Part shown: positions 1 through 64,000 of the stretch, piece after piece
Numbering within the stretch: the stretch's first letter is position 1
Layout: every line of letters starts with the position of its first letter
Assembly: GCA_038040445.1 (NCBI GenBank)
Contig: JBBPIG010000019.1
Coordinates: 1 to 64,000, forward strand
DNA from: Acidobacteriota bacterium
GTDB taxonomy: Bacteria > Acidobacteriota > Blastocatellia > UBA7656
DNA length: 64,000 nt
Reading direction: 5' to 3'
Translations under genes and position numbers: made by a program
Notes under the pieces: model-generated
Databases searched by the model: none
Told to the model about the DNA's origin: nothing
What the model saw: the letters and a program-made list of their open reading frames with translations, nothing else

Positions 1-3000
1 GTCGCCGGCGCGCCGTGAGCCGTGTAGCTCATCGCGTTCGAAGTGCTCGATGTACCGCCCGCATAATAAATCGTGGCGTCTTTTTTCACACCGGCTATCC
101 GGCCTGCTGAGTCGTATTCGGTCACCACTACCTTGTTCGAAGGGTATGTCTCGGAAGTCATCCCTCCAGCCAGGTTGTACTGATAACTCATCGAGTAATT
201 CTGTCCATCAGTCGTCTGCGTCCCGGTCAACACCCGCCCCATCACATCGTAGCTCCCGTAGCTGTAGCTGGACACTGAAGAGCTGACCGACGTGAGCCTG
301 CCTTTGCCGTTTTGACCCGCTCCCAGCGTGTCGTACACGTAGGTCACTCCTGGTGTCGTCCCACCCGGCGCCGGTCCCGAGTATGTTCGAGTTGTCACGC
401 GGTTCAATCCGTCATACGCAAAGGTCGTTACCACGCTTCGTGCATCGGTCTTCGTCTGCAGGTTCCCGTTGTCGTCGTATGTGTAGTTGATCGTCCCACT
501 CTCAGGATTCGTCGCTTGCTTCAATCTCGACAGCCCGTCGTAGACAAAGCTTCGGGATTGGCTCCCCTGCACTACCTGAGTCAGATTCCCGCGTGAGTCA
601 TATGTGTAATTAGTCGGTTGAACAGGAGCAGTCACCGTCCCGAGATTACCAGTGCTGTCGGGCTCGTCCACCCGTACCAGCCGCCCCGCGCCATCCACTA
701 TGCTCCGCCGTACCTTGCCCGCCTGGTCAGTCACGGTCGTTTCGTTCGCGTTGTAGCTCGTACTCATAACACCGGTCGAGGTTCCGGCCGGGTACCTCCC
801 GCTGAACGTCTCAACCGTCACGACCCTTCCGATTTCATCTCTGGTAGTACGACTCCATCCGTCCGTGCTCGCCGCCTGAGCCCGCATTGGATTAGTAGCG
901 ATCGTGATGCGCCCCATCTGCTGATACACACTGTCGGCAAAGATCGTGTAGCTCGCGCCGTCCTCGCTCGATTCGGTCTTCACCACTCGCCCAAGCTGGT
1001 CAGACGACGTCCGGCTTTTGAGCAGCGCGTCGAAGGGATTGTTCAAGTCTGACCACACCTCGCCCTGCCGCGCGTTGTCGAAGTACCGACTAACGGTCCC
1101 GCGGCCCTGAGCGTCAGTCACAACGCCCGGCCTGTTGAACGGATCGACGCTTTCCAATAGCTGATTTGTATACACGCTCGAGGTGATCCTGCCATTCGGG
1201 TCCGTGACGCTGGTTGGGAGTCCAGTAGCGAAGTCGTAGGTGGTGCTCGTGGTCAGTTCATCGCCGGTGGCCTGATTGTTCGGGTCTACTACAACGCTGC
1301 TGGGCAGCGCCTGGGTTGCGTCGTAGAAGAATTGTGTGACGTTTAACTTGGGATCCGTGGTCGAAGTCAGGTTACCGGTTACCGCGTCGTATGCGTGAGT
1401 GGTCTGAATCCACTTCGTACCCTCCCAGTGCCTCTCCTTCGTCAGGTTCCCTTTGCTCGGCGGCGTGTTGTCGATCCCGTCGTAGTGAAACTCGCTCTGA
1501 CTGGGCCCGACGGTAGTTAACTTGGGCGCGTTGAGAATGAAGGGCGTCACGGTCGTCAGATCGCGTTTAGCATAGACGTTGCCTGATGATAATGTCGTTG
1601 CGGGATTATAGTAGCTGGTTGTGACCGTGCGAAGTAGCGTCGCGCTCACCGGCACACCCGTCGGCACTCCCTGCGCATCTCTGCTCACCAATGATGGACT
1701 GAACCAGTCATAGTCGCTCTCGCTGGTCAGGCTGCCGTTGTAGTCATACTGGAAGGTCTTGGCTGACATCTTCAACGGCTGTGGAGGACTACTGTTATCG
1801 AGCAACGTCGTGTATTCTGCATCTACTACCGGATTGAAACCTGTCTGCCCGCCAGGGAAGGCGCCGTTCCCCCCGCTGAACTGCTTCAGACTCCAGTGCC
1901 GTTCCACAATCACCTTACCAGAACGGTTCGTTCTGTAGACCAATCCAGCCTGACCCGTTGGACCTCCGAAAGTCCCAATTAGACCAGGATCATGCGTATA
2001 GAATGTCTCGGTGGTAACCGACCCGTCGGGTGCAGTGACCGAGCCGCTCACTAAGCCGATTGAGTAACTCCACGGATCGGTAATCTGGTCATGATTCATT
2101 GTCTTCTGAGTAATCGTTTCTCTAGCTACTCGCGCGGGATCAAAAAACGGTTCATGGACTGCGTCGAGATCGTATGAGTAGTTCACGGTCGCGCCCAGCG
2201 GCATGACCATCTGGCTCAGCGAGCCCCATCCGTGTGAGGCCGACGTGATCGGCTGGTAGTTTGGTTGGCAGTCCAGCCTACGGCTCATACTAACGGTGTC
2301 CGTTGTGTCTGAGTTATAGCTGAAGATAAACTGCCGTGTAACCCCCGGCTCGGTCTGAGGCAGCACTATCGAGCGGACTACGACGATCTCCGTGTCAACT
2401 AAGCCCTCGGTCAAGCAGGGATCCCCGCGCTCATAGGTCATCCCCTGAACATGCGTAGTGCCGAAGTTGACATCAATGCCCACCCACCCGCCGCCGACGG
2501 TCTGATACTGCACCTGTGTCGTGTTCGTTGATGGGTTGTAACCGAATTTGATCTCCCGGCCGGTTAGGTTATCCACATAGTGAGTAACATTGTCTTCACT
2601 GGTGTATATGCTTATGCTGTTGCCATTGGTGTCAATAATCTGTTGAACGCCGTTGCGATGTTTAATGCGTGTGCCATCAGGCATAAAGACGTCCCACTTC
2701 GTAGGACTGCCGCCAATAGGAAAGGGCTGAATCTTCGCCCACAGGTAGCTCCCGTCCAACGAGTAGTATCTCAATGTGGCATCGACGCTATCGGCTCTCG
2801 GTGTGTCCTTGTAATACCCCCTGGCCCAGTCGCGGTTTCCGGTATAGCTTAAATAATCGGTCGGCCTCAATTCGTGTTTGGCGCCATCCGGCGTCGTCAG
2901 GATCATCTTCCATCGGTACTGGCTAAGCAGAGTAAACTCAGGATCAGGATAATCCGGTATGACTCCATTGTAGTCTTGCTCGGGAGTCTGCACGTCAATA

Positions 3001-3404
3001 CGGTACGCACCTCCTACCGACCATCCAGCAACATCGCTCAGTTGAATAAAGTTTGTCGCATAGCCAGGAACCGGTGGATTCTCAGGGAATTCTTGCTGTG
3101 TCACATTCCACGACTTGCTGTTGTAGACAGCCCGCACTACCCACGAGAGCTTGCCTCCGGCAACCGGAGGGAGCGCCGCAAGCGGGATGGAAAGATTCAC
3201 GTTTCCGTTTGTCAGGCTGATGTTCTCAATGTCTGACACTGAATATGAGCCAACGGGTCTTATGCCACGATCAGGTCTCGCCCCAGTCTGTGACAGCACC
3301 GTGGTGCCCAGACCTACAAAAAGGCTCATGATGATTGCGATACGTGCAGCCGCTCTCAGCAAGTGGCCTGACACTAAGTGACGGATGTGACGAGTCATCT
3401 TCAT
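1..3404 (-). CDS. RHS/YD-repeat secreted giant protein (5' part; runs off the left edge)
   Basis: The frame is open from ATG 3404 to the window edge, about 1,134 codons, so the C-terminal core and any toxin tip are missing. The N-terminus has a basic start and a hydrophobic stretch ending near LSQT (about residues 20-40), which fits an export signal. The part nearest the window edge is full of YD repeats (YDSRGNLTQV, YDGLSRLKQATNPESG, YDDNGNLQTKTD, YDGLNRVTTRTYS, YDVMGRVLTGT). RHS proteins form beta-cocoons that encapsulate a C-terminal effector or present surface carbohydrate-binding shells. The start has a strong ribosome site (GAGGAGAG) and lies 8 nt after the stop of the upstream membrane-anchored gene, so the two are probably co-transcribed. 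Which role applies cannot be decided without the missing C-terminus. Confidence 0.9.
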   Translation of the reverse strand, partial: MKMTRHIRHLVSGHLLRAAARIAIIMSLFVGLGTTVLSQTGARPDRGIRPVGSYSVSDIENISLTNGNVNLSIPLAALPPVAGGKLSWVVRAVYNSKSWNVTQQEFPENPPVPGYATNFIQLSDVAGWSVGGAYRIDVQTPEQDYNGVIPDYPDPEFTLLSQYRWKMILTTPDGAKHELRPTDYLSYTGNRDWARGYYKDTPRADSVDATLRYYSLDGSYLWAKIQPFPIGGSPTKWDVFMPDGTRIKHRNGVQQIIDTNGNSISIYTSEDNVTHYVDNLTGREIKFGYNPSTNTTQVQYQTVGGGWVGIDVNFGTTHVQGMTYERGDPCLTEGLVDTEIVVVRSIVLPQTEPGVTRQFIFSYNSDTTDTVSMSRRLDCQPNYQPITSASHGWGSLSQMVMPLGATVNYSYDLDAVHEPFFDPARVARETITQKTMNHDQITDPWSYSIGLVSGSVTAPDGSVTTETFYTHDPGLIGTFGGPTGQAGLVYRTNRSGKVIVERHWSLKQFSGGNGAFPGGQTGFNPVVDAEYTTLLDNSSPPQPLKMSAKTFQYDYNGSLTSESDYDWFSPSLVSRDAQGVPTGVPVSATLLRTVTTSYYNPATTLSSGNVYAKRDLTTVTPFILNAPKLTTVGPSQSEFHYDGIDNTPPSKGNLTKERHWEGTKWIQTTHAYDAVTGNLTSTTDPKLNVTQFFYDATQALPSSVVVDPNNQATGDELTTSTTYDFATGLPTSVTDPNGRITSSVYTNQLLESVDPFNRPGVVTDAQGRGTVSRYFDNARQGEVWSDLNNPFDALLKSRTSSDQLGRVVKTESSEDGASYTIFADSVYQQMGRITIATNPMRAQAASTDGWSRTTRDEIGRVVTVETFSGRYPAGTSTGVMSTSYNANETTVTDQAGKVRRSIVDGAGRLVRVDEPDSTGNLGTVTAPVQPTNYTYDSRGNLTQVVQGSQSRSFVYDGLSRLKQATNPESGTINYTYDDNGNLQTKTDARSVVTTFAYDGLNRVTTRTYSGPAPGGTTPGVTYVYDTLGAGQNGKGRLTSVSSSVSSYSYGSYDVMGRVLTGTQTTDGQNYSMSYQYNLAGGMTSETYPSNKVVVTEYDSAGRIAGVKKDATIYYAGGTSSTSNAMSYTAHGAPA

Positions 3405-3412
3405 CTCTCCTC

Positions 3413-4309
3413 TCATTGCCCTGAGCCATGCGCGACGTTGGTGAGGCTAAGCTCCATTACAACCTGCCCGGCGCGAATCCACCTGATGCGAGTTGGCACA
3501 CTTTCACCTCCACGTTCTACCCAGTCGGAGACTTCAGCTAAGATAGTGTCCGCTCCTTCGCGCGACACAACCTTGTCGATGAAGCCTGTTGAACTGTTAA
3601 TGTAGTAGAGCCGCCACAGGCTCTGCGGTCTGGTTGGCGCGCCATCCTGCCGCTCGCCTATGCGCACCACGTCCCAAACAGGTCCGTCGTAGTCGTCCAA
3701 ACTGCCAGCCTCCACAGGCCTGACTTGACGCGCAACGGTGTAATAGGCCGCCCCTCTGACCTGCGCCAGAACGAATTGATCAGGGCTATCGAGCGCAAGC
3801 CTCTCGATCAGCACCCGCTCGATTCCGGTAGCACCTCCGCCTGCCGACTTCGCTCCGTCTAACCGGTTCCAGGTGAGCGAAGCAGGTCCGCCGCCGAGTG
3901 CGATCTCCACTTGCTCTCCGTCGTCATTCTGCGTGCGAACGATGCGCACTGGAAGCTGCTGAACGCCGATGGTCAAGGTACCCACGAGGGTTGCGCGTTC
4001 GCGTCCGGGCTTTGTGAATCGCTGTCCGAGCCGGCGGCGCAGCTTGTCGGCTTCGGGTTGGAACGAGAGGCCGCTCTGTAGCTTTCCGCTCGGCTTTCCA
4101 ACCCCCTGAACGAGCAACGATAGCGCTGACGGCTTCGTCACATTGACGCCGTTCGGCATAACGCGGTTGTAGGCGCGCACGGCAGCAACGAGCAGCACGC
4201 TGCCGATCAATACGGCAACAATCAACGCCAGCCAACGAGTGGGCGAACCGGCGATCTTCGTCAGTGCCAAGCTTCTTGCTGTGATCTTCTTCAATCGCAC
4301 GTCTCTCAT
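3413..4309 (-). CDS. Membrane-anchored hypothetical protein upstream of the RHS gene
   Basis: A 298-residue protein with one N-terminal transmembrane segment (about residues 26-44, WLALIVAVLIGSVLLVAAV) after a basic cytoplasmic tail. The remainder should be periplasmic or extracytoplasmic. Its second half (WRLYYINSSTGFIDKV, then VPTRIRWIRAGQVVMEL) resembles the layout of LolA/LolB-like beta-sheet proteins, and the exported protein at 24462-25253 has a similar distant pattern. This is a fold impression, not a family match. The stop codon sits inside the ribosome-site region of the RHS gene, 8 nt before its ATG, which argues for an operon and for a role in export or display of the RHS protein. 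The function is unknown. Confidence 0.75.
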   Translation of the reverse strand: MRDVRLKKITARSLALTKIAGSPTRWLALIVAVLIGSVLLVAAVRAYNRVMPNGVNVTKPSALSLLVQGVGKPSGKLQSGLSFQPEADKLRRRLGQRFTKPGRERATLVGTLTIGVQQLPVRIVRTQNDDGEQVEIALGGGPASLTWNRLDGAKSAGGGATGIERVLIERLALDSPDQFVLAQVRGAAYYTVARQVRPVEAGSLDDYDGPVWDVVRIGERQDGAPTRPQSLWRLYYINSSTGFIDKVVSREGADTILAEVSDWVERGGESVPTRIRWIRAGQVVMELSLTNVAHGSGQ

Positions 4310-4389
4310 TGCTTCCTCCCTAGATTGAATCCCAGACCGCTTCAGATATGCCTCTATGCCTCGCTATTCAGGCGTTCCCTCGATCAAAA

Positions 4390-4620
4390 CTACTGTAGGC
4401 TGAGCAGAACCAGAATCTCGCCGCCGCCTTTATCCAAAAGCTCGAGGGCCTTGCCGATCAGAGTGCCGGGGCGGTGAATTGCAGTCCCGCCAAGATCGAG
4501 CGGCTGTGAGCGCATCGCGACTCCTTCCTTGTCGCCTGTGACCAGCAAGTCTCCTACTCGAATTGCAACCCTAATCGGAGGGATCTTGACCGACCTGAGT
4601 CTCATCCTGGCCACTTGCAT
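4390..4620 (-). pseudogene. Short C-terminal chaperone-like fragment (peptidase G2/tail-fibre type)
   Basis: From ATG 4620 this frame gives about 76 residues. The part VRVGDLLVTGDKEGVAMRS-like followed by GTLIGKALELLDKGGGEIL matches the typical end of autoproteolytic or intramolecular-chaperone domains found at C-termini of secreted fibre-like proteins (usual form GTIIGKALEPLxxGTGxIxVLL). Nothing upstream in this frame looks like the rest of such a protein, and no clear ribosome site precedes ATG 4620. The frame can be extended back to 4695, but that overlaps the end of the next gene. It is most likely a relic of a larger gene lost by rearrangement, less likely a free-standing small domain. 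Confidence 0.45.
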
Positions 4621-4669
4621 CAATTTCGTTTCGCGTTGAGAATTCTCGTTTCTCCGCGCGGCTAATCGA

Positions 4670-5797
4670 CTAGATAGAGGGGGTTCTCTGCACATAGACC
4701 TTGAGAAACTTCAAGTAGGACGTTCCGTTCCAAAAGATCCTCGTCTCGAGATACCCGAAACACGGATTATCAAAATCAACGGAGAACCACTGCCATTGGT
4801 TGGGTGCAGTGAACTCATTACGCCGCACCTGCCGTTGCGCGAGAACGGTGGTGCCGAACGCCGTCACGACATCGAGAGTCACGACAAAATCAGCGCCGGC
4901 GTTGTTATCAATTGACAGAAGAAACCAGCCAGTGTGGTGTCCTTGTCCAAAACTGCCATCGTAAGGACCATATGACATCCAGCCGGCAGAATCCGCGACG
5001 GGGTTGGCGGACCAGGCGTCCCCTTCCTGGCGGCCCATCAGGTGGCCCAGGCTTGGGCTTGTCGCGTTCCACAGCTTCACGCTTGAGTAGCCCGCGCCGC
5101 AGCCGCTTGCGGGTGCTTTCTCAACATACAGTCGGCTGAACTTTATATTACTATTTCCTTGCCAGTAGATTCTGGCTTCCAGGTATCCGAAACATGGGTC
5201 GTCAAACTCAACGGAAAACCACTGCGATTGGTTGGGCCAGACAAAGTCGGTGCGCCGTACGTCCCGATGACCGAGAAGAATCGTGCCAAAGCCGGTCACT
5301 GCGTCCAGAGATGCAACGATATTACTGTCGGCCGTGACATTGTCGATCGACAGCAGGAACCAAGCCCTATGATGTCCTTGCCCAAAAGTAGTATCGTAGG
5401 GACCGTATGAGAGCCAGCCAGCCGGATCAACGCCGACATTGCCAGACCAAGCGCTCCCGTCGACATGCCCGGTTAGATGGCCAAGGCTCGGGCTAGATCC
5501 ATTCCAAAACTTCAGACCGTAATAACCGTCGCCGCACCCTGACTCCTCCGTGGCCACGAGTCTGCCACCGGCATAGACGTATTCCTTTGACGGGTTGTTT
5601 GCATTGAGGCTTTGTATTGATACCGTCCCACCTTTCTTCCCCTTTTGCCTGAGCGAAGAATCGAATGCGCCAGAGTTAGCCAGCATAGTCAAGGCTGCAA
5701 TCAAGCTCAGCACGAAGGCAACGGGAATGATGACTTGGGGCCTGACGCGCGTCAGTAAACCTGACCGCTTTTGCTGGCTGGTTTTCTTTCCTGACAT
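4670..5797 (-). CDS. Exported protein with two tandem about 140-residue domains
   Basis: A 375-residue protein with a basic N-terminus and a transmembrane or signal segment at about residues 22-42. The stretch SKEYVYAGGRLVATEE (about 70-85) resembles the end of an RHS/YD module and recurs in secreted proteins of Blastocatellia. Two clearly homologous domains follow, about residues 87-227 and 232-371. Each begins GCGxGY, contains SPSLGHL, YGPYDxxFGQGHH, WFLLSIDN and QWFSVxFDxPCFGYLExRI, and ends with KFxxxYV. The domains look like beta-sandwich binding modules with a conserved pair of cysteines. The gene heads the minus-strand locus that leads to the RHS giant. A surface-binding role is inferred. 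Confidence 0.8.
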   Translation of the reverse strand: MSGKKTSQQKRSGLLTRVRPQVIIPVAFVLSLIAALTMLANSGAFDSSLRQKGKKGGTVSIQSLNANNPSKEYVYAGGRLVATEESGCGDGYYGLKFWNGSSPSLGHLTGHVDGSAWSGNVGVDPAGWLSYGPYDTTFGQGHHRAWFLLSIDNVTADSNIVASLDAVTGFGTILLGHRDVRRTDFVWPNQSQWFSVEFDDPCFGYLEARIYWQGNSNIKFSRLYVEKAPASGCGAGYSSVKLWNATSPSLGHLMGRQEGDAWSANPVADSAGWMSYGPYDGSFGQGHHTGWFLLSIDNNAGADFVVTLDVVTAFGTTVLAQRQVRRNEFTAPNQWQWFSVDFDNPCFGYLETRIFWNGTSYLKFLKVYVQRTPSI

Positions 5798-6051
5798 CTT
5801 ATCTCCTTCACACGAATGCGTTCTCGCTTAAACAACCTTAAGCCATTGATAGCTCGTCGTCGGTTGACCAAAACAGGGGCGCTGGCAGCCAGCTCTAGCG
5901 AGAACTAAGAATCACTCTGATTCGTGAAGATGCCCCAACCTCATTTGTTCGCTATTACTCATGGACGCGAATCGCGATTCCAATAATGCAACTTTTTTCC
6001 CGAGACGAGTTGCTTAACGGCTGTCGCAAACCCATCTCGCATTTTGTTTGA
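5798..6051. other. Spacer without a recognised gene
   Basis: About 250 bases between the 5' end of the tandem-domain protein and the 3' end of the next minus-strand gene. It should hold the promoter of the secreted-protein locus, but no convincing -35/-10 pair, terminator or small gene was recognised. Confidence 0.4.
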
Positions 6052-6495
6052 TCACCTGCTGCGTTGAGCGGCCCGCTTGATCTTCCCGAACTCATTCTTG
6101 TACAACCGTTCAGCTTCGCTAGGATCAGGCTGGTATTCGAAGGCGAACTCAAGAAACCGAGTGATCGTCAGACTGGTCGCGTATATGCCTTCAGCGCCCT
6201 GCCCGATCGCGGCGATGATCGCCTCGATGATGCTGTCAATCGGCCTGCATTTTTCTTCGTCGGCTATTTGCTTGATGAGGCGCAGATTCAGTTCGCGACT
6301 CTTTGTTTTGTCTTTGACGATAGCCTTGACCGCTTCCCCAATGACCAACAAGCACAGCGCGGCGTCGTGAGCCTCACCGATTCGCAGGTTGAGAATCAGG
6401 TCCCGGATTGTGGTTTCAGGGACAACGTAGGGCTCAGAGTATTTCTCTTCTAACGATTCGCTTATTGCTCTTTTGCTTGGTTCTTTCATACTCAT
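6052..6495 (-). CDS. Hypothetical helical protein sharing an N-terminus with the AraC gene
   Basis: From ATG 6495 the protein has 147 residues. It is soluble and mainly helical by appearance, with alternating hydrophobic and charged residues (LNLRLIKQIADEE, IDSIIEAIIAAIGQGAEG). No family was recognised. The first 27 or so residues (MSMKEPSKRAISESLEEKY, then VVPE) closely match those of the AraC-type protein at 8694 (MSIKEVSKRASGESLKGKN, then VVPE), after which the two diverge completely. The upstream DNA is also shared. The start at 6495 is chosen over an upstream ATG at 6534 because it aligns with the AraC start and has GGAG about 8 nt ahead. It ends a run of minus-strand regulatory genes. 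Confidence 0.65.
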   Translation of the reverse strand: MSMKEPSKRAISESLEEKYSEPYVVPETTIRDLILNLRIGEAHDAALCLLVIGEAVKAIVKDKTKSRELNLRLIKQIADEEKCRPIDSIIEAIIAAIGQGAEGIYATSLTITRFLEFAFEYQPDPSEAERLYKNEFGKIKRAAQRSR

Positions 6496-6600
6496 GGCCG
6501 TTCTCCGGCACAGAGGCGCGTTTAGGGCAGACAAATCCTAATGCACGCCGATGTGCGGTTGGGCAAGGTGGGTCATCATTCAGAGTGGCCGCCCACTCGT
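6496..6600 (-). promoter_or_regulatory. Conserved leader, copy A (homologous to 8695-8799)
   Basis: Upstream of ATG 6495 lie blocks identical or nearly identical to the leader of the AraC gene: GGATTTGTCTGCC, GACCCACCTTGCCC, and CCGGAGA near the start codon. The distal block can fold: GTGGG at 6568-6572 pairs with CCCAC at 6592-6596, and a second small stem GCAC/GTGC with a 6-base loop lies nearer the gene. Copy B keeps both pairings with changed bases. It could be a duplicated promoter, a regulatory leader RNA, or simply the relic of a recent duplication. Confidence 0.55.
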
Positions 6601-6711
6601 CAGTGGGTGTTTCTTCAGATTGTTGACAACTCACACTGCTGCCCGCCGAGGACTGCCCGCACTAACCCGCTTTCGATCCATAGCTCGATAGTCCTTTGTG
6701 AGACATCTCCC

Positions 6712-7305
6712 TTAACAGGCATTGATCGAGCCTGCCGCACGTGTAGCGGCACGAAGGCCGAACCTACTACGAACAGTGTCAACGGCCACGTCCGTCTGGC
6801 GCGCTTGGGCATACTTGATGCGTCTCCACGCCGCCGCCTCCACCACCCACACTGCCTGTTTGGAAACGCCCAGGATTGCCGCAACGTCTGGTCCTGAGCG
6901 CACCGCGCCGCCCTTGAGTCCCAGCCGCAACGCCATTACCTCCTGCTGGCGCGTAGTAAGCAAGTGCAGATGCGCGCGAACCAACTCTCTCGCCTCCTTC
7001 TTTCTTTCCTGGGCGGTCCGTCGGCTTTCCTGGGCAGCATGCCGTCTCGCCAGAACCCTCTCGTTCAGTGGCCTGCATATTCGACAGTGTACGATGCCTG
7101 CGGCGCTTGGCAGGCCGCACACAACGCATTGGCCGAGCGATCTGCGTTTTGCTGTACGCTCTTTAGCCCTCCTCCTGAGGTTCGCGAGGCATTTGACGCA
7201 TTGAGTACGCTCCGCGACTGGCGGAGCTTTTCCGCACCCAACGCAAACCCCTGCGGCCTTACGCTGGAGGCGCTGCAGGCGTCGTCGCTCAATTCCCCTG
7301 GACAT
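6712..7305 (-). CDS. Zinc-ribbon protein with sigma-70 region 4-like helix-turn-helix
   Basis: About 197 residues. Two CxxC...CxxC knuckles are visible: C21/C24 with C36/C39 (CVGCGKAPPV...CVKC) and C60/C63 with C74/C77 (CVVCGLPSAAG...CRIC), separated by a basic linker. A basic helical stretch (about 85-113) leads to LTTRQQEVMALRLGL, then a helix-turn-helix (VAAILGVSKQAVWVVEAAAWRRI, about 141-163) of the sigma-70 region 4 or LuxR type. There is no region 2, so it cannot be a complete sigma factor. It is more likely a DNA-binding regulator. It may start at ATG 7305 or the adjacent GTG 7308. It lies among other regulators on the same strand. Target and zinc binding are inferred. Confidence 0.7.
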   Translation of the reverse strand: MSRGIERRRLQRLQRKAAGVCVGCGKAPPVAERTQCVKCLANLRRRAKERTAKRRSLGQCVVCGLPSAAGIVHCRICRPLNERVLARRHAAQESRRTAQERKKEARELVRAHLHLLTTRQQEVMALRLGLKGGAVRSGPDVAAILGVSKQAVWVVEAAAWRRIKYAQARQTDVAVDTVRSRFGLRAATRAAGSINAC

Positions 7306-7435
7306 CACCCGATTCCAGTTGGCTGGGCTTTAGCGGTGTGTTCATAATCTCCCTGTGAGCTCCGCGTCTGCCTATCAATACTGTTACCTCATATCCGGCT
7401 CTCACCCACACCATTGCGAGCACCTCTGGTCTGGC

Positions 7436-7795
7436 TTACGGGACCTGCTTGTCGACAGCCCAAACTAAAGCATTTGGGTTAACAGGCTTGAGCAAAACTT
7501 CGTCGGCACCCGCTGCTTTTGCCTGATCGGTCACCTCGCCGTTGCCAGTTACCATCACTACAGCAGTCATCATTCGGTGCTCGAGCGACCTGATAAATCT
7601 GACGAGCTTTACTCCGTCTGTTCCGGGCACGTTGTAGCTGAGCAGAACCGCGTCATATGGCTCGCTTCCAGCCAGTCGCCCCATCGCGCAGTCTCGATCA
7701 CCGCAGGTGGCGATAGTCCAGCCGCGTTGCTCGAAGATCTCCGCGAACAATCTTGCAAGCGTGACTGACCCGTCTATTATCAACATTGATTTCAT
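7436..7795 (-). CDS. Atypical response-regulator receiver domain lacking the phosphoacceptor Asp
   Basis: A single-domain CheY-like protein of 119 residues: beta-1 MLIIDG, the beta-3 segment YDAVLLSYNVPGTDGV, the conserved Thr in VVMVTG (T83) and the conserved Lys in LLKPVNP (K103). In ordinary receivers the motif reads LLDxxMPGxDG. Here serine 53 stands where the phosphorylated aspartate should be, and only one acidic residue (D8) remains of the usual metal-binding pair. It therefore probably works as a phosphorylation-independent pseudo-receiver through protein contacts. There is no clear ribosome site, and a terminator-like hairpin lies only about 25 nt upstream of ATG 7795. No histidine kinase is adjacent. 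Confidence 0.8.
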   Translation of the reverse strand: MKSMLIIDGSVTLARLFAEIFEQRGWTIATCGDRDCAMGRLAGSEPYDAVLLSYNVPGTDGVKLVRFIRSLEHRMMTAVVMVTGNGEVTDQAKAAGADEVLLKPVNPNALVWAVDKQVP

Positions 7796-7820
7796 AGGGC
7801 GAAGGGACTATTATGCGGGG

Positions 7821-7892
7821 AAAAAAAGAGAGGGAACGCCACGCGGTTCGGATTTCCTGGGTGTTAGTCCTCGCCGCGAGGCGTACCCTCTC
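7821..7892 (-). terminator. Intrinsic terminator or attenuator just upstream of the receiver gene
   Basis: Read on the minus strand, GAGAGGG (7892-7886) pairs with CCCTCTC (7834-7828). Inner pairs CGC/GCG and GCGG/CCGC are separated by small internal loops, and seven T residues follow at 7827-7821. The receiver start codon follows 25 nt later. It could end the AraC transcript or act as an attenuator for the receiver gene. Confidence 0.6.
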
Positions 7893-7920
7893 TAGCCGCT
7901 AAAGGAGAAACGGTAATCTC

Positions 7921-7956
7921 TGGTGCGCGCGCTCGCAGCCCTGAGCGTGCGCACCA
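7921..7956. repeat. Inverted repeat, 14-bp arms
   Basis: TGGTGCGCGCGCTC (7921-7934) and GAGCGTGCGCACCA (7943-7956) form a stem with one wobble pair and an 8-base loop. No T-run follows on either strand, so it is a hairpin or a protein-binding palindrome and not an obvious terminator. The surrounding gap 7796-8247 (about 450 bases) holds this, the terminator at 7821-7892, and no gene I can support. Confidence 0.5.
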
Positions 7957-8247
7957 ATTTCAGTTTCAGCCATCCTGTCGACCAGTTGACAACCTGCCTA
8001 ACAACAGACAGCAAAGGCGATTCTCGAAGCTCGGTATTAAATCAGCCCGACGGCGAAGCCAACGCCACCGCAAGCGGGACAAATCCCCCACCGCCCGCGG
8101 CTCATTGATGAAGGGCTGCGGTAAATAGGACTCAACTGCCTTTTTCGAGAGATTGTAAGGGCTCGAACAAAATCACTAAGAGATCGAAAGTATCCCATGA
8201 CACCTTGTCTAGTACAACAAGAAAAGCGTAGTAAATATTCCTATTTG

Positions 8248-8694
8248 CTACACGATCTTACGATTCGTTTGCGCGAGATGACTGTTGGGGGCGCGCTCTC
8301 TGTACTCGGAGGGTGCGAGATCAAAGTATCTTCTGAAGTGGCGCACAAAGTTGCTCCTATGGTCGTAGCCTACCTGCGCCATGATCTGCTTAATGCTCAG
8401 TAGACTGGTTACTAGAAGCTGACGGGCTGTTTCCATTTTGAGTCTTATTAGATATTCCCCAGGCGGGAGTTTGGTTTGGCACTTGAAAAGATAGGAAAGG
8501 TGAGACCGGGAAAGATTTGCTACGCCGGCCAATTCGGTTAAAGGAATACTTCGATGAAGATTGGTATTCATGAAGTCGATCACAATCTGGACTCTTCGAT
8601 TGCGGATCGCGCTTTCGGGGACAACAAGCTGGGGAGGGTTCTTTCCTTTTAGCGATTCACCACTTGCTCTTTTGCTCACTTCTTTTATACTCAT
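8248..8694 (-). CDS. AraC-family transcriptional regulator (DNA-binding domain only)
   Basis: A 148-residue protein. After a non-conserved leader (about residues 1-30) comes an AraC/XylS domain with two helix-turn-helices: IPLTELAGVANLSRSHLSYL and, after the linking helix (LKMETARQLLVTS), LSIKQIMAQVGYDHRSNFVR followed by HFRRYFDLAPSEYRER. There is no sensory or dimerisation domain, so it resembles short SoxS/MarA-like regulators, whose activity usually follows their level. The N-terminal leader and the upstream DNA are duplicated at the gene starting 6495. Start ATG 8694 has GGAGAG about 6 nt upstream. Its targets are unknown. Confidence 0.85.
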   Translation of the reverse strand: MSIKEVSKRASGESLKGKNPPQLVVPESAIRNRRVQIVIDFMNTNLHRSIPLTELAGVANLSRSHLSYLFKCQTKLPPGEYLIRLKMETARQLLVTSLLSIKQIMAQVGYDHRSNFVRHFRRYFDLAPSEYRERAPNSHLAQTNRKIV

Positions 8695-8799
8695 ACACGC
8701 TCTCCGGCGCGCGAAGGTGTGCTAAGGCAGACAAATCCCGACACACCAACGTGCGTAAAAGGGGCAAGGTGGGTCGTCACCCCAAGTGGCGACCCGCTC
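8695..8799 (-). promoter_or_regulatory. Conserved leader, copy B (homologous to 6496-6600)
   Basis: It shares GGATTTGTCTGCC, GACCCACCTTGCCCC and CCGGAGAG with copy A at matching distances from the start codon. The distal part folds well: GGGTCGTCAC (8771-8780) pairs with GTGGCGACCC (8786-8795) around a 5-base loop, with one wobble pair. A short stem GCAC/GTGT with a 6-base loop lies nearer the gene. Regulatory function is inferred from conservation between two unrelated genes. Confidence 0.55.
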
Positions 8800-8838
8800 C
8801 GCGCAATTATTGATCGATTAGATATTTGGTGATTGTTT

Positions 8839-9795
8839 TCAGAAGCGGGCGGGTGGCGCGCGAGGCCCGATGCAGAACAGCACCCGGTCAAGGATGCTTA
8901 TTGCGGTGAGAGCAGTTATTGCTATTGCTGGAATCGGAATTATCGATCTTTGAAAAGAAGTTTTATCGCTCGCGAGCCAATTGAGGGCGAGTGCCGTCGA
9001 CGTCTTGGTTTGGCGCTGCGGTCGAACTTGTGGTGAAGATTCAGCCTCAAGAGATTGATTGACGGCGACGATTGATGGAGTAGCAGCCGTGCGCTTCGCC
9101 TCAAGCTCTTGGCGAGTTTGAGCCCATTCTGGATATGCAGAAGCGAACGGATATGCGAGAGCGATTTTGCAAGCATCTTCTGCTTCAGCGATACGGCCCA
9201 ATTCTCCGAAGTCAACCGCTAGTTCGTTTTGATAGAAGTAGAAGTAAAGCGGGTTCTGTCGACCTACGATCTGCACAAGCGGCCAGATGCTTTCGAGGAG
9301 GGCTAAGGCACCTTTATGATCTTCATTGAGGCTCTTGATAGTGGCGATTTCCAGACGCGCGAGCAGCGTAGTCTGCAAACCGTGTGCATTTCTGTCCGAT
9401 GCCGCTCGCAGCGCTTCAAGCTGAAACCTCAATGCTTCATCAAGCTGACCTTTGTCGTGGAGATTTGTTCCCAGAGTCTGAATTGCCCGCGCCCGGTAAG
9501 CAATCGGCGCATTGTCGACAACCATTTCGAGCAAGGTCTCGGCCTCGTCTCGTTGGCCTCTTCGATTTATGGCGAGAGCGTGATAGTAAAGACCCACTTG
9601 CCGCGCTGCATCTATCGGCAGGTTCATCAGTACGCCGCTTATCTCTTTAAGCGCATCTGGATCACGCCGGCTATAGGCTTGCTCTGCAAAATGAATCAAT
9701 GCATTGGTGAGGTTGAGAAATGCCTCTTGTGTATGGACGGTCTGAGCCAAACGGCTCGAAACAATATGCTGAATCAATCCACCATGGCTGACCAC
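8839..9795 (-). CDS. TPR-type helical repeat protein
   Basis: About 318 residues from GTG 9795. The N-terminal half consists of paired helices typical of tetratricopeptide repeats (AFLNLTNALIHFAEQAYSRR, QVGLYYHALAINRRGQRDEA, RARAIQTLGTNLHDKGQLDE, FYFYQNELAVDFGELGRIAE). A proline/serine-rich linker follows, and a hydrophobic segment near the C-terminus (about IIPIPAIAITALTAIS) may be a membrane anchor. TPR proteins act as scaffolds; no partner is evident. GTG 9795 is preferred over ATG 9870 because the longer form would overlap the divergent gene and its ribosome site. No strong ribosome site precedes either start. Confidence 0.7.
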   Translation of the reverse strand: MVSHGGLIQHIVSSRLAQTVHTQEAFLNLTNALIHFAEQAYSRRDPDALKEISGVLMNLPIDAARQVGLYYHALAINRRGQRDEAETLLEMVVDNAPIAYRARAIQTLGTNLHDKGQLDEALRFQLEALRAASDRNAHGLQTTLLARLEIATIKSLNEDHKGALALLESIWPLVQIVGRQNPLYFYFYQNELAVDFGELGRIAEAEDACKIALAYPFASAYPEWAQTRQELEAKRTAATPSIVAVNQSLEAESSPQVRPQRQTKTSTALALNWLASDKTSFQRSIIPIPAIAITALTAISILDRVLFCIGPRAPPARF

Positions 9796-9835
9796 GATTT
9801 CTGAGTCAGTGAATCCGCTACTGGAGGAACAACCC

Positions 9836-10180
9836 GTGAGAAAACGACTTGTTATTGCGGCTGCCTGCATCTTAGCTCTTCCGCTTTTCTTTTCCCCTTC
9901 TCACAACGAGAAGCTGACCACCACAACTGCTTTTTCTACAGTTGCGTTGGCTGGCCACACAAGTGCCGGCAATTGGTGCGAATGCGGCGCTCCTGGCTGC
10001 ATCTGCGACCCTGGCGAAGTTCGCGGCCAGAGTGTCACACCGGTGTCTGATCGGAATGGTCGATCTTTGAATCAAGGCACCACCTCGCCAAGTGCAGACC
10101 GGAATTCTCGGTTTGACTTCGGCTCAAGCGCGTTGATGCTCGCGCTTGCTTTCTTCCTGTGGACTAGATTGCGAGCCTAA
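9836..10180 (+). CDS. Small exported protein with CECG/CICD cysteine motif and C-terminal anchor
   Basis: About 114 residues from GTG 9836, which has GGAGG 8 nt upstream; an earlier in-frame GTG (9809) lacks such a site. The signal peptide is clear (RKRLVIAAACILALPLFF). A short cysteine cluster follows, WCECGAPGCICDPGE (four Cys within 10 residues), then a Ser/Asn-rich stretch and a C-terminal hydrophobic helix ending in arginines (SSALMLALAFFLWTRLR), as in membrane-retained surface proteins. It is divergent from the TPR gene with about 40 bp between start codons. The cysteine cluster could bind a metal or form disulfides. The function is unknown. Confidence 0.65.
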   Translation: MRKRLVIAAACILALPLFFSPSHNEKLTTTTAFSTVALAGHTSAGNWCECGAPGCICDPGEVRGQSVTPVSDRNGRSLNQGTTSPSADRNSRFDFGSSALMLALAFFLWTRLRA

Positions 10181-10534
10181 ACTTCCAGCGAGTTTTCAGT
10201 CCACGTTTAATGAGCTTTGCGTTGTCGCCACATCAAAGCACGGCGGCTAGGGGAATTTGCGTCTTTGTGGCGGCTCGCATTCTATAACAATTGCTTCCCG
10301 TTTTCACTCAAAAAGTGAAATCAGCTACAGGATTCTTTTTTTGCTCGAACGAAGCTTCTACTGGCGATCTGGATGGCGGCAGACATTTCACCCCCACTCT
10401 CCGCTCCGCCCTTACACGCTTTGCCACTTCCTCGCTTCAGTGCTATGGTCTTCCTGGCTCTCACGGCGGCCAGCGCTTTGATTCGATAGCCAACAACCAA
10501 ATCGCGCACGCAGGAATCTAACCGCCCAACGTAG
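10181..10534. other. Gap upstream of the penicillin-binding protein gene
   Basis: About 350 bases. It should contain the promoter of the PBP gene. I see no RNA gene, terminator with a T-run, or small gene with a ribosome site that I can support. Confidence 0.4.
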
Positions 10535-13090
10535 TTGAAAGGAACGCAAGTTCGTAGAGCCTTGGTAACTGTCACACAAAAACCTAAGACTCGGGTCATC
10601 CAGAGACAACAGCCGCGACCCAGCCTGATTCGCCGCATCTTTACACCGTTGCGGCTCGCTATCCTTGGCATCCTCGCCCTCATCCTCTTTTCCGGCTTCG
10701 CGTTTTTCTACTCCAAGTATGCGAGGATGATCGACGCGCGTTTTCGCGGCGACGTGCTCGTCCGGACGACCGGAATCTATGCTGCGCCGCGCACGATCCG
10801 CGTTTCGCAAGGGATGACGCTCGCTTCATTGAAGAGTTACCTGGACGGCATCGGCTACGTTGAGTCGACCAAGGAAGCCGATTCCAACCGCGGCCGGTAT
10901 CTAGTCAAAGGCAACGTCATCGACGTTCGCACAAGCGCCGGCGCAATCATCAACGGCTCACGCCAGTTTCCCAACCTCAGCGTTTTGTTTGGCGCCAGCG
11001 GCAAGGGCGTCACCAAACTCACCGACATCGACACAAAGCGCAATCTCGATAGCTCGCTTCTGGAGCCCGAACTGGTCACCGCGATCTCGAACGAGAAGCA
11101 GCGGCAGAAACAAAAACTCGTCTCGTTCAAGGACCTGCCAAAGGACTACGTCAACGCGGTGGTCGCGATAGAAGATCGCCAGTTCTTCGAACACTCGGGG
11201 ATCAACTTTCGAGGCATCATGCGCGCGGTTTGGCGGGACGCTAGCGAAGGGCAGCTTCAAGAGGGCGGCTCGTCGATCACTCAGCAGTTGGTCAAGAACT
11301 TCTTCCTTACGCCCGAGCGCACCTGGAAGCGCAAGACGCAGGAAATGATGATCGCGGTTGTGCTCGAAACCAAGCTGGACAAGGAGGGAATCTTTCAACT
11401 CTACGCGAACGAAGTTTATATGGGGCAGTCGGGCAGCTATTCGATCAACGGCGTCGGCGAAGCGGCTGCAGCTTATTTCAATAAAGACGTGGTCAATCTC
11501 AACCTTCCTGAATCCGCGTTCCTGGCCGGAATTATCCGGGGACCCAGCCTCTACTCGCCTTATCGCGATCCGGAGCGCGCAAAGGCGCGGCGCAATCAGG
11601 TTTTGGACTCGATGGTCGAAGCCGGCTTGCTCTTGCGCGACAAGGCCGAGCAAGCGAAAGCCACCGATCTGAAGATTCAGGCCAAGCGCAGCGCGCTCAA
11701 CAGCGGCGCGCCATACTTCGTCGATTACCTTCAGCAGCAGTTGGTGGGCGAACTTCCAACACGCGACCTCGCCCGGCAATCGTATCGCGTCTACACCACC
11801 ATCGATATGGATCTTCAGCGAGCCGCGGACAAAGCGGTGAATGACACGCTGGCCTCGCTCGATCCGATCTTTGCCAAGCGTAAGAAAAACCCTATACCTC
11901 CCGGCACGCTGCAAGCCGCGCTGGTAGCTTTGAACGCGAAGACCGGCGAGATCCTGGCGATGGTCGGCGGGCGGGATTACGGTCAGAGCCAGCTCAATCG
12001 CGCGGTTGATGCGAATCGCCAGCCTGGCTCTGTGTTCAAGCCCATTGTTTACGCTACAGCGCTCAACAGCCCCTACGACGATATGTCGGAAGAGAAGTTC
12101 ACTGCGGGGTCGATGTTCATGGACGCGCCGGAGACGTTTCTGTACGGCCGCGGTCAGACCTACTCGCCCGAGAACTTCGGCAAGACATACTCAAACCGCG
12201 AGGTCTCTCTCCGCGAGGGGCTGGTGCACTCGCTCAACGTCGTTACTGTACGCGTCGCCGAGAAGGTTGGTTATTCAAAGATCGCGCGCATGGCTGAGAA
12301 GCTTGGGCTGCCACGGCCTCAGCCCTTCCCTGCCCTGGCGCTTGGCACCGCCGAAGCGACGCCGTTGCAGATAGCTTCGGCCTACACGGCGTTCGCAAAC
12401 GGCGGGCAGCTTGCGGACTCGCGCCCGATCAAGCGGGTGACTAACTCGGACGGTGTCGGTCTGACTGAAATGAAATCGCAAACGCAGCAGGCTCTCAGAC
12501 CCGAGGTCAGTTGGCTGATGACCAACATCATGCAAGACGTGTTAAACCGGGGCACCGCTGCGCGCGCGCGAGCGATGGGCTTCACCGAAAAAGCTGCAGC
12601 CGGAAAGACCGGCACATCTCGCGACGGTTGGTTTGCCGGTTACACTCCAAACATAGTCTGCGTGGTATGGGTAGGCTTCGACGATAACTCGGAGCTTGGA
12701 CTCGAGGGGGCGAAGTCGGCTTTGCCCATTTGGGCTTCGTTTATGAAATCGGCTCTTGCGTTGAGGCCCGAGCTTGGCGGCGAGAGTTTTCCGGCGCCCC
12801 CTGACGGTATAGTCAGCGCTGAGATCGATCCCACCACGGGGCTGCTCGCAACAGATCAATGCCTCGCACGGCGCACCGAGTACTTCATCGAAGGCACCCA
12901 ACCGCAGGAGTCGTGCGAAGCGCACACCGGCGAGCATCCCGAGCTGCCTGCGATCCCGGGCTTCGACTGGCCCGAGGGGCAGGATATCGAGGACAAGGCA
13001 AAGAAGCTGTTGCGCGATGTAGAGAAAGGGATCGACGAAGCCGGCCGCGAGATGAAGAAGCAGATCAAGAAAGCAACCGGCAAGCCCTAA
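10535..13090 (+). CDS. Class A penicillin-binding protein (transglycosylase/transpeptidase)
   Basis: About 851 residues: short cytoplasmic tail, one transmembrane helix (about 38-60, LAILGILALILFSGFAFFYS), a UB2H-like region, a GT51 transglycosylase domain (catalytic Glu near 213 in EDRQFFEH; GGSSITQQLVKN) and a transpeptidase domain with the S499-x-x-K502 tetrad (PGSVFKP), S566-x-N568 (HSLN) and K691-T-G (KTGTS). It polymerises and crosslinks peptidoglycan in the periplasm, and is nearest PBP1A/1B. The C-terminus is lysine- and glutamate-rich (EDKAKKLLRDVEKGIDE). The start is uncertain: TTG 10535 gives the longest form, and a TTG at 10562 would follow GGA at 10541. All catalytic motifs are intact. 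Confidence 0.93.
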   Translation: MKGTQVRRALVTVTQKPKTRVIQRQQPRPSLIRRIFTPLRLAILGILALILFSGFAFFYSKYARMIDARFRGDVLVRTTGIYAAPRTIRVSQGMTLASLKSYLDGIGYVESTKEADSNRGRYLVKGNVIDVRTSAGAIINGSRQFPNLSVLFGASGKGVTKLTDIDTKRNLDSSLLEPELVTAISNEKQRQKQKLVSFKDLPKDYVNAVVAIEDRQFFEHSGINFRGIMRAVWRDASEGQLQEGGSSITQQLVKNFFLTPERTWKRKTQEMMIAVVLETKLDKEGIFQLYANEVYMGQSGSYSINGVGEAAAAYFNKDVVNLNLPESAFLAGIIRGPSLYSPYRDPERAKARRNQVLDSMVEAGLLLRDKAEQAKATDLKIQAKRSALNSGAPYFVDYLQQQLVGELPTRDLARQSYRVYTTIDMDLQRAADKAVNDTLASLDPIFAKRKKNPIPPGTLQAALVALNAKTGEILAMVGGRDYGQSQLNRAVDANRQPGSVFKPIVYATALNSPYDDMSEEKFTAGSMFMDAPETFLYGRGQTYSPENFGKTYSNREVSLREGLVHSLNVVTVRVAEKVGYSKIARMAEKLGLPRPQPFPALALGTAEATPLQIASAYTAFANGGQLADSRPIKRVTNSDGVGLTEMKSQTQQALRPEVSWLMTNIMQDVLNRGTAARARAMGFTEKAAAGKTGTSRDGWFAGYTPNIVCVVWVGFDDNSELGLEGAKSALPIWASFMKSALALRPELGGESFPAPPDGIVSAEIDPTTGLLATDQCLARRTEYFIEGTQPQESCEAHTGEHPELPAIPGFDWPEGQDIEDKAKKLLRDVEKGIDEAGREMKKQIKKATGKP

Positions 13091-13246
13091 GACCAACCCT
13101 AGTATTAAGAACGCCGAACCTAGAGACTGCTTTGCGAATCTTTGCGGCTTTGCGCGAACCAGCCAGATTTCCTCGAAACTGTAGCGCTTGCTTGACCCGG
13201 TGCAGGAAGACTCATACGATGGCGACGATCAAGGAACAGATGCAGG

Positions 13247-13267
13247 CGTGGTAGAATGACTACCACG
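13247..13267. promoter_or_regulatory. Perfect 8-bp inverted repeat ahead of the Uma2 gene
   Basis: CGTGGTAG (13247-13254) and CTACCACG (13260-13267) flank a 5-base loop directly before the ribosome site AAGGAG (13271-13276). The position suits an operator or a translation-controlling hairpin. No T-run follows. Confidence 0.45.
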
Positions 13268-13285
13268 TTAAAGGAGTAACAGTGT

Positions 13286-13801
13286 ATGAGCCAAACGCTT
13301 GTCGAAACACCAGTCTCGCCGTCAGCTCAAGTCTTTGCCGTCCTACGATTGGCTCCCGCTATTGAGATGACAGATGATCAATTCTTCGCGCTTTGCCAGC
13401 TCAACCGCGACCTGCGCCTGGAGCGCACCGCGCAGGGCGACATCATCGTTATGCCCCCGACAGGATTTGAGACTGGTAATCGCAACACCTCGATCACCGG
13501 GCAACTCTACAACTGGACGAAGAAGGACGGCGCCGGTGTGGCGTGCGATTCCTCGACGGGATTCAAGTTGCCGAACGGAGCTGACCGCTCACCTGATGCG
13601 GCGTGGGTACTGCGCGAGCGGCTTGTCGGGTTCACGCCGGAACAGAAGCAGAAATTTTTGCCGCTGTGTCCTGATTTCGTAATTGAACTGCGCTCGCCCA
13701 CCGTAATAAATAACCGCCCAATCGGTGCTTCACCACATTTGAGCTTGTGTTCTAGCGCGGCCTCTTCACTGCTGGTCGGTGTGGAATGTAACTCGCCGTA
13801 G
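13286..13801 (+). pseudogene. Uma2-family endonuclease, C-terminally truncated
   Basis: Residues 1-139 (to about 13702) follow the Uma2/DUF820 pattern: MTDDQFFALCQLNRDLRLER, DIIVMPPTGFETG, SPDAAWVL (an active-site Asp position) and PDFVIELRSPT (active-site Glu position). In intact members the next stretch carries a conserved Lys and a GVxxxWLID-like core strand. Here the frame continues into 32 unrelated residues overlapping the end of the antisense gene at 13752-13985. The PD-(D/E)xK-like fold therefore lacks its end and is probably dead. The breakpoint near 13703 marks an insertion, deletion or replacement that brought the PIN module next to it. ATG 13286 has AAGGAG upstream. Confidence 0.75.
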
Positions 13802-13985
13802 CGTCTTCGAGAATCTGCGCTGCGACCTGCATAGGGGTCACCTGCCGCTCTTCGTCGCTCAGCAGGCGAGCAAGTTCTTTTAGTCGCTGCTCGGTCTCGG
13901 GCGCCATCGGCGCCTTCGGTCTCTTGACCCACTTCGGATAGGAGACGGTATCGATCTCGTGAGCAAGGGCGGCATTATTTGTCAC
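13752..13985 (-). CDS. Small hypothetical protein, last gene of the PIN module
   Basis: A 77-residue protein from GTG 13985. It is rich in charged helices (APETEQRLKELARLLSDEERQVTPMQVAAQILEDATASY) after a short YPKWVKRPKAP segment. It could be a small DNA-binding or antitoxin-like protein, but no family was recognised. Its start overlaps the stop of the previous gene by 11 bp, so translation is likely coupled. Its 3' end runs antisense into the broken end of the Uma2 gene. It is assigned to the module by overlap only. Confidence 0.6.
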   Translation of the reverse strand: MTNNAALAHEIDTVSYPKWVKRPKAPMAPETEQRLKELARLLSDEERQVTPMQVAAQILEDATASYIPHRPAVKRPR

Positions 13986-14181
13986 GGTTCTCGCGTATCT
14001 TCTCGGCTATTTGGGTGGCGTTTTGCGGCGGTAAGATGTCTGCGCGCTGGCGTGTATAGTCGCCGCCTCCTTGCTCGTAGATCTGTAGAAAACGGATCAA
14101 GCCAGTCGGGCCGAGTTCCCGCGCTACGGCTTCCAATCCGATTACGCGAATCTGTTCTTGAGTGAGCTCCAGTATGTTCAT
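13975..14181 (-). CDS. Small antitoxin-like protein downstream of the PIN toxin
   Basis: A 68-residue acidic protein (MNILELTQEQIRVIGLEAVA, then ELGPTGLIRFLQIYEQGGGDYTRQR). Its ATG (14181-14179) overlaps the PIN stop codon as ATGA. Proteins of this kind, with a LGPTGxIRFLQxYExGxGDYT pattern, are found beside PIN-domain genes and presumably neutralise or regulate the toxin. Here it is second to the PIN gene rather than before it, which is not the common vapBC order. The start at 14181 is chosen for the overlap; a longer in-frame version reaches back to 14316, antisense to nothing but inside the PIN gene. Confidence 0.7.
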   Translation of the reverse strand: MNILELTQEQIRVIGLEAVARELGPTGLIRFLQIYEQGGGDYTRQRADILPPQNATQIAEKIRENRDK

Positions 14182-14639
14182 ACTATCAGATTCTCCCGCG
14201 CCCATTGTAGCGGATTGGCGACCCTCACATCGAGCTTTGTTGAGACCCGAGCGGCGCGTTTCATTAGTTTGTCGTCTGTGGTTAGAAAGACATCGGCGTC
14301 TCCACTTTCGGCGCACGCCAGATGCAAAGCATCAAAACCGGTGAAACCGAGTCGTTCGAGCTCGCCGGCGCGGGTAGTTTCGTTGGTGTCAACGATTACT
14401 TTTTTCCTGGCATGATCGGCCAATAGTTTTGCTTTGAGAGCGCGTTCAGCGTCTGGGTTTTGAGAAATTTCATAATCAACGACTTCGCTGGTGAGCCATT
14501 CGAATTGGCCATCCTCGATGCGGTCGAGAATCAGCTTTATCGCTTCGGCTTCAAGCCGGATGCGCGCTTGGGTTTGGTCATCAAACGGCCGCTGCAGACA
14601 GCACACATCCAAGTAGAGTTTGACCACCTGTTCGCTCAT
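14178..14639 (-). CDS. PIN-domain ribonuclease (VapC-like toxin)
   Basis: A 153-residue PIN domain. LYLDVCCLQRPFDD at the N-terminus carries the first catalytic Asp, VVDYEI a middle acidic residue, and FDALHLACAES with DVFLTTDDKLM the later Asp residues that coordinate Mg2+. VapC-type PIN proteins cut RNA (often tRNA or rRNA) and are held inactive by a partner. It overlaps its upstream ORF by ATGA (14639-14636) and its downstream neighbour by ATGA (14181-14178), so it sits in a tightly coupled unit. Which neighbour is the antitoxin is not certain; the downstream 68-residue protein is favoured. Confidence 0.85.
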   Translation of the reverse strand: MSEQVVKLYLDVCCLQRPFDDQTQARIRLEAEAIKLILDRIEDGQFEWLTSEVVDYEISQNPDAERALKAKLLADHARKKVIVDTNETTRAGELERLGFTGFDALHLACAESGDADVFLTTDDKLMKRAARVSTKLDVRVANPLQWARENLIV

Positions 14640-14896
14640 GCTGATTTCGCTTTCTGAATCCCTTCTTCGACAATTGCAATCTCATCTCGACTAAGGTCGT
14701 AAAGCTCATAGACCAAGTTGTCGATGTCGCGGCGACGGGGGTTGGTCAACGTGCGTCTCTGTCCTTTCCCCCGAATCACGCGACAACTGAAACTAGATGC
14801 CGGCTGCCGCCTCGAAAGCTTCTTACTGTCTCCGACAAGATAACTCCCATCGATCCCAGCAGCGTGTGGGTCAAGGAATAAGAGTTGGACGTTCAT
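14636..14896 (-). CDS. Chimeric small ORF heading the PIN module
   Basis: An 86-residue ORF. The C-terminal third (IDNLVYELYDLSRDEIAIVEE) resembles the last residues of N6-adenine methylase/restriction proteins of the Eco57I type, which often end LVYELYGLTEEEIxIVE. The N-terminal part DPHAAGID recalls the start of IS110-family transposases. The middle is arginine- and serine-rich without a pattern. It therefore looks like fused debris that has kept an open frame and now overlaps the PIN gene by ATGA. It could still act as an antitoxin or as a translational lead-in. Confidence 0.45.
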   Translation of the reverse strand: MNVQLLFLDPHAAGIDGSYLVGDSKKLSRRQPASSFSCRVIRGKGQRRTLTNPRRRDIDNLVYELYDLSRDEIAIVEEGIQKAKSA

Positions 14897-15039
14897 GGTA
14901 ATGAGTCAGCTCGAAGAGTGTCAAACGAGGTGAACCTCAGTTGGAAAGGGCAAAGGATCAAGTGTAGACTAACCCACTGAAGGCCTAACCCGAAACATAG
15001 ATTTGCCTGCCGTGACCATTCTCTGAGAGGTGGTGATTC

Positions 15040-16605
15040 TTGCCGAGAGTGAAAGATAACAATTCGCGCTCTTCTAGCAATTCAGCCGCGAACCTCGGAT
15101 TCGAAGCGAAGCTCTGGCAAGCCGCCGACGCGCTGCGCAACAACATGGACGCGGCCGAGTACAAACACGTCGTTCTCGGGCTGATCTTCCTCAAGTACAT
15201 CTCCGACGCGTTCGAAGCAAAGCACGCCGACCTCGAATCGCAGAAGGCACAAGGCGCGGACGCTGAAGACCCCGACGAGTACCGCGCAGTCAGCATCTTT
15301 TGGGTGCCGAAGGAGGCTCGCTGGTCGCACCTCAAAGCAAGCGCTCCGCAGCCGACCATCGGTACGATAGTGGATGACGCGATGAGCGCGATCGAGCGCG
15401 ATAACCCGTCGCTCAAGGCAGTGTTGCCCAAGGATTTCGCGCGGCCCGGTCTCGACAAGCAGCGGCTCGGTCAACTCATCAACCTCGTCAGCGACATCGC
15501 GCTCGGGAGCGCCGCCGATCGAGCTAAGGACACGCTAGGTCGCGTCTACGAATACTTCCTCTCGCAATTCGCCAGCGCCGAGGGCAAGAAGGGCGGTCAG
15601 TTCTACACGCCGTCGAGCGTGGTGCGCGTGCTGGTCGAAATGCTCGCTCCCTACAAGGGCCGCGTGTACGATCCCTGCTGCGGCTCGGGCGGCATGTTCG
15701 TGAGCAGCGAGAAGTTCATCGAAGCGCACGGCGGCAAGCTCGGCGACATTTCCATCTACGGTCAGGAGTCGAACTACACTACCTGGCGTCTGGCGATGAT
15801 GAACCTCGCCATCCGCGGCATCGACGCGCAAATCGGTCACGGCGACACCTTCCACAACGACCGGAATCCCGACCTGAAAGCCGACTACGTTCTTGCCAAC
15901 CCGCCCTTCAACGACAGCGACTGGCGCGGCGAGTTGCTCAAGGACGACAAGCGCTGGGTCTACGGAAAGCCGCCCACCGCCAATGCGAACTTCGCTTGGG
16001 TGCAACATTTCATTCACCACCTCGCACCCACCGGGCTCGCGGGCTTTGTGCTCGCCAACGGCTCGATGTCCTCCAACCAGTCGGGCGAGGGCGAGATCCG
16101 CAAGGCGATCATTGAAGCGGACCTCGTGGACTGCATGGTGGCGCTGCCGGGCCAGCTCTTCTATTCGACGCAGATCCCAGTGTGTCTGTGGTTCTTCGCG
16201 CGCAACAAGAAGAACGGGCGCTTCCGCGACCGTCGAGGCGAGACGCTCTTCATCGACGCGCGGAAGATGGGCTCGATGGTGGATCGCGTCCACAGAGAGC
16301 TGACCGATGAGGACATTTTGAAGATCGCCGGCGCGTACCACGCCTGGCGCGGCGACAAGGACGCAGGTGAGTTCGCCGACGTGTCCGGCTTCTGCATGTC
16401 AGCGAAGCTTGAGGAGATCCGCAAGCACGGCCACGTGCTCACCCCTGGACGCTACGTTGGCACCGAGGCCGCCGAGGACGATGGCGAACCGTTTGAGGAG
16501 AAGATGCAGCGGCTCTCCGCAACGCTGCGAGAGCAGATGGCAGCAGCCGCGACGCTGGACGCCGCGATCGCTGCCAACCTGAAGGAGCTTGGGTATGACG
16601 AATGA
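15040..16605 (+). CDS. hsdM: Type I restriction-modification DNA methylase subunit HsdM
   Basis: A 521-residue N6-adenine methyltransferase. The N-terminal helical domain (about 18-160, [20 protein letters not shown]) is followed by a class I methyltransferase fold with the AdoMet motif [10 protein letters not shown] (211-220) and the catalytic motif NPPF (287-290). It methylates adenine in the target chosen by HsdS and with HsdR forms the restriction complex. The start is TTG 15040 after GAGAGG. The stop codon lies inside the start of hsdS (11-bp overlap). The whole operon appears intact and in one orientation, with G+C-rich codon use like its neighbours except in the ATPase gene, which looks less G+C-rich. 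Confidence 0.96.
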
Positions 16606-17884
16606 TTGGGAGAGTGTCGCGCTCGAGAGCCTGATTGAGCCGGGTCGCGGGATCTCCTATGGCATCGTCCAACCAGGTTCGCCGGTGTCTGGTGGTGTAC
16701 CCATTGTGCGTGTCGGTGATGTGCGAAATGGACGCATCGCGACGTCCGACCCATTGCGAGTTGCGCCTGCTATCGAGGCCTCGTATTCTCGCACTCGCCT
16801 TTCGGGTGGCGAGTTGCTCCTTACGCTCGTCGGAACCGTTGGCGAAACTGCGGTGGTTCCTGAGTCTCTGAAAGGATGGAACACTGCGCGTGCTGTCGCA
16901 GTGATCCCGGTGCGCAAGGACGTCGGTGCTTACTGGGTGCAGATGGCTCTCCGCGCGCCTGGAGTCCGAGCAATCATCGACTCACGCCTCAACACGACAG
17001 TTCAGGCCACGCTGAACCTAGGCGACGTTGCACAACTACCAATCGTTTTACCGCCTCTTCGAGAACGCGAGGCCATCGCCCACATCCTCGGTACGCTGGA
17101 CGACAAGATCGAGCTGAACAGACGGATGAACGAGACGTTGGAGGCGATGGCGCGGACGCTCTTCAAGTCGTGGTTCGTGGACTTCGACCCGGTTCGCGCC
17201 AAGGCGGAAGGCCGCGACCCATGCCTCCCCAAGCCCCTCGCCGACCTCTTCCCCGATTCCTTCGAGGACTCGGAGCTGGGGGAAATTCCAAACGGGTGGG
17301 AGGTAGGGACGCTCGCCGACGTTGCTGCTCTGAATCCCGAGAGCTGGTCGAAAGTCACTCGTCCAGCCACCATCAATTACGTCGATCTGTCAAACACGAA
17401 GTGGGGGCGAATCGAATCAGTCACGACTCACACGCGACAGGACGCGCCGAGTCGTGCTCAGCGTGTGCTGAGATCGGGCGACACTGTAGTTGGCACTGTT
17501 CGTCCTGGAAACGGCTCGTACGCTTTTGTCACTGAGGAGAGGCTCACGGGTAGCACTGGCTTCGCGGTATTGCGACCGCAGCGACACGAGTATCGCGAGT
17601 ACGTGTATATCGCTGCGACGACAGCGGAGAACATTGAAGAGCTGGCTCACCTTGCAGACGGGGCCGCTTACCCAGCCGTTCGGCCAGAAGTCGTTGCAGC
17701 TACTGTGAGCATACAGCCGCCGGATTTCGTCCTCACGAGCTTCGCGAAGACAGCAGGTCCGCTACTCGCAAGGATCGCGGCGAGCGACCGTGAATCCCGC
17801 ACCCTCGCCGCCCTTCGCGACACGCTATTGCCCAAGCTCATCTCCGGCGAGTTGCGAATCAAACCTAGGGGTCGCAATCCATGA
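16595..17884 (+). CDS. hsdS: Type I restriction-modification specificity subunit HsdS
   Basis: About 429 residues from ATG 16595. Two target-recognition domains are separated by the conserved helical spacer [20 protein letters not shown], followed by [19 protein letters not shown]. The second begins [17 protein letters not shown] and ends with the matching helix [16 protein letters not shown]. Each domain reads half of a bipartite target; the actual sequence cannot be inferred. The first recognition domain starts directly at the N-terminus ([20 protein letters not shown]). Its stop overlaps the next ATG as ATGA (17881-17884). Recognition domains are the variable part of such loci. Confidence 0.95.
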
Positions 17885-19473
17885 AGATAGAATCCGTAAA
17901 GCTGCGAAACTTCAAACGCTTCACCGACCTCGTAATCCGTGACATACCTGAGACCGCGAAGCTTGTTGTCGTAGTTGGACCGAATGGCTGTGGAAAATCA
18001 TCGCTGTTCGATGCATTTCTTCAGTGGTATCGTGCAGTTGCGGGATTCGGAGGCAACTCCGACGAGCCCTACTATCGCAAAGACATGCTCCAACCGTATC
18101 AATGGAACGAGTGCGTCACCTTGAAGTTGTATGGAAATGCGCAGCCGAAGAAAGGGTCGCTGTATGTTCGTTCTGCTTATCGCAATGATCCCGACTTCAA
18201 TATTTCGGCGTTCAATCGCCCTGACGTACCTTCTGAAAGCGTTCGTATTGCCCGTGTCATCGACAATGATCAGACTGTTTCGCAAAACTATCAACGCCTC
18301 GTGTACGACACAATGTCCAGTTTATACGACCCCGCCAACGACGCAAAAACCGTTCAAGCTCTGCGCGAAGAGCTTATTGGCGAGGTCCGCGCGTCCATGC
18401 AACGTGTCTTCGGAGACCTGATGTTGAACAGCATTTCAGACCCTCTGGATTCGGGAGCTTTCTTTTTTGAGAAGGGGACTGCGAAATCGTATCACTACAA
18501 GAATCTCTCCGGTGGTGAAAAGGCGGCTTTCGATCTTTTGCTCGACCTACATGTCAAGAAGAAGTTCTTCCCCGATGCCGTTTATTGCATAGACGAGGTT
18601 GAAACTCACCTTCACACGCGACTTCAGGGTGTACTCCTAAAGGAACTGATCGACATCCTGCCCGAGGTCTCTCAACTATGGGTTACTACGCATTCCCTTG
18701 GCGTGCTCCGGAGAGCTCAAGAAATGGCGGCGTCCGATCCTGCATCCGTATGTGTGATTGATTTTGATGGCGTGGATCCCGATGTACCGCGCGAGTTGGT
18801 TCCAAGTAATCTAGGCAGGGTGAGTTGGGAAAAACTATTGTCTATCACGCTCGATGACCTATCAACACGTATCGCGCCGGCGACTATCGTAGTTTGCGAG
18901 GGCTCCTCGATCGGTAATCGCCGCAAGGATTTCGACGCCGAGATATATAACCGCATCCTAGGGACTCATTGTCCGGATGTTCTTTTCATCTCTGGAGGGT
19001 CCTCAAATCAGGTCCTGCCCGCTGGGGTCTCCGTGCGCGCAATGTTAAGCCGAATCCTGCCAGCTGCAAAGATTTGGTCGCTCGCGGACCGTGATGACAA
19101 ATCGGATCAGGAAGTAGCCGAGCGAGAACGCGAGTTTATGATCACACTGTCACAGCGTAACTTAGAGTCATTTCTCTTCGCAGACGACGTGATTGAGGCT
19201 CTCGTTGCTCGTGAGGGAAAGCTCCCAGAATTGGAAGATGCCCACGCGATCAAACGGGAGGCGCTATCAAACAGCGCCGCCCGAGGGAACCCTCCTGACG
19301 ATTTGAAATCGGCCGCCGGCGAAATCTATACAGGTCTCAAGAAGCTTCTAGGACTTCAGCGATGCGGAAACAACACTGACGCATTTATGCGCGATACGCT
19401 CGCTCCATTGATGACGCCAACAATGCCGTCATACCAAGAACTCAAAGCAACCATTATCGATCGTTTGCTATGA
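17881..19473 (+). CDS. ABC-type ATPase with C-terminal TOPRIM-like/DUF4435 domain (OLD-like)
   Basis: A 530-residue protein. The N-terminal ATPase has [11 protein letters not shown], a Walker A (GPNGCGKS, 33-40), an ABC signature (LSGGEKA, 209-215), a Walker B ([11 protein letters not shown], about 235-245) and an H-loop (TTHSLG, H271). The C-terminal half resembles TOPRIM-like or DUF4435 domains: VVCEG (E340), a glycine-rich [14 protein letters not shown] (D403/D405/D406) and RNLESFLF. This two-part layout is that of overcoming-lysogenization-defect (OLD) nucleases such as GajA. It lies between hsdS and hsdR with ATGA overlaps on both sides, so it is made with the restriction subunits. Nuclease activity is inferred. 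It could also be a DNA-end sensor that controls HsdR. Confidence 0.85.
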
Positions 19474-22400
19474 GCAACCTGAATGAATCCACCGTCGAAG
19501 AAGCCGCGCTCGCCTGGCTTGAGGGACTGGGCTACGCCGTGCTCCACGGTCCCGAGATCGCCGCGGGCATGGTGGGCGCCGAACGCAACGATCCCAACTA
19601 CCGTGACGTCGTGCTTGAAGGCCGGTTGCGCCAGGCTCTCGTCCGCCTCAATCCCGACCTGCCCCCAGAGGCCATCGAAGACGCATTCCGCAAACTGACG
19701 CGCACCGATGCGCCGTCGCTCGTGGAACGCAATCGCGCAGTGCATCGCATGCTCGTGGATGGCGTGACCGTGGAGTATCGCCGGGCGGACGGTTCCATCG
19801 CGGGCGCGCAGGCGCGCGTGCTCGACTTCGATGAGCCCGACAACAACGACTGGCTCGCGGTCAACCAGTTCACCGTCGCCGAAGGGCAGCACACGCGCCG
19901 TCCCGATGTCGTGCTTTTCGTGAACGGCTTGCCGCTCGCGGTAATCGAACTCAAGAACCCGGCAGATGAGAACGCCACCGTCTGGAGCGCATACCACCAA
20001 CTCCAGACCTACCAAGCACAGATCCCCGCACTCTTCGCTACTAACGCCGCGCTTGTAGTTTCTGACGGTGTGCAGGCGCGCATTGGCTCGCTCGGCGCGG
20101 GAAAGGAATGGTTCAAACCGTGGCGCACGATCACCGGACGCGAGGATGCCGCAGCCAAGATGGCCGAGTTGCAGGTCGTGTTGGAAGGCGTGTTCGAGAA
20201 GAGCCGGTTCCTCGATCTCGTGCGCCACTTCATCGTGTTCGAGGACGAGGGGGACGGGAAGCTCAACAAGAAAATGGCGGGCTACCACCAATTCCACGCG
20301 GTGAATGTTGCGGTCGAGGAGACGCTACGCGCAACTCGAACCGCAGCCAGTCAAGTGGTGGACCCGGCGGGACGATTTGAGGCCGGCGGTCAACCCGGCG
20401 GCGATCCCGGCGATCAGCGCGTTGGCGTAGTGTGGCACACGCAGGGCTCGGGCAAGAGTTTGACGATGGCCTTCTACGCGGGCCGCGTGATCCTTCACCC
20501 GAAGATGGAGAACCCGGCCATCGTTGTGCTCACCGACCGCAACGACCTCGACGATCAACTCTTCGGCACCTTCGCCCGTTGCAAGGATCTCTTGCGCCAG
20601 CCGCCGGTCCAGGCGGCGGATCGTGCGGACCTTCGGGAGAAGCTGAAGGTCGCATCCGGCGGCGTTGTGTTCACGACGATCCAGAAATTCTTCCCCGACG
20701 AGAAAGCTGATCGCCATCCGGTTCTTTCGGAGCGTCGGAACATCGTCGTCATCGCCGATGAGGCACACCGCAGCCAGTACGACTTCATTGACGGCTTCGC
20801 TCGGCACATGCGAGACGCGCTCCCCAACGCCTCGTTCATCGGTTTCACCGGCACGCCCATCGAGAAGACCGACGCCAACACGCGCGCGGTGTTTGGCGAC
20901 TACATCAGCGTCTACGACATCCAGCGGGCGGTCATCGACGGGGCCACGGTTCCCATCTACTACGAGAGCCGTCTAGCCAAGCTGGAGCTGAAGGAATCCG
21001 AACGCCCGAAGATCGATCCCGAATTCGAGGAAGCGACCGAAGGAGAAGAGGTCGAGCGAAAGGAAAAGCTCAAGAGCCGCTGGGCTCAACTCGAGGCCGT
21101 GGTCGGGTCGGATAACCGGATCAAGTTAATCGCGCGCGACCTGGTGGAGCACTTTGAGAACCGCCTCGCGGTCATGGACGGCAAGGCGATGGTGGTGTGC
21201 ATGAGCCGGCGCATCTGCGTCGAGCTGTATCGTGAGATCGCGGCGCTACGCCCGGAATGGCATGCCGACGATGACGACCACGGCGCGCTCAAGGTGGTGA
21301 TGACGGGCTCGGCGTCCGATCCTCTCGACTGGCAGCCGCACATCCGCAACAAGCCGCGCCGCGAGGGGTTGGCGCAGCGATTTCGAGACCCGAATGACGG
21401 GTTCAAGATTGTCATCGTTCGCGACATGTGGCTCACCGGCTTCGACGCGCCGAGCTTGCACACGATGTACGTGGACAAGCCGATGCGCGGGCACGGTCTG
21501 ATGCAGGCTATCGCGCGCGTGAACCGCGTCTTCAAAGACAAACCGGGCGGGCTGGTCGTGGATTACCTCGGACTCGCCGACGAGCTCAAGAAGGCGCTTG
21601 CGACTTACACGGAGAGCGGAGGCACCGGCAAGACGGCCCTTGATCAGGCCGAGGCCGTTGCTGTGATGCTTGAGAAGTATGAGATCTGCCGCGGTCTCTT
21701 CCACGGGTTCGACTGGTCGTTGTGGATCACGGGCAAGCCGCAGGACCGGCTGTCGCTATTGCCCGCAGCGCAAGAACACGTTCTCGCGTTGGAGGATGGA
21801 AAGGCGCGGTTGCTGCGCGCGGTAACGGACCTCTCGCAGGGCTTTGCGCTGGCCGTGCCGCACGAAGAAGCGATGCGCATCCGCGATGACGTGGGCTTCT
21901 TCCAAGCAGTGCGGGCAGTGCTGGCAAAGAGCACGCCCGGCGAGCACAAGACTGACGAGGAGCTAGATCACGCGATCCGGCAGATCATCTCGAAGGCGAT
22001 GGTATCCGACGAAGTGGTGGACATCTTCGCTGCGGCGGGGCTGAAGAAGCCGGACATCTCGATCCTCTCCGACGAGTTCCTCGCCGAGGTGCGTAACATG
22101 CCACAGCGGAACCTCGCGATTGAATTATTGCGCAAGCTTCTCTCGGGCGAGATCAAGACGCGTTCGCGACGCAACATCGTGCAGGCGCGTTCTTTCGCGG
22201 AGTTGCTGGAGCAGTCTGTGCGGAAGTACCAGAACCGGGCGATCGAGGCGGCGCTGGTGATCGAGGAGATGATTGCGCTCGCGAAGCAGATGCGCGAGGC
22301 TAACGCCCGCGGCGAGGCGCTGAACTTGAGCGAAGACGAGCTTGCCTTCTACGACGCGCTGGAGGTCAACGACAGCGCGGTCAAGGTGCTTGGCGAGCCG

Positions 22401-22613
22401 ACGCTGGTCAAGATCGCTCGCGAGCTGGTTGAAACGGTGAAGAGAAACGTCACCATCGACTGGACCGTGCGTGAGAACGTGCGAGCCCAACTGCGGGTCA
22501 TCGTGAAGCGTATCTTGCGCAAATATGGCTACCCGCCCGACAAACAGGAGAAGGCTACTCAGACGGTGCTCGAACAAGCGGAAGTGCTCTCAGAGTTGTG
22601 GGCAGTCGCGTAG
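19470..22613 (+). CDS. hsdR: Type I restriction endonuclease/translocase subunit HsdR
   Basis: A 1,047-residue subunit. The N-terminal nuclease domain has the PD-(D/E)xK core [20 protein letters not shown] (D146, E160, K162) and the type I Q-x3-Y helix (HQLQTYQ). The motor domains contain Walker A HTQGSGKS (323-330) and DEAH box [10 protein letters not shown] (430-433), FIGFTGTP, and the helicase motif near [20 protein letters not shown]. The C-terminal helical region docks on the methylase core. It cuts unmethylated DNA after ATP-driven translocation. It overlaps the ATPase gene by ATGA and is last in the operon. All catalytic motifs look intact. Confidence 0.96.
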
Positions 22614-22752
22614 ATGAAGGCCTGAGTCGGGCTGATTTCAGCATATAGAACCGGTCTTTAGGTTTCGTGGCAAACAAACGACCGCCTCGATGTATTTTCC
22701 TGTGCGATTCAGCCTCTACAGGAGCGGGTAAACAATCTTAGATCCTCCTTTG

Positions 22753-22780
22753 GGCGCGCCGAAACTCGCGCCTTTCTTTC
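22753..22780 (+). terminator. Probable terminator of the restriction operon
   Basis: GGCGCG (22753-22758) and CGCGCC (22767-22772) form a G+C-only stem with an 8-base loop, followed by TTTCTTTC. It lies about 140 bases after the hsdR stop. The T-run is interrupted, so confidence is moderate. The rest of 22614-22889 should hold the promoter of the aldolase gene, but none was clear. Confidence 0.5.
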
Positions 22781-22889
22781 TATCGAGTTTGACCTCTGAA
22801 TCAGCCGCGCTTAGAATGTTCACGCCGGAAACCCGGCGAACTCATTCCTTAAACATCGTTTCGCGCGTCGCGCGCCAACAGGAGGCGAT

Positions 22890-23942
22890 ATGATCAAAGA
22901 CATCGAGCGAATCCTCGGCAGTGAAGCCGAATCCCTGCTGTCCTACCAATGCAAGACCGTGCCCAAAGAGATGCTGCACTTGCCAGGGCCCGACTTCATA
23001 GACCGTGTCATGGTGTTGACCGATCGCCGGCCTCAGGTGCTGCGCAACCTCGGAGCGATGTTTAATCACGGACGACTCTCGGGTACCGGCTACCTGTCTA
23101 TCCTGCCCGTCGATCAGGGCATCGAGCATTCAGGTGGAGGTTCGTTCGCTCCTAACCCTGAGTACTTCGATCCAGCGAATATCGTCAAGCTTGCAATCGA
23201 AGGCGGCTGCAACGCCGTTGCTACAACGCTCGGCGTGCTCGGCTCGGTGTCGCGCAAGTACGCTCATAAGATCCCGTTCATCCTCAAGTTCAATCACAAC
23301 GAGTTTCTTTCTTACCCCAACACCTATGACCAGATAGTCTTTGGGTCTATCGATCAAGCATATGAACAGGGCTGCGCCGGAGTTGGCGCGACGATTTACT
23401 TCGGCTCCGAGGAATCCAAGCGGCAGCTTCAGGAAGTCACCAAAGCGTTCGCGCGAGCGCACGAGCTTGGTATGTTCACCGTCTTGTGGTGCTACCTGCG
23501 AAACGCTGCGTTTAAGACCAAGGAGGTCGACTATCATGGAGCCGCCGATTTGACCGGACAGGCCAATCACCTCGGCGTCACTATTGAAGCCGACATCATC
23601 AAACAGAAGCTTCCCGAGAACAACGGCGGCTACAACGCGCTCAACTTCGGCAAGACTCACAAGAAGGTCTACTCGGAGTTGTCCTCGGATCATCCGATCG
23701 ACCTGACTCGCTACCAGGTTTTGAACTGCTACATGGGCCGCGCGGGTCTGATCAACTCAGGCGGCGCGTCGGGTGAGAACGACATTCAGCAAGCCGTTAA
23801 GACCGCGGTGATCAACAAGCGGGCAGGCGGCACGGGATTGATCTCGGGGCGCAAAGCCTTTCAGAAGCCGATGCCGGATGGCGTCAAGATTCTCAATGCG
23901 ATTCAGGACGTTTATCTCGCCAAAGAGGTAACCGTCGCGTAA
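22890..23942 (+). CDS. fbaB: Class I fructose-bisphosphate aldolase (DhnA/FbaB type)
   Basis: A 350-residue TIM-barrel aldolase of the archaeal/bacterial DhnA family: [15 protein letters not shown] near the N-terminus, [27 protein letters not shown] and [10 protein letters not shown] (the Schiff-base Lys is expected in this strand), and late GGASGE and GRKAFQKP phosphate-binding loops. It cleaves fructose 1,6-bisphosphate in glycolysis or forms it in gluconeogenesis, without metal. It starts at ATG 22890 after AGGAGG. Its last codons and stop lie inside the first copy of a 45-bp tandem repeat. Confidence 0.93.
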
Positions 23943-24021
23943 ACCTGGGCAGGCACGGATGCCTGCGCTCCCAGGGCCGTCGCGTAGACCTGGGCGGGCA
24001 GCGATGCCTGCGCTCCCAGGG
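23932..24021. repeat. Tandem 45-bp repeat, two copies, each a hairpin
   Basis: Copies at 23932-23976 and 23977-24021 differ at only a few positions. Each contains CCTGGGC...GCTCCCAGG and an inner GCAGGCA/TGCCTGC-type palindrome, so each can fold. The first copy includes the last codons and stop of the aldolase gene, so the duplication started from the gene end. Similar CCTGGGAGCGCAGGC elements look like extragenic palindromes of this lineage. Confidence 0.75.
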
Positions 24022-24101
24022 CGGCGACGGAGGTCTATGACCCTGCGCCGGCGCGAACGGCATCTCGGTAAGCGAGAGAGGCCACGGGGACCATTACCAC
24101 G

Positions 24102-24440
24102 ATGTCCGATGAAATCGAAAAAAAGAAAGTAACCATTGAAACCCTGAAGCAAGGGCTCGCCAACCTCCGCTATCGAGTGTCTGACTTTCAGGACAGCATC
24201 GGCGAGTACCTGGCGGCGGTGGACGAACTGTGGCGAGAGGCCAAGTCGCACCTCGCTTCAGTCGAAGCGCGTCTGGCGGGAATGGAAGTTCAGCTCGAGA
24301 CCATGCCGTTCGACCCAGAATGGCAGCTCGATAAGCTGGACGAGATGTTGAAAGACCTGGACGAGGTTGGCCAGGATCTCGACAAGATGCGCCGGCGCTT
24401 CAACCAGTTCGCCCAGGGAACAATGGAGAGAATCAATTAA
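24102..24440 (+). CDS. Small coiled-coil protein
   Basis: A 112-residue acidic protein, nearly all helical with heptad-like spacing (IEKKKVTIETLKQGLANLRYRVSDF, LDKLDEMLKDLDEVGQDLDKMRRRF, heptads continuing to the end). No signal peptide or membrane segment. It follows the repeat after the aldolase gene and converges with the LolA-like gene at 24462, only about 20 bp away. It probably oligomerises or serves as a structural adapter. No family was recognised. Confidence 0.7.
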   Translation: MSDEIEKKKVTIETLKQGLANLRYRVSDFQDSIGEYLAAVDELWREAKSHLASVEARLAGMEVQLETMPFDPEWQLDKLDEMLKDLDEVGQDLDKMRRRFNQFAQGTMERIN

Positions 24441-24461
24441 GCTGCCCTGCGCGCCAACCGG

Positions 24462-25253
24462 TCACTTCACCTCTTTGATGTTGGTCGGCTTGGCGAATAA
24501 CTTGTCGGGCAAGCTAACGTTGAAGGTGACGGTGTCGAAGCTTACGTGCGCGTTCTGCTTGCCGTTGCGATAGAAATCCTGGAGTGTTGGAAACTTTATC
24601 CCGCCGAAGTCGACCCATCGGTAGTAGCGCACCTCATTGTTGACCGACCCCTCTTCACCGACCGTCTTGTACTCGATCATGAGCGGAAGCTTCGCGCGCG
24701 GATCGAAGTGCAACGTCGCCGCGCCTCCATCGGCGAAGTCAACGCGCACCGCTTCGGAAAAAGTATTGCGCCACGCTTCACGGCGGCCCAGATAAACCAG
24801 CTTTACGCCCGACTGCTGCGATGCCGTTCTCAACAAGTTGTCGATGTCATAGCGCGCGCTTTGCTGGAATTGTTTTATCTGTTCTTCCTTCTGATCTCGA
24901 ATCATCTTTTGTTTGGCCTCGTACACCCAGTTCGCGATTTCAGAATTGGTCTGAACGAACTTCTCATCGCCTTTGCCAAACTCAGTGCGCTCCCGGCCCG
25001 GATAAGCAACGTAGTCGACAAAGCTCAACGGATCGCCGGACACGCCCTTCTCGAAAGGCGTGAATTGGCCGCGACTCTCGACGGTGCGAATCTTCAAATA
25101 GGCGTCGCCGCCTCGGGCGGCGACCGCTTCGCGCACCAGAGCGGCCGCCCTCGCCGGATCGTTTTCGTCTGGTTCCTGCGCGGAAACGAACGCCGGAACA
25201 ATCACCGCCGTTATGAGCAGCGTGAGGGCAAGCAGTATTGCTGATCTCGACAA
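24462..25253 (-). CDS. Exported LolA-like/outer-membrane lipoprotein-sorting type protein
   Basis: A 263-residue protein with a clear signal peptide (about 1-25, SAILLALTLLITAVIVPAFVSA). ARAAALVREAVAARGGDAYL begins the mature part, a frequent opening of LolA/LppX-like beta-sheet proteins in Acidobacteriota. The rest alternates strands (VRVDFADGGAATLHFDP, LMIEYKTV, VRYYRWVDFGGIKFPT, FDTVTFNVSLPDKLF). Such folds carry lipids or lipoproteins in the periplasm; the cargo is unknown. It is a single gene, convergent with the coiled-coil gene and downstream of the Clp gene on the same strand, with a hairpin between them. Confidence 0.75.
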   Translation of the reverse strand: MSRSAILLALTLLITAVIVPAFVSAQEPDENDPARAAALVREAVAARGGDAYLKIRTVESRGQFTPFEKGVSGDPLSFVDYVAYPGRERTEFGKGDEKFVQTNSEIANWVYEAKQKMIRDQKEEQIKQFQQSARYDIDNLLRTASQQSGVKLVYLGRREAWRNTFSEAVRVDFADGGAATLHFDPRAKLPLMIEYKTVGEEGSVNNEVRYYRWVDFGGIKFPTLQDFYRNGKQNAHVSFDTVTFNVSLPDKLFAKPTNIKEVK

Positions 25254-25323
25254 GATACCTCCGAACTTCGCTCAGGTTAACCAGGTCAATTGTATCTCAG
25301 AGCGCGAGGCCGGCGCATGAAGA

Positions 25324-25350
25324 AGAGCGGCGCAGGTTCCGGCTGCGCCG
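25324..25350 (-). terminator. Terminator-like hairpin after the Clp gene
   Basis: AGCGGCGCAG (minus strand, 25350-25341) pairs perfectly with CTGCGCCGCT (25333-25324) around a 7-base loop, followed on the minus strand by CTTCTTC. It lies about 30 bases after the stop of the minus-strand Clp gene and before the LolA-like gene. The T-run is imperfect. Confidence 0.55.
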
Positions 25351-25381
25351 CTCTCGATGACTCGATCACGTTCAATCCCGA

Positions 25382-27646
25382 TCAAGCTTCCACCGCGACT
25401 ATCTTCAACTCCCCGTCCTCGAAGTCTACTTGAAAGTGGTGCGCTTCCTTCCACCGAGTCGTCATCGGCAGCTTAACGATTTCATCGATAGCGCGCTTGA
25501 GAAAGCGCGCGCCATAAGTTGGACTGAAGCCCTTCTCGACCAGATACACAACCGCACTCTCACTAACTTCAAGCTCCTTGCCCTGCCGTTTCATTTGACG
25601 CTTTATCATGCCCAGGTACAACTCGGCTATTTGCTTCACCTCATCTTGAGTAAGCGGCGAGAACACCACGATCTCGTCGATGCGATTGCGGAACTCAGGC
25701 GAGAATCGCTCCTCGGCCGCCTTGATGACTTCCCGCTTGATTTGCTTAACGTCGGCAAGAGTCTTTGTGCCAAACCCGAGCGGCTTCATGTATTTCTTGA
25801 AACTGTCCGAACCCAGATTCGAAGTCATGATGACGATCGCATCCGACAAATAAACCTTTTTGCCTCGGCCGTCGGTGATCCAGCCTTCGTCGAATGCTTG
25901 CAGAAACAGGTTCAGCAAGTAGGAAGAAGCCTTCTCAATTTCATCCAGCAGCAGCACGGTGTAAGGGTTGTCGCGGAGCCGCTCGGTCAATATGCCGCCT
26001 CGCTCGCTACCGACGATCCCGCGCGGCATTCCGATCAGCTTCTCGATCGCGATGGTCCCGTCCTGGTACTCCGACATGTCTATGCGGACCATCTTGTCGT
26101 CGTCGCCGAACATGAACTCGGCTACCGCTTTCGCTAACTCGGTCTTGCCGACGCCGGTCGGACCAAGGAACAGCAGAACGCCATCGGGTTTATAGAAGTT
26201 CTCCTTGAGCGGTCCCTTGTTGAGCCGCAGACGTTGAGCCACAGCCTTGATCGCTTCCTTCTGCCCGATCACTCGGGCCGAGAGCGCGCTCTCCATATGC
26301 GCGAAGCGGTCGTTAGTGTCCCGGAAAATCATGTCGCGGGGGATTCGCGACTCCTGGCTGATTACGTCGATTATGTGTTCGGAGCGCACCTCGGATGGCT
26401 CAAGCTGGTTGATCTCAACCTTAACCGATGCAGTGTCGAGCCAGCCAATCACCTTATCCGGCAGGTGCAGGTTGCGAACGTAACGCGGCGCCATTTCCAG
26501 CGCGGTCTCGATGGCCTCGTCGGAAATTGTGACGGAGTAGTTGCGTTCGAGTCTCGGGCGCACGCCGACTATGATCTTTCGAGTGTCTTCAACCGACGGC
26601 TCATCGACTTTCACAAGCCGGAATCTTCGAGCAAGCGCCTCGTCTTCGGACATGTACTCCTTGTACTCGGTCATGGTCGTCGCGCCGATTATGCGAATCT
26701 CGCCGCGCGCCAGGGCGGACTTGAACATGTTGGCCGCGTCCGAGCTCGCTCCCAGAGCCGATCCTGCGCCTATGATCGTGTGCGCCTCGTCGATGAACAG
26801 GATCAGGTTATCGCGTTCTTTTACTTCGCTGATAATGCCCTGGATTCGTTCCTCGAACATCCCTCGCAGCATCGTGCCAGCGACGATGCCGGACATCTGA
26901 AGCTGAACGATGTGGGCGCTGCGCAATCGTTGAGGCAAGATCTCGGGCTCAAGCTCGATCTTGCGCGCCAGACCCTCGACGACGGCCGTCTTGCCGACGC
27001 CGGCTTCGCCGACGAGCATCGGGGAGTTCGCGCGTTCGCGATGGCAGAGTATCTCGACTATCTGCCTGATTTCTTCGTTGCGCCCGATGACCGGCGGCAG
27101 CTTGTCTTGACGAGCCAGCTTGTTCAAGCTCACGCCGAAATGTTTGAGGTATGGTGGAAGCTCATAACGCCGACGGTACTTTTCTTCCTTCTCTTCGTGA
27201 CTGCGGACCCGGGTCGTTATCTTCTGCATAACCATCTCGCGGTCGGCGCCGAGCCGCCTCAGCAACTCGACCGGGTAGCTGTGAGTATCCGTGAAAAGCG
27301 CATAGAAAAGATCGGTTGACTCGATAAGCCTTCGCCCCTGTTCACGCGAATGCTTCAGCGCGTTGGACAGCAACGTCCTCAGCGGTTCGGATATCTTCAT
27401 GCCGCGGCCGAGGTAGTCGCGCTGATCAAGCTTCGTTTCAAGCGCCTGTATCACTACCTGCGGATCCAGATTGAGGCTCTGCATTACCTCGTTGAAGAAG
27501 GGTCGTTCTACTTCGGCGATGGAAAGGAAAAGGTGTTCGGGCCCTAGCTGATTGTGGTCCCGGCCCCGAGCTTCCTCGTAAGCCTTTCGAATCAATCGGC
27601 GGCCACTTTCAGCAATCTTGTCAGTATAGATTTCTAGATCGATCAT
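25382..27646 (-). CDS. Clp-type AAA+ ATPase (ClpA/ClpC-like), without middle coiled coil
   Basis: About 754 residues from ATG 27646. A double Clp N-domain (LIRKAYEEARGRDHNQLGPEHL and ESTDLFYALFTD), then AAA1 (GEAGVGKTAVVEGLA; LFIDEAHTIIGAG) and AAA2 (GPTGVGKTELAKAVAE; VLLLDEIEKAS). After AAA1 the chain passes straight to AAA2 without the long M-domain of ClpB or ClpC. AAA2 carries PLGFG after the sensor strand; an LGF/IGF-type loop there is the usual ClpP-binding contact. It therefore probably unfolds substrates for ClpP. No clpP or adaptor gene is adjacent. A longer in-frame start at 27700 adds unrelated residues. Confidence 0.88.
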   Translation of the reverse strand: MIDLEIYTDKIAESGRRLIRKAYEEARGRDHNQLGPEHLFLSIAEVERPFFNEVMQSLNLDPQVVIQALETKLDQRDYLGRGMKISEPLRTLLSNALKHSREQGRRLIESTDLFYALFTDTHSYPVELLRRLGADREMVMQKITTRVRSHEEKEEKYRRRYELPPYLKHFGVSLNKLARQDKLPPVIGRNEEIRQIVEILCHRERANSPMLVGEAGVGKTAVVEGLARKIELEPEILPQRLRSAHIVQLQMSGIVAGTMLRGMFEERIQGIISEVKERDNLILFIDEAHTIIGAGSALGASSDAANMFKSALARGEIRIIGATTMTEYKEYMSEDEALARRFRLVKVDEPSVEDTRKIIVGVRPRLERNYSVTISDEAIETALEMAPRYVRNLHLPDKVIGWLDTASVKVEINQLEPSEVRSEHIIDVISQESRIPRDMIFRDTNDRFAHMESALSARVIGQKEAIKAVAQRLRLNKGPLKENFYKPDGVLLFLGPTGVGKTELAKAVAEFMFGDDDKMVRIDMSEYQDGTIAIEKLIGMPRGIVGSERGGILTERLRDNPYTVLLLDEIEKASSYLLNLFLQAFDEGWITDGRGKKVYLSDAIVIMTSNLGSDSFKKYMKPLGFGTKTLADVKQIKREVIKAAEERFSPEFRNRIDEIVVFSPLTQDEVKQIAELYLGMIKRQMKRQGKELEVSESAVVYLVEKGFSPTYGARFLKRAIDEIVKLPMTTRWKEAHHFQVDFEDGELKIVAVEA

Positions 27647-27812
27647 TATGTGAGACTTCCCCCGGCCGCCGGCAGCGCTCGATTCGAAACGTTCACCCAC
27701 CCCGGCTGCGGATCCACGAAGCGAGTATATCAGAGTAGAAAAGTGGACTCAAGAATAGCGACTTTTCGCCGCAATGGTCCCCGCGCTTGGAGGCACATGA
27801 TAAGCCGTGAGG

Positions 27813-28943
27813 TCATAGGCCGGATCTTTGAACGAAGCCCCTACCCGCGGTTCGTTCTGCGACTACGCCTTCCGCAGCATCGCTTTTTCCAGCTTCCCGT
27901 TTTGCGATGACGTTCGCGTATATCCCACGCCTCGCTCGCACCAGCAGTCCCGGCCTCGCAGCGTAGACATTGATCGCGTGAAACTTTGTGTCGCCACGCT
28001 CGCGTTCGGTTGAATACGCAAATATGTACTCGGTGCCTATCTCGGTGACGATCTGAGGGCAAAGTCTCCCAAACTCTTCGCGGGTGCCGGGATTCCAAAT
28101 CGCGCCGCCGGTTTCCTCCGCGAGTCCCTTGAGAGTGATCTCAGCCGCTTCGAGCTGGCGATAGTAGGCGCGCAGCTTCTCGATCCGCTTGCGAGTCCCG
28201 GGATCGAGCATCTCGTACCACGAGAGCGCGTTGAAGGCACGCGGCTTCAGTTCGCGCAATAACATCTCGGTTTGGCTGACGACGTAGACGGTTGCACGCG
28301 CCCGATGAAGCGTGTGCAGCACCTTTTCAAAGTCGAGTTCGTCGAACGAGTCTACGCCGTCGGTCATAATCACCACGCTGCGAGGCCCGCTGACTTTTGA
28401 CAGCACCTGTTCTGCAGCATAAACGAGGCTACGATAGAAATCAGATCTGAGGCCGGGCTTGAACTTCCATTGGAGCGCGGTGCGCAAGGCCTCCTTGTCA
28501 CCCGTCCATTGCGAGAGCAGATTGGTCTTGTCCGAATAGGTGATCACCGCGGCTCGATCCTGTTCACCCAGCGAATCGACCATCTTCAACGCAAGGTCGC
28601 GATTTAGATTGAGATTCTTGAGCGTGCTGTCACCGCCGGCGTCGAGTATGAACAGGATATTCGCGGGCGTGTGCATGACCGAGTTAATGACCTGGCGTTT
28701 GCCGTCTTCGGTCAGTATGAAATCAGTTCGCAGAAGATTAGGAGGAAGTTTGCCCAGGTCGCTGCGTACGCTGACCGGAAGCAAGACTTCCTCAACGCGC
28801 AGGCGAATCGGTTCTTTGTCATCGCGACGTTGAGGAGCTTTCGGTTGACCCCGCATCCGGCCGCTTTGGGCTTGTACCTGCGCCGCCGCTGCGATGATCA
28901 CCCAAAGAACCGCTGCTGCTTCTGCCTTCAACTTGAGCGACAT
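27813..28943 (-). CDS. VWFA-related exported protein (acidobacterial type)
   Basis: A 376-residue protein with a signal peptide (about 1-26). Residues about 45-95 form the short beta-domain that precedes the von Willebrand A fold in acidobacterial VWFA-related proteins (VEEVLLPVSVRSDLGKL, FILTEDGKRQ). The VWA core follows: ILFILDAGGDST, AAVITYSDKTNLL, SVVIMTDGVDSFDE, TVYVVSQTE. The metal site normally reads DxSxS; here it is DAGGDS, so metal binding is doubtful although a downstream Thr and Asp are present. The family acts in the cell envelope by protein-protein contact; partners are unknown. It is upstream of the Clp gene with its own spacer. Confidence 0.85.
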   Translation of the reverse strand: MSLKLKAEAAAVLWVIIAAAAQVQAQSGRMRGQPKAPQRRDDKEPIRLRVEEVLLPVSVRSDLGKLPPNLLRTDFILTEDGKRQVINSVMHTPANILFILDAGGDSTLKNLNLNRDLALKMVDSLGEQDRAAVITYSDKTNLLSQWTGDKEALRTALQWKFKPGLRSDFYRSLVYAAEQVLSKVSGPRSVVIMTDGVDSFDELDFEKVLHTLHRARATVYVVSQTEMLLRELKPRAFNALSWYEMLDPGTRKRIEKLRAYYRQLEAAEITLKGLAEETGGAIWNPGTREEFGRLCPQIVTEIGTEYIFAYSTERERGDTKFHAINVYAARPGLLVRARRGIYANVIAKREAGKSDAAEGVVAERTAGRGFVQRSGL

Positions 28944-29032
28944 ATGAGATCCCCCAAGAGATCGACCTAATAACTATGAAAGGTTCTCGGCCTCGTTCTC
29001 GCGCTTGTGCGCCAATGAGTTTACTAAAGATC

Positions 29033-30253
29033 TCAGACAAATGATACGAAGACTTCGTTGGAAAGCAAACGTCCGGCGGCGGTCAGAGCCAATCGCCCGC
29101 CGGCCATCTCGATCAACCCCGCGTCGGCCAGTCTCGGCAGTTCGGCGCCGTAGCGCTCGATCACGTCAACACCATACTCCGCGTGGAACTCGGCGAGGCT
29201 GACGCCTTCGTTTAATCGCAGCCCCATGAATAGCGCTTCAGCCGCGCGGTCCGCTTCACTGAGCTCGCTGCGGTCAGCAATCGCGTTTCGGCTCTCGGTG
29301 ATTCTTTCGATGTATGTCTCAGTCTTCAGAACGTTGACCCAACGAGCGAAACCGTCGTAAGAATGTGCTCCACACCCTATGCCATAGAACGGGGCTCCGG
29401 TCCAATATTTCAAATTATGTTTCGATCTGAACGGGCTGACCGGTTTGGCCGCCTCGCATTCGCAGCCGCGAGCGAAGTTGGAGATCTCATAATGCTCGTA
29501 GCCCGCCGCTTGCGTCGCGTCACAGATCATTCGATACATCTCGGCTGCCAGATCATCATCCGGAACCGGCCGCAGCCCGCGCTTTATCTGACCGTAAAGC
29601 TGCGTGCCCTCTTTAACCTCGAGCAAATAGAGCGACAGGTGATCGGGGCGGAAGGCGAGAGCTTCGCGGAGGTTCAACTCCCAATCCGCCAGGCTTTGGT
29701 CAGGCAGTCCGGCGATCAAATCGAGGCTGATGTTTTCGAAGCCCGCCGCTCGCAACACGTCGATCGTGCAGCGCGCGTTGCCGGCTGTGTGCGTCCGGCT
29801 CAGAGATACGAGCTCGCTGTCGAGAAAAGACTGGACGCCGACGCTCGCGCGATTGATCCCGGCTTTCAACCAGCCATCGGCTTTCGTTCTGGAAAGTGAC
29901 GCCGGATTGATTTCGATGGTCACTTCCGCGTCGCGATCTACATCGAAGGCCGCTCGGCAGGACCGAACCAGCTCGGCCAGTTGCGCTGCATCGACGATCG
30001 AAGGAGTCCCGCCGCCAAAATATATCGTGTCCACCGCAGCGCGATCGCCCAACTGTTCGGTCAGGCGTTCACCCCAATAACCTAACTCGCGGCTCACGGC
30101 GCTTATGTAGCGCCGTGCCAGCACTTCAAAAAAATCGGTCGTGTTGAAATTGCAATAGGTGCACTTGCGCTCGCAAAAAGGAATGTGAATGTAGATGCCT
30201 GCTCGCCGTTGCACGCGCCGATTATAACACGCAACCTCCGACTGTATTGGCAT
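29033..30253 (-). CDS. hemW: HemW-like radical SAM protein (heme chaperone family)
   Basis: About 406 residues. The radical SAM motif is IPFCERKCTYCNF (CxxxCxxC), close to the N-terminus in YIHIPFCERKC, followed by YFGGGTPS and a HemN-like C-terminal helical domain (ALFMGLRLNEGVSL). HemW proteins bind heme and insert it into respiratory enzymes; true HemN oxidases carry a longer N-terminus and an extra cysteine, so HemW is preferred. The start is uncertain: ATG 30253 has no good ribosome site, and a GTG at 30214 would start just before the RAGIYIHIPFC segment. It stands alone, divergent from the DUF2442 gene. Confidence 0.9.
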   Translation of the reverse strand: MPIQSEVACYNRRVQRRAGIYIHIPFCERKCTYCNFNTTDFFEVLARRYISAVSRELGYWGERLTEQLGDRAAVDTIYFGGGTPSIVDAAQLAELVRSCRAAFDVDRDAEVTIEINPASLSRTKADGWLKAGINRASVGVQSFLDSELVSLSRTHTAGNARCTIDVLRAAGFENISLDLIAGLPDQSLADWELNLREALAFRPDHLSLYLLEVKEGTQLYGQIKRGLRPVPDDDLAAEMYRMICDATQAAGYEHYEISNFARGCECEAAKPVSPFRSKHNLKYWTGAPFYGIGCGAHSYDGFARWVNVLKTETYIERITESRNAIADRSELSEADRAAEALFMGLRLNEGVSLAEFHAEYGVDVIERYGAELPRLADAGLIEMAGGRLALTAAGRLLSNEVFVSFV

Positions 30254-30333
30254 ACTAATCAATCAGAAGTATAGTTCAGAAGGACCGGAGAGTATCGCCG
30301 CATCGAGCCGCTGACCTGAAGAAGGAGAAAACT

Positions 30334-30636
30334 ATGCTTCGAATATCTGACGCCGAGTACCTCGGCGATTACCGTGTGCGATTCGTGTTCGACAACGGAC
30401 GCGAGGGTGTAGCTGACCTGCACGCGATGATCTTCGACGATCCTCGATCGGCTTTCGCACCGTTGCGGGATAAAGCGGCCTTTCGGCAACTATTCATCGA
30501 GCACGGTGCGCTCTGCTGGTCAGGCGATTTGGATGTCGCACCGGAGTACATCTACTACCTTACCTTCAGAGATGATGAAAGCTTGCGTGGACTTTTCGAG
30601 GAATGGGGCTACATCGGATCCGAAGTCGCGGTCTGA
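30334..30636 (+). CDS. DUF2442 domain protein
   Basis: A 100-residue protein of the DUF2442 family: RISDAEYLGDYRVRFVFDNG, VADLHAMIF, FAPLRDKAAFRQLFIEHGAL, WSGDLDVAPEYIY. The family is widespread and often lies next to DUF4160 proteins as a putative toxin-antitoxin or helicase-associated partner; no DUF4160 gene is nearby. The start ATG 30334 follows GAAGGAG at good spacing. The C-terminal tail LRGLFEEWGYIGSEVAV is extra. No function can be assigned. Confidence 0.85.
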   Translation: MLRISDAEYLGDYRVRFVFDNGREGVADLHAMIFDDPRSAFAPLRDKAAFRQLFIEHGALCWSGDLDVAPEYIYYLTFRDDESLRGLFEEWGYIGSEVAV

Positions 30637-30767
30637 CCTGTCCGCTTAGTTGACGGGCGCAGTAGCTCAACTCCTTCGAATGGTGGTATCCTTCCTCTCC
30701 CAAACAGGGCCCCCAACTGCAAACTCATTTTCGCGGCACTCTGATAGATCAGAAAGGCGGACAATTG

Positions 30768-31730
30768 ATGAGCGACTTTGAGAGTCTCGCTGGTCAAAGA
30801 ATCGTGGTCACCGGCGGCGCGGGCTTCGTCGGATCAAACGTCGTTCGCAGACTGCTGGCCGAGAATGCACGCGTCGTCGTCCTCGACGACTTCTACACCG
30901 GCGACGACAACAACCTGCCGGCCGGTGAAGCGAACCTCGAGGTTATTCACGGCAGCGTAACCGACTTCGATCTTGTAGGCGATGTGGTCAAGGACGCGAG
31001 TCTGGTCTTCCACCTCGCCGCTCGCAATATCATCGTCTCGACCCGGAATCCACGAGAAGACTACGAGGTCAACATCGGTGGGACTCTAAACGTGCTGATG
31101 GCCGCGCGAGAGTTGAAGATCCCGCGGGTGGTCTATTCCTCGTCGACTTCGGTCTACGGCAACCCGCGCTATCTGCCAATCAACGAGGACGACGCAACCA
31201 ACATGCTGAGCCCGTACGCGGTGTCAAAGTTCGCGGGTGAGAATTACTGCAAGGCGTTTTATGAGAGCTATGGCTTGTCATCGGCGGTCGTTCGATACTC
31301 GAACGTATACGGAACGGCTCAGCGGCCTGACAATCCCTACTGCGGTGTCGTATCAAAGTTCTTTGAATCTGCGATGAAGGGTGAGTCTCCGCGAATTCAC
31401 GGCGACGGCGAGCAGACTCGCGACTTCACATACATCGACGACGTGGTTGAAGCGACGTTGCTGGCGGGCATCAGCCCGAAGGCGGACGGGCAGGTCTACA
31501 ACGTCGGGACCGGGCGCGAGGTGACCGTCAACCAGCTCGCGCGCGCGATAATCGAAATAACCGGCGCGAAAGTCGAGCCGGCTTATGTCGATCGCCGCGA
31601 CATCGACAACATCCGGCGCCGCGTGGTGAACATCGAAAAGATTCGCCGCGAGCTGCGATGGATTCCCACATTCACAGTCGAGCAGGGTCTGCGTCGAACT
31701 TATCAATGGCTGAAAGAAACTTCGAAGTGA
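30768..31730 (+). CDS. NAD-dependent nucleotide-sugar epimerase/dehydratase (SDR)
   Basis: About 320 residues from ATG 30768. Extended short-chain dehydrogenase fold: N-terminal GGAGFVGSNVVRRLL for NAD, the active-site pair YxxxK in SPYAVSKFAGENY with SSSTSVYG before it, and a C-terminal sugar-binding domain (GDGEQTRDFTYIDDVVEATLL). The nearest named functions are UDP-glucose 4-epimerase and related epimerases or dehydratases; the substrate cannot be told from the sequence. AAAGGCGG precedes the start. It overlaps the following glycosyltransferase, so the two probably make and transfer one sugar for envelope glycans. Confidence 0.9.
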   Translation: MSDFESLAGQRIVVTGGAGFVGSNVVRRLLAENARVVVLDDFYTGDDNNLPAGEANLEVIHGSVTDFDLVGDVVKDASLVFHLAARNIIVSTRNPREDYEVNIGGTLNVLMAARELKIPRVVYSSSTSVYGNPRYLPINEDDATNMLSPYAVSKFAGENYCKAFYESYGLSSAVVRYSNVYGTAQRPDNPYCGVVSKFFESAMKGESPRIHGDGEQTRDFTYIDDVVEATLLAGISPKADGQVYNVGTGREVTVNQLARAIIEITGAKVEPAYVDRRDIDNIRRRVVNIEKIRRELRWIPTFTVEQGLRRTYQWLKETSK

Positions 31731-32503
31731 ATACCGAGGTGATTGCCGGCGTCCGAGAGGCGCGCGAGGCAGTTCTGCAAACGAACGCCCGGCCGCGTGT
31801 GTTGTGCGTCGCTCCCGCCTGGAACGAAGGCGAACGCATCGCTCGCGTCGTCGGAGCCGTCCCCCACGACTTCGTGGAAACGACCGTTGTGGTAGATGAC
31901 GGCTCGAGCGACGACACCGCCGATTACGCGGAGGCAGCCGGCGCCACGGTACTTCGTAGCGGCGCTAATCGCGGCGTAGGCGCGGCGATTCGAAGCGGAA
32001 TCGATTACGCAATCGAACACGGCTACGACATTGTTGTAGTCGTGTCAGGCGGGGGCAAGACTCCTCCCGAACAAATACCCCGGCTCCTTGATCCGATCAT
32101 CAAAGGCGAAGCTGAACTCGCTCAGGGCTCACGGTATCTGGACGGCGGAGAGTATTTGCGAATGCCTCTGCGCCGCAGACTCGGCACGCGAGGCTACACG
32201 GTTTTGTTTTCGCTTTTTTGCCGCCGCCGAGTGACGGATGCATCGAGCGGCTTTCGCGCAATCAAGGTTTCGCTGTTTGACGACAAGCGAATAAACCTAT
32301 GGCAAGACTGGCTCGATCGGTATGAGCTCGAGCCCTATCTACTCTTCAAAGCTTTGCGGCTCAGACACAAAGTCGTCGAAGTACCGGTAACGATTGAGTA
32401 CCCAAAGACCGACGGCATCGCCTACACCAAGATGCGGGCGCTAACGGATTGGTGGAAAATATTTCGACCGGTGATCTTTCTCGCCCTTCGGCTCAAGAGA
32501 TAG
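31706..32503 (+). CDS. Family 2 glycosyltransferase
   Basis: About 265 residues from ATG 31706, overlapping the epimerase by 25 bp; a GTG at 31727 would overlap its stop as GTGA. GT-A fold signs: APAWNEGERIARVVGAVP, VVVDDGSSDDT (nucleotide-binding Asp). Where most relatives carry a metal-binding DxD (DADGQHxPE), this one reads VVSGGGKTPPEQIPRLL. A GxxK variant is known in a GT2 subgroup, so the enzyme need not be inactive. The C-terminus is basic with a possible membrane-facing helix (IFRPVIFLALRLKR). It transfers a sugar, probably to a lipid or glycan, at the inner membrane. Confidence 0.85.
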   Translation: MAERNFEVNTEVIAGVREAREAVLQTNARPRVLCVAPAWNEGERIARVVGAVPHDFVETTVVVDDGSSDDTADYAEAAGATVLRSGANRGVGAAIRSGIDYAIEHGYDIVVVVSGGGKTPPEQIPRLLDPIIKGEAELAQGSRYLDGGEYLRMPLRRRLGTRGYTVLFSLFCRRRVTDASSGFRAIKVSLFDDKRINLWQDWLDRYELEPYLLFKALRLRHKVVEVPVTIEYPKTDGIAYTKMRALTDWWKIFRPVIFLALRLKR

Positions 32504-32711
32504 AACCGGCAGCCGAGCTATTATCTAGAGTGTTGTGTCGCACCTTCCCCCTCCTGCGTTGACAAGACTCAGGGCGTAAGGTAGCATCCCGCCGATATCG
32601 CTCGACCTGGGGATAGGTCCTGTAGGAACTCAAACTCTTGAATAGTCGTTCAAGACCCCGGGCTCGCGACCGCTTTATCTCAGACGCCCCGCACTGTGGA
32701 CATGAGATCAT
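32493..32711 (-). pseudogene. Short zinc-ribbon-like ORF, probably truncated
   Basis: The first 30 residues (MISCPQCGASEIKRSRARGL, then ERLFKSLSSYRTY) look like the start of a small zinc-ribbon protein, which normally continues with a second CxxC (YRCRxC). Here the frame runs on without cysteines (PQVERYRRDATL), so the second half of the zinc site is lost. It overlaps the end of the glycosyltransferase gene antisense. The rest of the gap 32504-32937 holds one palindrome (32879-32924) and nothing else I can support. Confidence 0.35.
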
Positions 32712-32878
32712 GGTGGCGTGAGACTACTCTATTCTGCCGGTGGGTTTCAATACATCTGTGACAGCGTTGGTTATCGTCACAACTGACGCTTATCCGGAAA
32801 AGCGAGAGTATCGCACTGCTGCGAGGGGATTAGATCGGAGGTCGCCCTTATCATCCGAGCAGGAGCCAAGCACGTGGT

Positions 32879-32924
32879 GTAGCGACGGTGAACCGCGACT
32901 TTGGCCGGATTCCTCCGTCGCTAC
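32879..32924. repeat. Extragenic palindrome after the multicopper oxidase gene
   Basis: GTAGCGACGG (32879-32888) and CCGTCGCTAC (32915-32924) are perfect 10-bp arms around a 26-base loop, starting 13 bases after the stop of the minus-strand oxidase gene. No T-run follows. It looks like a REP-type element of this genome. Confidence 0.6.
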
Positions 32925-32937
32925 GCGATGAGGTCGT

Positions 32938-34602
32938 CTACGGCACGACCTCGAACGGGCGCATCATGTCATTGTCCTCGTGTTCCAGGATGTGACAGTG
33001 CCAGACATACTTTCCAAGGATGTCGAAGTTGGCCCTGATCCGAGTAACTTCTCCCGGGTTGGCCCTGACAGTGTCTTTGCGGCCTGCCTCATTCGGGTCG
33101 GCTGGCTTAGGCATTCCATGAAACCTAAGCTGCCCGGTGTTCAGGTACTGTCTCACATCAAACTTCTGCCTATCGAGCACCTCAAACTGGACCAGGTGCA
33201 GGTGGATAGGATGAGTGTCTCCAGTCGTGTTGATAAGGCGCCAGACCTCGGTCGTGTTGAGCCTTGGCTTAGTCGTAGTATCGGCAGAAAAAGGCTCTCC
33301 CTCCAGCAACAATCTGATCGGGTTCTCATCTTCATCCAGGAATTCCTGAAGGGTCAGGTCCCTCGTCAACGATGCTGGCGGCAGGGGTGCAATCGCCGGA
33401 AGGCTCGAGGGCAAGGAGCTGGTGTCCGGCTGTGAGAGCGTGTTGCCCACCCTGAATTGCATAACCTGGCCGGTAGTGTTCGGGTCTGGAGTATCGCCTT
33501 CAGGGAAAGGCGCTTTGGCGGTATTGCGCAGAATAAGGGTCTGACCTGCGAAATCCGCGAAGTCGATGATCACATCGGCGCGCTCAGCCGGCGCCATTAA
33601 CAGTTTAGAGCTTTTTGAGTTTCCGCGATCATTTAACAGCACGGGCGATGGAAGCAACCCTCCCTCGTTCCCGATCTGGTAAAAAGCCGGCCCGGGTGCT
33701 CTGTTTACTGAACCCGAAAGCTGCAGACTGTAGAAGCGAGCTTGTGAGCCATTCAGAAAGCGGAACCGGTATTTCCGAGGCTCGACCTCCAAGTACGGCC
33801 AAACCTTACCATTGACCAGTATCGTATCTCCGAAGAACTCCGGCACCCAAACGGGAGGCACGGGAGGAGAGGCATCTTGGCCTGTACTCGGATAAAAAAG
33901 CGAGCCGTCGGCATTGAACATCCGGTCTTGGATGACCAACGGAATTTCAAAATCTCCGCTGGGCAGATTGAGTCCATCTTCCTCGTCATCTCGCAGCAGG
34001 TAGAATCCCGCCAGTCCGGCGTAGACGTTCAGCCGGGTGATAGCGAGGGCGTGATCGTGGTACCAGAGGGTGGTCGCTCGCTGAGTGTTGGGATATGCGA
34101 GGGTTCGCGAAAAGCCTGGTAAGAACGTGTCCAGAGGACCGCCGTCGCTCTCGGGCGGCACGTGGCCGCCGTGGAGGTGCACAGCGGTGCGCACGTCTCC
34201 CTCTTGCTTCGCATTATCAAGGGTTTCATCCACGGGGAGGAAGTGATTTTGAGGAAGGTTGTTTATCCATTTGACCTGGATTGGCACGTCCCGCCGAGCT
34301 TCAATGGTTGCGCTGGGGTAGCTGCCTTGAGTCAGCCCGGCGTCGCCATATCCCCAGACCGGGGTCGGGTCGAGCTGGCTGTGGAGTTGTTGGGTGAACG
34401 AATTCATTGCCACTTCATAGTAAGCGGCTCCCCCAGCAACTCCGGAAAGCGGTTGCATTACCGGGGGAATGGGAAGCGGATCGAGATACTTGGTGAGGGG
34501 CTGAGTTGCCGCGAACGCCCGCGGTAAGTTCCACTTCCAAGATACCAGGGCGGCTGCCCCAGTCAAAGAACCTATCTTTAGAAACTGTCTCCTGGTTGGC
34601 AT
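32938..34602 (-). CDS. Tat-exported multicopper oxidase (CotA/bilirubin oxidase-like)
   Basis: About 554 residues from ATG 34602, chosen for its ribosome site AAAGGAGG and the Tat signal at the N-terminus (TRRQFLKIGSLTGAAALVS). All four copper motifs are visible: HLHGGH, WYHDHA, HPIHLHL and HCHILEHEDNDMM, giving the type 1 site and the trinuclear cluster. Such enzymes oxidise phenols, Mn(II), bilirubin or Cu(I) with oxygen. The length and motifs resemble CotA/bilirubin oxidase rather than small laccases. Export is folded, so copper is loaded in the cytoplasm or at the membrane. Upstream palindromes (34776-34789) may be regulatory. Confidence 0.92.
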   Translation of the reverse strand: MPTRRQFLKIGSLTGAAALVSWKWNLPRAFAATQPLTKYLDPLPIPPVMQPLSGVAGGAAYYEVAMNSFTQQLHSQLDPTPVWGYGDAGLTQGSYPSATIEARRDVPIQVKWINNLPQNHFLPVDETLDNAKQEGDVRTAVHLHGGHVPPESDGGPLDTFLPGFSRTLAYPNTQRATTLWYHDHALAITRLNVYAGLAGFYLLRDDEEDGLNLPSGDFEIPLVIQDRMFNADGSLFYPSTGQDASPPVPPVWVPEFFGDTILVNGKVWPYLEVEPRKYRFRFLNGSQARFYSLQLSGSVNRAPGPAFYQIGNEGGLLPSPVLLNDRGNSKSSKLLMAPAERADVIIDFADFAGQTLILRNTAKAPFPEGDTPDPNTTGQVMQFRVGNTLSQPDTSSLPSSLPAIAPLPPASLTRDLTLQEFLDEDENPIRLLLEGEPFSADTTTKPRLNTTEVWRLINTTGDTHPIHLHLVQFEVLDRQKFDVRQYLNTGQLRFHGMPKPADPNEAGRKDTVRANPGEVTRIRANFDILGKYVWHCHILEHEDNDMMRPFEVVP

Positions 34603-34775
34603 TGGATGCCTCCTTTTGTAGGGGAGGCAGGAGCTGTGGGTAGCGGTGAGAGATACGGGGGCTCCTGCTCTCTGCTTTACAAGTGCGGCGTTTTTACTAC
34701 TGCCGAGATTGCGCGATGGGCAAGCTACGTACCAATAAAAAGTATCGCAAACTGTACAATGTTTCGCCCAATAGT

Positions 34776-34789
34776 GGGTCAAATGACCC
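34776..34789. promoter_or_regulatory. Operator-like palindrome GGGTCA-N2-TGACCC
   Basis: A perfect 6-2-6 palindrome 174 bases upstream of the multicopper oxidase start. Such symmetry suits a dimeric regulator. The regulator and its ligand are unknown, and no regulator gene is adjacent. Confidence 0.35.
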
Positions 34790-35022
34790 TGGCGTACCTA
34801 CAGCGATGTGAGTTTTTCGTTTTAGTTGGGGAGATTTCCTTGCCGATTGAGCAAGGGACTAAACTCATCCAGTGGATGATTGAGGTCCAGCTCTTTGTGT
34901 AGGCCTGACCTTGCCGTCGCCGGACCATCAAACCTGGTTGGGCGGCGGCAAGGGGGATCATGCGTAAGAGCCCAGAGCAATCCCAGGAATATGGTTACAA
35001 ATGACCTGCACAAATATTCGGT

Positions 35023-35036
35023 CGTCCGTACGGACG
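35023..35036. promoter_or_regulatory. Perfect 14-base palindrome
   Basis: CGTCCGTACGGACG lies about 30 bases past the stop of the minus-strand secreted protein gene and some 420 bases upstream of the oxidase start. It could be a protein-binding site. No terminator signature is attached. Confidence 0.3.
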
Positions 35037-35068
35037 CCACTGGCAAGGTACTTATTTCCCGTCGTCGA

Positions 35069-35578
35069 TTAGGGGGTGCTCTTAAGACAATCCTTCGTCG
35101 GAGGATTGGTCAGCGACCTTGCAAGCTCACTGCGAAACTGACCGAAGTGACTGCGTACTTCACCCATATTCACATCAGCCTCTTTCGTGATTTGACCGAT
35201 CGACATCCCGGCGACTAGTTTCGCAATGATGCCGTCGAGCGGCAGATCGATTCTGTCCGCCAGAAGCACCGCCGCAACGAATTGACCAAACGGAAAGTCG
35301 GTAAGCGCATCGAACTTGTCTTTTAGTTCCTTCGCGGTACCAACATCGGTCGTGTGCGCGGCTAGGATGCAAAACACCACCTTGCGGCCTAGCTGGTCTG
35401 CCGCTTCCTCGGCCTTTGCGCCGGTCTTGTTGGCTTCTTTGTTGAGCTGTTTCATCTCCTGCTTGCTGGCTTTTTTGTCCCCGCTCTGCCCTTGAGCAGA
35501 TGCGTAGCTCGCGGTCAGCGACAGAAGCAACGTAGCGATCATCAGTGTCAATGCTCGTCTCAAATCAAAACCTTTCAT
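35069..35578 (-). CDS. Exported hypothetical protein
   Basis: A 169-residue protein with a signal peptide (about 1-29, TLMIATLLLSLTASYASA). The mature part opens with a lysine/glutamate-rich helix (SGDKKASKQEMKQLNKEANK) and then DFPFGQFVAAVLLADRIDLPLDGIIAKLVAGMSIGQITKEA, a helical segment that resembles a short DNA- or protein-binding repeat rather than an enzyme. AGGAGG precedes ATG 35578. A terminator-like hairpin with seven T residues lies just before the ribosome site, so expression may be controlled by attenuation. No family was recognised. Confidence 0.7.
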   Translation of the reverse strand: MKGFDLRRALTLMIATLLLSLTASYASAQGQSGDKKASKQEMKQLNKEANKTGAKAEEAADQLGRKVVFCILAAHTTDVGTAKELKDKFDALTDFPFGQFVAAVLLADRIDLPLDGIIAKLVAGMSIGQITKEADVNMGEVRSHFGQFRSELARSLTNPPTKDCLKSTP

Positions 35579-35594
35579 GTCATCCTCCTAAAAT

Positions 35595-35654
35595 AAAAAA
35601 ACTCGCAATGCCGAAGCACGCGAGCATAAGCGTCACGTCTCACTTCGGCGTTGC
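35595..35654 (-). terminator. Intrinsic terminator directly before the ribosome site of the secreted gene
   Basis: On the minus strand GCAACGCCGAAG (35654-35643) pairs with CTTCGGCATTGC (35616-35605), 12 bp with one wobble, followed by GAG and seven T residues (35601-35595). The gene's AGGAGG and ATG 35578 follow within about 20 bases. It could be an attenuator, or the terminator of an unseen upstream RNA. Confidence 0.65.
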
Positions 35655-36008
35655 CTCGACCCTATCCTCTAGAGGAATTTAGGCCGACACTTTGCGCGCC
35701 TCTCTTTCGATGGGTTGCCATTTTTGGTGAGGATAAAATCTTGGAGGCATCAGAAGTCTAAGGGGGCGCGTTGGCCACGTCAAGAATAATCACGCGGGAC
35801 AGAATAATCACGAGGGCAAAGAGCGAAGGCCACCGACGCGCAAGAGTTGCAGCAGAGGAGATATCGAGTCATTGCGCTTAAACCCATTATCTCTTGCTCG
35901 ACTCAGACCTGCGCTCAGCTTGTCGACCGTGCTCCTAGAGTGCCGGTTTACCATCGAGTATCCGAACACTGCTGCGCCTATCGTCGTTCTTGCACTTGGC
36001 CTTAAACG
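35655..36008. other. Gap between the ferritin-like gene and the leader hairpin
   Basis: About 350 bases on the 3' side of the minus-strand ferritin-like gene. I see no coding region. It may contain the promoter and leader that feed the terminator at 35595-35654. Confidence 0.35.
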
Positions 36009-36473
36009 CTAGGGTGCTGAAAAGGTCCCAACATCGCCGGGCCTGCGAAGCATTTTGTTGACTTCCCCGCAGTGCAGCTCTTCCTCCGCGATCATCCTGC
36101 GCGCATACTCTTCAAGGAGCACCGAGCGATCACGCACCAGCTCCAAAAGCTCTCTGTACAACTCGGTCGCTGCCTTCTCAACCTCGAGCGACTCGCGCAG
36201 GATGTCGTTAATCTCGTGCTTGTGCGTTTCCAGCAGCGGCCCGATGTTGAGCGAAGGATGCTCGCCGAAGTGAGTCACCAGTTCACCGGCGGCATGCGCG
36301 TGCGCGAGTCCGGTAGTCGCTTGCTCTCGCAGCCATGAGATGATCGGAATCCTGCTGTAGCCGAAAACCATAAGCGAATAGTGCGTGTACCGAACGACGC
36401 CTGCCAACTCATCTTCTAGAATCCTGTTCAGCAATCCGATCACTGCCGTCTTGTCTAACTCTTGCTGTGCCAT
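36009..36473 (-). CDS. Ferritin-like/bacterioferritin-type diiron protein
   Basis: A 154-residue four-helix bundle. Diiron ligands are visible in NRILEDELAGVVRYTHYS (Glu in helix 1), HAHAAGELVTHFGE (helix 2) and AEEELHCGEVNKML (ExxH, helix 4). The Met that binds heme in true bacterioferritin is not evident, so iron storage or Dps-like protection without heme is likely. It stores or detoxifies iron in the cytoplasm. Its start overlaps the region before recQ, which runs the other way; a divergent promoter between 36474 and 36646 is probable. Confidence 0.82.
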   Translation of the reverse strand: MAQQELDKTAVIGLLNRILEDELAGVVRYTHYSLMVFGYSRIPIISWLREQATTGLAHAHAAGELVTHFGEHPSLNIGPLLETHKHEINDILRESLEVEKAATELYRELLELVRDRSVLLEEYARRMIAEEELHCGEVNKMLRRPGDVGTFSAP

Positions 36474-36646
36474 GCTTCCTCCTCCGCGAGTCCAGTTTTT
36501 CGCGCGTCAACCTGGGAATTATACTGGAGCGACTCAACGATGCAACGCCGGGTTACTCGTTTGAGGCGGTCGCTCGCGACGTGTTATCGTTAGCATTCGC
36601 CACCCAGATCGCCGCGCGCTGGTCTATTGCCGAGGGACTCCAAAAA

Positions 36647-38905
36647 GTGAGCAGCAACACCCGAGCCCACGAGGCTCTTCAAAAACATTTCGGCTTCACT
36701 GACTTCCTCGAAGGCCAGGCCGAAGTCATCGAGTCGGTGCTCGCCGCTCAGAACGCCGTAGTCGTCATGCCAACAGGCGGCGGCAAGTCGCTCTGCTATC
36801 AGTTGCCGGCGTTAATGCTCGACGGAGTCACGCTTGTCGTTTCGCCGCTCATCGCGCTGATGAAAGACCAGGTGGATGCGCTCGCCGCCCGCGACATCCC
36901 CACTACTTTTATCAACAGTTCACTCGGTTACGCCGAGACCAACAAACGGCTGAGCGAGATCCGGCGAGGCATTTACAAACTTGTTTACGTGGCGCCCGAG
37001 CGATTTCGAAGCCAGGCTTTCATGGACACAATCGCGACCGTCAAAGTGAGGTTGTTCGCAGTTGATGAAGCGCACTGCATATCGCACTGGGGACATGACT
37101 TCAGACCCGATTATCTGAGGCTCAAAGACGCGGTGGAACGCCTCGGGCATCCGCAGATAATCGCGCTCACTGCGACCGCGACGCAGAAGGTCAGAGCGGA
37201 CATCAGCGAACAGCTAGGCTTAACCGATCCCCGCTATCTCGTAGCCGGCTTCGATCGCCCGAACCTTGCTCTTCGAGTCGTTCACGTCTCAGCCGAGAAA
37301 GAAAAACTGGATACGCTCAAGCGAATAATCAAGACATCGGGCGGCTCGGGAATCATCTACGCCGCGACTCGCAAGAGCGTCGAGCAGATCGCCGGCAAGC
37401 TCAAGATGGCCGGCCTAAGCGTCGAACCTTATCACGGCGGGATGGGTGAGATTGAGCGAACTCGCGCGCAAGACAGCTTCATGGGCGGCCACGTGCAAGC
37501 CATCATCGCCACCAACGCTTTCGGCATGGGAATAGACAAACGTGACATTCGATTCGTCGTTCACTATCACCTGCCCGGCTCGATCGAAGCCTACTATCAA
37601 GAGGTCGGACGCGCCGGGCGAGACGGTCTTCCCGCCGACTGCCTGCTGCTGTTCAACTACGCCGACACCCGCACGCAACAGTTCTTCATCGAAGGCAATC
37701 ATCCGCCGCCGGAATTGATCCGCCGCGTCTATCACGAGATCGCATCATTCGGACTCGAGAAGATCGAGATGTCCGCGCGCGAGCTGGCCCAGCGGCTCGG
37801 TGAGAAGAACGATATGTCGATCTACTCCGCGTTGGTCGTGCTTGAAAAAGCCGGCCACATCGAGCGCGGCCGTTCGACCGACAAGAACATCATCGTGCGG
37901 CTGACCTCTCGCGTGGACACGGCGCTCGATCAGGTCGACGGCGACTCAGCCGAAGCCTCCGTGTTGCGCGAGCTGATCTTCAATCGAGACATCAATGATC
38001 GTGAGCAAACTGAGATCGATCTGAACGCAATGGGGCGGGCGCTCGATCTTGACGATGGCCAGATTCGACGCGCGCTTCGGGGGCTTTCAGCACGCGGCGT
38101 CATATCGTACCGCAACGCATACCAGGGTCGCGGAATAAAGTTGCTGGATAGTCCGCCGGCCCGCGCGCTGCGCATCGACACCAAAGAACTGGCTGCGCGA
38201 GCGGCCGCCGAACAGTCGAAGCTGCGCAAGATGATCGACTACTGCTATAGCAAAGCCTGTCTGAGGCGATTCATCTTGAGTTACTTCGGCGATCGCAAAA
38301 AGGTCGAGCGTTGTCAGACTTGCTCGGTATGCGCGCCACACCCGGCGAGCTACGTTGACGACTCGCGCTCCGAGAAGGCTCGTGCCGGCGCCGGCACGTT
38401 GAGAGTCGGCTCGGCGTCACGCTCGGCCAAACTTCCCGCGGCTACTGGAATCGACGAGATGATCATCGATAACGCGCCAACGGGCAGTGAGCTTCGCGCT
38501 GAGTTGAGAAAACGCGCAGAGCTTGACCGGTCAATGAGCGAACCGGCAAGCTTTACCGAGCCCGAAGCACCTCACGGTCGCAGCCTCAATCCATCCGAAA
38601 CGATCGTCGTCAGGAAGATATTGAGCTGCGTAGCAAGGCTGAATGGCAGATTCGGCAAGGGCACGGTCGCCGCGGTGCTCCGCGGCTCGAGCGCGAAGCA
38701 GGTGACCGAGCATCATCTGGACCGTCTATCAACATACGGTTTGCTTCGCGAGATGACACAGGACGACATAACTGCGTACGTCAAAGCGCTCGTTCAAGCA
38801 GGCTGCATCGCGGTGGGCCGCAGTCAGTATCCAACAGTGAGTCTCACCGATTTCGGCCGAGAGGTGATGATGGCTCGCGCCGAGGTCACCCTCGAGTTGT
38901 CTTGA
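36647..38905 (+). CDS. recQ: ATP-dependent DNA helicase RecQ
   Basis: About 752 residues from GTG 36647, chosen for the upstream GAGGGA and because the family begins near HEALQKHFGFTDFLEGQ; the frame opens earlier (36467) but that part overlaps the ferritin-like gene. Motifs: Walker A MPTGGGKSLCYQLPA, DEAH in AVDEAHCISHWGHDFRPDY, ALTATAT, GMGIDKRDIR, and EVGRAGRDG. The RQC zinc site follows (C in KACLRRFILSYFGD, then CQTCSVC), then a winged helix. The last 150 or so residues replace the usual compact HRDC domain with a longer acidic linker and a small winged-helix-like end. It unwinds branched DNA in recombination and repair. Confidence 0.93.
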   Translation: MSSNTRAHEALQKHFGFTDFLEGQAEVIESVLAAQNAVVVMPTGGGKSLCYQLPALMLDGVTLVVSPLIALMKDQVDALAARDIPTTFINSSLGYAETNKRLSEIRRGIYKLVYVAPERFRSQAFMDTIATVKVRLFAVDEAHCISHWGHDFRPDYLRLKDAVERLGHPQIIALTATATQKVRADISEQLGLTDPRYLVAGFDRPNLALRVVHVSAEKEKLDTLKRIIKTSGGSGIIYAATRKSVEQIAGKLKMAGLSVEPYHGGMGEIERTRAQDSFMGGHVQAIIATNAFGMGIDKRDIRFVVHYHLPGSIEAYYQEVGRAGRDGLPADCLLLFNYADTRTQQFFIEGNHPPPELIRRVYHEIASFGLEKIEMSARELAQRLGEKNDMSIYSALVVLEKAGHIERGRSTDKNIIVRLTSRVDTALDQVDGDSAEASVLRELIFNRDINDREQTEIDLNAMGRALDLDDGQIRRALRGLSARGVISYRNAYQGRGIKLLDSPPARALRIDTKELAARAAAEQSKLRKMIDYCYSKACLRRFILSYFGDRKKVERCQTCSVCAPHPASYVDDSRSEKARAGAGTLRVGSASRSAKLPAATGIDEMIIDNAPTGSELRAELRKRAELDRSMSEPASFTEPEAPHGRSLNPSETIVVRKILSCVARLNGRFGKGTVAAVLRGSSAKQVTEHHLDRLSTYGLLREMTQDDITAYVKALVQAGCIAVGRSQYPTVSLTDFGREVMMARAEVTLELS

Positions 38906-38940
38906 GGCCTTTTTGTGATAAATTCTAGGCGGAGTCATTA

Positions 38941-40089
38941 ATGCAAACCGAACAGCCGGCTTCCGGCGTTCTTCAAGTAAACGAAAAGGGCTTCGGCTTC
39001 CTTCGTCATGCGGAGAGCAACTATCTGCCGTCGCCTAAAGATGTCTTTGTCCCTCGAACCTTGATTCAGCACTTCAGGCTAAGAGAAGGCGTTCAACTGT
39101 CGGGAACGGCAAGCCCGTCGGATGAGACGCGCGGCGGGCGCGGAGGCCGTGGCCGCGTTCAATCCGATCAACTCACGAGCATCGAACTCATCAACGGAAC
39201 AGATCCCGATCAGTACTCTAAGATGCCCGAGTTCACTAAGCTGACCAGCGTCGATCCCACGGAATGTCTCGAATTGTCGAAGGGCAATCCCAACATGTCA
39301 ATGCGAGTGCTCGACCTGATAGCACCGATCGGCAAAGGCCAGCGCGGCTTGATCGTCGCGCCGCCCAAGACCGGCAAGACCACGCTCATCGAAGAAATCG
39401 CCGAAGCCGTTGCCGACAACCATCCTGAGACGTACCTGGTCGTTCTGCTGGTCGATGAACGTCCCGAAGAAGTCACGCACCTGAAACGCCGCGTGCGTGG
39501 CGAGGTGATCGCTTCATCAGCCGATCAGAACGCCGACTATCATCTGATGATCACTCACCTTGTACACGAACGCGTGAAGCGGATGGTCGAATGCGGGCAA
39601 GACGTCGTGATGTTGCTCGATTCAATCACGCGATTGGCTCGCGCTTCGAACCGCGAGACCAGCCGCCGAGGCCGAACCATGAGCGGCGGCGTCGACTCAC
39701 GCGCTCTGGAATTCCCGCGCAAGTTTTTCGGTGCGGCCCGCAAAGCCGAAGAAGGCGGCTCGCTGACGATCATCGGCACGGCGCTGATCGACACCGGCAG
39801 CCAGATGGACGAAGTGATCTTTCAAGAGTTCAAAGGAACCGGCAATCTGGAAATCCAATTGGATCGCAGGCTGGCCGAAAGAAGAATTTGGCCGGCGATA
39901 GACATCTCGAAGTCAGGCACTCGCAAAGAGGAGAAGCTGTTCGACGCGGACACGATGCCGCAGATCAACCTTCTCCGACGCGCGCTGGCCAACAAGAAGC
40001 CGATCGAAGCGATGGAAATGTTGCTGAAAGGCTTGAGCGAGACGCGCGACAATCGAGAGTTCCTGGATAAGTTGAAGCAGAATGCCTGA
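38941..40089 (+). CDS. rho: Transcription termination factor Rho
   Basis: A 382-residue Rho without the extended N-terminal insertion seen in some phyla: a cold-shock-like RNA-binding domain (GVLQVNEKGFGFLRHAESNY, DVFVPRTLIQHFRLREG), then the RecA-like motor with Walker A PPKTGKTTLIEEIA, the Q-loop region ARASNRETSRRGRTMSGGVD and Walker B VVMLLDSITRLAR. It forms the hexamer that terminates untranslated transcripts. It begins 36 bp after recQ, so the pair may share a promoter. The start is ATG 38941; a clear Shine-Dalgarno (GGCGGAG) precedes it. Confidence 0.96.
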   Translation: MQTEQPASGVLQVNEKGFGFLRHAESNYLPSPKDVFVPRTLIQHFRLREGVQLSGTASPSDETRGGRGGRGRVQSDQLTSIELINGTDPDQYSKMPEFTKLTSVDPTECLELSKGNPNMSMRVLDLIAPIGKGQRGLIVAPPKTGKTTLIEEIAEAVADNHPETYLVVLLVDERPEEVTHLKRRVRGEVIASSADQNADYHLMITHLVHERVKRMVECGQDVVMLLDSITRLARASNRETSRRGRTMSGGVDSRALEFPRKFFGAARKAEEGGSLTIIGTALIDTGSQMDEVIFQEFKGTGNLEIQLDRRLAERRIWPAIDISKSGTRKEEKLFDADTMPQINLLRRALANKKPIEAMEMLLKGLSETRDNREFLDKLKQNA

Positions 40090-40198
40090 TAGACGACTTC
40101 AGCACTAACCTGACTTGGGCCTGTCTCATTTGAGATCGCTAGTCGGCCAAGCTTGAACCAGCTATCCGAAAAAACCTGGGAATGGTATACAGAGCCCT

Positions 40199-40603
40199 AT
40201 GAGCGAAGAGCGATTCAAAGAGCGGCAAACGGACGTGCGCAAGGCGACGCAGCGGTTGAGCGAAGCGGTTCAGCAACCCGAAAGCGACATCCTCCGCGAC
40301 GCAGTCATTCAGCGCTTCGAGTTCTCCTTCGAATTGGTTTGGAAAACGTTGAAGCTCTATCTCGAGCGACAGGGGCACGAATGTGGCGGCCCTCGTCCGA
40401 CGCTCAAGAAAGCCTTCACCGAAGGTCTTATCAGCACGCCCGAGGAGGGGGATGTTTGGCTGCAGATGCTCGAGGACCGCAATCTCACTAGCCATACCTA
40501 TGACGAAGAATTGGCTATTCGCATCTATCAGCACATTGCCGGTAGTTACGCCGAGCTACTGGGAAAGATGGCCGACAAGATTCAAGGGCTCACGTGGGAT
40601 TGA
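40199..40603 (+). CDS. HI0074-family nucleotidyltransferase substrate-binding protein (HepT-like)
   Basis: A 134-residue helical protein: RFEFSFELVWKTLKLYLE and LEDRNLTSHTYDEELA are the conserved elements, with RNxxSH resembling the RX4-6H motif of HEPN toxins. In HEPN/MNT modules this protein is the RNase-like toxin, and the following nucleotidyltransferase AMPylates and neutralises it. ATG 40199 precedes it, and its stop lies 4 bp from the start of the partner. The motif here is RNLTSH, which fits the family. Confidence 0.85.
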   Translation: MSEERFKERQTDVRKATQRLSEAVQQPESDILRDAVIQRFEFSFELVWKTLKLYLERQGHECGGPRPTLKKAFTEGLISTPEEGDVWLQMLEDRNLTSHTYDEELAIRIYQHIAGSYAELLGKMADKIQGLTWD

Positions 40604-40607
40604 AATC

Positions 40608-40955
40608 ATGAAATCCATTGCTCTTCGAGACAAAGACCTCCTGGCATTGCGTGGCGCGCTCGCGCGATTTCCATCCGTCCGGGAAGTGAGAGTGTTCGGC
40701 TCCCGCGCGACTGGGAGCGCCCGCCGAGCTTCCGATCTCGACCTGGCGATCTCCGCTCCAAACGCCACCGCGCAGGAATGGGCCGACCTCTTTGAGGCGC
40801 TTGAGGAAGCGCCGATCATCTATGAACTGGATCTCGTTCGCCTGGATGAGACCTTCAACGCCCGGTTGCGAGAAAGGATCGAGCGCGAAGGCATAACTGT
40901 TTATCCGGAAGAGGCGACAGTACAGGATCGCTTCGTTCAAGAGACGAAGGAATGA
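40608..40955 (+). CDS. MNT-type minimal nucleotidyltransferase (antitoxin of the HEPN/MNT pair)
   Basis: A 115-residue nucleotidyltransferase from ATG 40608. The motif GSRATGSARRASDLDL carries GSx10DxD, and IIYELDLVRLDE supplies the third acidic residue. It transfers AMP to its partner in known systems. The preceding HI0074-type gene ends 4 bp before it. The C-terminus EEATVQDRFVQETKE is an acidic tail. Together they form a compact toxin-antitoxin module between rho and asnS. Confidence 0.87.
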   Translation: MKSIALRDKDLLALRGALARFPSVREVRVFGSRATGSARRASDLDLAISAPNATAQEWADLFEALEEAPIIYELDLVRLDETFNARLRERIEREGITVYPEEATVQDRFVQETKE

Positions 40956-41126
40956 GGGCTAGCACAGAAGGCCTCTTTTGTGATGGCGCGGAACAACAAG
41001 TAGTGCAATAATGACTCCAATTTCAATGGAGACGTGCTGTGGCCTCCCTTTCACAGTGCTGCCAGGATCCTGAAATTATTTAAGTGAAGGTTTCATCTTA
41101 GACGCTTCTCCAAAAGGGAGGTTCCA

Positions 41127-41417
41127 ATGTATTACCGAGATGGCGTGCTGGTTCCAACAGAACCAGCGGTGGATCTAGTTCGGTTGCTTAGCGAGGGTAC
41201 ATACACAAGCTTCCCACAGGCGCTCAAGGAATTCATAAGCAATGCTTTCGACTCTGATGCGACAAGGCTGGACATCAGGATCGATGACGACGCCAATGCG
41301 ATCACAATCCGGGACAACGGCGATGGATCAGCAAGAAGCTTTCTTCTATCGACCGCCGCATCGTTCGTCAATCTGATCGCGGTAGGCTCGTCCTTTTTCA
41401 GCAGCCTGCTAGACTAG
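41127..41417 (+). pseudogene. N-terminal fragment of a GHKL ATPase
   Basis: About 96 residues. ALKEFISNAFDSDATRLDI (the ATP-lid N-box) and ITIRDNGDG are the first motifs of GHKL ATPases (HSP90/MutL/histidine-kinase type), but the frame ends before the G-boxes and the remaining residues (SARSFLLSTAASFVNLI) are not related. It is probably the remnant of a larger HSP90-like or MORC-like gene. It has an ATG start and AGGGAGG upstream (41116-41122), so it might still be translated. The segment 40956-41126 has no gene. Confidence 0.65.
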
Positions 41418-41508
41418 CCAAGGTCAAAGCCAACTTCAATCGCTGAATCCGCTGTAGTAGGATTGTCCTTTCAACTCGAGTCTCCAATCTTAACCGGCAA
41501 GGTGAACG

Positions 41509-42822
41509 ATGAATCAAACCTACATCCGCGATGTATCGAAGCACGTCGGAGAAGAAATCACCCTCAAGGGTTGGCTTTATAACATGCGGTCCAGCGGCAA
41601 GCTGATGTTCCCGCAAGTCCGCGACGGGTCAGGCATCATTCAAGGAGTTGTCTTCAAGAAGAACGTCCCCGAACAGGTGTGGAACGATTTCGAGAAGCTC
41701 ACGCAGGAATCCTCGATCATCGTGACCGGCAAGGTCCGAGCCGACGAGCGCGCGCCGGGCGGGTACGAGCTTGATCTGACCGGCGTAGAAGTCCTGCAGA
41801 TCGCTCACGATTATCCGATCACGCCCAAAGAACACGGCGTTGAGTTCCTGATGGACAATCGGCATCTGTGGCTGCGCTCGAAACGGCAGCACGCGATACT
41901 CTCGATCAGAGCAGAGGTGATTCGAGCCGTTCGCGACTTCTTTGACTCGAACGGATTCCTGCTGATGGACACGCCGATCTTCACACCCGCCGCGTGCGAA
42001 GGCACGACGACTCTGTTCGAAGTGGACTACTTCGACGACAACAAGGCGTACCTCACGCAATCGGGTCAACTCTACAACGAAGCGACCGCCGCCGCGTTCG
42101 GCAAGGTCTACTGCTTCGGCCCGACCTTCCGCGCCGAGAAGTCGAAGACGCGCCGCCACCTGACCGAGTTTTGGATGGTCGAGCCCGAAGTGGCCTACGC
42201 TGAGCTTGACGACATCATGAATCTCGCCGAAGAGTTCATCACGTTCATCGTTCACCGAGTGCTCGAGAATCGGCGCAAGGAACTGGCGGAGCTTGAACGC
42301 GATATTTCAAAGCTTGAGAAGGTCGCGCCGCCATTCCCGAGGCTTCAATACGACGACGCAGTAAAGATGCTTCAAGAAGCGCACGCTAAGGGCGAGCTTC
42401 AAGAGCGGTTCGAATGGGGCGGGGACTTCGGCGCACCCGATGAGACTTACCTATCGAGCCAGTTTGATCGCCCTGTGCTGGTGCATCGCTACCCGGCGGC
42501 GGTGAAGGCTTTTTACATGAAGCCGGACGCAGAGCGGCCCGAGCTTGCGCTGTGCGTGGACGTGCTGGCGTCTGAGGGCTACGGCGAAGTGATCGGGGGC
42601 GGCCAGCGCGCGGATGACCTGGAGTACTTGCTGAAACAGATTAAGGCTCACGGTCTGCCGGAAGAAGCATTTGATTGGTACCTGGATCTTCGCAAGTACG
42701 GGACTTTTCCGCATGGCGGATTTGGGATGGGCATCGAGCGCTGCACGGGGTGGCTGTGTGGGATTGAACATATTCGCGAGACGATTCCCTTCCCGAGGAT
42801 GTTGTACCGGTTGAAACCCTAG
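41509..42822 (+). CDS. asnS: Asparaginyl-tRNA synthetase
   Basis: A 437-residue class IIb synthetase. The N-terminal OB-fold anticodon domain begins [21 protein letters not shown]; the catalytic domain has motif 2 [21 protein letters not shown] and motif 3 [14 protein letters not shown]. It charges tRNA-Asn. The family also has AspRS-like members, but the motif FRAEKSxTxRHLxEF and the overall length fit AsnRS. ATG 41509 follows AAGGTG. It is the first of a plus-strand housekeeping group; a repeat lies after it. Confidence 0.95.
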
Positions 42823-42855
42823 CTGGATTAAGGAAGCTTTCCGCGATGCCGCTTT

Positions 42856-42917
42856 ACCGCAGAGAGCGCAGAGAGCCCTTCTCTGCGGCACCTCGGCGTT
42901 CTCTGCGGCTCTGCGGT
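42856..42917. repeat. Palindromic GCAGAGA-rich repeat after asnS
   Basis: ACCGCAGAG (42856-42864) and CTCTGCGGT (42909-42917) pair perfectly, with further CTCTGCGG and GCAGAGA units between them. It resembles the CTCTGCGG extragenic repeats common in related genomes. It has no T-run. Confidence 0.6.
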
Positions 42918-42956
42918 GAAATTGCTCTCAATTACTCAAGGGGAGCGAGGTGAGGT

Positions 42957-43499
42957 TTGAACGAAGGCGACAAGCGAAAGCGCATAACAGTATTCGGCGG
43001 CTCGCGGTGCGGGCCGGACGCGGCCGAGTATCAAGAGGCCCTCAGGCTCGGCCGCTTGTTAGTCGACGCAGGCTTCGATGTTTGCTCGGGCGGCTACGCC
43101 GGTGTCATGGAAGCCATCAGCCGCGGCGCCCACGAAGCGGGCGGTCACGTCATCGGCGTGACGATGGAACAGTTCAAGTCCGCGCCTAACCCTTATCTCA
43201 AAAAGATCGAACCGAGCGCTGATTTCTACACGCGGCTTCAAATACTGATCCGCGACTCGGCTGGCTACATCGCGCTGCGCGGAGGAATGGGAACCGTCAC
43301 CGAGATATCGCTCGTTTGGAACAAGCTGGTGATGAACGTGCTTCCGCAGCGGCCCTTGATCCTGCTCGGCGAGTGCTGGCCCGGCGCCATCGAATGCCTG
43401 AGCCAGCACCTCGTGATTTCTGAGAGCGACCTCGAGCATCTTTCCTTCGCCGAAACCGCCGAGCAAGCTGTCGCGATTCTGAAGGAACGGATATATTGA
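42957..43499 (+). CDS. LOG-family protein (TIGR00725-like, Rossmann fold)
   Basis: A 180-residue protein of the LOG/lysine decarboxylase-like family: [39 protein letters not shown] and [19 protein letters not shown]. In cytokinin-activating LOG the active motif is PGGxGTxxE; here it is RGGMGTVTE, which keeps the Glu and the glycines. Many bacterial members act on nucleotide 5'-monophosphates (phosphoribohydrolase). The start is TTG 42957; no ATG fits. Its stop overlaps the arginase frame. The substrate is not known. Confidence 0.87.
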
Positions 43500-43510
43500 A
43501 ACAAGGCGTG

Positions 43511-44422
43511 ATGAACAAGAAGGCTAAGATTATCGGAGTGCCGATGGACCTGGGCGCGGGTCGTCGAGGCGTTGACATGGGGCCTTCGGCAATTCGCATA
43601 GCCGGTCTCAATCAAGCGATAGCGCTACTGGGCTACGAAGTTCTGGACGCGGGAAACGTTCACGTTCGCCCGGCCGAATCCATCGAGCGCACCAGTCCGC
43701 GCGCGCACTTCCTGCCGCAAATCGCCGAGGCAGCCGAAGAACTCGCGGCGATGGTGGAAGCGGCCCTGGACGACGGCGCGCTTCCGGTCATCCTCGGCGG
43801 GGATCATTCGATCGCCATCGGCAGCGTCGCAGGCGTCGCCAGCTTCTACCGCAAGCACAACAAGCGAGTAGGCATCGTCTGGCTGGACGCGCACACCGAT
43901 GTCAACACCCCCGAGACTTCGCCATCCGGCAACATTCACGGGATGCCGCTAGCGGCGCTGCTCGGCCGTGGAGCGCGCGAGCTGACTCACGTCGCGGGAT
44001 TCGCGCCGAAGGTCCTGCCCGAGAACGTCGCCGTGATCGGCGCCCGCAGCATCGATCCCGGCGAGCGCGACTTCATCAGGAGCACCGGCATCCGCGTCTT
44101 CTCGATGAGCGAACTGGATGAACGCGGACTTCCAGACGTCGTAGCCGAAGCGGTCGAGATCGCTTCGCTGAACACGGCCGGGTTTCACGTTACCATGGAC
44201 ATGGATTTCATCGATCCGTTCTACGCACCAGGCGTGGGGACCCCCGAACGTGGGGGCGCGACTTACCGCGAGAGCCATCTGGCGATGGAGAAGATCGCGG
44301 ACTCCGGCCGAGTGCTTTCTGTTGAGCTGACCGAGGTGAATCCGGTGTTCGACACGGCAAACCAGACCGCACTGCTCGCTGTCGAACTAATACTGTCCGC
44401 GCTTGGAAAGAAGATCCTGTGA
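43511..44422 (+). CDS. rocF: Arginase
   Basis: A 303-residue ureohydrolase from ATG 43511, with [18 protein letters not shown] near the start. Mn ligands are clear: [17 protein letters not shown] and MDMDFIDP, plus [12 protein letters not shown] (substrate loop, typical of arginase). It hydrolyses arginine to ornithine and urea. Agmatinase relatives differ in the loop, so arginase is preferred. The frame begins at TTG 43496 overlapping the LOG stop; ATG 43511 is the likely start. Its stop overlaps the next gene (GTGA). Confidence 0.93.
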
Positions 44423-44775
44423 AGCCATCACCGCTTAACGTTCACGAGGTGCCACCCGAGTTTAATCGCGGCTTGCGCGCGGAGGCGGCGCCGGGAATCG
44501 ACCGCGATACCCTCGTTGTTGAGCTTCAAGATCGAATAGCGAAGCTCAACGAGCAGTCTCGAATATTCATTCCACTGATCGCGCTCGTGCTTATCGCGTC
44601 GATGCCGGTTTGGTCGAAGTCGCCCGCGCGATTCCTGTTGCTGCTTCTGAGTCCCTTCGTCTTGCTCCCACTGGGATTCTGCATCGCTCATCTCTTGCTG
44701 GCGTGGCGCAGGATCGCTATCGCCAGGAGCCGAATCCGCAACTGGGATATGACTAACGAGCGGGGAAAGAGGTAG
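44419..44775 (+). CDS. Small inner-membrane protein with two transmembrane segments
   Basis: A 118-residue protein from GTG 44419, overlapping the arginase stop as GTGA. The N-terminal 45 residues are soluble with a short helix ([17 protein letters not shown]). Two hydrophobic segments follow ([14 protein letters not shown] and [21 protein letters not shown]), then a basic C-terminal tail. No family was recognised. Translational coupling to arginase suggests a linked role, but this is only inference. Confidence 0.65.
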
Positions 44776-44798
44776 CGCAGATCTTAGTCTGTGCGCTA
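44773..44798. repeat. Short inverted repeat in the ddl leader
   Basis: TAGCGCA (44773-44779) and TGCGCTA (44792-44798) form a 7-bp hairpin that begins at the stop of the membrane-protein gene and ends before the ddl ribosome site AGGTGAGG. It may be a small REP element. Confidence 0.4.
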
Positions 44799-44819
44799 CA
44801 TCGCAGGTGAGGTTCTGAT

Positions 44820-45950
44820 TTGCCAAGGAAACTAAGAGTCGGGGTGATCTTCGGAGGGCGCTCGGGCGAGCACGAGGTCTCGCTTCGTTCGGCGGAGTCC
44901 ATCATCAATGCCATGGACAAATCCAAGTACGAAGTCGTGCCCATCGGCATCACCGCGGAGGGGCGATGGCTTGTGTCGGGGAACGCAACCGCGATGCTGC
45001 CCGAGGCGGTGATGGCTTCAAAGAGCCCTCGACAGGTCGCGATCATCGGTGACCCGACGAAACAAGGGCTGACTCGGCTCGATGACGGAGAACACACGCT
45101 GTCGAGCGAGCCTCTCGACGCGGTCTTTCCCGTGTTGCACGGCACCTACGGCGAAGACGGCACAATCCAGGGCTTGCTCGAAATGGCTGGCGTTCCATAC
45201 GTTGGTTGCGGAGTGCTTGCTTCAGCAACTGGCATGGACAAGGTCGCGATGAAGCAGTTGTTCCAAAGCGCCGGTCTCACGATCGCCGAGTACGAATGGT
45301 TCTTGCGATCGTCGTGGGAAGAGAATTCTGTTGCCGTGGTTGATCGCATCAGCCGCTCGCTCGGGTTTCCGGTGTTCGTTAAGCCTGCAAATCTCGGCTC
45401 ATCCGTCGGCATCTCGAAGGCAATCAACAAACAGGAACTCCACGATGCGATTGACGATGCCGCGCGCTACGACCGAAAGGTAATTGTCGAGCGCGCGATC
45501 AACGGACGTGAGATAGAAGTGAGCATACTGGGTAATGAACATCCGGCGGCAAGCCTACCGGGCGAGATAATCCTGGGCCACGAGTTCTACGATTACGAAG
45601 ACAAGTACATCGACAGCGCCTCGAGAACCGAAGTGCCGGCGAGGCTTCCACGCGAGATAATCGAGCGAATCCAAAGCGACGCCATACGCGCGTTTCAGGC
45701 GATTGACGGATCGGGGCTGGCTCGCGTCGACTTCTTTGTTGAAAGCAAAACGAATCGAGTAATCATAAACGAGATAAACACGATGCCCGGATTCACTTCG
45801 ATCAGCATGTATCCGAAGCTTTGGGAGGCCAGCGGGATTCCTTATTCGGATTTGATAGATCGCCTCATCCAGTTAGCGATCGAGCGCCATCGCGACAAGT
45901 CGCGGAACTTGACAAGCTACCAGCCGAGGCGTGAAGCCGGTGGTGAATAG
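44820..45950 (+). CDS. ddl: D-alanine--D-alanine ligase
   Basis: A 376-residue ATP-grasp enzyme: [17 protein letters not shown] (N-terminal domain), [38 protein letters not shown] (ATP-binding) and [23 protein letters not shown] (Mg2+ and substrate). It makes D-Ala-D-Ala for the peptidoglycan stem peptide, in the cytoplasm. The start is TTG 44820 with AGGTGAGG 8 nt upstream. It follows the arginase group in the same direction and belongs functionally with the PBP at 10535. The long insertion before VFPVLHG resembles DdlA rather than DdlB. Confidence 0.95.
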
Positions 45951-46233
45951 CCGTCGGGGTGTGCGCGTCAGGTTTTCGCGCATACGCACACACCAGAGAT
46001 CGTCTGAAACATTCGCATGGTGAAAACTGGCACCAAGGGACAACTCATGTGTTGACCAATACCCCATCTACTCGGAGCTTCTCCTGGTTATTTGAGACTT
46101 AACTTTGGCCCTATGCTTGCCAACGATTAACATGGCGCGCCCGCAGCATGCGACGCGGATAGTCCGGCGTGGATGGTTTTGAACCAAGATCATCTCGATA
46201 CGAATCACTTTCTCATCAACTGAATCTTTTAGC
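45951..46233 (+). other. Unassigned region between ddl and an orphan terminator
   Basis: About 280 bases. Immediately after ddl, GGTGTGCGCGT pairs with ACGCACACACC (one mismatch) around a 15-base loop, without a T-run. No ORF is convincing. Because a strong terminator on the same strand (46234-46269) closes it almost 300 bases after ddl, the region may encode a long 3' UTR or a small RNA. Confidence 0.35.
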
Positions 46234-46269
46234 GCCGCGCGGGTCCCACCAACCGCGCGGCTTTTTTTT
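46234..46269 (+). terminator. Strong Rho-independent terminator (plus strand)
   Basis: GCCGCGCGG (46234-46242) and CCGCGCGGC (46253-46261) form a perfect 9-bp stem with a 10-base loop, followed by eight T residues (46262-46269). It should end transcripts from ddl or from an RNA gene upstream. The opposing pdxJ gene ends at 46281. Confidence 0.85.
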
Positions 46270-46280
46270 CTCGCCGCGCT

Positions 46281-47024
46281 TTACAGCCGTCCGTTAATCG
46301 CTGCAATCATCTCTCGAACTGCGCGTTCCATTCCTACCAGAGCCGCTCGCGCGACAATGTTGTGGCCGATGTTCAGCTCTTCAATCGGATAGATCTCGGC
46401 GATCGCGCCGACGTTGCGGTAAGTCAATCCGTGGCCCGCCGCGACCTTCAGCCCAAGCTCATCCGCTCGACTCGCGCAAGCGGAAATGCGAACCAGTTCT
46501 GCGTCGACCTGCGCCGGATCGGAAGCGCGTGCCGGATCCGTAAGCTCCGCGAAGCGAGCCGTGCATATTTCGATCTGCTGTGCGCGCACTCGCCCGCAAG
46601 CTTCGATCTGGGCCAAATCGGGATCTACAAAGATGCTGACCAGCACCCCGGCGTCCGAAATCTCATTGACTGCAAGCTTGATCCCTTCCTCGTGCGCGGC
46701 CACATCGAGCCCGCCTTCGGTCGTCACTTCGTCGGCTCGTTCGGGCACCAGCGTAGCCGTATTGGGACGAACATCGCACGCGATCCTTACCATCTCTTCG
46801 GTGGCGGCCATTTCGAGATTCAAATGAGACTTGACCACGCCCCGCAGGAGCCGCACATCTTCATCCTGAATGTGCCGGCGATCGCCTCTAAGATGAATCG
46901 TAATTCCGTCGGCGCCCGCAAGGTCTGCCAGCACGGCTGCGGCTACGACGCTCGGCTCCCAGGTGCGGCGCGCCTGGCGGATTGTCGCGATGTGATCGAT
47001 GTTGACGTTCAGTCTGATTGTCAT
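46281..47024 (-). CDS. pdxJ: Pyridoxine 5'-phosphate synthase
   Basis: A 247-residue TIM barrel: [75 protein letters not shown] and [27 protein letters not shown]. All the phosphate and substrate loops of PdxJ are present. It condenses 1-deoxyxylulose 5-phosphate with 3-amino-1-hydroxyacetone phosphate in the DXP-dependent vitamin B6 route. It follows the glycosyltransferase on the same strand with a 6-bp gap; pdxA is not in the window. Confidence 0.96.
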
Positions 47025-47030
47025 GGTGAC

Positions 47031-47852
47031 TCAATGACCCGACGGACCGAGCGGCTCGCTACTGCTCGCGGTATTGGCTAGCCGGTAGTCATCGGGCGGA
47101 TTCTTGTAGCGGCCCGCCGCGTCGTTCACCCGTATGCGAATCAGATCGGCGAACATATTCATCGAGTCGCGCAGATAGTTCAACTTGTTCTGCAACTCGC
47201 CGCCTTCGACGTGATTCCAAACCACCGGCACTTCGAGCAAACGATTCCCCTGCTTCTTGGCGATGTATAACACCTCCGGGTCGAAGCCAAAACGATCGAC
47301 GCGCTGGAGCGCGAACACCGGAAGCGCGGCCTCGCGCCGGAACGCCTTGAAGCCGCACTGTGTGTCCTTGAATTTCAGCCCGGTAATAATTCGCATACAG
47401 AAATTGAACACGATGCCGCCAAACTCGCGCATCGCCGGCTGGTGCACGCCGATCAGCCCACGGTCGAGCGCTCGAGAGCCAATAGTCACGTCCGCCCGGC
47501 CTTCTGAAATCGGATCGATCAGCTTCGAGGCTTCGGTGATCGGAGAAGAAAAATCGGCGTCGCTGAACAGGACTATTTCGCCCTTCGCCTCGGTGAGTCC
47601 GCGCTTTACGCTATAGCCCTTCCCACGATTGGGTGTGTTCTTCACAACGCGCAGCTCATGCCCGGCGTCACGGTATCCGGATATTCTGTCCGATACCCAT
47701 CGGGAAGTTTCATCCGAGGAGCCGTCATCCACGACTATCACTTCGGCGCGGTAAGATTGAGTTTCAAGGAAACGCAAGAGATCATCCAGACTGCGCCCAA
47801 TGCGTTTTTCTTCGTTATAAGCGGGAACAACGATGGATAAGAACCAGGCCAT
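47031..47852 (-). CDS. Dolichyl-phosphate glucosyltransferase-like family 2 glycosyltransferase
   Basis: A 273-residue GT2 enzyme: SIVVPAYNEEKRIGRSLDDLL, EVIVVDDGSSDETSRWV, NRGKGYSVKRGL, VLFSDADFSSPI (DxD present) and DTQCGFKAFRREAA. This set matches ALG5/dolichyl-phosphate-glucose synthases, which in bacteria load polyprenyl phosphate with a sugar for envelope glycans. The C-terminus (about 240-273) is a short basic/serine tail without a transmembrane segment. It begins at ATG 47852 and ends 6 bp before pdxJ. The lipid substrate is inferred. Confidence 0.9.
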   Translation of the reverse strand: MAWFLSIVVPAYNEEKRIGRSLDDLLRFLETQSYRAEVIVVDDGSSDETSRWVSDRISGYRDAGHELRVVKNTPNRGKGYSVKRGLTEAKGEIVLFSDADFSSPITEASKLIDPISEGRADVTIGSRALDRGLIGVHQPAMREFGGIVFNFCMRIITGLKFKDTQCGFKAFRREAALPVFALQRVDRFGFDPEVLYIAKKQGNRLLEVPVVWNHVEGGELQNKLNYLRDSMNMFADLIRIRVNDAAGRYKNPPDDYRLANTASSSEPLGPSGH

Positions 47853-47975
47853 ATGAGTTAGCGATGATGTTGATCGGCAGGTCGGACTATAGCATATCGA
47901 TGTTCAGTTAGTCAGTGGTTCGAGGCGGCGATAAATGCCCCTGATGATGGCGGCTGTTGCGTTCAACTGCCGGCG

Positions 47976-48051
47976 CCGGGGACTTTGCGGCCTTTGCGAG
48001 TCTTAGCGTGCTTTGCGCGAACCCGGTGTTCCCGCAAAGTCACCTCCCACA
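47976..48051. repeat. CTTTGCG-rich extragenic repeat
   Basis: GACTTTGCGG (about 47981) and CCGCAAAGTC (about 48032-48041) can pair, with several CTTTGCG units between them. It lies just after the stop of the zinc-ribbon/GspG-like gene (minus strand). A similar CTTTGCG-rich tract lies downstream of the PBP gene near 13130-13165. Confidence 0.5.
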
Positions 48052-48720
48052 TTATGGAGTAGCCGGCGTCGCCGCTCGCGAACCAACTCGAAACCGGCTG
48101 TCGAAGCCTGTTTCACCACCGGGGCCGTGGGAAAAAAGCTCGAAGTTCGTGCCGCCATCCGCCGTTTGATAGACATAGTCATTTCCCCACGGGTCAACTT
48201 CGGGGACGTGATCAAGGTAAGGCCCGAACCAGACGCCATGACTCTCATCGAAGTCCTGCCTTACTGCTGCCGGCTTGCGAACGAGGCATATCAGTCCTTC
48301 AGCGTTGGTCGGGTAACGCTGCACATCATCTCTGAATCTTTCGAGCGCGGCGGCGAGCGCATTGAGATCGCGCTGGGCCGCCTGTTCACGCGCCATAGTT
48401 TTTTGAGTCTCGAGCCGGTTGCGACTCACGATGCTCAAAGCAACCGCGCCGGCCGCGACAATCGCCAACGCAACCGTGGCGGTGATGAATATTCGCTTGC
48501 GGGTGCGCGCTCGGCGGACAATCGCTTCATGCTTTTCCGGTGAGAAAACCAACGTTGGATCAGGGCGGTGCGTGGTTGCAGTCTTGCGGGCCAACTCAAC
48601 GTGCGCCCGCGCCGAGCCTGCGCCGACCGGAGAATAGCAATGCACACAGTAGCGACGATCTAGCGCCACCCTTGCGCCGCACTCCCGGCATATGTGTGCG
48701 TCCTGTTCCTGAGTTGCCAT
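48052..48720 (-). CDS. Zinc-ribbon plus GspG-like pseudopilin-domain membrane protein
   Basis: A 222-residue protein with a zinc ribbon at the N-terminus (C11/C14 and C25/C28 in CRECGARVALDRRYCVHC), a charged linker, one transmembrane helix (about 77-98, IFITATVALAIVAAGAVALSIV) and then a domain like the C-terminal part of type II secretion pseudopilin GspG: DLNALAAALERFRDDVQRYP, GPYLDHVPEVDPWGNDYVYQ, FELFSHGPGGETG. A true pseudopilin would have the hydrophobic N-helix preceded by a prepilin-peptidase site; here a zinc ribbon precedes it, so it is not a classical substrate. It probably senses or stabilises envelope assembly. Confidence 0.75.
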   Translation of the reverse strand: MATQEQDAHICRECGARVALDRRYCVHCYSPVGAGSARAHVELARKTATTHRPDPTLVFSPEKHEAIVRRARTRKRIFITATVALAIVAAGAVALSIVSRNRLETQKTMAREQAAQRDLNALAAALERFRDDVQRYPTNAEGLICLVRKPAAVRQDFDESHGVWFGPYLDHVPEVDPWGNDYVYQTADGGTNFELFSHGPGGETGFDSRFRVGSRAATPATP

Positions 48721-48810
48721 GAAGTCCTACAGCGTCAAGTTTAGACCGGTCGCCGCCGTTGATTCAATGCGGGAGACCCGTGTAAAGTCACAGTCAGTAG
48801 CGAGCAACTT

Positions 48811-48933
48811 ATGTACAAGAGAGTAGGACGACATTTCACATTGGCAGCAATGTTTTTTGCCACGCCAATAGTTGTAAATAGCAAACTGGTGAAAGTGGAT
48901 GAATGTCCGAGGCTAATCATAGTCCAGAACTAA
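48811..48933 (+). CDS. Possible 40-residue secreted peptide
   Basis: ATG 48811 to TAA 48933 encodes about 40 residues with a basic start and a hydrophobic stretch (FTLAAMFFATPIVV) resembling a signal peptide, then a short charged tail with one Cys. The ribosome site is weak, and nothing homologous was recognised. The rest of the gap 48721-49041 shows no other feature. Confidence 0.25.
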   Translation: MYKRVGRHFTLAAMFFATPIVVNSKLVKVDECPRLIIVQN

Positions 48934-49041
48934 TGATAGCTGGTGGGTCGCTGCTCCAGGCGTGAAACCCGGCGGTGCCCTTCCTTCAACTCCCTCATTC
49001 TAATAAAGTGAAAGGTTGAGATTGGCGCCGGTGATTCGGCT

Positions 49042-49788
49042 TCACCGATGTTGAATCACTCGCCGGAAGAACTGAATCATTTCACTCCACGCCTGATCGG
49101 TAACCTCCGGGTCGTAGCGCGGACCTTCGTCTCGCATGAAAGCGTGCTCGGCGGGATAGAGGCTGATCGAGAACTTTGTGCCGGCGCGCTCGAGCGACGT
49201 CTGTATCTTTGCGCGGCCTTCTTCCGGAACATGCGGATCCAGCGTGCCGAAGACCATCAATAGCTCGCCTCGAATATCCGAGGCTCTTTCAAGCGAGCCG
49301 GCGTCTTCATCCTTTCCTAACTTGCCGTTGTGAATCCCAGTCCCATAGAAGCAAGCCGTCGCGAGCACATCGGGCTGAAGCGCGGCTCGAAATGCGAGGT
49401 GTCCGCCGATACAAAACCCGCCTGCGCCGAGCTTGTCTTTCTCAACACTCGAATGTTGATTCAGATAATCGAGGGCCGCCCGGCAATCGGCATCGAATTC
49501 ACCAACCTCAGTCTGCGCCGCGCCAGCCATTCCTCGAATTCGGCCTTCGTCGTCGAACGGAATCACCGTTCCCGCTGGCTCGATTCGATGGTAGATCTCA
49601 GGCGCGGCGACCACGAAACCGTAGCTCGCCAGTCGCACGCATGACCTGAGCATCGGTCCAGTGAGTTGAAAGATGTCCGAGTAAAAGAGAATCCCAGGAA
49701 ACTTCCCTTCCGCTTTTGGCGCGGCGACGAACATTCGCATCTGGCTTCCGTCGACTGGGACGCTGGCGTATTGAGTGGTGATTATCAT
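49042..49788 (-). CDS. Dienelactone hydrolase-family protein
   Basis: A 248-residue alpha/beta hydrolase from ATG 49788. The catalytic triad is Cys in GAGGFCIGGHLAF, Asp in FGTLDPHVP and His in YPAEHAFM, as in dienelactone hydrolase. VAAPEIYHRIEPAG marks the active-site entrance. Such enzymes hydrolyse dienelactones in aromatic degradation or act on other lactones or esters. It lies 23 bp after coxG at the end of the Mo-hydroxylase operon, so its substrate may be linked to the oxidised product. The frame extends upstream through coxG in another reading, which I regard as spurious. Confidence 0.88.
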   Translation of the reverse strand: MIITTQYASVPVDGSQMRMFVAAPKAEGKFPGILFYSDIFQLTGPMLRSCVRLASYGFVVAAPEIYHRIEPAGTVIPFDDEGRIRGMAGAAQTEVGEFDADCRAALDYLNQHSSVEKDKLGAGGFCIGGHLAFRAALQPDVLATACFYGTGIHNGKLGKDEDAGSLERASDIRGELLMVFGTLDPHVPEEGRAKIQTSLERAGTKFSISLYPAEHAFMRDEGPRYDPEVTDQAWSEMIQFFRRVIQHR

Positions 49789-49811
49789 TGGATTCTTAAA
49801 AGGCGCCGCTT

Positions 49812-50339
49812 CTAACCAACCCGCAACTTTCGGCGAAGCCACCCTGAGAACCACCTCAGGGCTGTTCGAAAAAAGCCGTGCGTCGGTGGAGCCTCGTGCG
49901 CTTCGGTTTTTGCTTCGGCTTCGATGGCGGTGAAAAACTGCGCAGCCATCATCTTCACCGCGCCCTGAAGCATGCGCTGCCCGACACTGGCAATTGTCCC
50001 GCCGACCTGTACTTCGCCCGTGTAGCGGACTACGGTGACGCCGTTCCGCTCCTCGAGGTCGAGGTCGCCGGCGCCCTTTAGAAAGCCCGGCTGGCCTTTC
50101 CCGTCCACGATCATGCGAAAATGATGCGGCGGGCTCATGTCTTCGAGGCGAACGTTGCCGGTGAACAATCCCTTGATGGAGCCGACTCCGGCGCGAAGAG
50201 TCGTCGAGTATGCATTCTCTCCGGTCTTCTCGAGGCGCTCGCACCCCGGGATGCACCGCTGCAACACCGCCGGGTCAATCAAAGCCTGATAGACGCGCTC
50301 GACGCTGGCATGAAGCTCGTGGGTGCCTTCAACCTTCAT
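49812..50339 (-). CDS. coxG: CoxG-like SRPBCC protein of the CO dehydrogenase family
   Basis: A 175-residue SRPBCC protein: MKVEGTHELHASVERVYQAL, IPGCERLEKTGENAYS, GFLKGAGDLDLEERNGVTVVRYTGEVQVGGTIASVG are typical of CoxG. CoxG anchors CO dehydrogenase to the membrane and passes electrons to quinone in known systems. The C-terminus is basic (RTALRWFSGWLRRKLRVG), which suits membrane binding. It lies 190 bp after coxM, separated by the long heptamer repeat, and runs with the rest of the operon. Confidence 0.88.
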   Translation of the reverse strand: MKVEGTHELHASVERVYQALIDPAVLQRCIPGCERLEKTGENAYSTTLRAGVGSIKGLFTGNVRLEDMSPPHHFRMIVDGKGQPGFLKGAGDLDLEERNGVTVVRYTGEVQVGGTIASVGQRMLQGAVKMMAAQFFTAIEAEAKTEAHEAPPTHGFFRTALRWFSGWLRRKLRVG

Positions 50340-50342
50340 AGC

Positions 50343-50528
50343 AGGGTTCAGGGTTCAGGGTTCAGGGTTCAGGGTTCAGGGTTCAGAGTTCAGGGTTCAG
50401 AGTTCAGAGTTCAGACTTCAGAGTTCAGAGTTCAGACTTCAGAGTTCCGGATTCAGGATTCCGGAAGAGTTGCTCAAAGCTGTAACCCGGAACCTCGAAC
50501 CCGGAACCTTAAACCCGGAACACGAAAC
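50343..50528. repeat. Heptamer minisatellite with facing complementary units
   Basis: Seventeen 7-base units at 50343-50461 (AGGGTTC, AGAGTTC, AGACTTC and variants) are followed, after a short spacer, by three or four units of the CCGGAAC/CGAACCC type at 50483-50528 on the opposite sense. The two arms can pair partly (GGGTTC with GAACCC). The array fills the space between coxG and coxM. Confidence 0.85.
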
Positions 50529-51401
50529 CTATTTCGCTCTCGAGGCCGCAGCCTCGATAGCGCGGCGAGTGTAGACCTGCGCGAGGTGACGCCGATAAGC
50601 GTCGGATGCATAGAGGTCGCCGTTAACCGAAACCCCATCCGTCGCATGCGCTGCAGCCGCTGCGATCGCCGGCTCGTCGAGCGCGCTTCCGGTGAGCGCC
50701 TTTTCAACCGCGCTCGCCCGATAAGCCTTAGACGCGATACCGGTCATACCGATCCCGACGGATTGACAGTCTCCGCTTTGATCGCGAGTCAGATTGACGG
50801 CGACTCCAACCACTGCGAACCCCGACGCAGGCTGGGGCACCTTCAAGTACGCCTGACCGAAGCGGCCTTTCGGCGGAGTGATCCGAATCTCGCGAAGGAT
50901 CTCCCCAGCGCCAAGCGCGGTCGTCAGCATATCGACAAAGAAGTCATCTGCCTTTATCACGCGCTCGCCCGCAGCGCTGACCGCGACCAATTCCGCGCGG
51001 AGCGCGATGATCGCCGCCGGCCAATCGCCGGCCGGGTCCGAGTGGACCACGCTCCCGCCGATCGTCCCCTTGTTTCGCACTTGAACGTCCCCGATCTGAG
51101 CGGCGCACTCAGGCAGCAGCGGGCATATCTCGCGCAGCCGGTCGGACGCTTCCATCTGATAGTGCGTGGTCATCGCTCCGATGCGAATCTGTCCGCCCTC
51201 CTCTTTAATGTAGGAGAGGTCCTTGATGCGTCCAATGTCGATCAAGACCTGCGGCGTAGCGAGCCGAAGCTTCATCGCGGGTATCAAGCTGTGACCGCCC
51301 GCGAGAATCTTCGCTTCGTCTGGATGCTGCCCCAGAAGCGAGATCGCTTCAGCAAGCGTTGCAGGGGTTAGATAGTCAAATTGTGCTGGGATCATATTCA
51401 C
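50529..51401 (-). CDS. coxM: FAD-binding medium subunit of a CO dehydrogenase-family Mo-hydroxylase
   Basis: A 290-residue FAD subunit: LAGGHSLIPAMKLRLA and TIGGSVVHSDPAGDWPAA are the two FAD-binding motifs. The C-terminal CoxM domain includes ILREIRITPPKG and VGIGMTGIASKAYRA. It passes electrons from the iron-sulfur subunit to the acceptor. The family also serves xanthine, nicotinate and aldehyde oxidoreductases; the form II large subunit next door sets the enzyme type. It ends at the repeat array, whose complementary arm abuts its stop codon. Confidence 0.93.
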   Translation of the reverse strand: MNMIPAQFDYLTPATLAEAISLLGQHPDEAKILAGGHSLIPAMKLRLATPQVLIDIGRIKDLSYIKEEGGQIRIGAMTTHYQMEASDRLREICPLLPECAAQIGDVQVRNKGTIGGSVVHSDPAGDWPAAIIALRAELVAVSAAGERVIKADDFFVDMLTTALGAGEILREIRITPPKGRFGQAYLKVPQPASGFAVVGVAVNLTRDQSGDCQSVGIGMTGIASKAYRASAVEKALTGSALDEPAIAAAAAHATDGVSVNGDLYASDAYRRHLAQVYTRRAIEAAASRAK

Positions 51402-51461
51402 TCTCCTTCGCTAATCCGGTCATGAACGACTGTCACCGCTCCACGCTTGACGGTGGGGGTT

Positions 51462-51950
51462 CTACTTGACTTCACACTCGTCATCAAACACTTCCTGCCA
51501 GGAGACGGGTGACACGGCGGATTCCTGATTCATCTCACCTTCAGCCTCACGGGTCGCCGCCCGAAGGCACCCATCCCACATCTTCTTGATCACATCATCC
51601 GTCAAGCTCGGTGTCTCAGCCTGGATGTCTGCAATTTCCTCCCTGGCGTTGTAGATCGTGGCGACCCAACCATATGACCGTCGTTCGGGTTGTGTTTTCC
51701 ACTTGATGATATGTGCCATCAAGCGAATGAGTTGGCTCTTTAGCGCTCTTTTTTCGGATCGCCCCAACGCGTCGATCAGCTCCTTGATGCCGGCCTCTGC
51801 TTCGTCGGCGTCGCCCTGGAGCAGGGCTCGCTCGATCTCAACAGCGACCTGATAATGTGATTCCGCTGATAGTCGTGCCCAGTTCACGCCCATCCCCTGA
51901 CTCCTTACGCGACCCACCTGCAGCTCGTCATCTGTCTCGATTTTCTTCAT
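51462..51950 (-). CDS. DUF29-family protein inside the cox operon
   Basis: A 162-residue protein from ATG 51950. The DUF29 pattern is visible: NWARLSAESHYQVAVEIERAL, LGRSEKRALKSQLIRLMAHIIKWKTQPERRSYGWVATIYNAREEI. The core (SEKRxLKSxLIxLMxHLLKWxxQP) is well conserved. DUF29 genes are common in cyanobacteria and other phyla, often near transposons, and have no known function. It sits between coxL and coxM on the same strand, where other cox operons have no such gene, so it is probably an insertion that left the operon in frame. Confidence 0.8.
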   Translation of the reverse strand: MKKIETDDELQVGRVRSQGMGVNWARLSAESHYQVAVEIERALLQGDADEAEAGIKELIDALGRSEKRALKSQLIRLMAHIIKWKTQPERRSYGWVATIYNAREEIADIQAETPSLTDDVIKKMWDGCLRAATREAEGEMNQESAVSPVSWQEVFDDECEVK

Positions 51951-51978
51951 ACTATCCGCGAGCAACCCCGCGGCTTTC

Positions 51979-54390
51979 TTATGCCTGCGCGCTAATGATT
52001 CGCCAAACTGCTTCCGGTCTTACCGGCATATCCAGATGCCGAATGCCGAAGGGCGACAACGCGTCTACGATCGCGTTTACAATGGCCGGCGTAGCACCGA
52101 TCGTTCCCGCCTCGCCGACTCCTTTCACCCCGAGCGGATTGACTGGCGAAGGCGTCTCCGTGCGATCGAGCTCCATCCACGGAATCATCGACGCCTTCGG
52201 CACCGCGTAGTCCATCAGCGTTCCGGTCACGAGCTGGCCTTGTTCGTCGTAGACGATTTCCTCGTACATCGCTTGCCCGAGCGCTTGCACGATACCGCCT
52301 TGCACCTGGCCATCGACCAGCATCGGGTTGATCACCTTGCCGCAATCATCTACCGCGACGTAGCGTAGGAACTTTATGTCGCCCGTTTCGCGATCGACTT
52401 CCACCACCGCGATGTGAGTGCCAAACGGAAACGTGAAGTTGGTTGGCTCGAAGAAGTAGGTCGCGGACAATCCAGGCTCCGAGCCGGGTGGAATGTCTCG
52501 AGCGATATGAGCCGCAAGCGCGACATCTTGAATCGTCACACTATTGCCGCCGGTATCCGGCTCGGGCAACGCACCCGCCGGAGCTTCTCCTACCGGCACA
52601 TCAGGCTCGGGCTCAGGCTTAGCCCCAGCTCCCGCGGAAGCGGCCTTGGCAGCCTGTTTGGTGAAGCGGCCTTCCTTGAACACGATGTTCGAAGCGTCCG
52701 TCTTCAGCATATGAGCCGCGATGTTCGTTGCCTTCTCTTTCAGCTTCTCGATAGCAATAAACACCGCTGTTCCGCCTACCGCGGTCGCGCGGCTTCCGAA
52801 CGTGCCGATCCCATATTGAACGATCGCCGTATCGCCGTGAATGACGGTGATCGCGTTCAGGTCAACGCCTAACTCGTCGGCGGCAATCTGCGCAAACGAC
52901 GTCTCCTGCCCTTGCCCGTGCGGTGACGCGCCAGTCAAGATAGTCACCGATCCTGTCGGCTCAATCCTGACGGTCGCGCTTTCCCATCCGCCTGCCGGCA
53001 TTGCCTGAGAAGGACCGAGCGCGCAAATTTCGACATAGGTGGAAAGACCGATGCCGATCAACCGGCCCTGCTCGCGCGCTTTCTTTTGCTCTTCTCGCAG
53101 ATTCTTGTAGTCTGCCATCGCCAGCGCTTTGTTCAACGCCGCCTCGTAGTCCCCGCTGTCGTAGAACAAACCGGTTGCCGTCTTAAACGGGAACTCGTCC
53201 GGAGCCGGAAAGTTCTTGCGGCGCACATCGACCGGATCCATTCCAAGCTCGGCCGCGACCAGATCAACCGCGCGCTCGACCACGTAAGTTGCTTCGGGCC
53301 GCCCAGCGCCTCGATAGGCGTCAGTGGCCATCTTGTTGGTGAACACGCCGGTCACGTTTATTTGGATTGCCGGAATCTTGTAAGAGCCCGAAAGCATCAA
53401 CCCGGTCAACGTCGGAATAGCCGGCGTGAGCAATTGATGATACGCACCCAGGTCCGCGAACACGTTGTAGCGAAGACCTGTTAATGTCCCGTCGTTGTTG
53501 CAGCCAATCTCGACGTAGCCGACTTGCCCACGCCCGTGAATCGTCGCTTGCATGTTTTCGCGTCGAGTCTCAATCCACTTGACGGGTTTGCCGAGTTGGA
53601 TTGATATCCAGCCGAGGAGCGCTTCTTCGGCATAGACGTTCAGCTTCGACCCGAACCCGCCGCCGACCTCGGGGGTAATCACTCGCAGCTTGTTTTCCGG
53701 CATTCCAATCATCAGCGCGAGCTGAGTTCTCAACAGGTGTGGTATCTGAGTCGACGACCAGACGGTCAGCTCTTGCTCGCCGGGAAAGTAGCGGGCCAGT
53801 ACTCCGCGGCCTTCCATCGCGATAGGCGCGAGCCGCTGGTGTACGATGCGCTGGCTGACCACTCGATCCGACGCCTTGAGCGCGGCTTCGATATCGCCTT
53901 CACCGGCGGTGAGCTTGTACGCGATGTTATCGCCATACTCTTCATAAACCAGGGGTCCACCCTTTGCCGCTTCTTCGACATTGACTACCACGGGGAGTTC
54001 TTCGTAATCGATCATGATCAGGTCGATGGCATCGCGCGCGGCATAACGATCGGTGGCTACCACGACTGCGATGGGCTGGCCAACAAAGACGACGTGATTG
54101 GTCGCCAGCACCCGATAGTCGGGCACCTTCAAGTCTGGAAGCGCGGCCGCGCATGGCACCGGCCCGACCTTGGCAGCGACGTCTTTTCCGGTGTAGACGG
54201 CTACGACACCCGGCGCGTGAGAAGCTTCGCTCACGTCGATGCTGGTAATGCGCGCATGCGCATACATAGAGCGCAAGAACGCGACGTGAAGCGTGTCGGG
54301 AAGCTTGATGTCATCAACGTAGTGGCCGAGCCCCTGAATCAACCTGGGATCTTCGGTGCGCTTGATTCTCTGTCCGACGTACTTAGGCAT
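51979..54390 (-). CDS. coxL: Molybdopterin-binding large subunit, form II CO dehydrogenase family
   Basis: An 803-residue large subunit of the xanthine oxidase family. The active-site loop reads TDAYRGAGRPEA; form I CO dehydrogenase has AYXCSFR with the CuS-ligating Cys, and form II has AYRGAGR. The catalytic Glu is in KGVGEAGTIGATP and the MoCo loops include GGGFGSK. A low-complexity insertion (KAASAGAGAKPEPEPDVP) lies about two thirds along. Form II enzymes may oxidise CO poorly or use another substrate (aldehydes, purines or aromatic heterocycles). It is cotranscribed with coxS, the FAD subunit, coxG and a hydrolase. Confidence 0.92.
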   Translation of the reverse strand: MPKYVGQRIKRTEDPRLIQGLGHYVDDIKLPDTLHVAFLRSMYAHARITSIDVSEASHAPGVVAVYTGKDVAAKVGPVPCAAALPDLKVPDYRVLATNHVVFVGQPIAVVVATDRYAARDAIDLIMIDYEELPVVVNVEEAAKGGPLVYEEYGDNIAYKLTAGEGDIEAALKASDRVVSQRIVHQRLAPIAMEGRGVLARYFPGEQELTVWSSTQIPHLLRTQLALMIGMPENKLRVITPEVGGGFGSKLNVYAEEALLGWISIQLGKPVKWIETRRENMQATIHGRGQVGYVEIGCNNDGTLTGLRYNVFADLGAYHQLLTPAIPTLTGLMLSGSYKIPAIQINVTGVFTNKMATDAYRGAGRPEATYVVERAVDLVAAELGMDPVDVRRKNFPAPDEFPFKTATGLFYDSGDYEAALNKALAMADYKNLREEQKKAREQGRLIGIGLSTYVEICALGPSQAMPAGGWESATVRIEPTGSVTILTGASPHGQGQETSFAQIAADELGVDLNAITVIHGDTAIVQYGIGTFGSRATAVGGTAVFIAIEKLKEKATNIAAHMLKTDASNIVFKEGRFTKQAAKAASAGAGAKPEPEPDVPVGEAPAGALPEPDTGGNSVTIQDVALAAHIARDIPPGSEPGLSATYFFEPTNFTFPFGTHIAVVEVDRETGDIKFLRYVAVDDCGKVINPMLVDGQVQGGIVQALGQAMYEEIVYDEQGQLVTGTLMDYAVPKASMIPWMELDRTETPSPVNPLGVKGVGEAGTIGATPAIVNAIVDALSPFGIRHLDMPVRPEAVWRIISAQA

Positions 54391-54414
54391 GATGTTTCTC
54401 CGTGCTTCGGAAAA

Positions 54415-54492
54415 GTGATGCGTGATGCGTGATGCGTGACCGGAAGTGGTTCACCAGATCTTTCCGGTCACGAATCACGCATCACGAATCAC
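54415..54492. repeat. 31-bp arm inverted repeat between coxL and coxS
   Basis: Arms 54415-54445 and 54462-54492 are near-complementary (GTGATGCG units, ending ACCGGAA and answering TTCCGGT), with a 16-base loop. The repeats (GTGATGCGTGATGC) are themselves tandem. It lies in the operon just ahead of coxL's start, so the RNA would carry a very stable hairpin between the two cistrons. Confidence 0.8.
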
Positions 54493-54502
54493 CCTTCGCT
54501 TT

Positions 54503-54991
54503 CTAATCTCCGGTCGCCGCCTGATCTTTCATCTTGCGGGCGGCGTATTGAACGGCTTCGACGATGTGTTGATAGCCGGTACACCGGCACAGGTTGCCTT
54601 CCAACCCGTGACGAATTTGATCGACGGTCGGATCGGGATTTCGATCCAGCATCTGCGCGGCGGACATGATCATACCCGGCGTGCAGTAGCCGCACTGCAA
54701 ACCGTGCTGCTCCCAGAATCCTTCCTGGACCGGATGCAGATCGCCGCTTGCGGCCATGCCCTCGATGGTGGTGACGTTAGCGCCGTCGGCCTGCACGGCG
54801 AACATCGTGCATGACTTGACCGACTGCCCATCGAGAATGACCGTGCATGCACCGCAGATCGAGGTTTCGCAGCCGACGTGAGTACCGGTCAATCCGAGGA
54901 CGTCTCTCAGGTAATGGACCAACAGCATACGCGGCTCGACTTCGTCGTGACGTGCCGCGCCGTTGACCGTGAGGGTAATGGGTTTTTTCAT
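54503..54991 (-). CDS. coxS: [2Fe-2S] small subunit of the Mo-hydroxylase
   Basis: About 162 residues from ATG 54991. The plant-type ferredoxin [2Fe-2S] site is [15 protein letters not shown] with the next Cys in KSCTMF. The second cluster uses [13 protein letters not shown] and [11 protein letters not shown]. Both clusters are complete. It moves electrons from the Mo site to FAD. It is first in the operon, so the promoter should lie in 54992-55157, shared with the divergent DUF433 gene. A longer frame start (55000) adds only three residues. Confidence 0.93.
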
Positions 54992-55157
54992 TGAAGCCAC
55001 CTCGCTTGGTTTTAATGCGAATCAGGAATGGTCTAGTTGATTCTGCTCCGCTCAAAAGACCGGCTTGGTTTTTATACAACTGATTTCGGCGGGTTACAAG
55101 TTGAATTGAACGCACGCAACGCTTGCCATCGGAAATGAGGGACGGTATCGTTCACCT

Positions 55158-55388
55158 ATGATCGATTGGTCTTCCTGTTCTGCCGTCGAGCGAGACCGGG
55201 AGAAGGTTAGCGGTTCATGGGTCTTCCGTAACACTCGCGTGCCTGTGATCGCACTATTCGAGAATCTTGAGGGCGGAGCCTCTCTCGATGATTTTCTGCT
55301 GTGGTTTCCCGGCGTTATGAGGGAACAAGTGGAGGCTGTCCTCGAATACACTATTCAAAGTCTGAAAGAAGGCCGTCAGGCGGCGTGA
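55158..55388 (+). CDS. DUF433 antitoxin-like protein
   Basis: A 76-residue DUF433 protein: WVFRNTRVPVIALFENLEGGASLDDFLLWFPGVMREQVEAVLEY. DUF433 is a small winged-helix-like DNA-binding domain, present in VapB45-type antitoxins that pair with PIN-like DUF5615 proteins. Here the partner follows 2 bp downstream. The antitoxin should bind its own promoter upstream of 55158, in the region shared with coxS. Confidence 0.87.
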   Translation: MIDWSSCSAVERDREKVSGSWVFRNTRVPVIALFENLEGGASLDDFLLWFPGVMREQVEAVLEYTIQSLKEGRQAA

Positions 55389-55390
55389 CA

Positions 55391-55711
55391 ATGAAGCTAC
55401 TATTCGATCAAGGGACTCCCGTTCCCTTAAGAAATCATTTGCTTAATCACATCGTTGAGACAGCGCATGAGAAGGGGTGGAGCAATCTCAAAAATGGAGA
55501 CTTGCTGACTCGGGCCGAGGCAGACGGGTTTGATGCTCTCATCACAACGGACCAAAATCTTCGCTACCAACAGAATCTGACCAGATGGAAGATTCGCGTC
55601 GTCGTCTTGTTAACTACGAATTGGCCTCGGATCAGAACCCATGTTGATGTCGTCGTTCAGGCAATAGAAAGTTTGAAGTCCGGCAGTTACATCGAGATTC
55701 CTATCCCTTGA
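55391..55711 (+). CDS. DUF5615 PIN-like toxin partner
   Basis: A 106-residue protein from ATG 55391, which starts 2 bp after the antitoxin stop. MKLLFDQGTPVPLRNHL has the first acidic site and DALITTDQNLRYQQNL the second; these match the DUF5615/Mut7-C-like PIN family. It is presumably an RNase held by the DUF433 protein. Its 3' end converges with ribF, 19 bp apart. A larger in-frame ORF begins at 55301 inside the antitoxin gene, but ATG 55391 gives the whole family domain. Confidence 0.85.
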   Translation: MKLLFDQGTPVPLRNHLLNHIVETAHEKGWSNLKNGDLLTRAEADGFDALITTDQNLRYQQNLTRWKIRVVVLLTTNWPRIRTHVDVVVQAIESLKSGSYIEIPIP

Positions 55712-55730
55712 AGTGCGGCTGGAACACCGG

Positions 55731-56693
55731 TCAACGAAGGCTCAGTCCGTCGGTGTTTCGAACACCTTGCATCCCAAAGTAGCGCACCGCCCGGCCGTAA
55801 TCTCGATCGATCTGAGCCCGCAGCGCATCTATCGACTCGAACTTCTTTTCACCCCGGAGCCGATGGAGAAATCGCACGCGAATCTTCTCGCCGTAAAGCT
55901 CGCGGTCGAAGTCCATCACGTGACTCTCAACCGTCACCTCAGGTTCTCCGCCGAATGTCGGTTTGTGGCCGATGTTGGTAATCGATTGCCACCAAACTCC
56001 CTCCACTAATGTGAGGGTGACATACACACCGTTCGCCGGAATCACCATGTTGTGAGGCTTGAGGTTCGCAGTCGCGTAGCGAAGCTGGGTCTTGCCGATC
56101 TTTCGGCCTTCGATAACGCAGCTCTCGATGCCGTATGGACGGCCCAGCATCCGCCGCGCCAGGTTGACGCGCCCGGCGCCCAGCAACCGCCGGATCATCG
56201 TCGAGCTTACGCGGTGATTGTGAATCAGCACTTCGGGCACTTCTTCCGTGACGCGGCCCAGTTGATTTCCGATACGGCTCAGAAGCTCGAATTTGCCTTT
56301 CCGATTGTGACCGAAAGCGAAGCCCTGGCCGAGATAGACCTCTCTCGCGTCCAGGCGGCCGAAGATAAACCTCAGCAGAAAATCTTCCGCGCTCACCTTG
56401 GAGAGCTCAGGCGTGAAGTCGAGCACAACCGTTTGATCGATGCCCTGCCGCTCGATGCCTTCCATCTTCTGGTCGAATGTTTGAAGCAGCGGCGGCGCGG
56501 TTTCCGGGTGCAGCACCGCTCGCGGATGCGGATCGAACGTGACAACGGTAGCGGGGACGTCCAGCACTCGCGAGCGCTCGACGACCCGGCGCATTATCAT
56601 TTGATGTGCGAGGTGAAGTCCATCGAACACGCCGAAGGTCAGCACGGTTGGCGTTTTGACCTCGCGGTCGTTTATGTCGCGAAAGATTCTCAT
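55731..56693 (-). CDS. ribF: Bifunctional riboflavin kinase/FAD synthetase
   Basis: A 320-residue protein. The N-terminal nucleotidyltransferase domain begins [20 protein letters not shown] and continues [12 protein letters not shown] and [10 protein letters not shown], ending with [15 protein letters not shown]. The C-terminal kinase domain has [16 protein letters not shown] (usually PTANL, here ATANL), [16 protein letters not shown] and [21 protein letters not shown]. It makes FMN and FAD, here next to flavin users thiO and the cox FAD subunit, though those are not its only clients. It is convergent with the PIN-like gene and divergent from thiO. Confidence 0.94.
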
Positions 56694-56835
56694 CCAAAGT
56701 CCTTGACCGCATCGATTCTAACTGCCAAGACGCAAAGAGCGAAGCCGATAGCGCGGCTACCGCGAACCATCCACGGTCCGATGGCCGGCGAGCGGCCTCG
56801 CCGCTTTTATTCGCGCGATGCTACGATGACGCTCT

Positions 56836-57906
56836 ATGGCAACGGACGTAATCATAGTTGGCGGCGGGGTGATCGGGTGCTCGATCGCTTGGAGACTCGC
56901 GCAGTCGGGTCTGAAGGTCGCGGTCATCGAGCGGGGCGGGGTTGGGTGCGAGGCTTCACGGGCGGCCGCCGGGATGCTGTCGCCTCAGGGCGAATCGCAG
57001 ACCGCGGGACCGTTCTTTGATTTATGTCTTCGCAGTCGCGCGATGTACCGGAGGTTTGCCGAAGAGCTTACTGAAGCATCCGGCATCGACGTCGAGTACA
57101 AAGACGAGGGGACGCTGTTCGTCCTTGTCGAGGGTGAGGATCAAGAGGAGAAAACCAGGTGGGCGGCGTGGCAGCTTGAAGCCGGGCTTCCTCTCGAGTT
57201 CGTGTCAGCGGAGGACATCCACAAGATCGAGCCTTCTGTCACGGAGTCGGCTACCGGAGCCATTTTCCTGCCACAGGAGCATCAGGTTGAGAATCGCCGC
57301 TTGATGGACGCGTTGGACGTTGCGATGCGCCAAGCGGGCGTCAGGTTGATCGAAGACTCTGAGGTCACGGCTCTCGACACAGTCCACGGAAAGGTCATTG
57401 GTGTCTTGTGTGACAGCGAGCGAATGTCAGCCGGTTTGGTCGTCGTAGCCGCAGGGGCCTGGTCGAGTTCGTTGTTGGAACCAATCGGGCTGAACATCAG
57501 CATCATCCCTGCTCGCGGTCAGATGATCGCGGTAAGAGGTCAAGCGGGTGATATCAATCGGGTGCTTCATTCAAGCCGGGTCTACGTTGTCCCGCGCCGC
57601 GACGGCCGAATCCTGATCGGCGCAACGGTCGAGTACGTGGGCTTTAAAAAAGCTGTCACGGTTGATGCCATCAAAAACTTGCTGAGTGCCGCAGTGGAAT
57701 TGGTCCCTTCGCTAAGAGAACTCGAGATAGTAGATACATGGTCGGGGCTCAGGCCCGATACAATCGACCATCTGCCGATCATTGGGCCAAGCGGCATCGA
57801 GAATCTCTTGCTAGCCACCGGGCATTTTAGAAACGGGATATTACTTGCGCCCATCACCGCCAACCTTATCGCAGATTGCCTTGTCGCTGGGACGGGCGCC
57901 CGGTGA
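56836..57906 (+). CDS. thiO: Glycine oxidase-like FAD enzyme (ThiO)
   Basis: A 356-residue FAD oxidoreductase: DVIIVGGGVIGCSIAWRLAQ (dinucleotide-binding Gly motif), GVGCEASRAAAGMLSPQGE, then DTWSGLRPDTIDHLPIIGP and GHFRNGILLAPITANL. The pattern is that of glycine oxidase ThiO, which makes the imine for the thiazole ring of thiamine. Related D-amino acid oxidases share the fold; the GMLSP motif and the length favour ThiO. Other thi genes are not in the window. It starts at ATG 56836, divergent from ribF. Confidence 0.88.
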   Translation: MATDVIIVGGGVIGCSIAWRLAQSGLKVAVIERGGVGCEASRAAAGMLSPQGESQTAGPFFDLCLRSRAMYRRFAEELTEASGIDVEYKDEGTLFVLVEGEDQEEKTRWAAWQLEAGLPLEFVSAEDIHKIEPSVTESATGAIFLPQEHQVENRRLMDALDVAMRQAGVRLIEDSEVTALDTVHGKVIGVLCDSERMSAGLVVVAAGAWSSSLLEPIGLNISIIPARGQMIAVRGQAGDINRVLHSSRVYVVPRRDGRILIGATVEYVGFKKAVTVDAIKNLLSAAVELVPSLRELEIVDTWSGLRPDTIDHLPIIGPSGIENLLLATGHFRNGILLAPITANLIADCLVAGTGAR

Positions 57907-57979
57907 ACTGATGCCATTCTCAGTTGAGCGTTTCGCGCTTCCTTAATTTCGATTCCACTCCATAACATTGTGAACGCTG

Positions 57980-60235
57980 TTGGCGAGTGTTAACCTGAAA
58001 AACCGAAATACAGTTGGGTTATCAGTGACAACGGATCATCTAATAGCGTCGAACTCGGCGCCGCACCATTCACGCCAGGGGCTACTACATCGGGCGTTCG
58101 CACGAAGGGCGCTCCTGATATTTGCCGCCCTCGCGGTAGCTGCGTGCGCGATCGCGCCGTTCCATTTCGCTCAGCGCAAGTTTTCCCCAGGCAATGAAGT
58201 CATAAACGTGATTTCGTATCACGATCTGGTCGAACATTTCGTTGTGATGGAGCACTTTGATAAGGTGCTGCGGTCCGGGGTCATTTATCCGCGCTGGTTG
58301 TCGGATATGAACAATGGCTATGGCAACGCCTGGACGAATTTTTACCCGCCCGGTTTCTACTACCTCGCTTCGCTGATTCATTCGGTGGGTTTCGATTGGC
58401 TGACTACTCTTTTCATAGCATCTGTTCTGGCGCTCGCCGGCTCGGGCATCGCGATGTACGCGCTATCGCGAGCGTTCTACGGGCGCCTTGCCAGCGGTAT
58501 TGCCGGCTTGTTGTACATGCTGCTTCCCTTCCATCTGCTGAATCTCTATTGGCAGGGAGCGATGCCTCAGTTTACGGGGTTCCTCTTTCTACCGCTCGTG
58601 CTCTACTTCGCGTTCAGGTTGGGGAACGATGGGCGAGCGCGTCACTATGCAGGGATGGGATTGGCCTATGGACTCTACGTGCTGACCCATTTGCCGGTCA
58701 GCTATTTGATGAGTTATGCCCTCGCGCTTTACGCGATCATTTGGGCTGTGAGCGAAAGAGATTGGAGAATCACGTTGCGGATAGCAGGCGGGATGGCTAT
58801 TGGGCTTTTGCTGAGCGCGATCTATTGGCTGCCGGCTCTTGTCGAGTCGAAGTACGCTTTCGAGAACACCTCAGGTCTGTTTCCATATCACAGCGGCTAC
58901 CTGCTTCTCCTCCCGCCAGGCGATCCTTTCAACTACGTTCTGAATCACTTGTTCCTGGTACAAGCCCTGCTGTTGGCGGTTGCCATCGTGATCTTGCGTT
59001 CGACCGGCCAACGCGATGACAAGACGACTTCGCAGAAACAGACTCGCCTGATGATCATCCTGGGAATTGCTACAACTTTCATGGTGACTTCGTTGTCGCT
59101 TTATCCGTCGATGCTGATTCCCAAAATAGAAGTTGCAGCTTTCCCGTGGCGATGGATCGCCGTCGCCAGCGTTTTCACATCGCTGTTGGCCGGAGCGGCC
59201 GCCGAGCGGCTGGTGAGATACAAGGCGATTGGCAGCAAGACGCGGTGGGCTGGCTCCGCGGCACTCATAGCCGTGGTGATCGTGAACCTCTGGATAACAG
59301 TTAAGTTTGGAATCATCCCGCCAATCTCAAAACCAACTATCAAGTCAACAGTCGGCTTGCTCGAAGGCAACTACACGCCTCGAGACGCCACCTTCATAAC
59401 ATATCTGCCCGACACCGAACGCGTGATGATTACACCTGAGGGCGGAGCCGCGGAAATAGTTCGCTGGGACCCGCAATACCGTGTGATAGCTGTTCGAGTC
59501 GATCAACCGACCGAGCTTCGACTCAAGAGCTACAACTTTCCGGGCTGGACGGCTCGCATCGACGGTGAAGAAGCACCCCTGTCGAGCGACAAGGACGGAG
59601 TCCAGGTTATCTCGGTGCCGCCGGGCCGGCATAAGATCGAGACAAGGTTTGGCGACACTCTTCCCCGGAAGCTTGGCGCGGGCGTCTTCGGCCTGGGGCT
59701 TGCGCTGATCGTCGGGTTGGCCTTGGCGGATCACCTCACACGGATCAAGACAAGAAGCCATGAACCGGTGATCGGCGATGAAACAACAGAAGGACAAACC
59801 TCGCCTCGAGTGGCCCGACAAAAAACAAGACTCATCGCGGCCGGCTTCGTCGTCCTTGCAGTCATCGTTGTCGGCGTTGCGGTTAAACAATTGAGCAAAC
59901 CTTCGTCCGAAGACGGTCTCACGGCTGGAGAGGCTCCCACCGAGAGTGCAAGTCGCGCTATCGCTCCGAACTCGGAAGTGAGATTGTTTGTCGGCGCCAT
60001 GAATCCGATACCCGTTGCAGTTGATGAAAGAGCATTGGATGAATTGATGAGCGCGCTGGCGATGCGGAATAACGAACGCGTGGAAGAATTGATTCAAGCG
60101 CGCAAACTATTCCGGGTCGAGAAGAACACGCGGGTTCGCATTCTTGAAGCCGGCTCAGGGAAGCTCAAAGTGCGAATCCTTGAAGGCGACAGTGTAACAC
60201 TTGACGGCTGGGTGCCCGAGAGATGGATCAGATGA
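57980..60235 (+). CDS. Large polytopic membrane protein with C-terminal SH3-like region
   Basis: About 751 residues from TTG 57980; GTG 58025 is an alternative start and neither has a strong ribosome site. About ten hydrophobic segments are visible (for example LLIFAALAVAACAIA, GIAGLLYMLLPFHLLNL and TFMVTSLSLYPSML), as in membrane glycosyltransferases of the GT-C type; a periplasmic acidic motif (DLVEHFVVMEHFD) could be the catalytic Asp/Glu region. Near the C-terminus a beta-domain (VRWDPQYRVIAVRVDQPTELRL) is followed by another helix and a region ending in an SH3-like fold (LKVRILEGDSVTLDGWVPERWIR). It may act in envelope glycan assembly. Confidence 0.7.
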   Translation: MASVNLKNRNTVGLSVTTDHLIASNSAPHHSRQGLLHRAFARRALLIFAALAVAACAIAPFHFAQRKFSPGNEVINVISYHDLVEHFVVMEHFDKVLRSGVIYPRWLSDMNNGYGNAWTNFYPPGFYYLASLIHSVGFDWLTTLFIASVLALAGSGIAMYALSRAFYGRLASGIAGLLYMLLPFHLLNLYWQGAMPQFTGFLFLPLVLYFAFRLGNDGRARHYAGMGLAYGLYVLTHLPVSYLMSYALALYAIIWAVSERDWRITLRIAGGMAIGLLLSAIYWLPALVESKYAFENTSGLFPYHSGYLLLLPPGDPFNYVLNHLFLVQALLLAVAIVILRSTGQRDDKTTSQKQTRLMIILGIATTFMVTSLSLYPSMLIPKIEVAAFPWRWIAVASVFTSLLAGAAAERLVRYKAIGSKTRWAGSAALIAVVIVNLWITVKFGIIPPISKPTIKSTVGLLEGNYTPRDATFITYLPDTERVMITPEGGAAEIVRWDPQYRVIAVRVDQPTELRLKSYNFPGWTARIDGEEAPLSSDKDGVQVISVPPGRHKIETRFGDTLPRKLGAGVFGLGLALIVGLALADHLTRIKTRSHEPVIGDETTEGQTSPRVARQKTRLIAAGFVVLAVIVVGVAVKQLSKPSSEDGLTAGEAPTESASRAIAPNSEVRLFVGAMNPIPVAVDERALDELMSALAMRNNERVEELIQARKLFRVEKNTRVRILEAGSGKLKVRILEGDSVTLDGWVPERWIR

Positions 60236-60502
60236 CAATAGCTCACCGAGCCGGCGGTTCTTCCCCTTTGATTGACGTGCTCTGGTTCGCATTCTAAACT
60301 TCGGTTCTAGTGAAAGAGGGGTATCTGCGCAAATCCGCCGAATCAGTGTCATTCGTGGTCTATGCGTCGCCGGCAATGCGATTCTTACGAACCATCGACC
60401 ACGGATGACACGGCTTTGACGGATTCGCACCGATTCGTGCCCATTTGATCGCTAGCAAAACGGCTGTTACAAGTCTTTGAGAATTCTTATGAGGGGACAG
60501 AT
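60236..60502. other. Spacer without a recognised gene
   Basis: About 270 bases before the acyltransferase gene. The stretch CAGTGTCATTCGTGGTCTATG and GAACCATCGACCACGGATGACACGG resemble each other in inverted sense, a possible imperfect repeat. No gene or clear promoter was found. Confidence 0.35.
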
Positions 60503-61051
60503 ATGCCGATTGCGCCAGATGTTCGCCTGGAGGAAGGCGTCAAGATATTTCAGCCCGAGCTGGTGAATCTCTACGGCTGCAGAGTCGGCCGCGACACCAG
60601 GATCGGAGCGTTTGTAGAGATTCAGAAGAATGCGGTGGTCGGCGCGCGCTGCAAGGTTTCGTCTCACACTTTTATCTGCGAAGGCGTGATCATCGAAGAT
60701 GAGGTCTTCATCGGGCACGGGGTGATGTTCACCAACGATCCGTATCCTCGCGCGACCAATTCAGACGGCAGCCTCCAGACGGACGCTGATTGGCAGTTGG
60801 TCGCCACGACGGTCAGGCGTCGCGCGTCGATAGGCAGCAACGCGACCATACTGGCGGGGGTGACGATCGGCGTAGGCGCTTTGGTCGGCGCAGGCGCGGT
60901 CGTGACGCGGGACGTTGCCGACTACGCTATCGTCGCGGGAGTTCCTGCTCGGACTGTGGGTGATACCAGAGGGGAGAACCCAGTAGGCAGTAGGCAGAAG
61001 GCAGAAGGCAAAAGGCAGAAAACAGAAGGCAGAAGCCGGAGGTCAGAATAG
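60503..61051 (+). CDS. Left-handed beta-helix acyltransferase (WbpD/WlbB-like) with repeat-derived tail
   Basis: About 182 residues. Hexapeptide repeats run through the first 150 residues (IGAFVEIQKNAVVGARCKV, VIIEDEVFIGHGVMFTNDPYP, ASIGSNATILAGVTIGVGALVGAGAVV), ending VPARTVG, as in sugar N-acetyltransferases WbpD and WlbB of O-antigen synthesis. The catalytic His is probable in FIGHGVMF. The last 20 or so residues (GSRQKAEGKRQKTEGRSRRS) are low-complexity and encoded by the GGCAGAA-type extragenic repeat, so the repeat has extended the frame. Gfo/Idh and glycosyltransferase genes follow, giving a sugar-synthesis set. Confidence 0.87.
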   Translation: MPIAPDVRLEEGVKIFQPELVNLYGCRVGRDTRIGAFVEIQKNAVVGARCKVSSHTFICEGVIIEDEVFIGHGVMFTNDPYPRATNSDGSLQTDADWQLVATTVRRRASIGSNATILAGVTIGVGALVGAGAVVTRDVADYAIVAGVPARTVGDTRGENPVGSRQKAEGKRQKTEGRSRRSE

Positions 61052-61182
61052 GGTTGGCCAAGCAAACAGGCTGAGGTCAGAGGCTTGCACTGAACCCCGC
61101 CAAAGAGAGAGAGCAGGAGCTACACTATTGTTCATTGAACTACGCCTCCTGCCTTCTGCCTTCTGCCTTCCGCCTTCTGCCC
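60981..61182. repeat. GGCAGAA-type repeat with inverted counterpart
   Basis: GGCAGAA/GGCAAAA units at about 60981-61047 lie on the plus strand, and TTCTGCC units (CTTCTGCCTTCTGCC) at about 61147-61182 give their complement, about 100 bases apart. The arms can pair over about 30 bases. The first arm lies inside the acyltransferase gene; the second is just before the oxidoreductase ATG. Confidence 0.8.
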
Positions 61183-61195
61183 TACGAGGTACAGC

Positions 61196-62224
61196 ATGAT
61201 CGGCATTGGAGTCATCGGCTACGGATACTGGGGGCCGAATCTGGTCCGCAACTTTGCTGAAGCCCCAGGCGCGTCGCTCGTAGGCATATGCGACAAACGC
61301 GAAGAGCGGCTCGCGGAAGCGCGCCGCCGCTATTCCTCGGCGCGAGTAACGGAGCATTATGCTGAGTTGCTGGCTGATCCCGCGATTGATGCCGTCGCCA
61401 TCGCCACGCCGGTCTCGTCTCACTTCGAACTGGCGATTGAAGCTCTCAGATCCGATAAGCACGTGTTGGTTGAAAAACCGCTTGCTTCGACGTCCGAACA
61501 AGCGGCGCAGTTGATCGAAGAAGCAGCCAGCCGCAATCTGGTGTTGATGGTCGATCACACCTTCGTCTACACCGGCGCCGTCCGCAAGATACGCGAGATG
61601 GTCAATTCCGGCGCGCTTGGAGACATCTACTACTACGATTCCGTTCGCGTGAACCTCGGCCTGTTTCAGCACGACGTGAACGTAATCTGGGATCTGGCCG
61701 TGCACGATCTGTCGATACTGGACTTCGTGTTGCCGAGTAAGCCGGTCGCAGTTTCGGCTACCGGCATCAGTCACATCCCGGGCCAACCGGAAAACGTTGC
61801 GTACTTAACGCTGTTTTTCGCTGATACCAAGATCGCGCATCTTCATGTGAACTGGCTTGCGCCGGTTAAGATCAGACGTACGCTCATCGGCGGCAGCGAG
61901 AGGATGATTGTCTATGACGACCTGGAGCCCAGCGAGAAGATCAAGATCTACGACAAGGGTGTGAGCGTTTCGCCCTTGCATGAAGAAGTTTATGAGCTGC
62001 TGGTTAGCTATCGCTCCGGCGACATGTGGGCCCCGAAGCTGGACCAGACGGAGGGCCTTCAAACAGAAGCGCGGCATTTCATCGATTGCATCGAGAACAA
62101 TAAGCGCCCGGTAACCGATGGGGATGCCGGCCTGAGAGTAGTGCGCCTGCTCGAGGCTGCCGAGAAGTCTATGAGCGCACGCGGCCAGCTTGTGGAGCTT
62201 CCACGTTCGGAGCAAGCAGAGTGA
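61196..62224 (+). CDS. Gfo/Idh/MocA-family oxidoreductase
   Basis: A 342-residue NAD(P)-dependent enzyme: IGVIGYGYWGPNLVRNFAEA (Rossmann start), VAIATPVSSHFELAIEAL, HVLVEKPLAST (the typical EKP Lys) and VIWDLAVHDLSILDFVLP (the His/Asp pair). Homologues of the WlbA/WbpB type oxidise UDP-GlcNAc derivatives at C3, matching the acetyltransferase upstream. It starts at ATG 61196; its upstream bases are the inverted TTCTGCC repeat, so the ribosome site is weak. The C-terminal part (IENNKRPVTDGDAGLRVVRLLE) is usual for the family. Confidence 0.88.
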   Translation: MIGIGVIGYGYWGPNLVRNFAEAPGASLVGICDKREERLAEARRRYSSARVTEHYAELLADPAIDAVAIATPVSSHFELAIEALRSDKHVLVEKPLASTSEQAAQLIEEAASRNLVLMVDHTFVYTGAVRKIREMVNSGALGDIYYYDSVRVNLGLFQHDVNVIWDLAVHDLSILDFVLPSKPVAVSATGISHIPGQPENVAYLTLFFADTKIAHLHVNWLAPVKIRRTLIGGSERMIVYDDLEPSEKIKIYDKGVSVSPLHEEVYELLVSYRSGDMWAPKLDQTEGLQTEARHFIDCIENNKRPVTDGDAGLRVVRLLEAAEKSMSARGQLVELPRSEQAE

Positions 62225-62241
62225 TTCCTTAGCGCTAACGC

Positions 62242-63066
62242 ATGGCGGCTGTCATTCTCGCAGGGTCTTTCTCAAGGCTCTTCGCACTGATTCTCGCAAA
62301 GCTCGGACGAAGGAGTAACTTCAGATTGCGCAGCGTCTCTGTTTGCTTTCCAGCCTACAATGAGGAAGCCACAATCGAACGTGTGTTGAATGAGGCGCAC
62401 GAACTTCTGCGCGCGTCCGGGCTGGAGTACGAAATCCTGGTCTGCAATGACGGGTGCACAGACGGTACTGGACGCATCGCCGAAGAGGTGGCTGGCCGTC
62501 TGCCGCAAATCCGAGTACTCCACAATCCGCGCAACCTTGGAATTCGCGCAACCTTCGAGCGATTGTACCGCGAAGCCACCAAAGACTTCGTGTTCCTCAA
62601 CTCAACTGATCGGCAGTGGGAGACCAGTGTTCTGTTCGATATGCTCCCACTCACCCGAGACTTCGACATCGTCATCGCCTCCCGAAAAGATAAGCACTAT
62701 GGACCCGCCCGGCGTTTTGTATCCTGGGTGTTCAACATCGTGCCCACGGTTCTGTTCGGGGTAAGGACCTACGACGCTGGCGCAGTGAAGCTTGTCAGCC
62801 GCGAAATAGTCGAGCGCTTCGCGCTTGTGTCGCGTTCTCCTTTTTCCGAGGCGGAGCGCCTGATACGCGCCGCGCGGGCAGGCTATCGCATCGCCAGCTA
62901 CCCGGTGGAAGTTGAAGAGCGCGGGGCCGGCCACGCGCGAGGCGTTAGCTTCTGGGCGGTTACTGAAGCCGTCAAAGATGTGTTGCGCGTCTGGTGGGCG
63001 CTGCGAATCAAGCGGGTAGACCTGCGCTCTTCCGAAAAACCCGAAAAGCAAAGCCCGGCTCAGTGA
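62242..63066 (+). CDS. Family 2 glycosyltransferase
   Basis: A 274-residue enzyme: VSVCFPAYNEEATIERVL, ILVCNDGCTDGTGRIAEEVA, NPRNLGIRATFERLY and FVFLNSTDRQWETSVLFDML. The DxD position is STDRQ, as in some polyprenyl-phosphate-sugar transferases. Before the domain is a short hydrophobic N-terminus (VILAGSFSRLFALILAKLG), possibly an anchor. The C-terminus is basic. It follows the oxidoreductase gene with 17 bp between and should share its transcript. It probably transfers the modified sugar to a lipid carrier. The start is ATG 62242. Confidence 0.85.
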   Translation: MAAVILAGSFSRLFALILAKLGRRSNFRLRSVSVCFPAYNEEATIERVLNEAHELLRASGLEYEILVCNDGCTDGTGRIAEEVAGRLPQIRVLHNPRNLGIRATFERLYREATKDFVFLNSTDRQWETSVLFDMLPLTRDFDIVIASRKDKHYGPARRFVSWVFNIVPTVLFGVRTYDAGAVKLVSREIVERFALVSRSPFSEAERLIRAARAGYRIASYPVEVEERGAGHARGVSFWAVTEAVKDVLRVWWALRIKRVDLRSSEKPEKQSPAQ

Positions 63067-63105
63067 CCGGCTGATCTCGCTCGATCGACGCTGCGAGCGC
63101 CCGGG

Positions 63106-63864
63106 CTAGACCTGCCGCGAGCTCGCGGGTGGCGGCTTTCGAGCGAGACACACAATCGATACTCCGAACGGAAAATTCATCCATCGCAGAAGGAAGCGCT
63201 CGAACCCCAGGATCGCAATAAGAAGCGAGTTGAGCCATCCAGGGAGGACGACGTGTGAGGTCTTTGCGTGAATCGATTTCTTCGACACGCTCTGCGCAAA
63301 TCGCATAAACAAGATCGGGAAAAAAAGAAAGGTTATGTAGTAGGTGATTCGCTCCACCGAGAAGCCCGCGTTCGTGAGTTTGTTGCGCAGCTCTGAAGCG
63401 GCGTAACGGCGGCGATGATGCAGCGCTTCGTCATGCTCGCTCCAGAGAAAGCCATAAGCGGGGACCGTGATTACCAGCACGCCGCCTTCTTTCATGACCC
63501 GCAACAGCTCATCGAGCGCTCGAAGATCGTCGTCTACGTGCTCCAACATGTCCAGGGCAGTGACCAGATCGAAAGTCGAAGCCACAAACGGCAGCGATTC
63601 AACGTGAGACCGGACCAGCCCGTCGATCCCACGGCTTTTGCTGAAACCGAGCGCCTCTTCTGAAGCATCGCTGCTGAACGTGTCGCCGTACTTCGCCAGC
63701 ACTGAAAAATTCATGCCGGTTCCACATCCGACGTCGAGGATAGTGCTCTGCTTGAACTCGCGTGAGAGCTCCTCGACGAGCGATTCAAGCAAGCGCCTCC
63801 GGGCGACGAACCACCAGTAGAAGCTCTCGATCTTATGCATCTCAGCGTATTCGGCGATGTTCAT
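63106..63864 (-). CDS. Class I SAM-dependent methyltransferase
   Basis: A 252-residue methyltransferase: FYWWFVARRRLLESL at the N-terminus, ILDVGCGTGMNFSVLAKYG (AdoMet motif I), FDLVTALDMLEHVDDDLRAL (the usual motif of methyltransferase 11) and VLVITVPAYGFLWSEHDEALHHRRRY, with a hydrophobic stretch (ITYYITFLFFPILFMRFAQ) near the C-terminus that may touch the membrane. It is similar to methyltransferases of surface-glycan clusters, and it converges with the glycosyltransferase at 62242. The substrate is unknown. After its start at 63864 only the window tail (63865-64000) remains, where no gene is supported. Confidence 0.88.
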   Translation of the reverse strand: MNIAEYAEMHKIESFYWWFVARRRLLESLVEELSREFKQSTILDVGCGTGMNFSVLAKYGDTFSSDASEEALGFSKSRGIDGLVRSHVESLPFVASTFDLVTALDMLEHVDDDLRALDELLRVMKEGGVLVITVPAYGFLWSEHDEALHHRRRYAASELRNKLTNAGFSVERITYYITFLFFPILFMRFAQSVSKKSIHAKTSHVVLPGWLNSLLIAILGFERFLLRWMNFPFGVSIVCLARKPPPASSRQV

Positions 63865-64000
63865 CTATCGATTATTCTCCGATGCTCCCGTAAGAGTTCT
63901 GTTACAAGCCCTCGCCGGCTACCGGACAGGGCTCGATTCGAAACTACTGCGATCGTGGTTGTGCTGAGGGTCCAGTGGGATGAACGCTTCGCGCGGTGAG
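63865..64000. other. Window tail without an identified gene
   Basis: Upstream of the methyltransferase start. It may carry its promoter. No start codon with a good ribosome site for a rightward gene is visible in these bases. Confidence 0.3.

Follow-up and report, generated by a model that had tools for sequence, protein, structure and literature searches.

A conserved structured element between RAPP-motif TPR genes and diverse regulators in an acidobacterial family, read as a putative antisense RNA gene

The two copies and their neighbours

The stretch of DNA analysed here (the window) comprises positions 1 to 64,000 of contig JBBPIG010000019.1 from an Acidobacteriota bacterium (Blastocatellia; UBA7656), and in it two minus-strand genes, starting at ATG 6495 (copy 1) and ATG 8694 (copy 2), share a leader and their first codons, where a first-pass annotation had placed them. 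The features of the two loci are as follows.

6052..6495, minus strand: copy 1 protein, all-helical, without a Pfam match, with relatives among the proteins that follow the element in C2 (own genome) and in genome G006; AlphaFold mean pLDDT 74
6465..6492, plus strand: copy 1 putative antisense promoter, TTGCTC at 6465-6470, 16 nt, CATACT at 6487-6492; 5.4 bits
6490..6600, plus strand: copy 1 structured element, an orphan without an adjoining TPR gene; RNA models, E 3e-13 and 2e-11
6590..6619, plus (antisense) strand: copy 1 terminator-like hairpin and tail, CGCCCACTCGTCAGTGGGTG TTTCTTCAGA, from a terminator scan
8248..8694, minus strand: copy 2 regulator, a short N-terminal part followed by an AraC-type HTH (PF12833, E 6e-23)
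8664..8691, plus strand: copy 2 putative antisense promoter, −35 TTGCTC at 8664-8669, 16 nt, −10 TATACT at 8686-8691, within codons 2-11 of the AraC ORF
8689..8803, plus strand when read as antisense RNA (RNA-model match on minus): copy 2 structured element; models R1/R2, E 1e-16 and 9e-18 per genome, and covariation
About 8708-8756 and 8771-8795, plus strand: copy 2 hairpins HP2′ and HP1′, respectively
8830..8839, plus strand: copy 2 U-rich tract TGATTGTTTT at the TPR stop, seen in the sequence as the counterpart of the hairpin and TTGTTCTTTG of other copies
8839..9870, minus strand: TPR protein (343 aa) upstream of copy 2, with weak TPR Pfam matches, of the 25-member family A7
8851..8862, minus strand: RAPP codons near the TPR C-terminus (R337-A338-P339-P340; the preceding P336 is also invariant)
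9836..10180, plus strand: divergent small secreted Cys-rich protein (CECGAPGCICDPGE), whose homologues adjoin most TPR copies

The homology of the leaders is clear, since across the 105 bases 5′ of both ATGs 75 of 111 alignment columns are identical, and the alignment score was equalled in none of 2,000 mononucleotide shuffles; the exact blocks common to both copies are GACCCACCTTGCCC and GGATTTGTCTGCC, and over the first 33 codons the DNA identity is 68%. The downstream parts are, as had been noticed, unrelated: an AraC-type HTH domain in copy 2, and in copy 1 the helical protein, for which a fold search gave no significant match. The AraC part of copy 2, counted from residue 26 on, matches at 68% identity the AraC domain of a TPR-AraC fusion that the same genome encodes at C35. 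The kinds of protein found behind the element are CRP-like (HTH_Crp_2), AraC-type (HTH_18), HTH_17, and all-helical without a family, and this diversity, together with the likeness to the C35 fusion, indicates that the cassette remains in place as the module that follows is swapped.

Extent, structure and strand of the element

The two copies first noticed were an undercount. A DNA search of the own genome and 97 relatives, 98 genomes in all, returned only three copies, all in the own genome, the third being at C55, and a search guided by the TPR gene gave a fourth at C2, so that protein and RNA-model searches were needed to reach the family. The copy at C2 shows decay. When 58 genomes were searched with an RNA model derived from 23 copies, 26 credible copies emerged, four in the own genome (G000), nine in G003 and 13 in G006, and a second RNA model agreed; the three genomes belong to one family, and among the 58 searched no credible copy was found beyond them. 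Weak RNA matches in G001, G002 and G015 were rejected, being palindromes or near-palindromes beside unrelated genes and not behind a TPR gene. Viral contigs gave no relative, and a search of the window and four loci against Rfam gave nothing, even at E 0.5.

What these copies have in common is a conserved structured element of about 110 nt, lying between the TPR stop and the ATG of the regulator, at a fixed spacing from the start codon, with nucleotide constraint that reaches into the first ~10 codons. A TPR gene stands directly upstream in 25 of the 26, copy 1 being the orphan. The structure, two hairpins (HP1 and HP2), was set by hand and realigned with Infernal, improving on a raw MAFFT alignment in which some copies had HP1 and HP2 out of register, so that RNAalifold recovered no more than 10 pairs. 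In the resulting alignment, which was fitted to the structure and in which the placement of HP2 is imperfect for a few copies, 81.5% of the cells are paired and 17 of 26 pairs have changes on both sides; cells with double changes number 52, whereas shuffles give 20.8 ± 3.3 and sliding the partner gives no more than 14. The suspicion that pairing in the distal hairpin is kept through changed bases is thereby upheld. Moreover, the further-copy search and covariation analysis proposed in the first-pass annotation, which had associated a simple recent duplication with only two copies and changes that ignore pairing, have given instead 26 copies in three genomes, and strong covariation with compensatory changes.

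Covariation alone names no strand; other properties of the sequences, however, do lean to one. Wobbles amount to 55 in the antisense direction, where A·C mismatches of the sense strand become G·U, versus 27 G·U in the sense direction, with antisense wobbles prevailing in 10 of 14 groups by clade and one clade partly driving the count. The mean fold z-score is −3.6 for antisense versus −2.7 for sense (in copy 2, −4.05 versus −0.40), and the sense direction folds better in nine of the 26 copies. Together, wobbles and z-scores favor the antisense strand as a leaning, not as proof, and the sense leader initially assumed is the less likely of the two. In the interval from the start codon to the TPR stop, a hairpin followed by a T-rich tract is found in antisense at 19 of the 26 loci versus 4 of 26 in sense, and the antisense sites often end in TTGTTCTTTG near the TPR stop. 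In copy 2 the scans called no terminator, and the tract TGATTGTTTT is a weak candidate that might possibly represent the 3′ end of its RNA.

Constraint in the first codons and at the end of the TPR gene

The constraint in the first codons makes a well-supported case for a putative sigma-70-type promoter directed away from the ORF, with its −10 over codons 1-2 or 2-3 and its −35 near codons 8-11. The antisense promoter score has a mean of 8.8 bits, compared with 3.2 ± 2.0 at about 130 control starts of other long ORFs, none of which reaches the target mean. When the codons are recoded synonymously, keeping the protein fixed, the mean falls from 8.8 to 5.6 bits, and all 24 testable copies score above their own recoded mean, seven of them individually at a p of 0.05 or less; the 8.6 bits of copy 2 were reached by none of 300 recodings. 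In all 22 copies of G003 and G006 the ORF opens with ATGATA, although the downstream proteins are variously CRP-like, helical or degenerate; the search for starts allowed ATGATA or ATGATT, and ATGATA stood at the expected place in every locus. Its antisense is the −10 TATCAT in the 22 copies, most of which have a TTG −35 situated 17 nt upstream, while the own-genome start ATGAGTATA gives the antisense TATACT and two own-genome copies have a spacer of 19 nt. At the level of codons, the second is ATA in 22/22 (ATA makes up 21% of Ile codons), and the ninth is TAC, GAC or CAC in 21/22 and never the T-ending partner, for a usage of about 50%, although these promoter and codon counts are not independent trials, as the copies are related by shared ancestry. 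A stricter consensus scan called no promoter in either copy of the window, these being the weakest of all as to promoter (8.6 and 5.4 bits) and terminator alike, and the weak promoter of copy 1 has perhaps decayed.

From this it is also possible to judge the three readings first offered for the shared segment, namely a regulatory cassette, a targeting tag, or the scar of a gene fusion. The regulatory cassette is favored by the 26 copies, the strong covariation and the variety of downstream proteins, of which there are four kinds or more. The targeting tag, on the other hand, does not hold up: of the 33 codons compared between the window copies, 15 carry a change of amino acid and only 4 a silent one, AlphaFold models the copy 1 protein as disordered over residues 1-20, and the nucleotide constraint in the first codons of 22 copies fits an antisense promoter, so that the apparent N-terminal tag would be mostly promoter rather than a targeting signal. 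As regards the scar, it survives in part, in the resemblance of the AraC part of copy 2 to the TPR-fused AraC domain of the same genome.

The second constrained point is the end of the TPR gene. All 25 element-linked TPR genes carry PR[A/P]P[P/stop], in the form of PRAPP, PRAP-stop or PRPPP, after ~95 unconserved alignment columns: P, R and P are invariant in 25/25 and A is present in 22/25, whereas the fourth motif position is Pro in 14 (11 RAPP, 3 RPPP) and a stop codon in 11, the tail beyond RAPP being free. RAPP or RAP-stop accounts for 22/25 and RPPP for 3/25. All four motif codons vary synonymously, and selection at RAPP would seem to act on the peptide and not on the RNA. No RAPP-like motif was found anywhere in the 14 related TPR genes without the element. 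Ribosome stalling by RAPP, with RAP in the P site, has been established experimentally (PMC10951233), as has RAPP arrest in a further study (PMC12992588), and RAP-stop is among the motifs collected (PMC10987492); RAPP-like motifs are otherwise avoided, sit near C-termini and upstream of diverse genes, and RAPP alone is insufficient to guarantee arrest (PMC12992588). On these grounds, we infer that ribosomes would arrest at the TPR C-terminus.

The carrier is not the small ORF with a localization signal that is common, if not obligatory, among RAPP peptides, for the TPR proteins have about 250-345 aa and no N-terminal signal by inspection. They are longer than typical arrest ORFs. The family has many paralogues within the same-family genomes, and a scan of named genomes with the TPR protein gave only a distant Bacteroidales match; its AlphaFold model alone was poor (pLDDT 53), and it was left out of the searches. 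Immediately upstream of both copy 2 and the C55 copy is a TPR gene, which is accompanied by a divergent gene for a small secreted protein.

A proposed antisense RNA gene and its alternatives

The explanation that best accommodates these observations, and which we consider reasonably probable, is that the leader and N-terminal codons constitute a cis-antisense small-RNA gene opposite the regulator ORF, with arrest in the TPR gene as an input. The transcript would start inside the Shine-Dalgarno region of the regulator, continue through HP2′ and HP1′, and end in the U-rich sequence near the TPR stop. As this RNA would be complementary to the 5′ UTR and Shine-Dalgarno of the regulator, it would be a cis-antisense repressor of it.

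An alternative explanation, rather unlikely in our estimation, is a structured 5′ leader on the sense strand, either riboswitch-like or a SecM-SecA-type attenuator coupled to the TPR arrest, that controls translation of the regulator. The fixed spacing to the start codon, the strong covariation in the sense direction, the arrest motif upstream in 25/25, and the better sense folding of some copies would all be expected of such a leader. However, the nucleotide constraint within the coding region fits an antisense promoter, the terminator-like sites are on the opposite strand, wobbles and z-scores lean to antisense, and no riboswitch of Rfam matches. Nor did the alternative pairings of the SecM kind find support, whether of the TPR 3′ end with the hairpins or of the 3′ arm of HP2 with the Shine-Dalgarno (permutation p 0.36, 0.80 and 0.88).

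It is more doubtful still that the same antisense unit acts mainly in trans, as a small-RNA family present in multiple copies, with a C/U-rich 5′ end that would target other mRNAs. The several diverged paralogues per genome, a predicted 5′ end that is anti-Shine-Dalgarno-like and the existence of the orphan copy 1 speak in its favor, but 25 of the 26 copies remain flanked by a TPR gene and a regulator, an arrangement that favors a role in cis. That HP1 and HP2 might be DNA operator palindromes, through which the downstream regulator controls itself, is very improbable: HP1 is a near-perfect palindrome and the neighbours are DNA-binding proteins, but the arm sequences change freely while their complementarity is kept, the arms of HP2 are more than 20 bases apart, and proteins of the AraC, CRP-like and non-HTH kinds all have this element in front. 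Finally, a functionless duplication or gene-fusion scar, with the closeness of the copy 2 AraC part to the fused TPR-AraC protein and the decay at C2 in its support, is hardly credible in view of the 26 copies, the covariation, the conserved promoter and arrest motif, and their strict co-occurrence.

If we return to the cis-antisense RNA gene, its second layer would be ribosome arrest at the C-terminal motif of the TPR protein, most likely set by the state of its TPR domain, as this would already have emerged from the tunnel at that point. The arrest would help to decide the production of the regulator, perhaps through the access of Rho or the lifetime of the mRNA, as proposed for CruR, and given that mutually exclusive hairpins of the SecM type are unsupported, an effect of this sort is the more likely. 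The coupling of the arrest to the antisense RNA is the least certain step, and the divergent secreted Cys-rich protein is only a candidate for the signal sensed by the TPR domain. The complete module, in which, in multiple copies, the TPR domain would sense a ligand on the ribosome, arrest at RAPP and override the antisense RNA arising from the N-terminal codons of the regulator, with the Cys-rich protein supplying or processing the signal, is a conjecture to which we would give a small chance.

Parts of this arrangement have parallels. In E. coli, the cis-encoded antisense RNA SymR covers the Shine-Dalgarno and start codon of symE, and a promoter mutation raises the protein level (PMC4147584). 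Here, too, a promoter opposite the target near its 5′ end is predicted computationally, strong in G003 and G006 and weaker in the window copies, and the antisense RNA would be complementary to the Shine-Dalgarno and 5′ UTR of the regulator, complementarity to the ribosome-binding site being implied by the layout provided that the predicted start is correct. Unlike SymR, it would start just upstream of the ATG, its downstream genes are diverse regulators and not a toxin, an arrest-motif TPR gene stands in front, and the element has no Rfam match. With ApdA, ApdP, ApcA and the RQH family (PMC10951233, PMC10987492, PMC12992588) it has in common that a variable stretch precedes RAPP or RAP-stop close to the C-terminus and that the ORF lies ahead of a putative target gene, but the carrier is a TPR protein of ~300 aa without an evident signal sequence and the putative targets are transcription regulators. 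CruR of Bordetella, in the part of its description available to us (PMC9426467), likewise joins a sensor part to a C-terminal RAPP in a gene ahead of the regulated one, but it senses copper by CXXC, and that part describes no structured intergenic RNA or antisense gene. SecM-SecA similarly has an arrest-type motif upstream of the regulated gene with hairpins between, although the mutually exclusive pairing is unsupported here.

In summary, the RNA element and the arrest-motif TPR gene may together form a new two-layer gene switch. If so, this would represent a new structured RNA family, an antisense promoter that dictates which residues unrelated proteins have at the N-terminus, and a RAPP-type arrest motif that ends a large TPR protein ahead of transcription regulators. 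It would make testable what, beyond protein export and metals, is controlled by RAPP arrest, a question already raised (PMC12992588), as well as the idea of a nascent soluble domain as sensor, and it warns that N-terminal tags common to unrelated proteins can be signals at the level of DNA.

Variation at related loci

At the copy on contig C2 of the window's own genome, the reading frame of the all-helical protein behind the RNA element is disrupted by a stop after 13 codons (locus L078, 3424-3860); the element and its putative promoter are kept. An additional conserved hairpin, CCGTAA...TTACGG, is located between the element's first hairpin (HP1) and the TPR stop codon in one clade (locus L104 at 1530-1700, and also loci L102, L106 and L109), and on the antisense strand it is followed by a T-rich sequence. 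In two TPR proteins of the window's own genome, L080 (contig C35) and L081 (contig C30), an AraC-type DNA-binding domain is fused, with neither the arrest motif RAPP nor the RNA element.

Reading frames around the window copies

4670-5797, minus: protein that has no Pfam match and contains a tandem duplication, its 82-nt units starting at 4723 and 5155 and being 78% identical
6712-7308, minus: ORF without a Pfam match; it encodes a sigma region 4-like HTH (LTTRQQEVMALRLGL...AAILGVSKQAV) as well as two pairs of the CxxC type
7436-7795, minus: stand-alone response-regulator receiver domain (PF00072), between both element copies

A divergent pair

8839-9870, minus: TPR protein
9836-10180, plus: small, secreted protein rich in Cys, which contains CECGxPxCICDPGE and has ...FFLWTRLRA at its C-terminus

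This divergent arrangement is repeated many times across genomes of the organism's family, and the two proteins could be a signalling pair.
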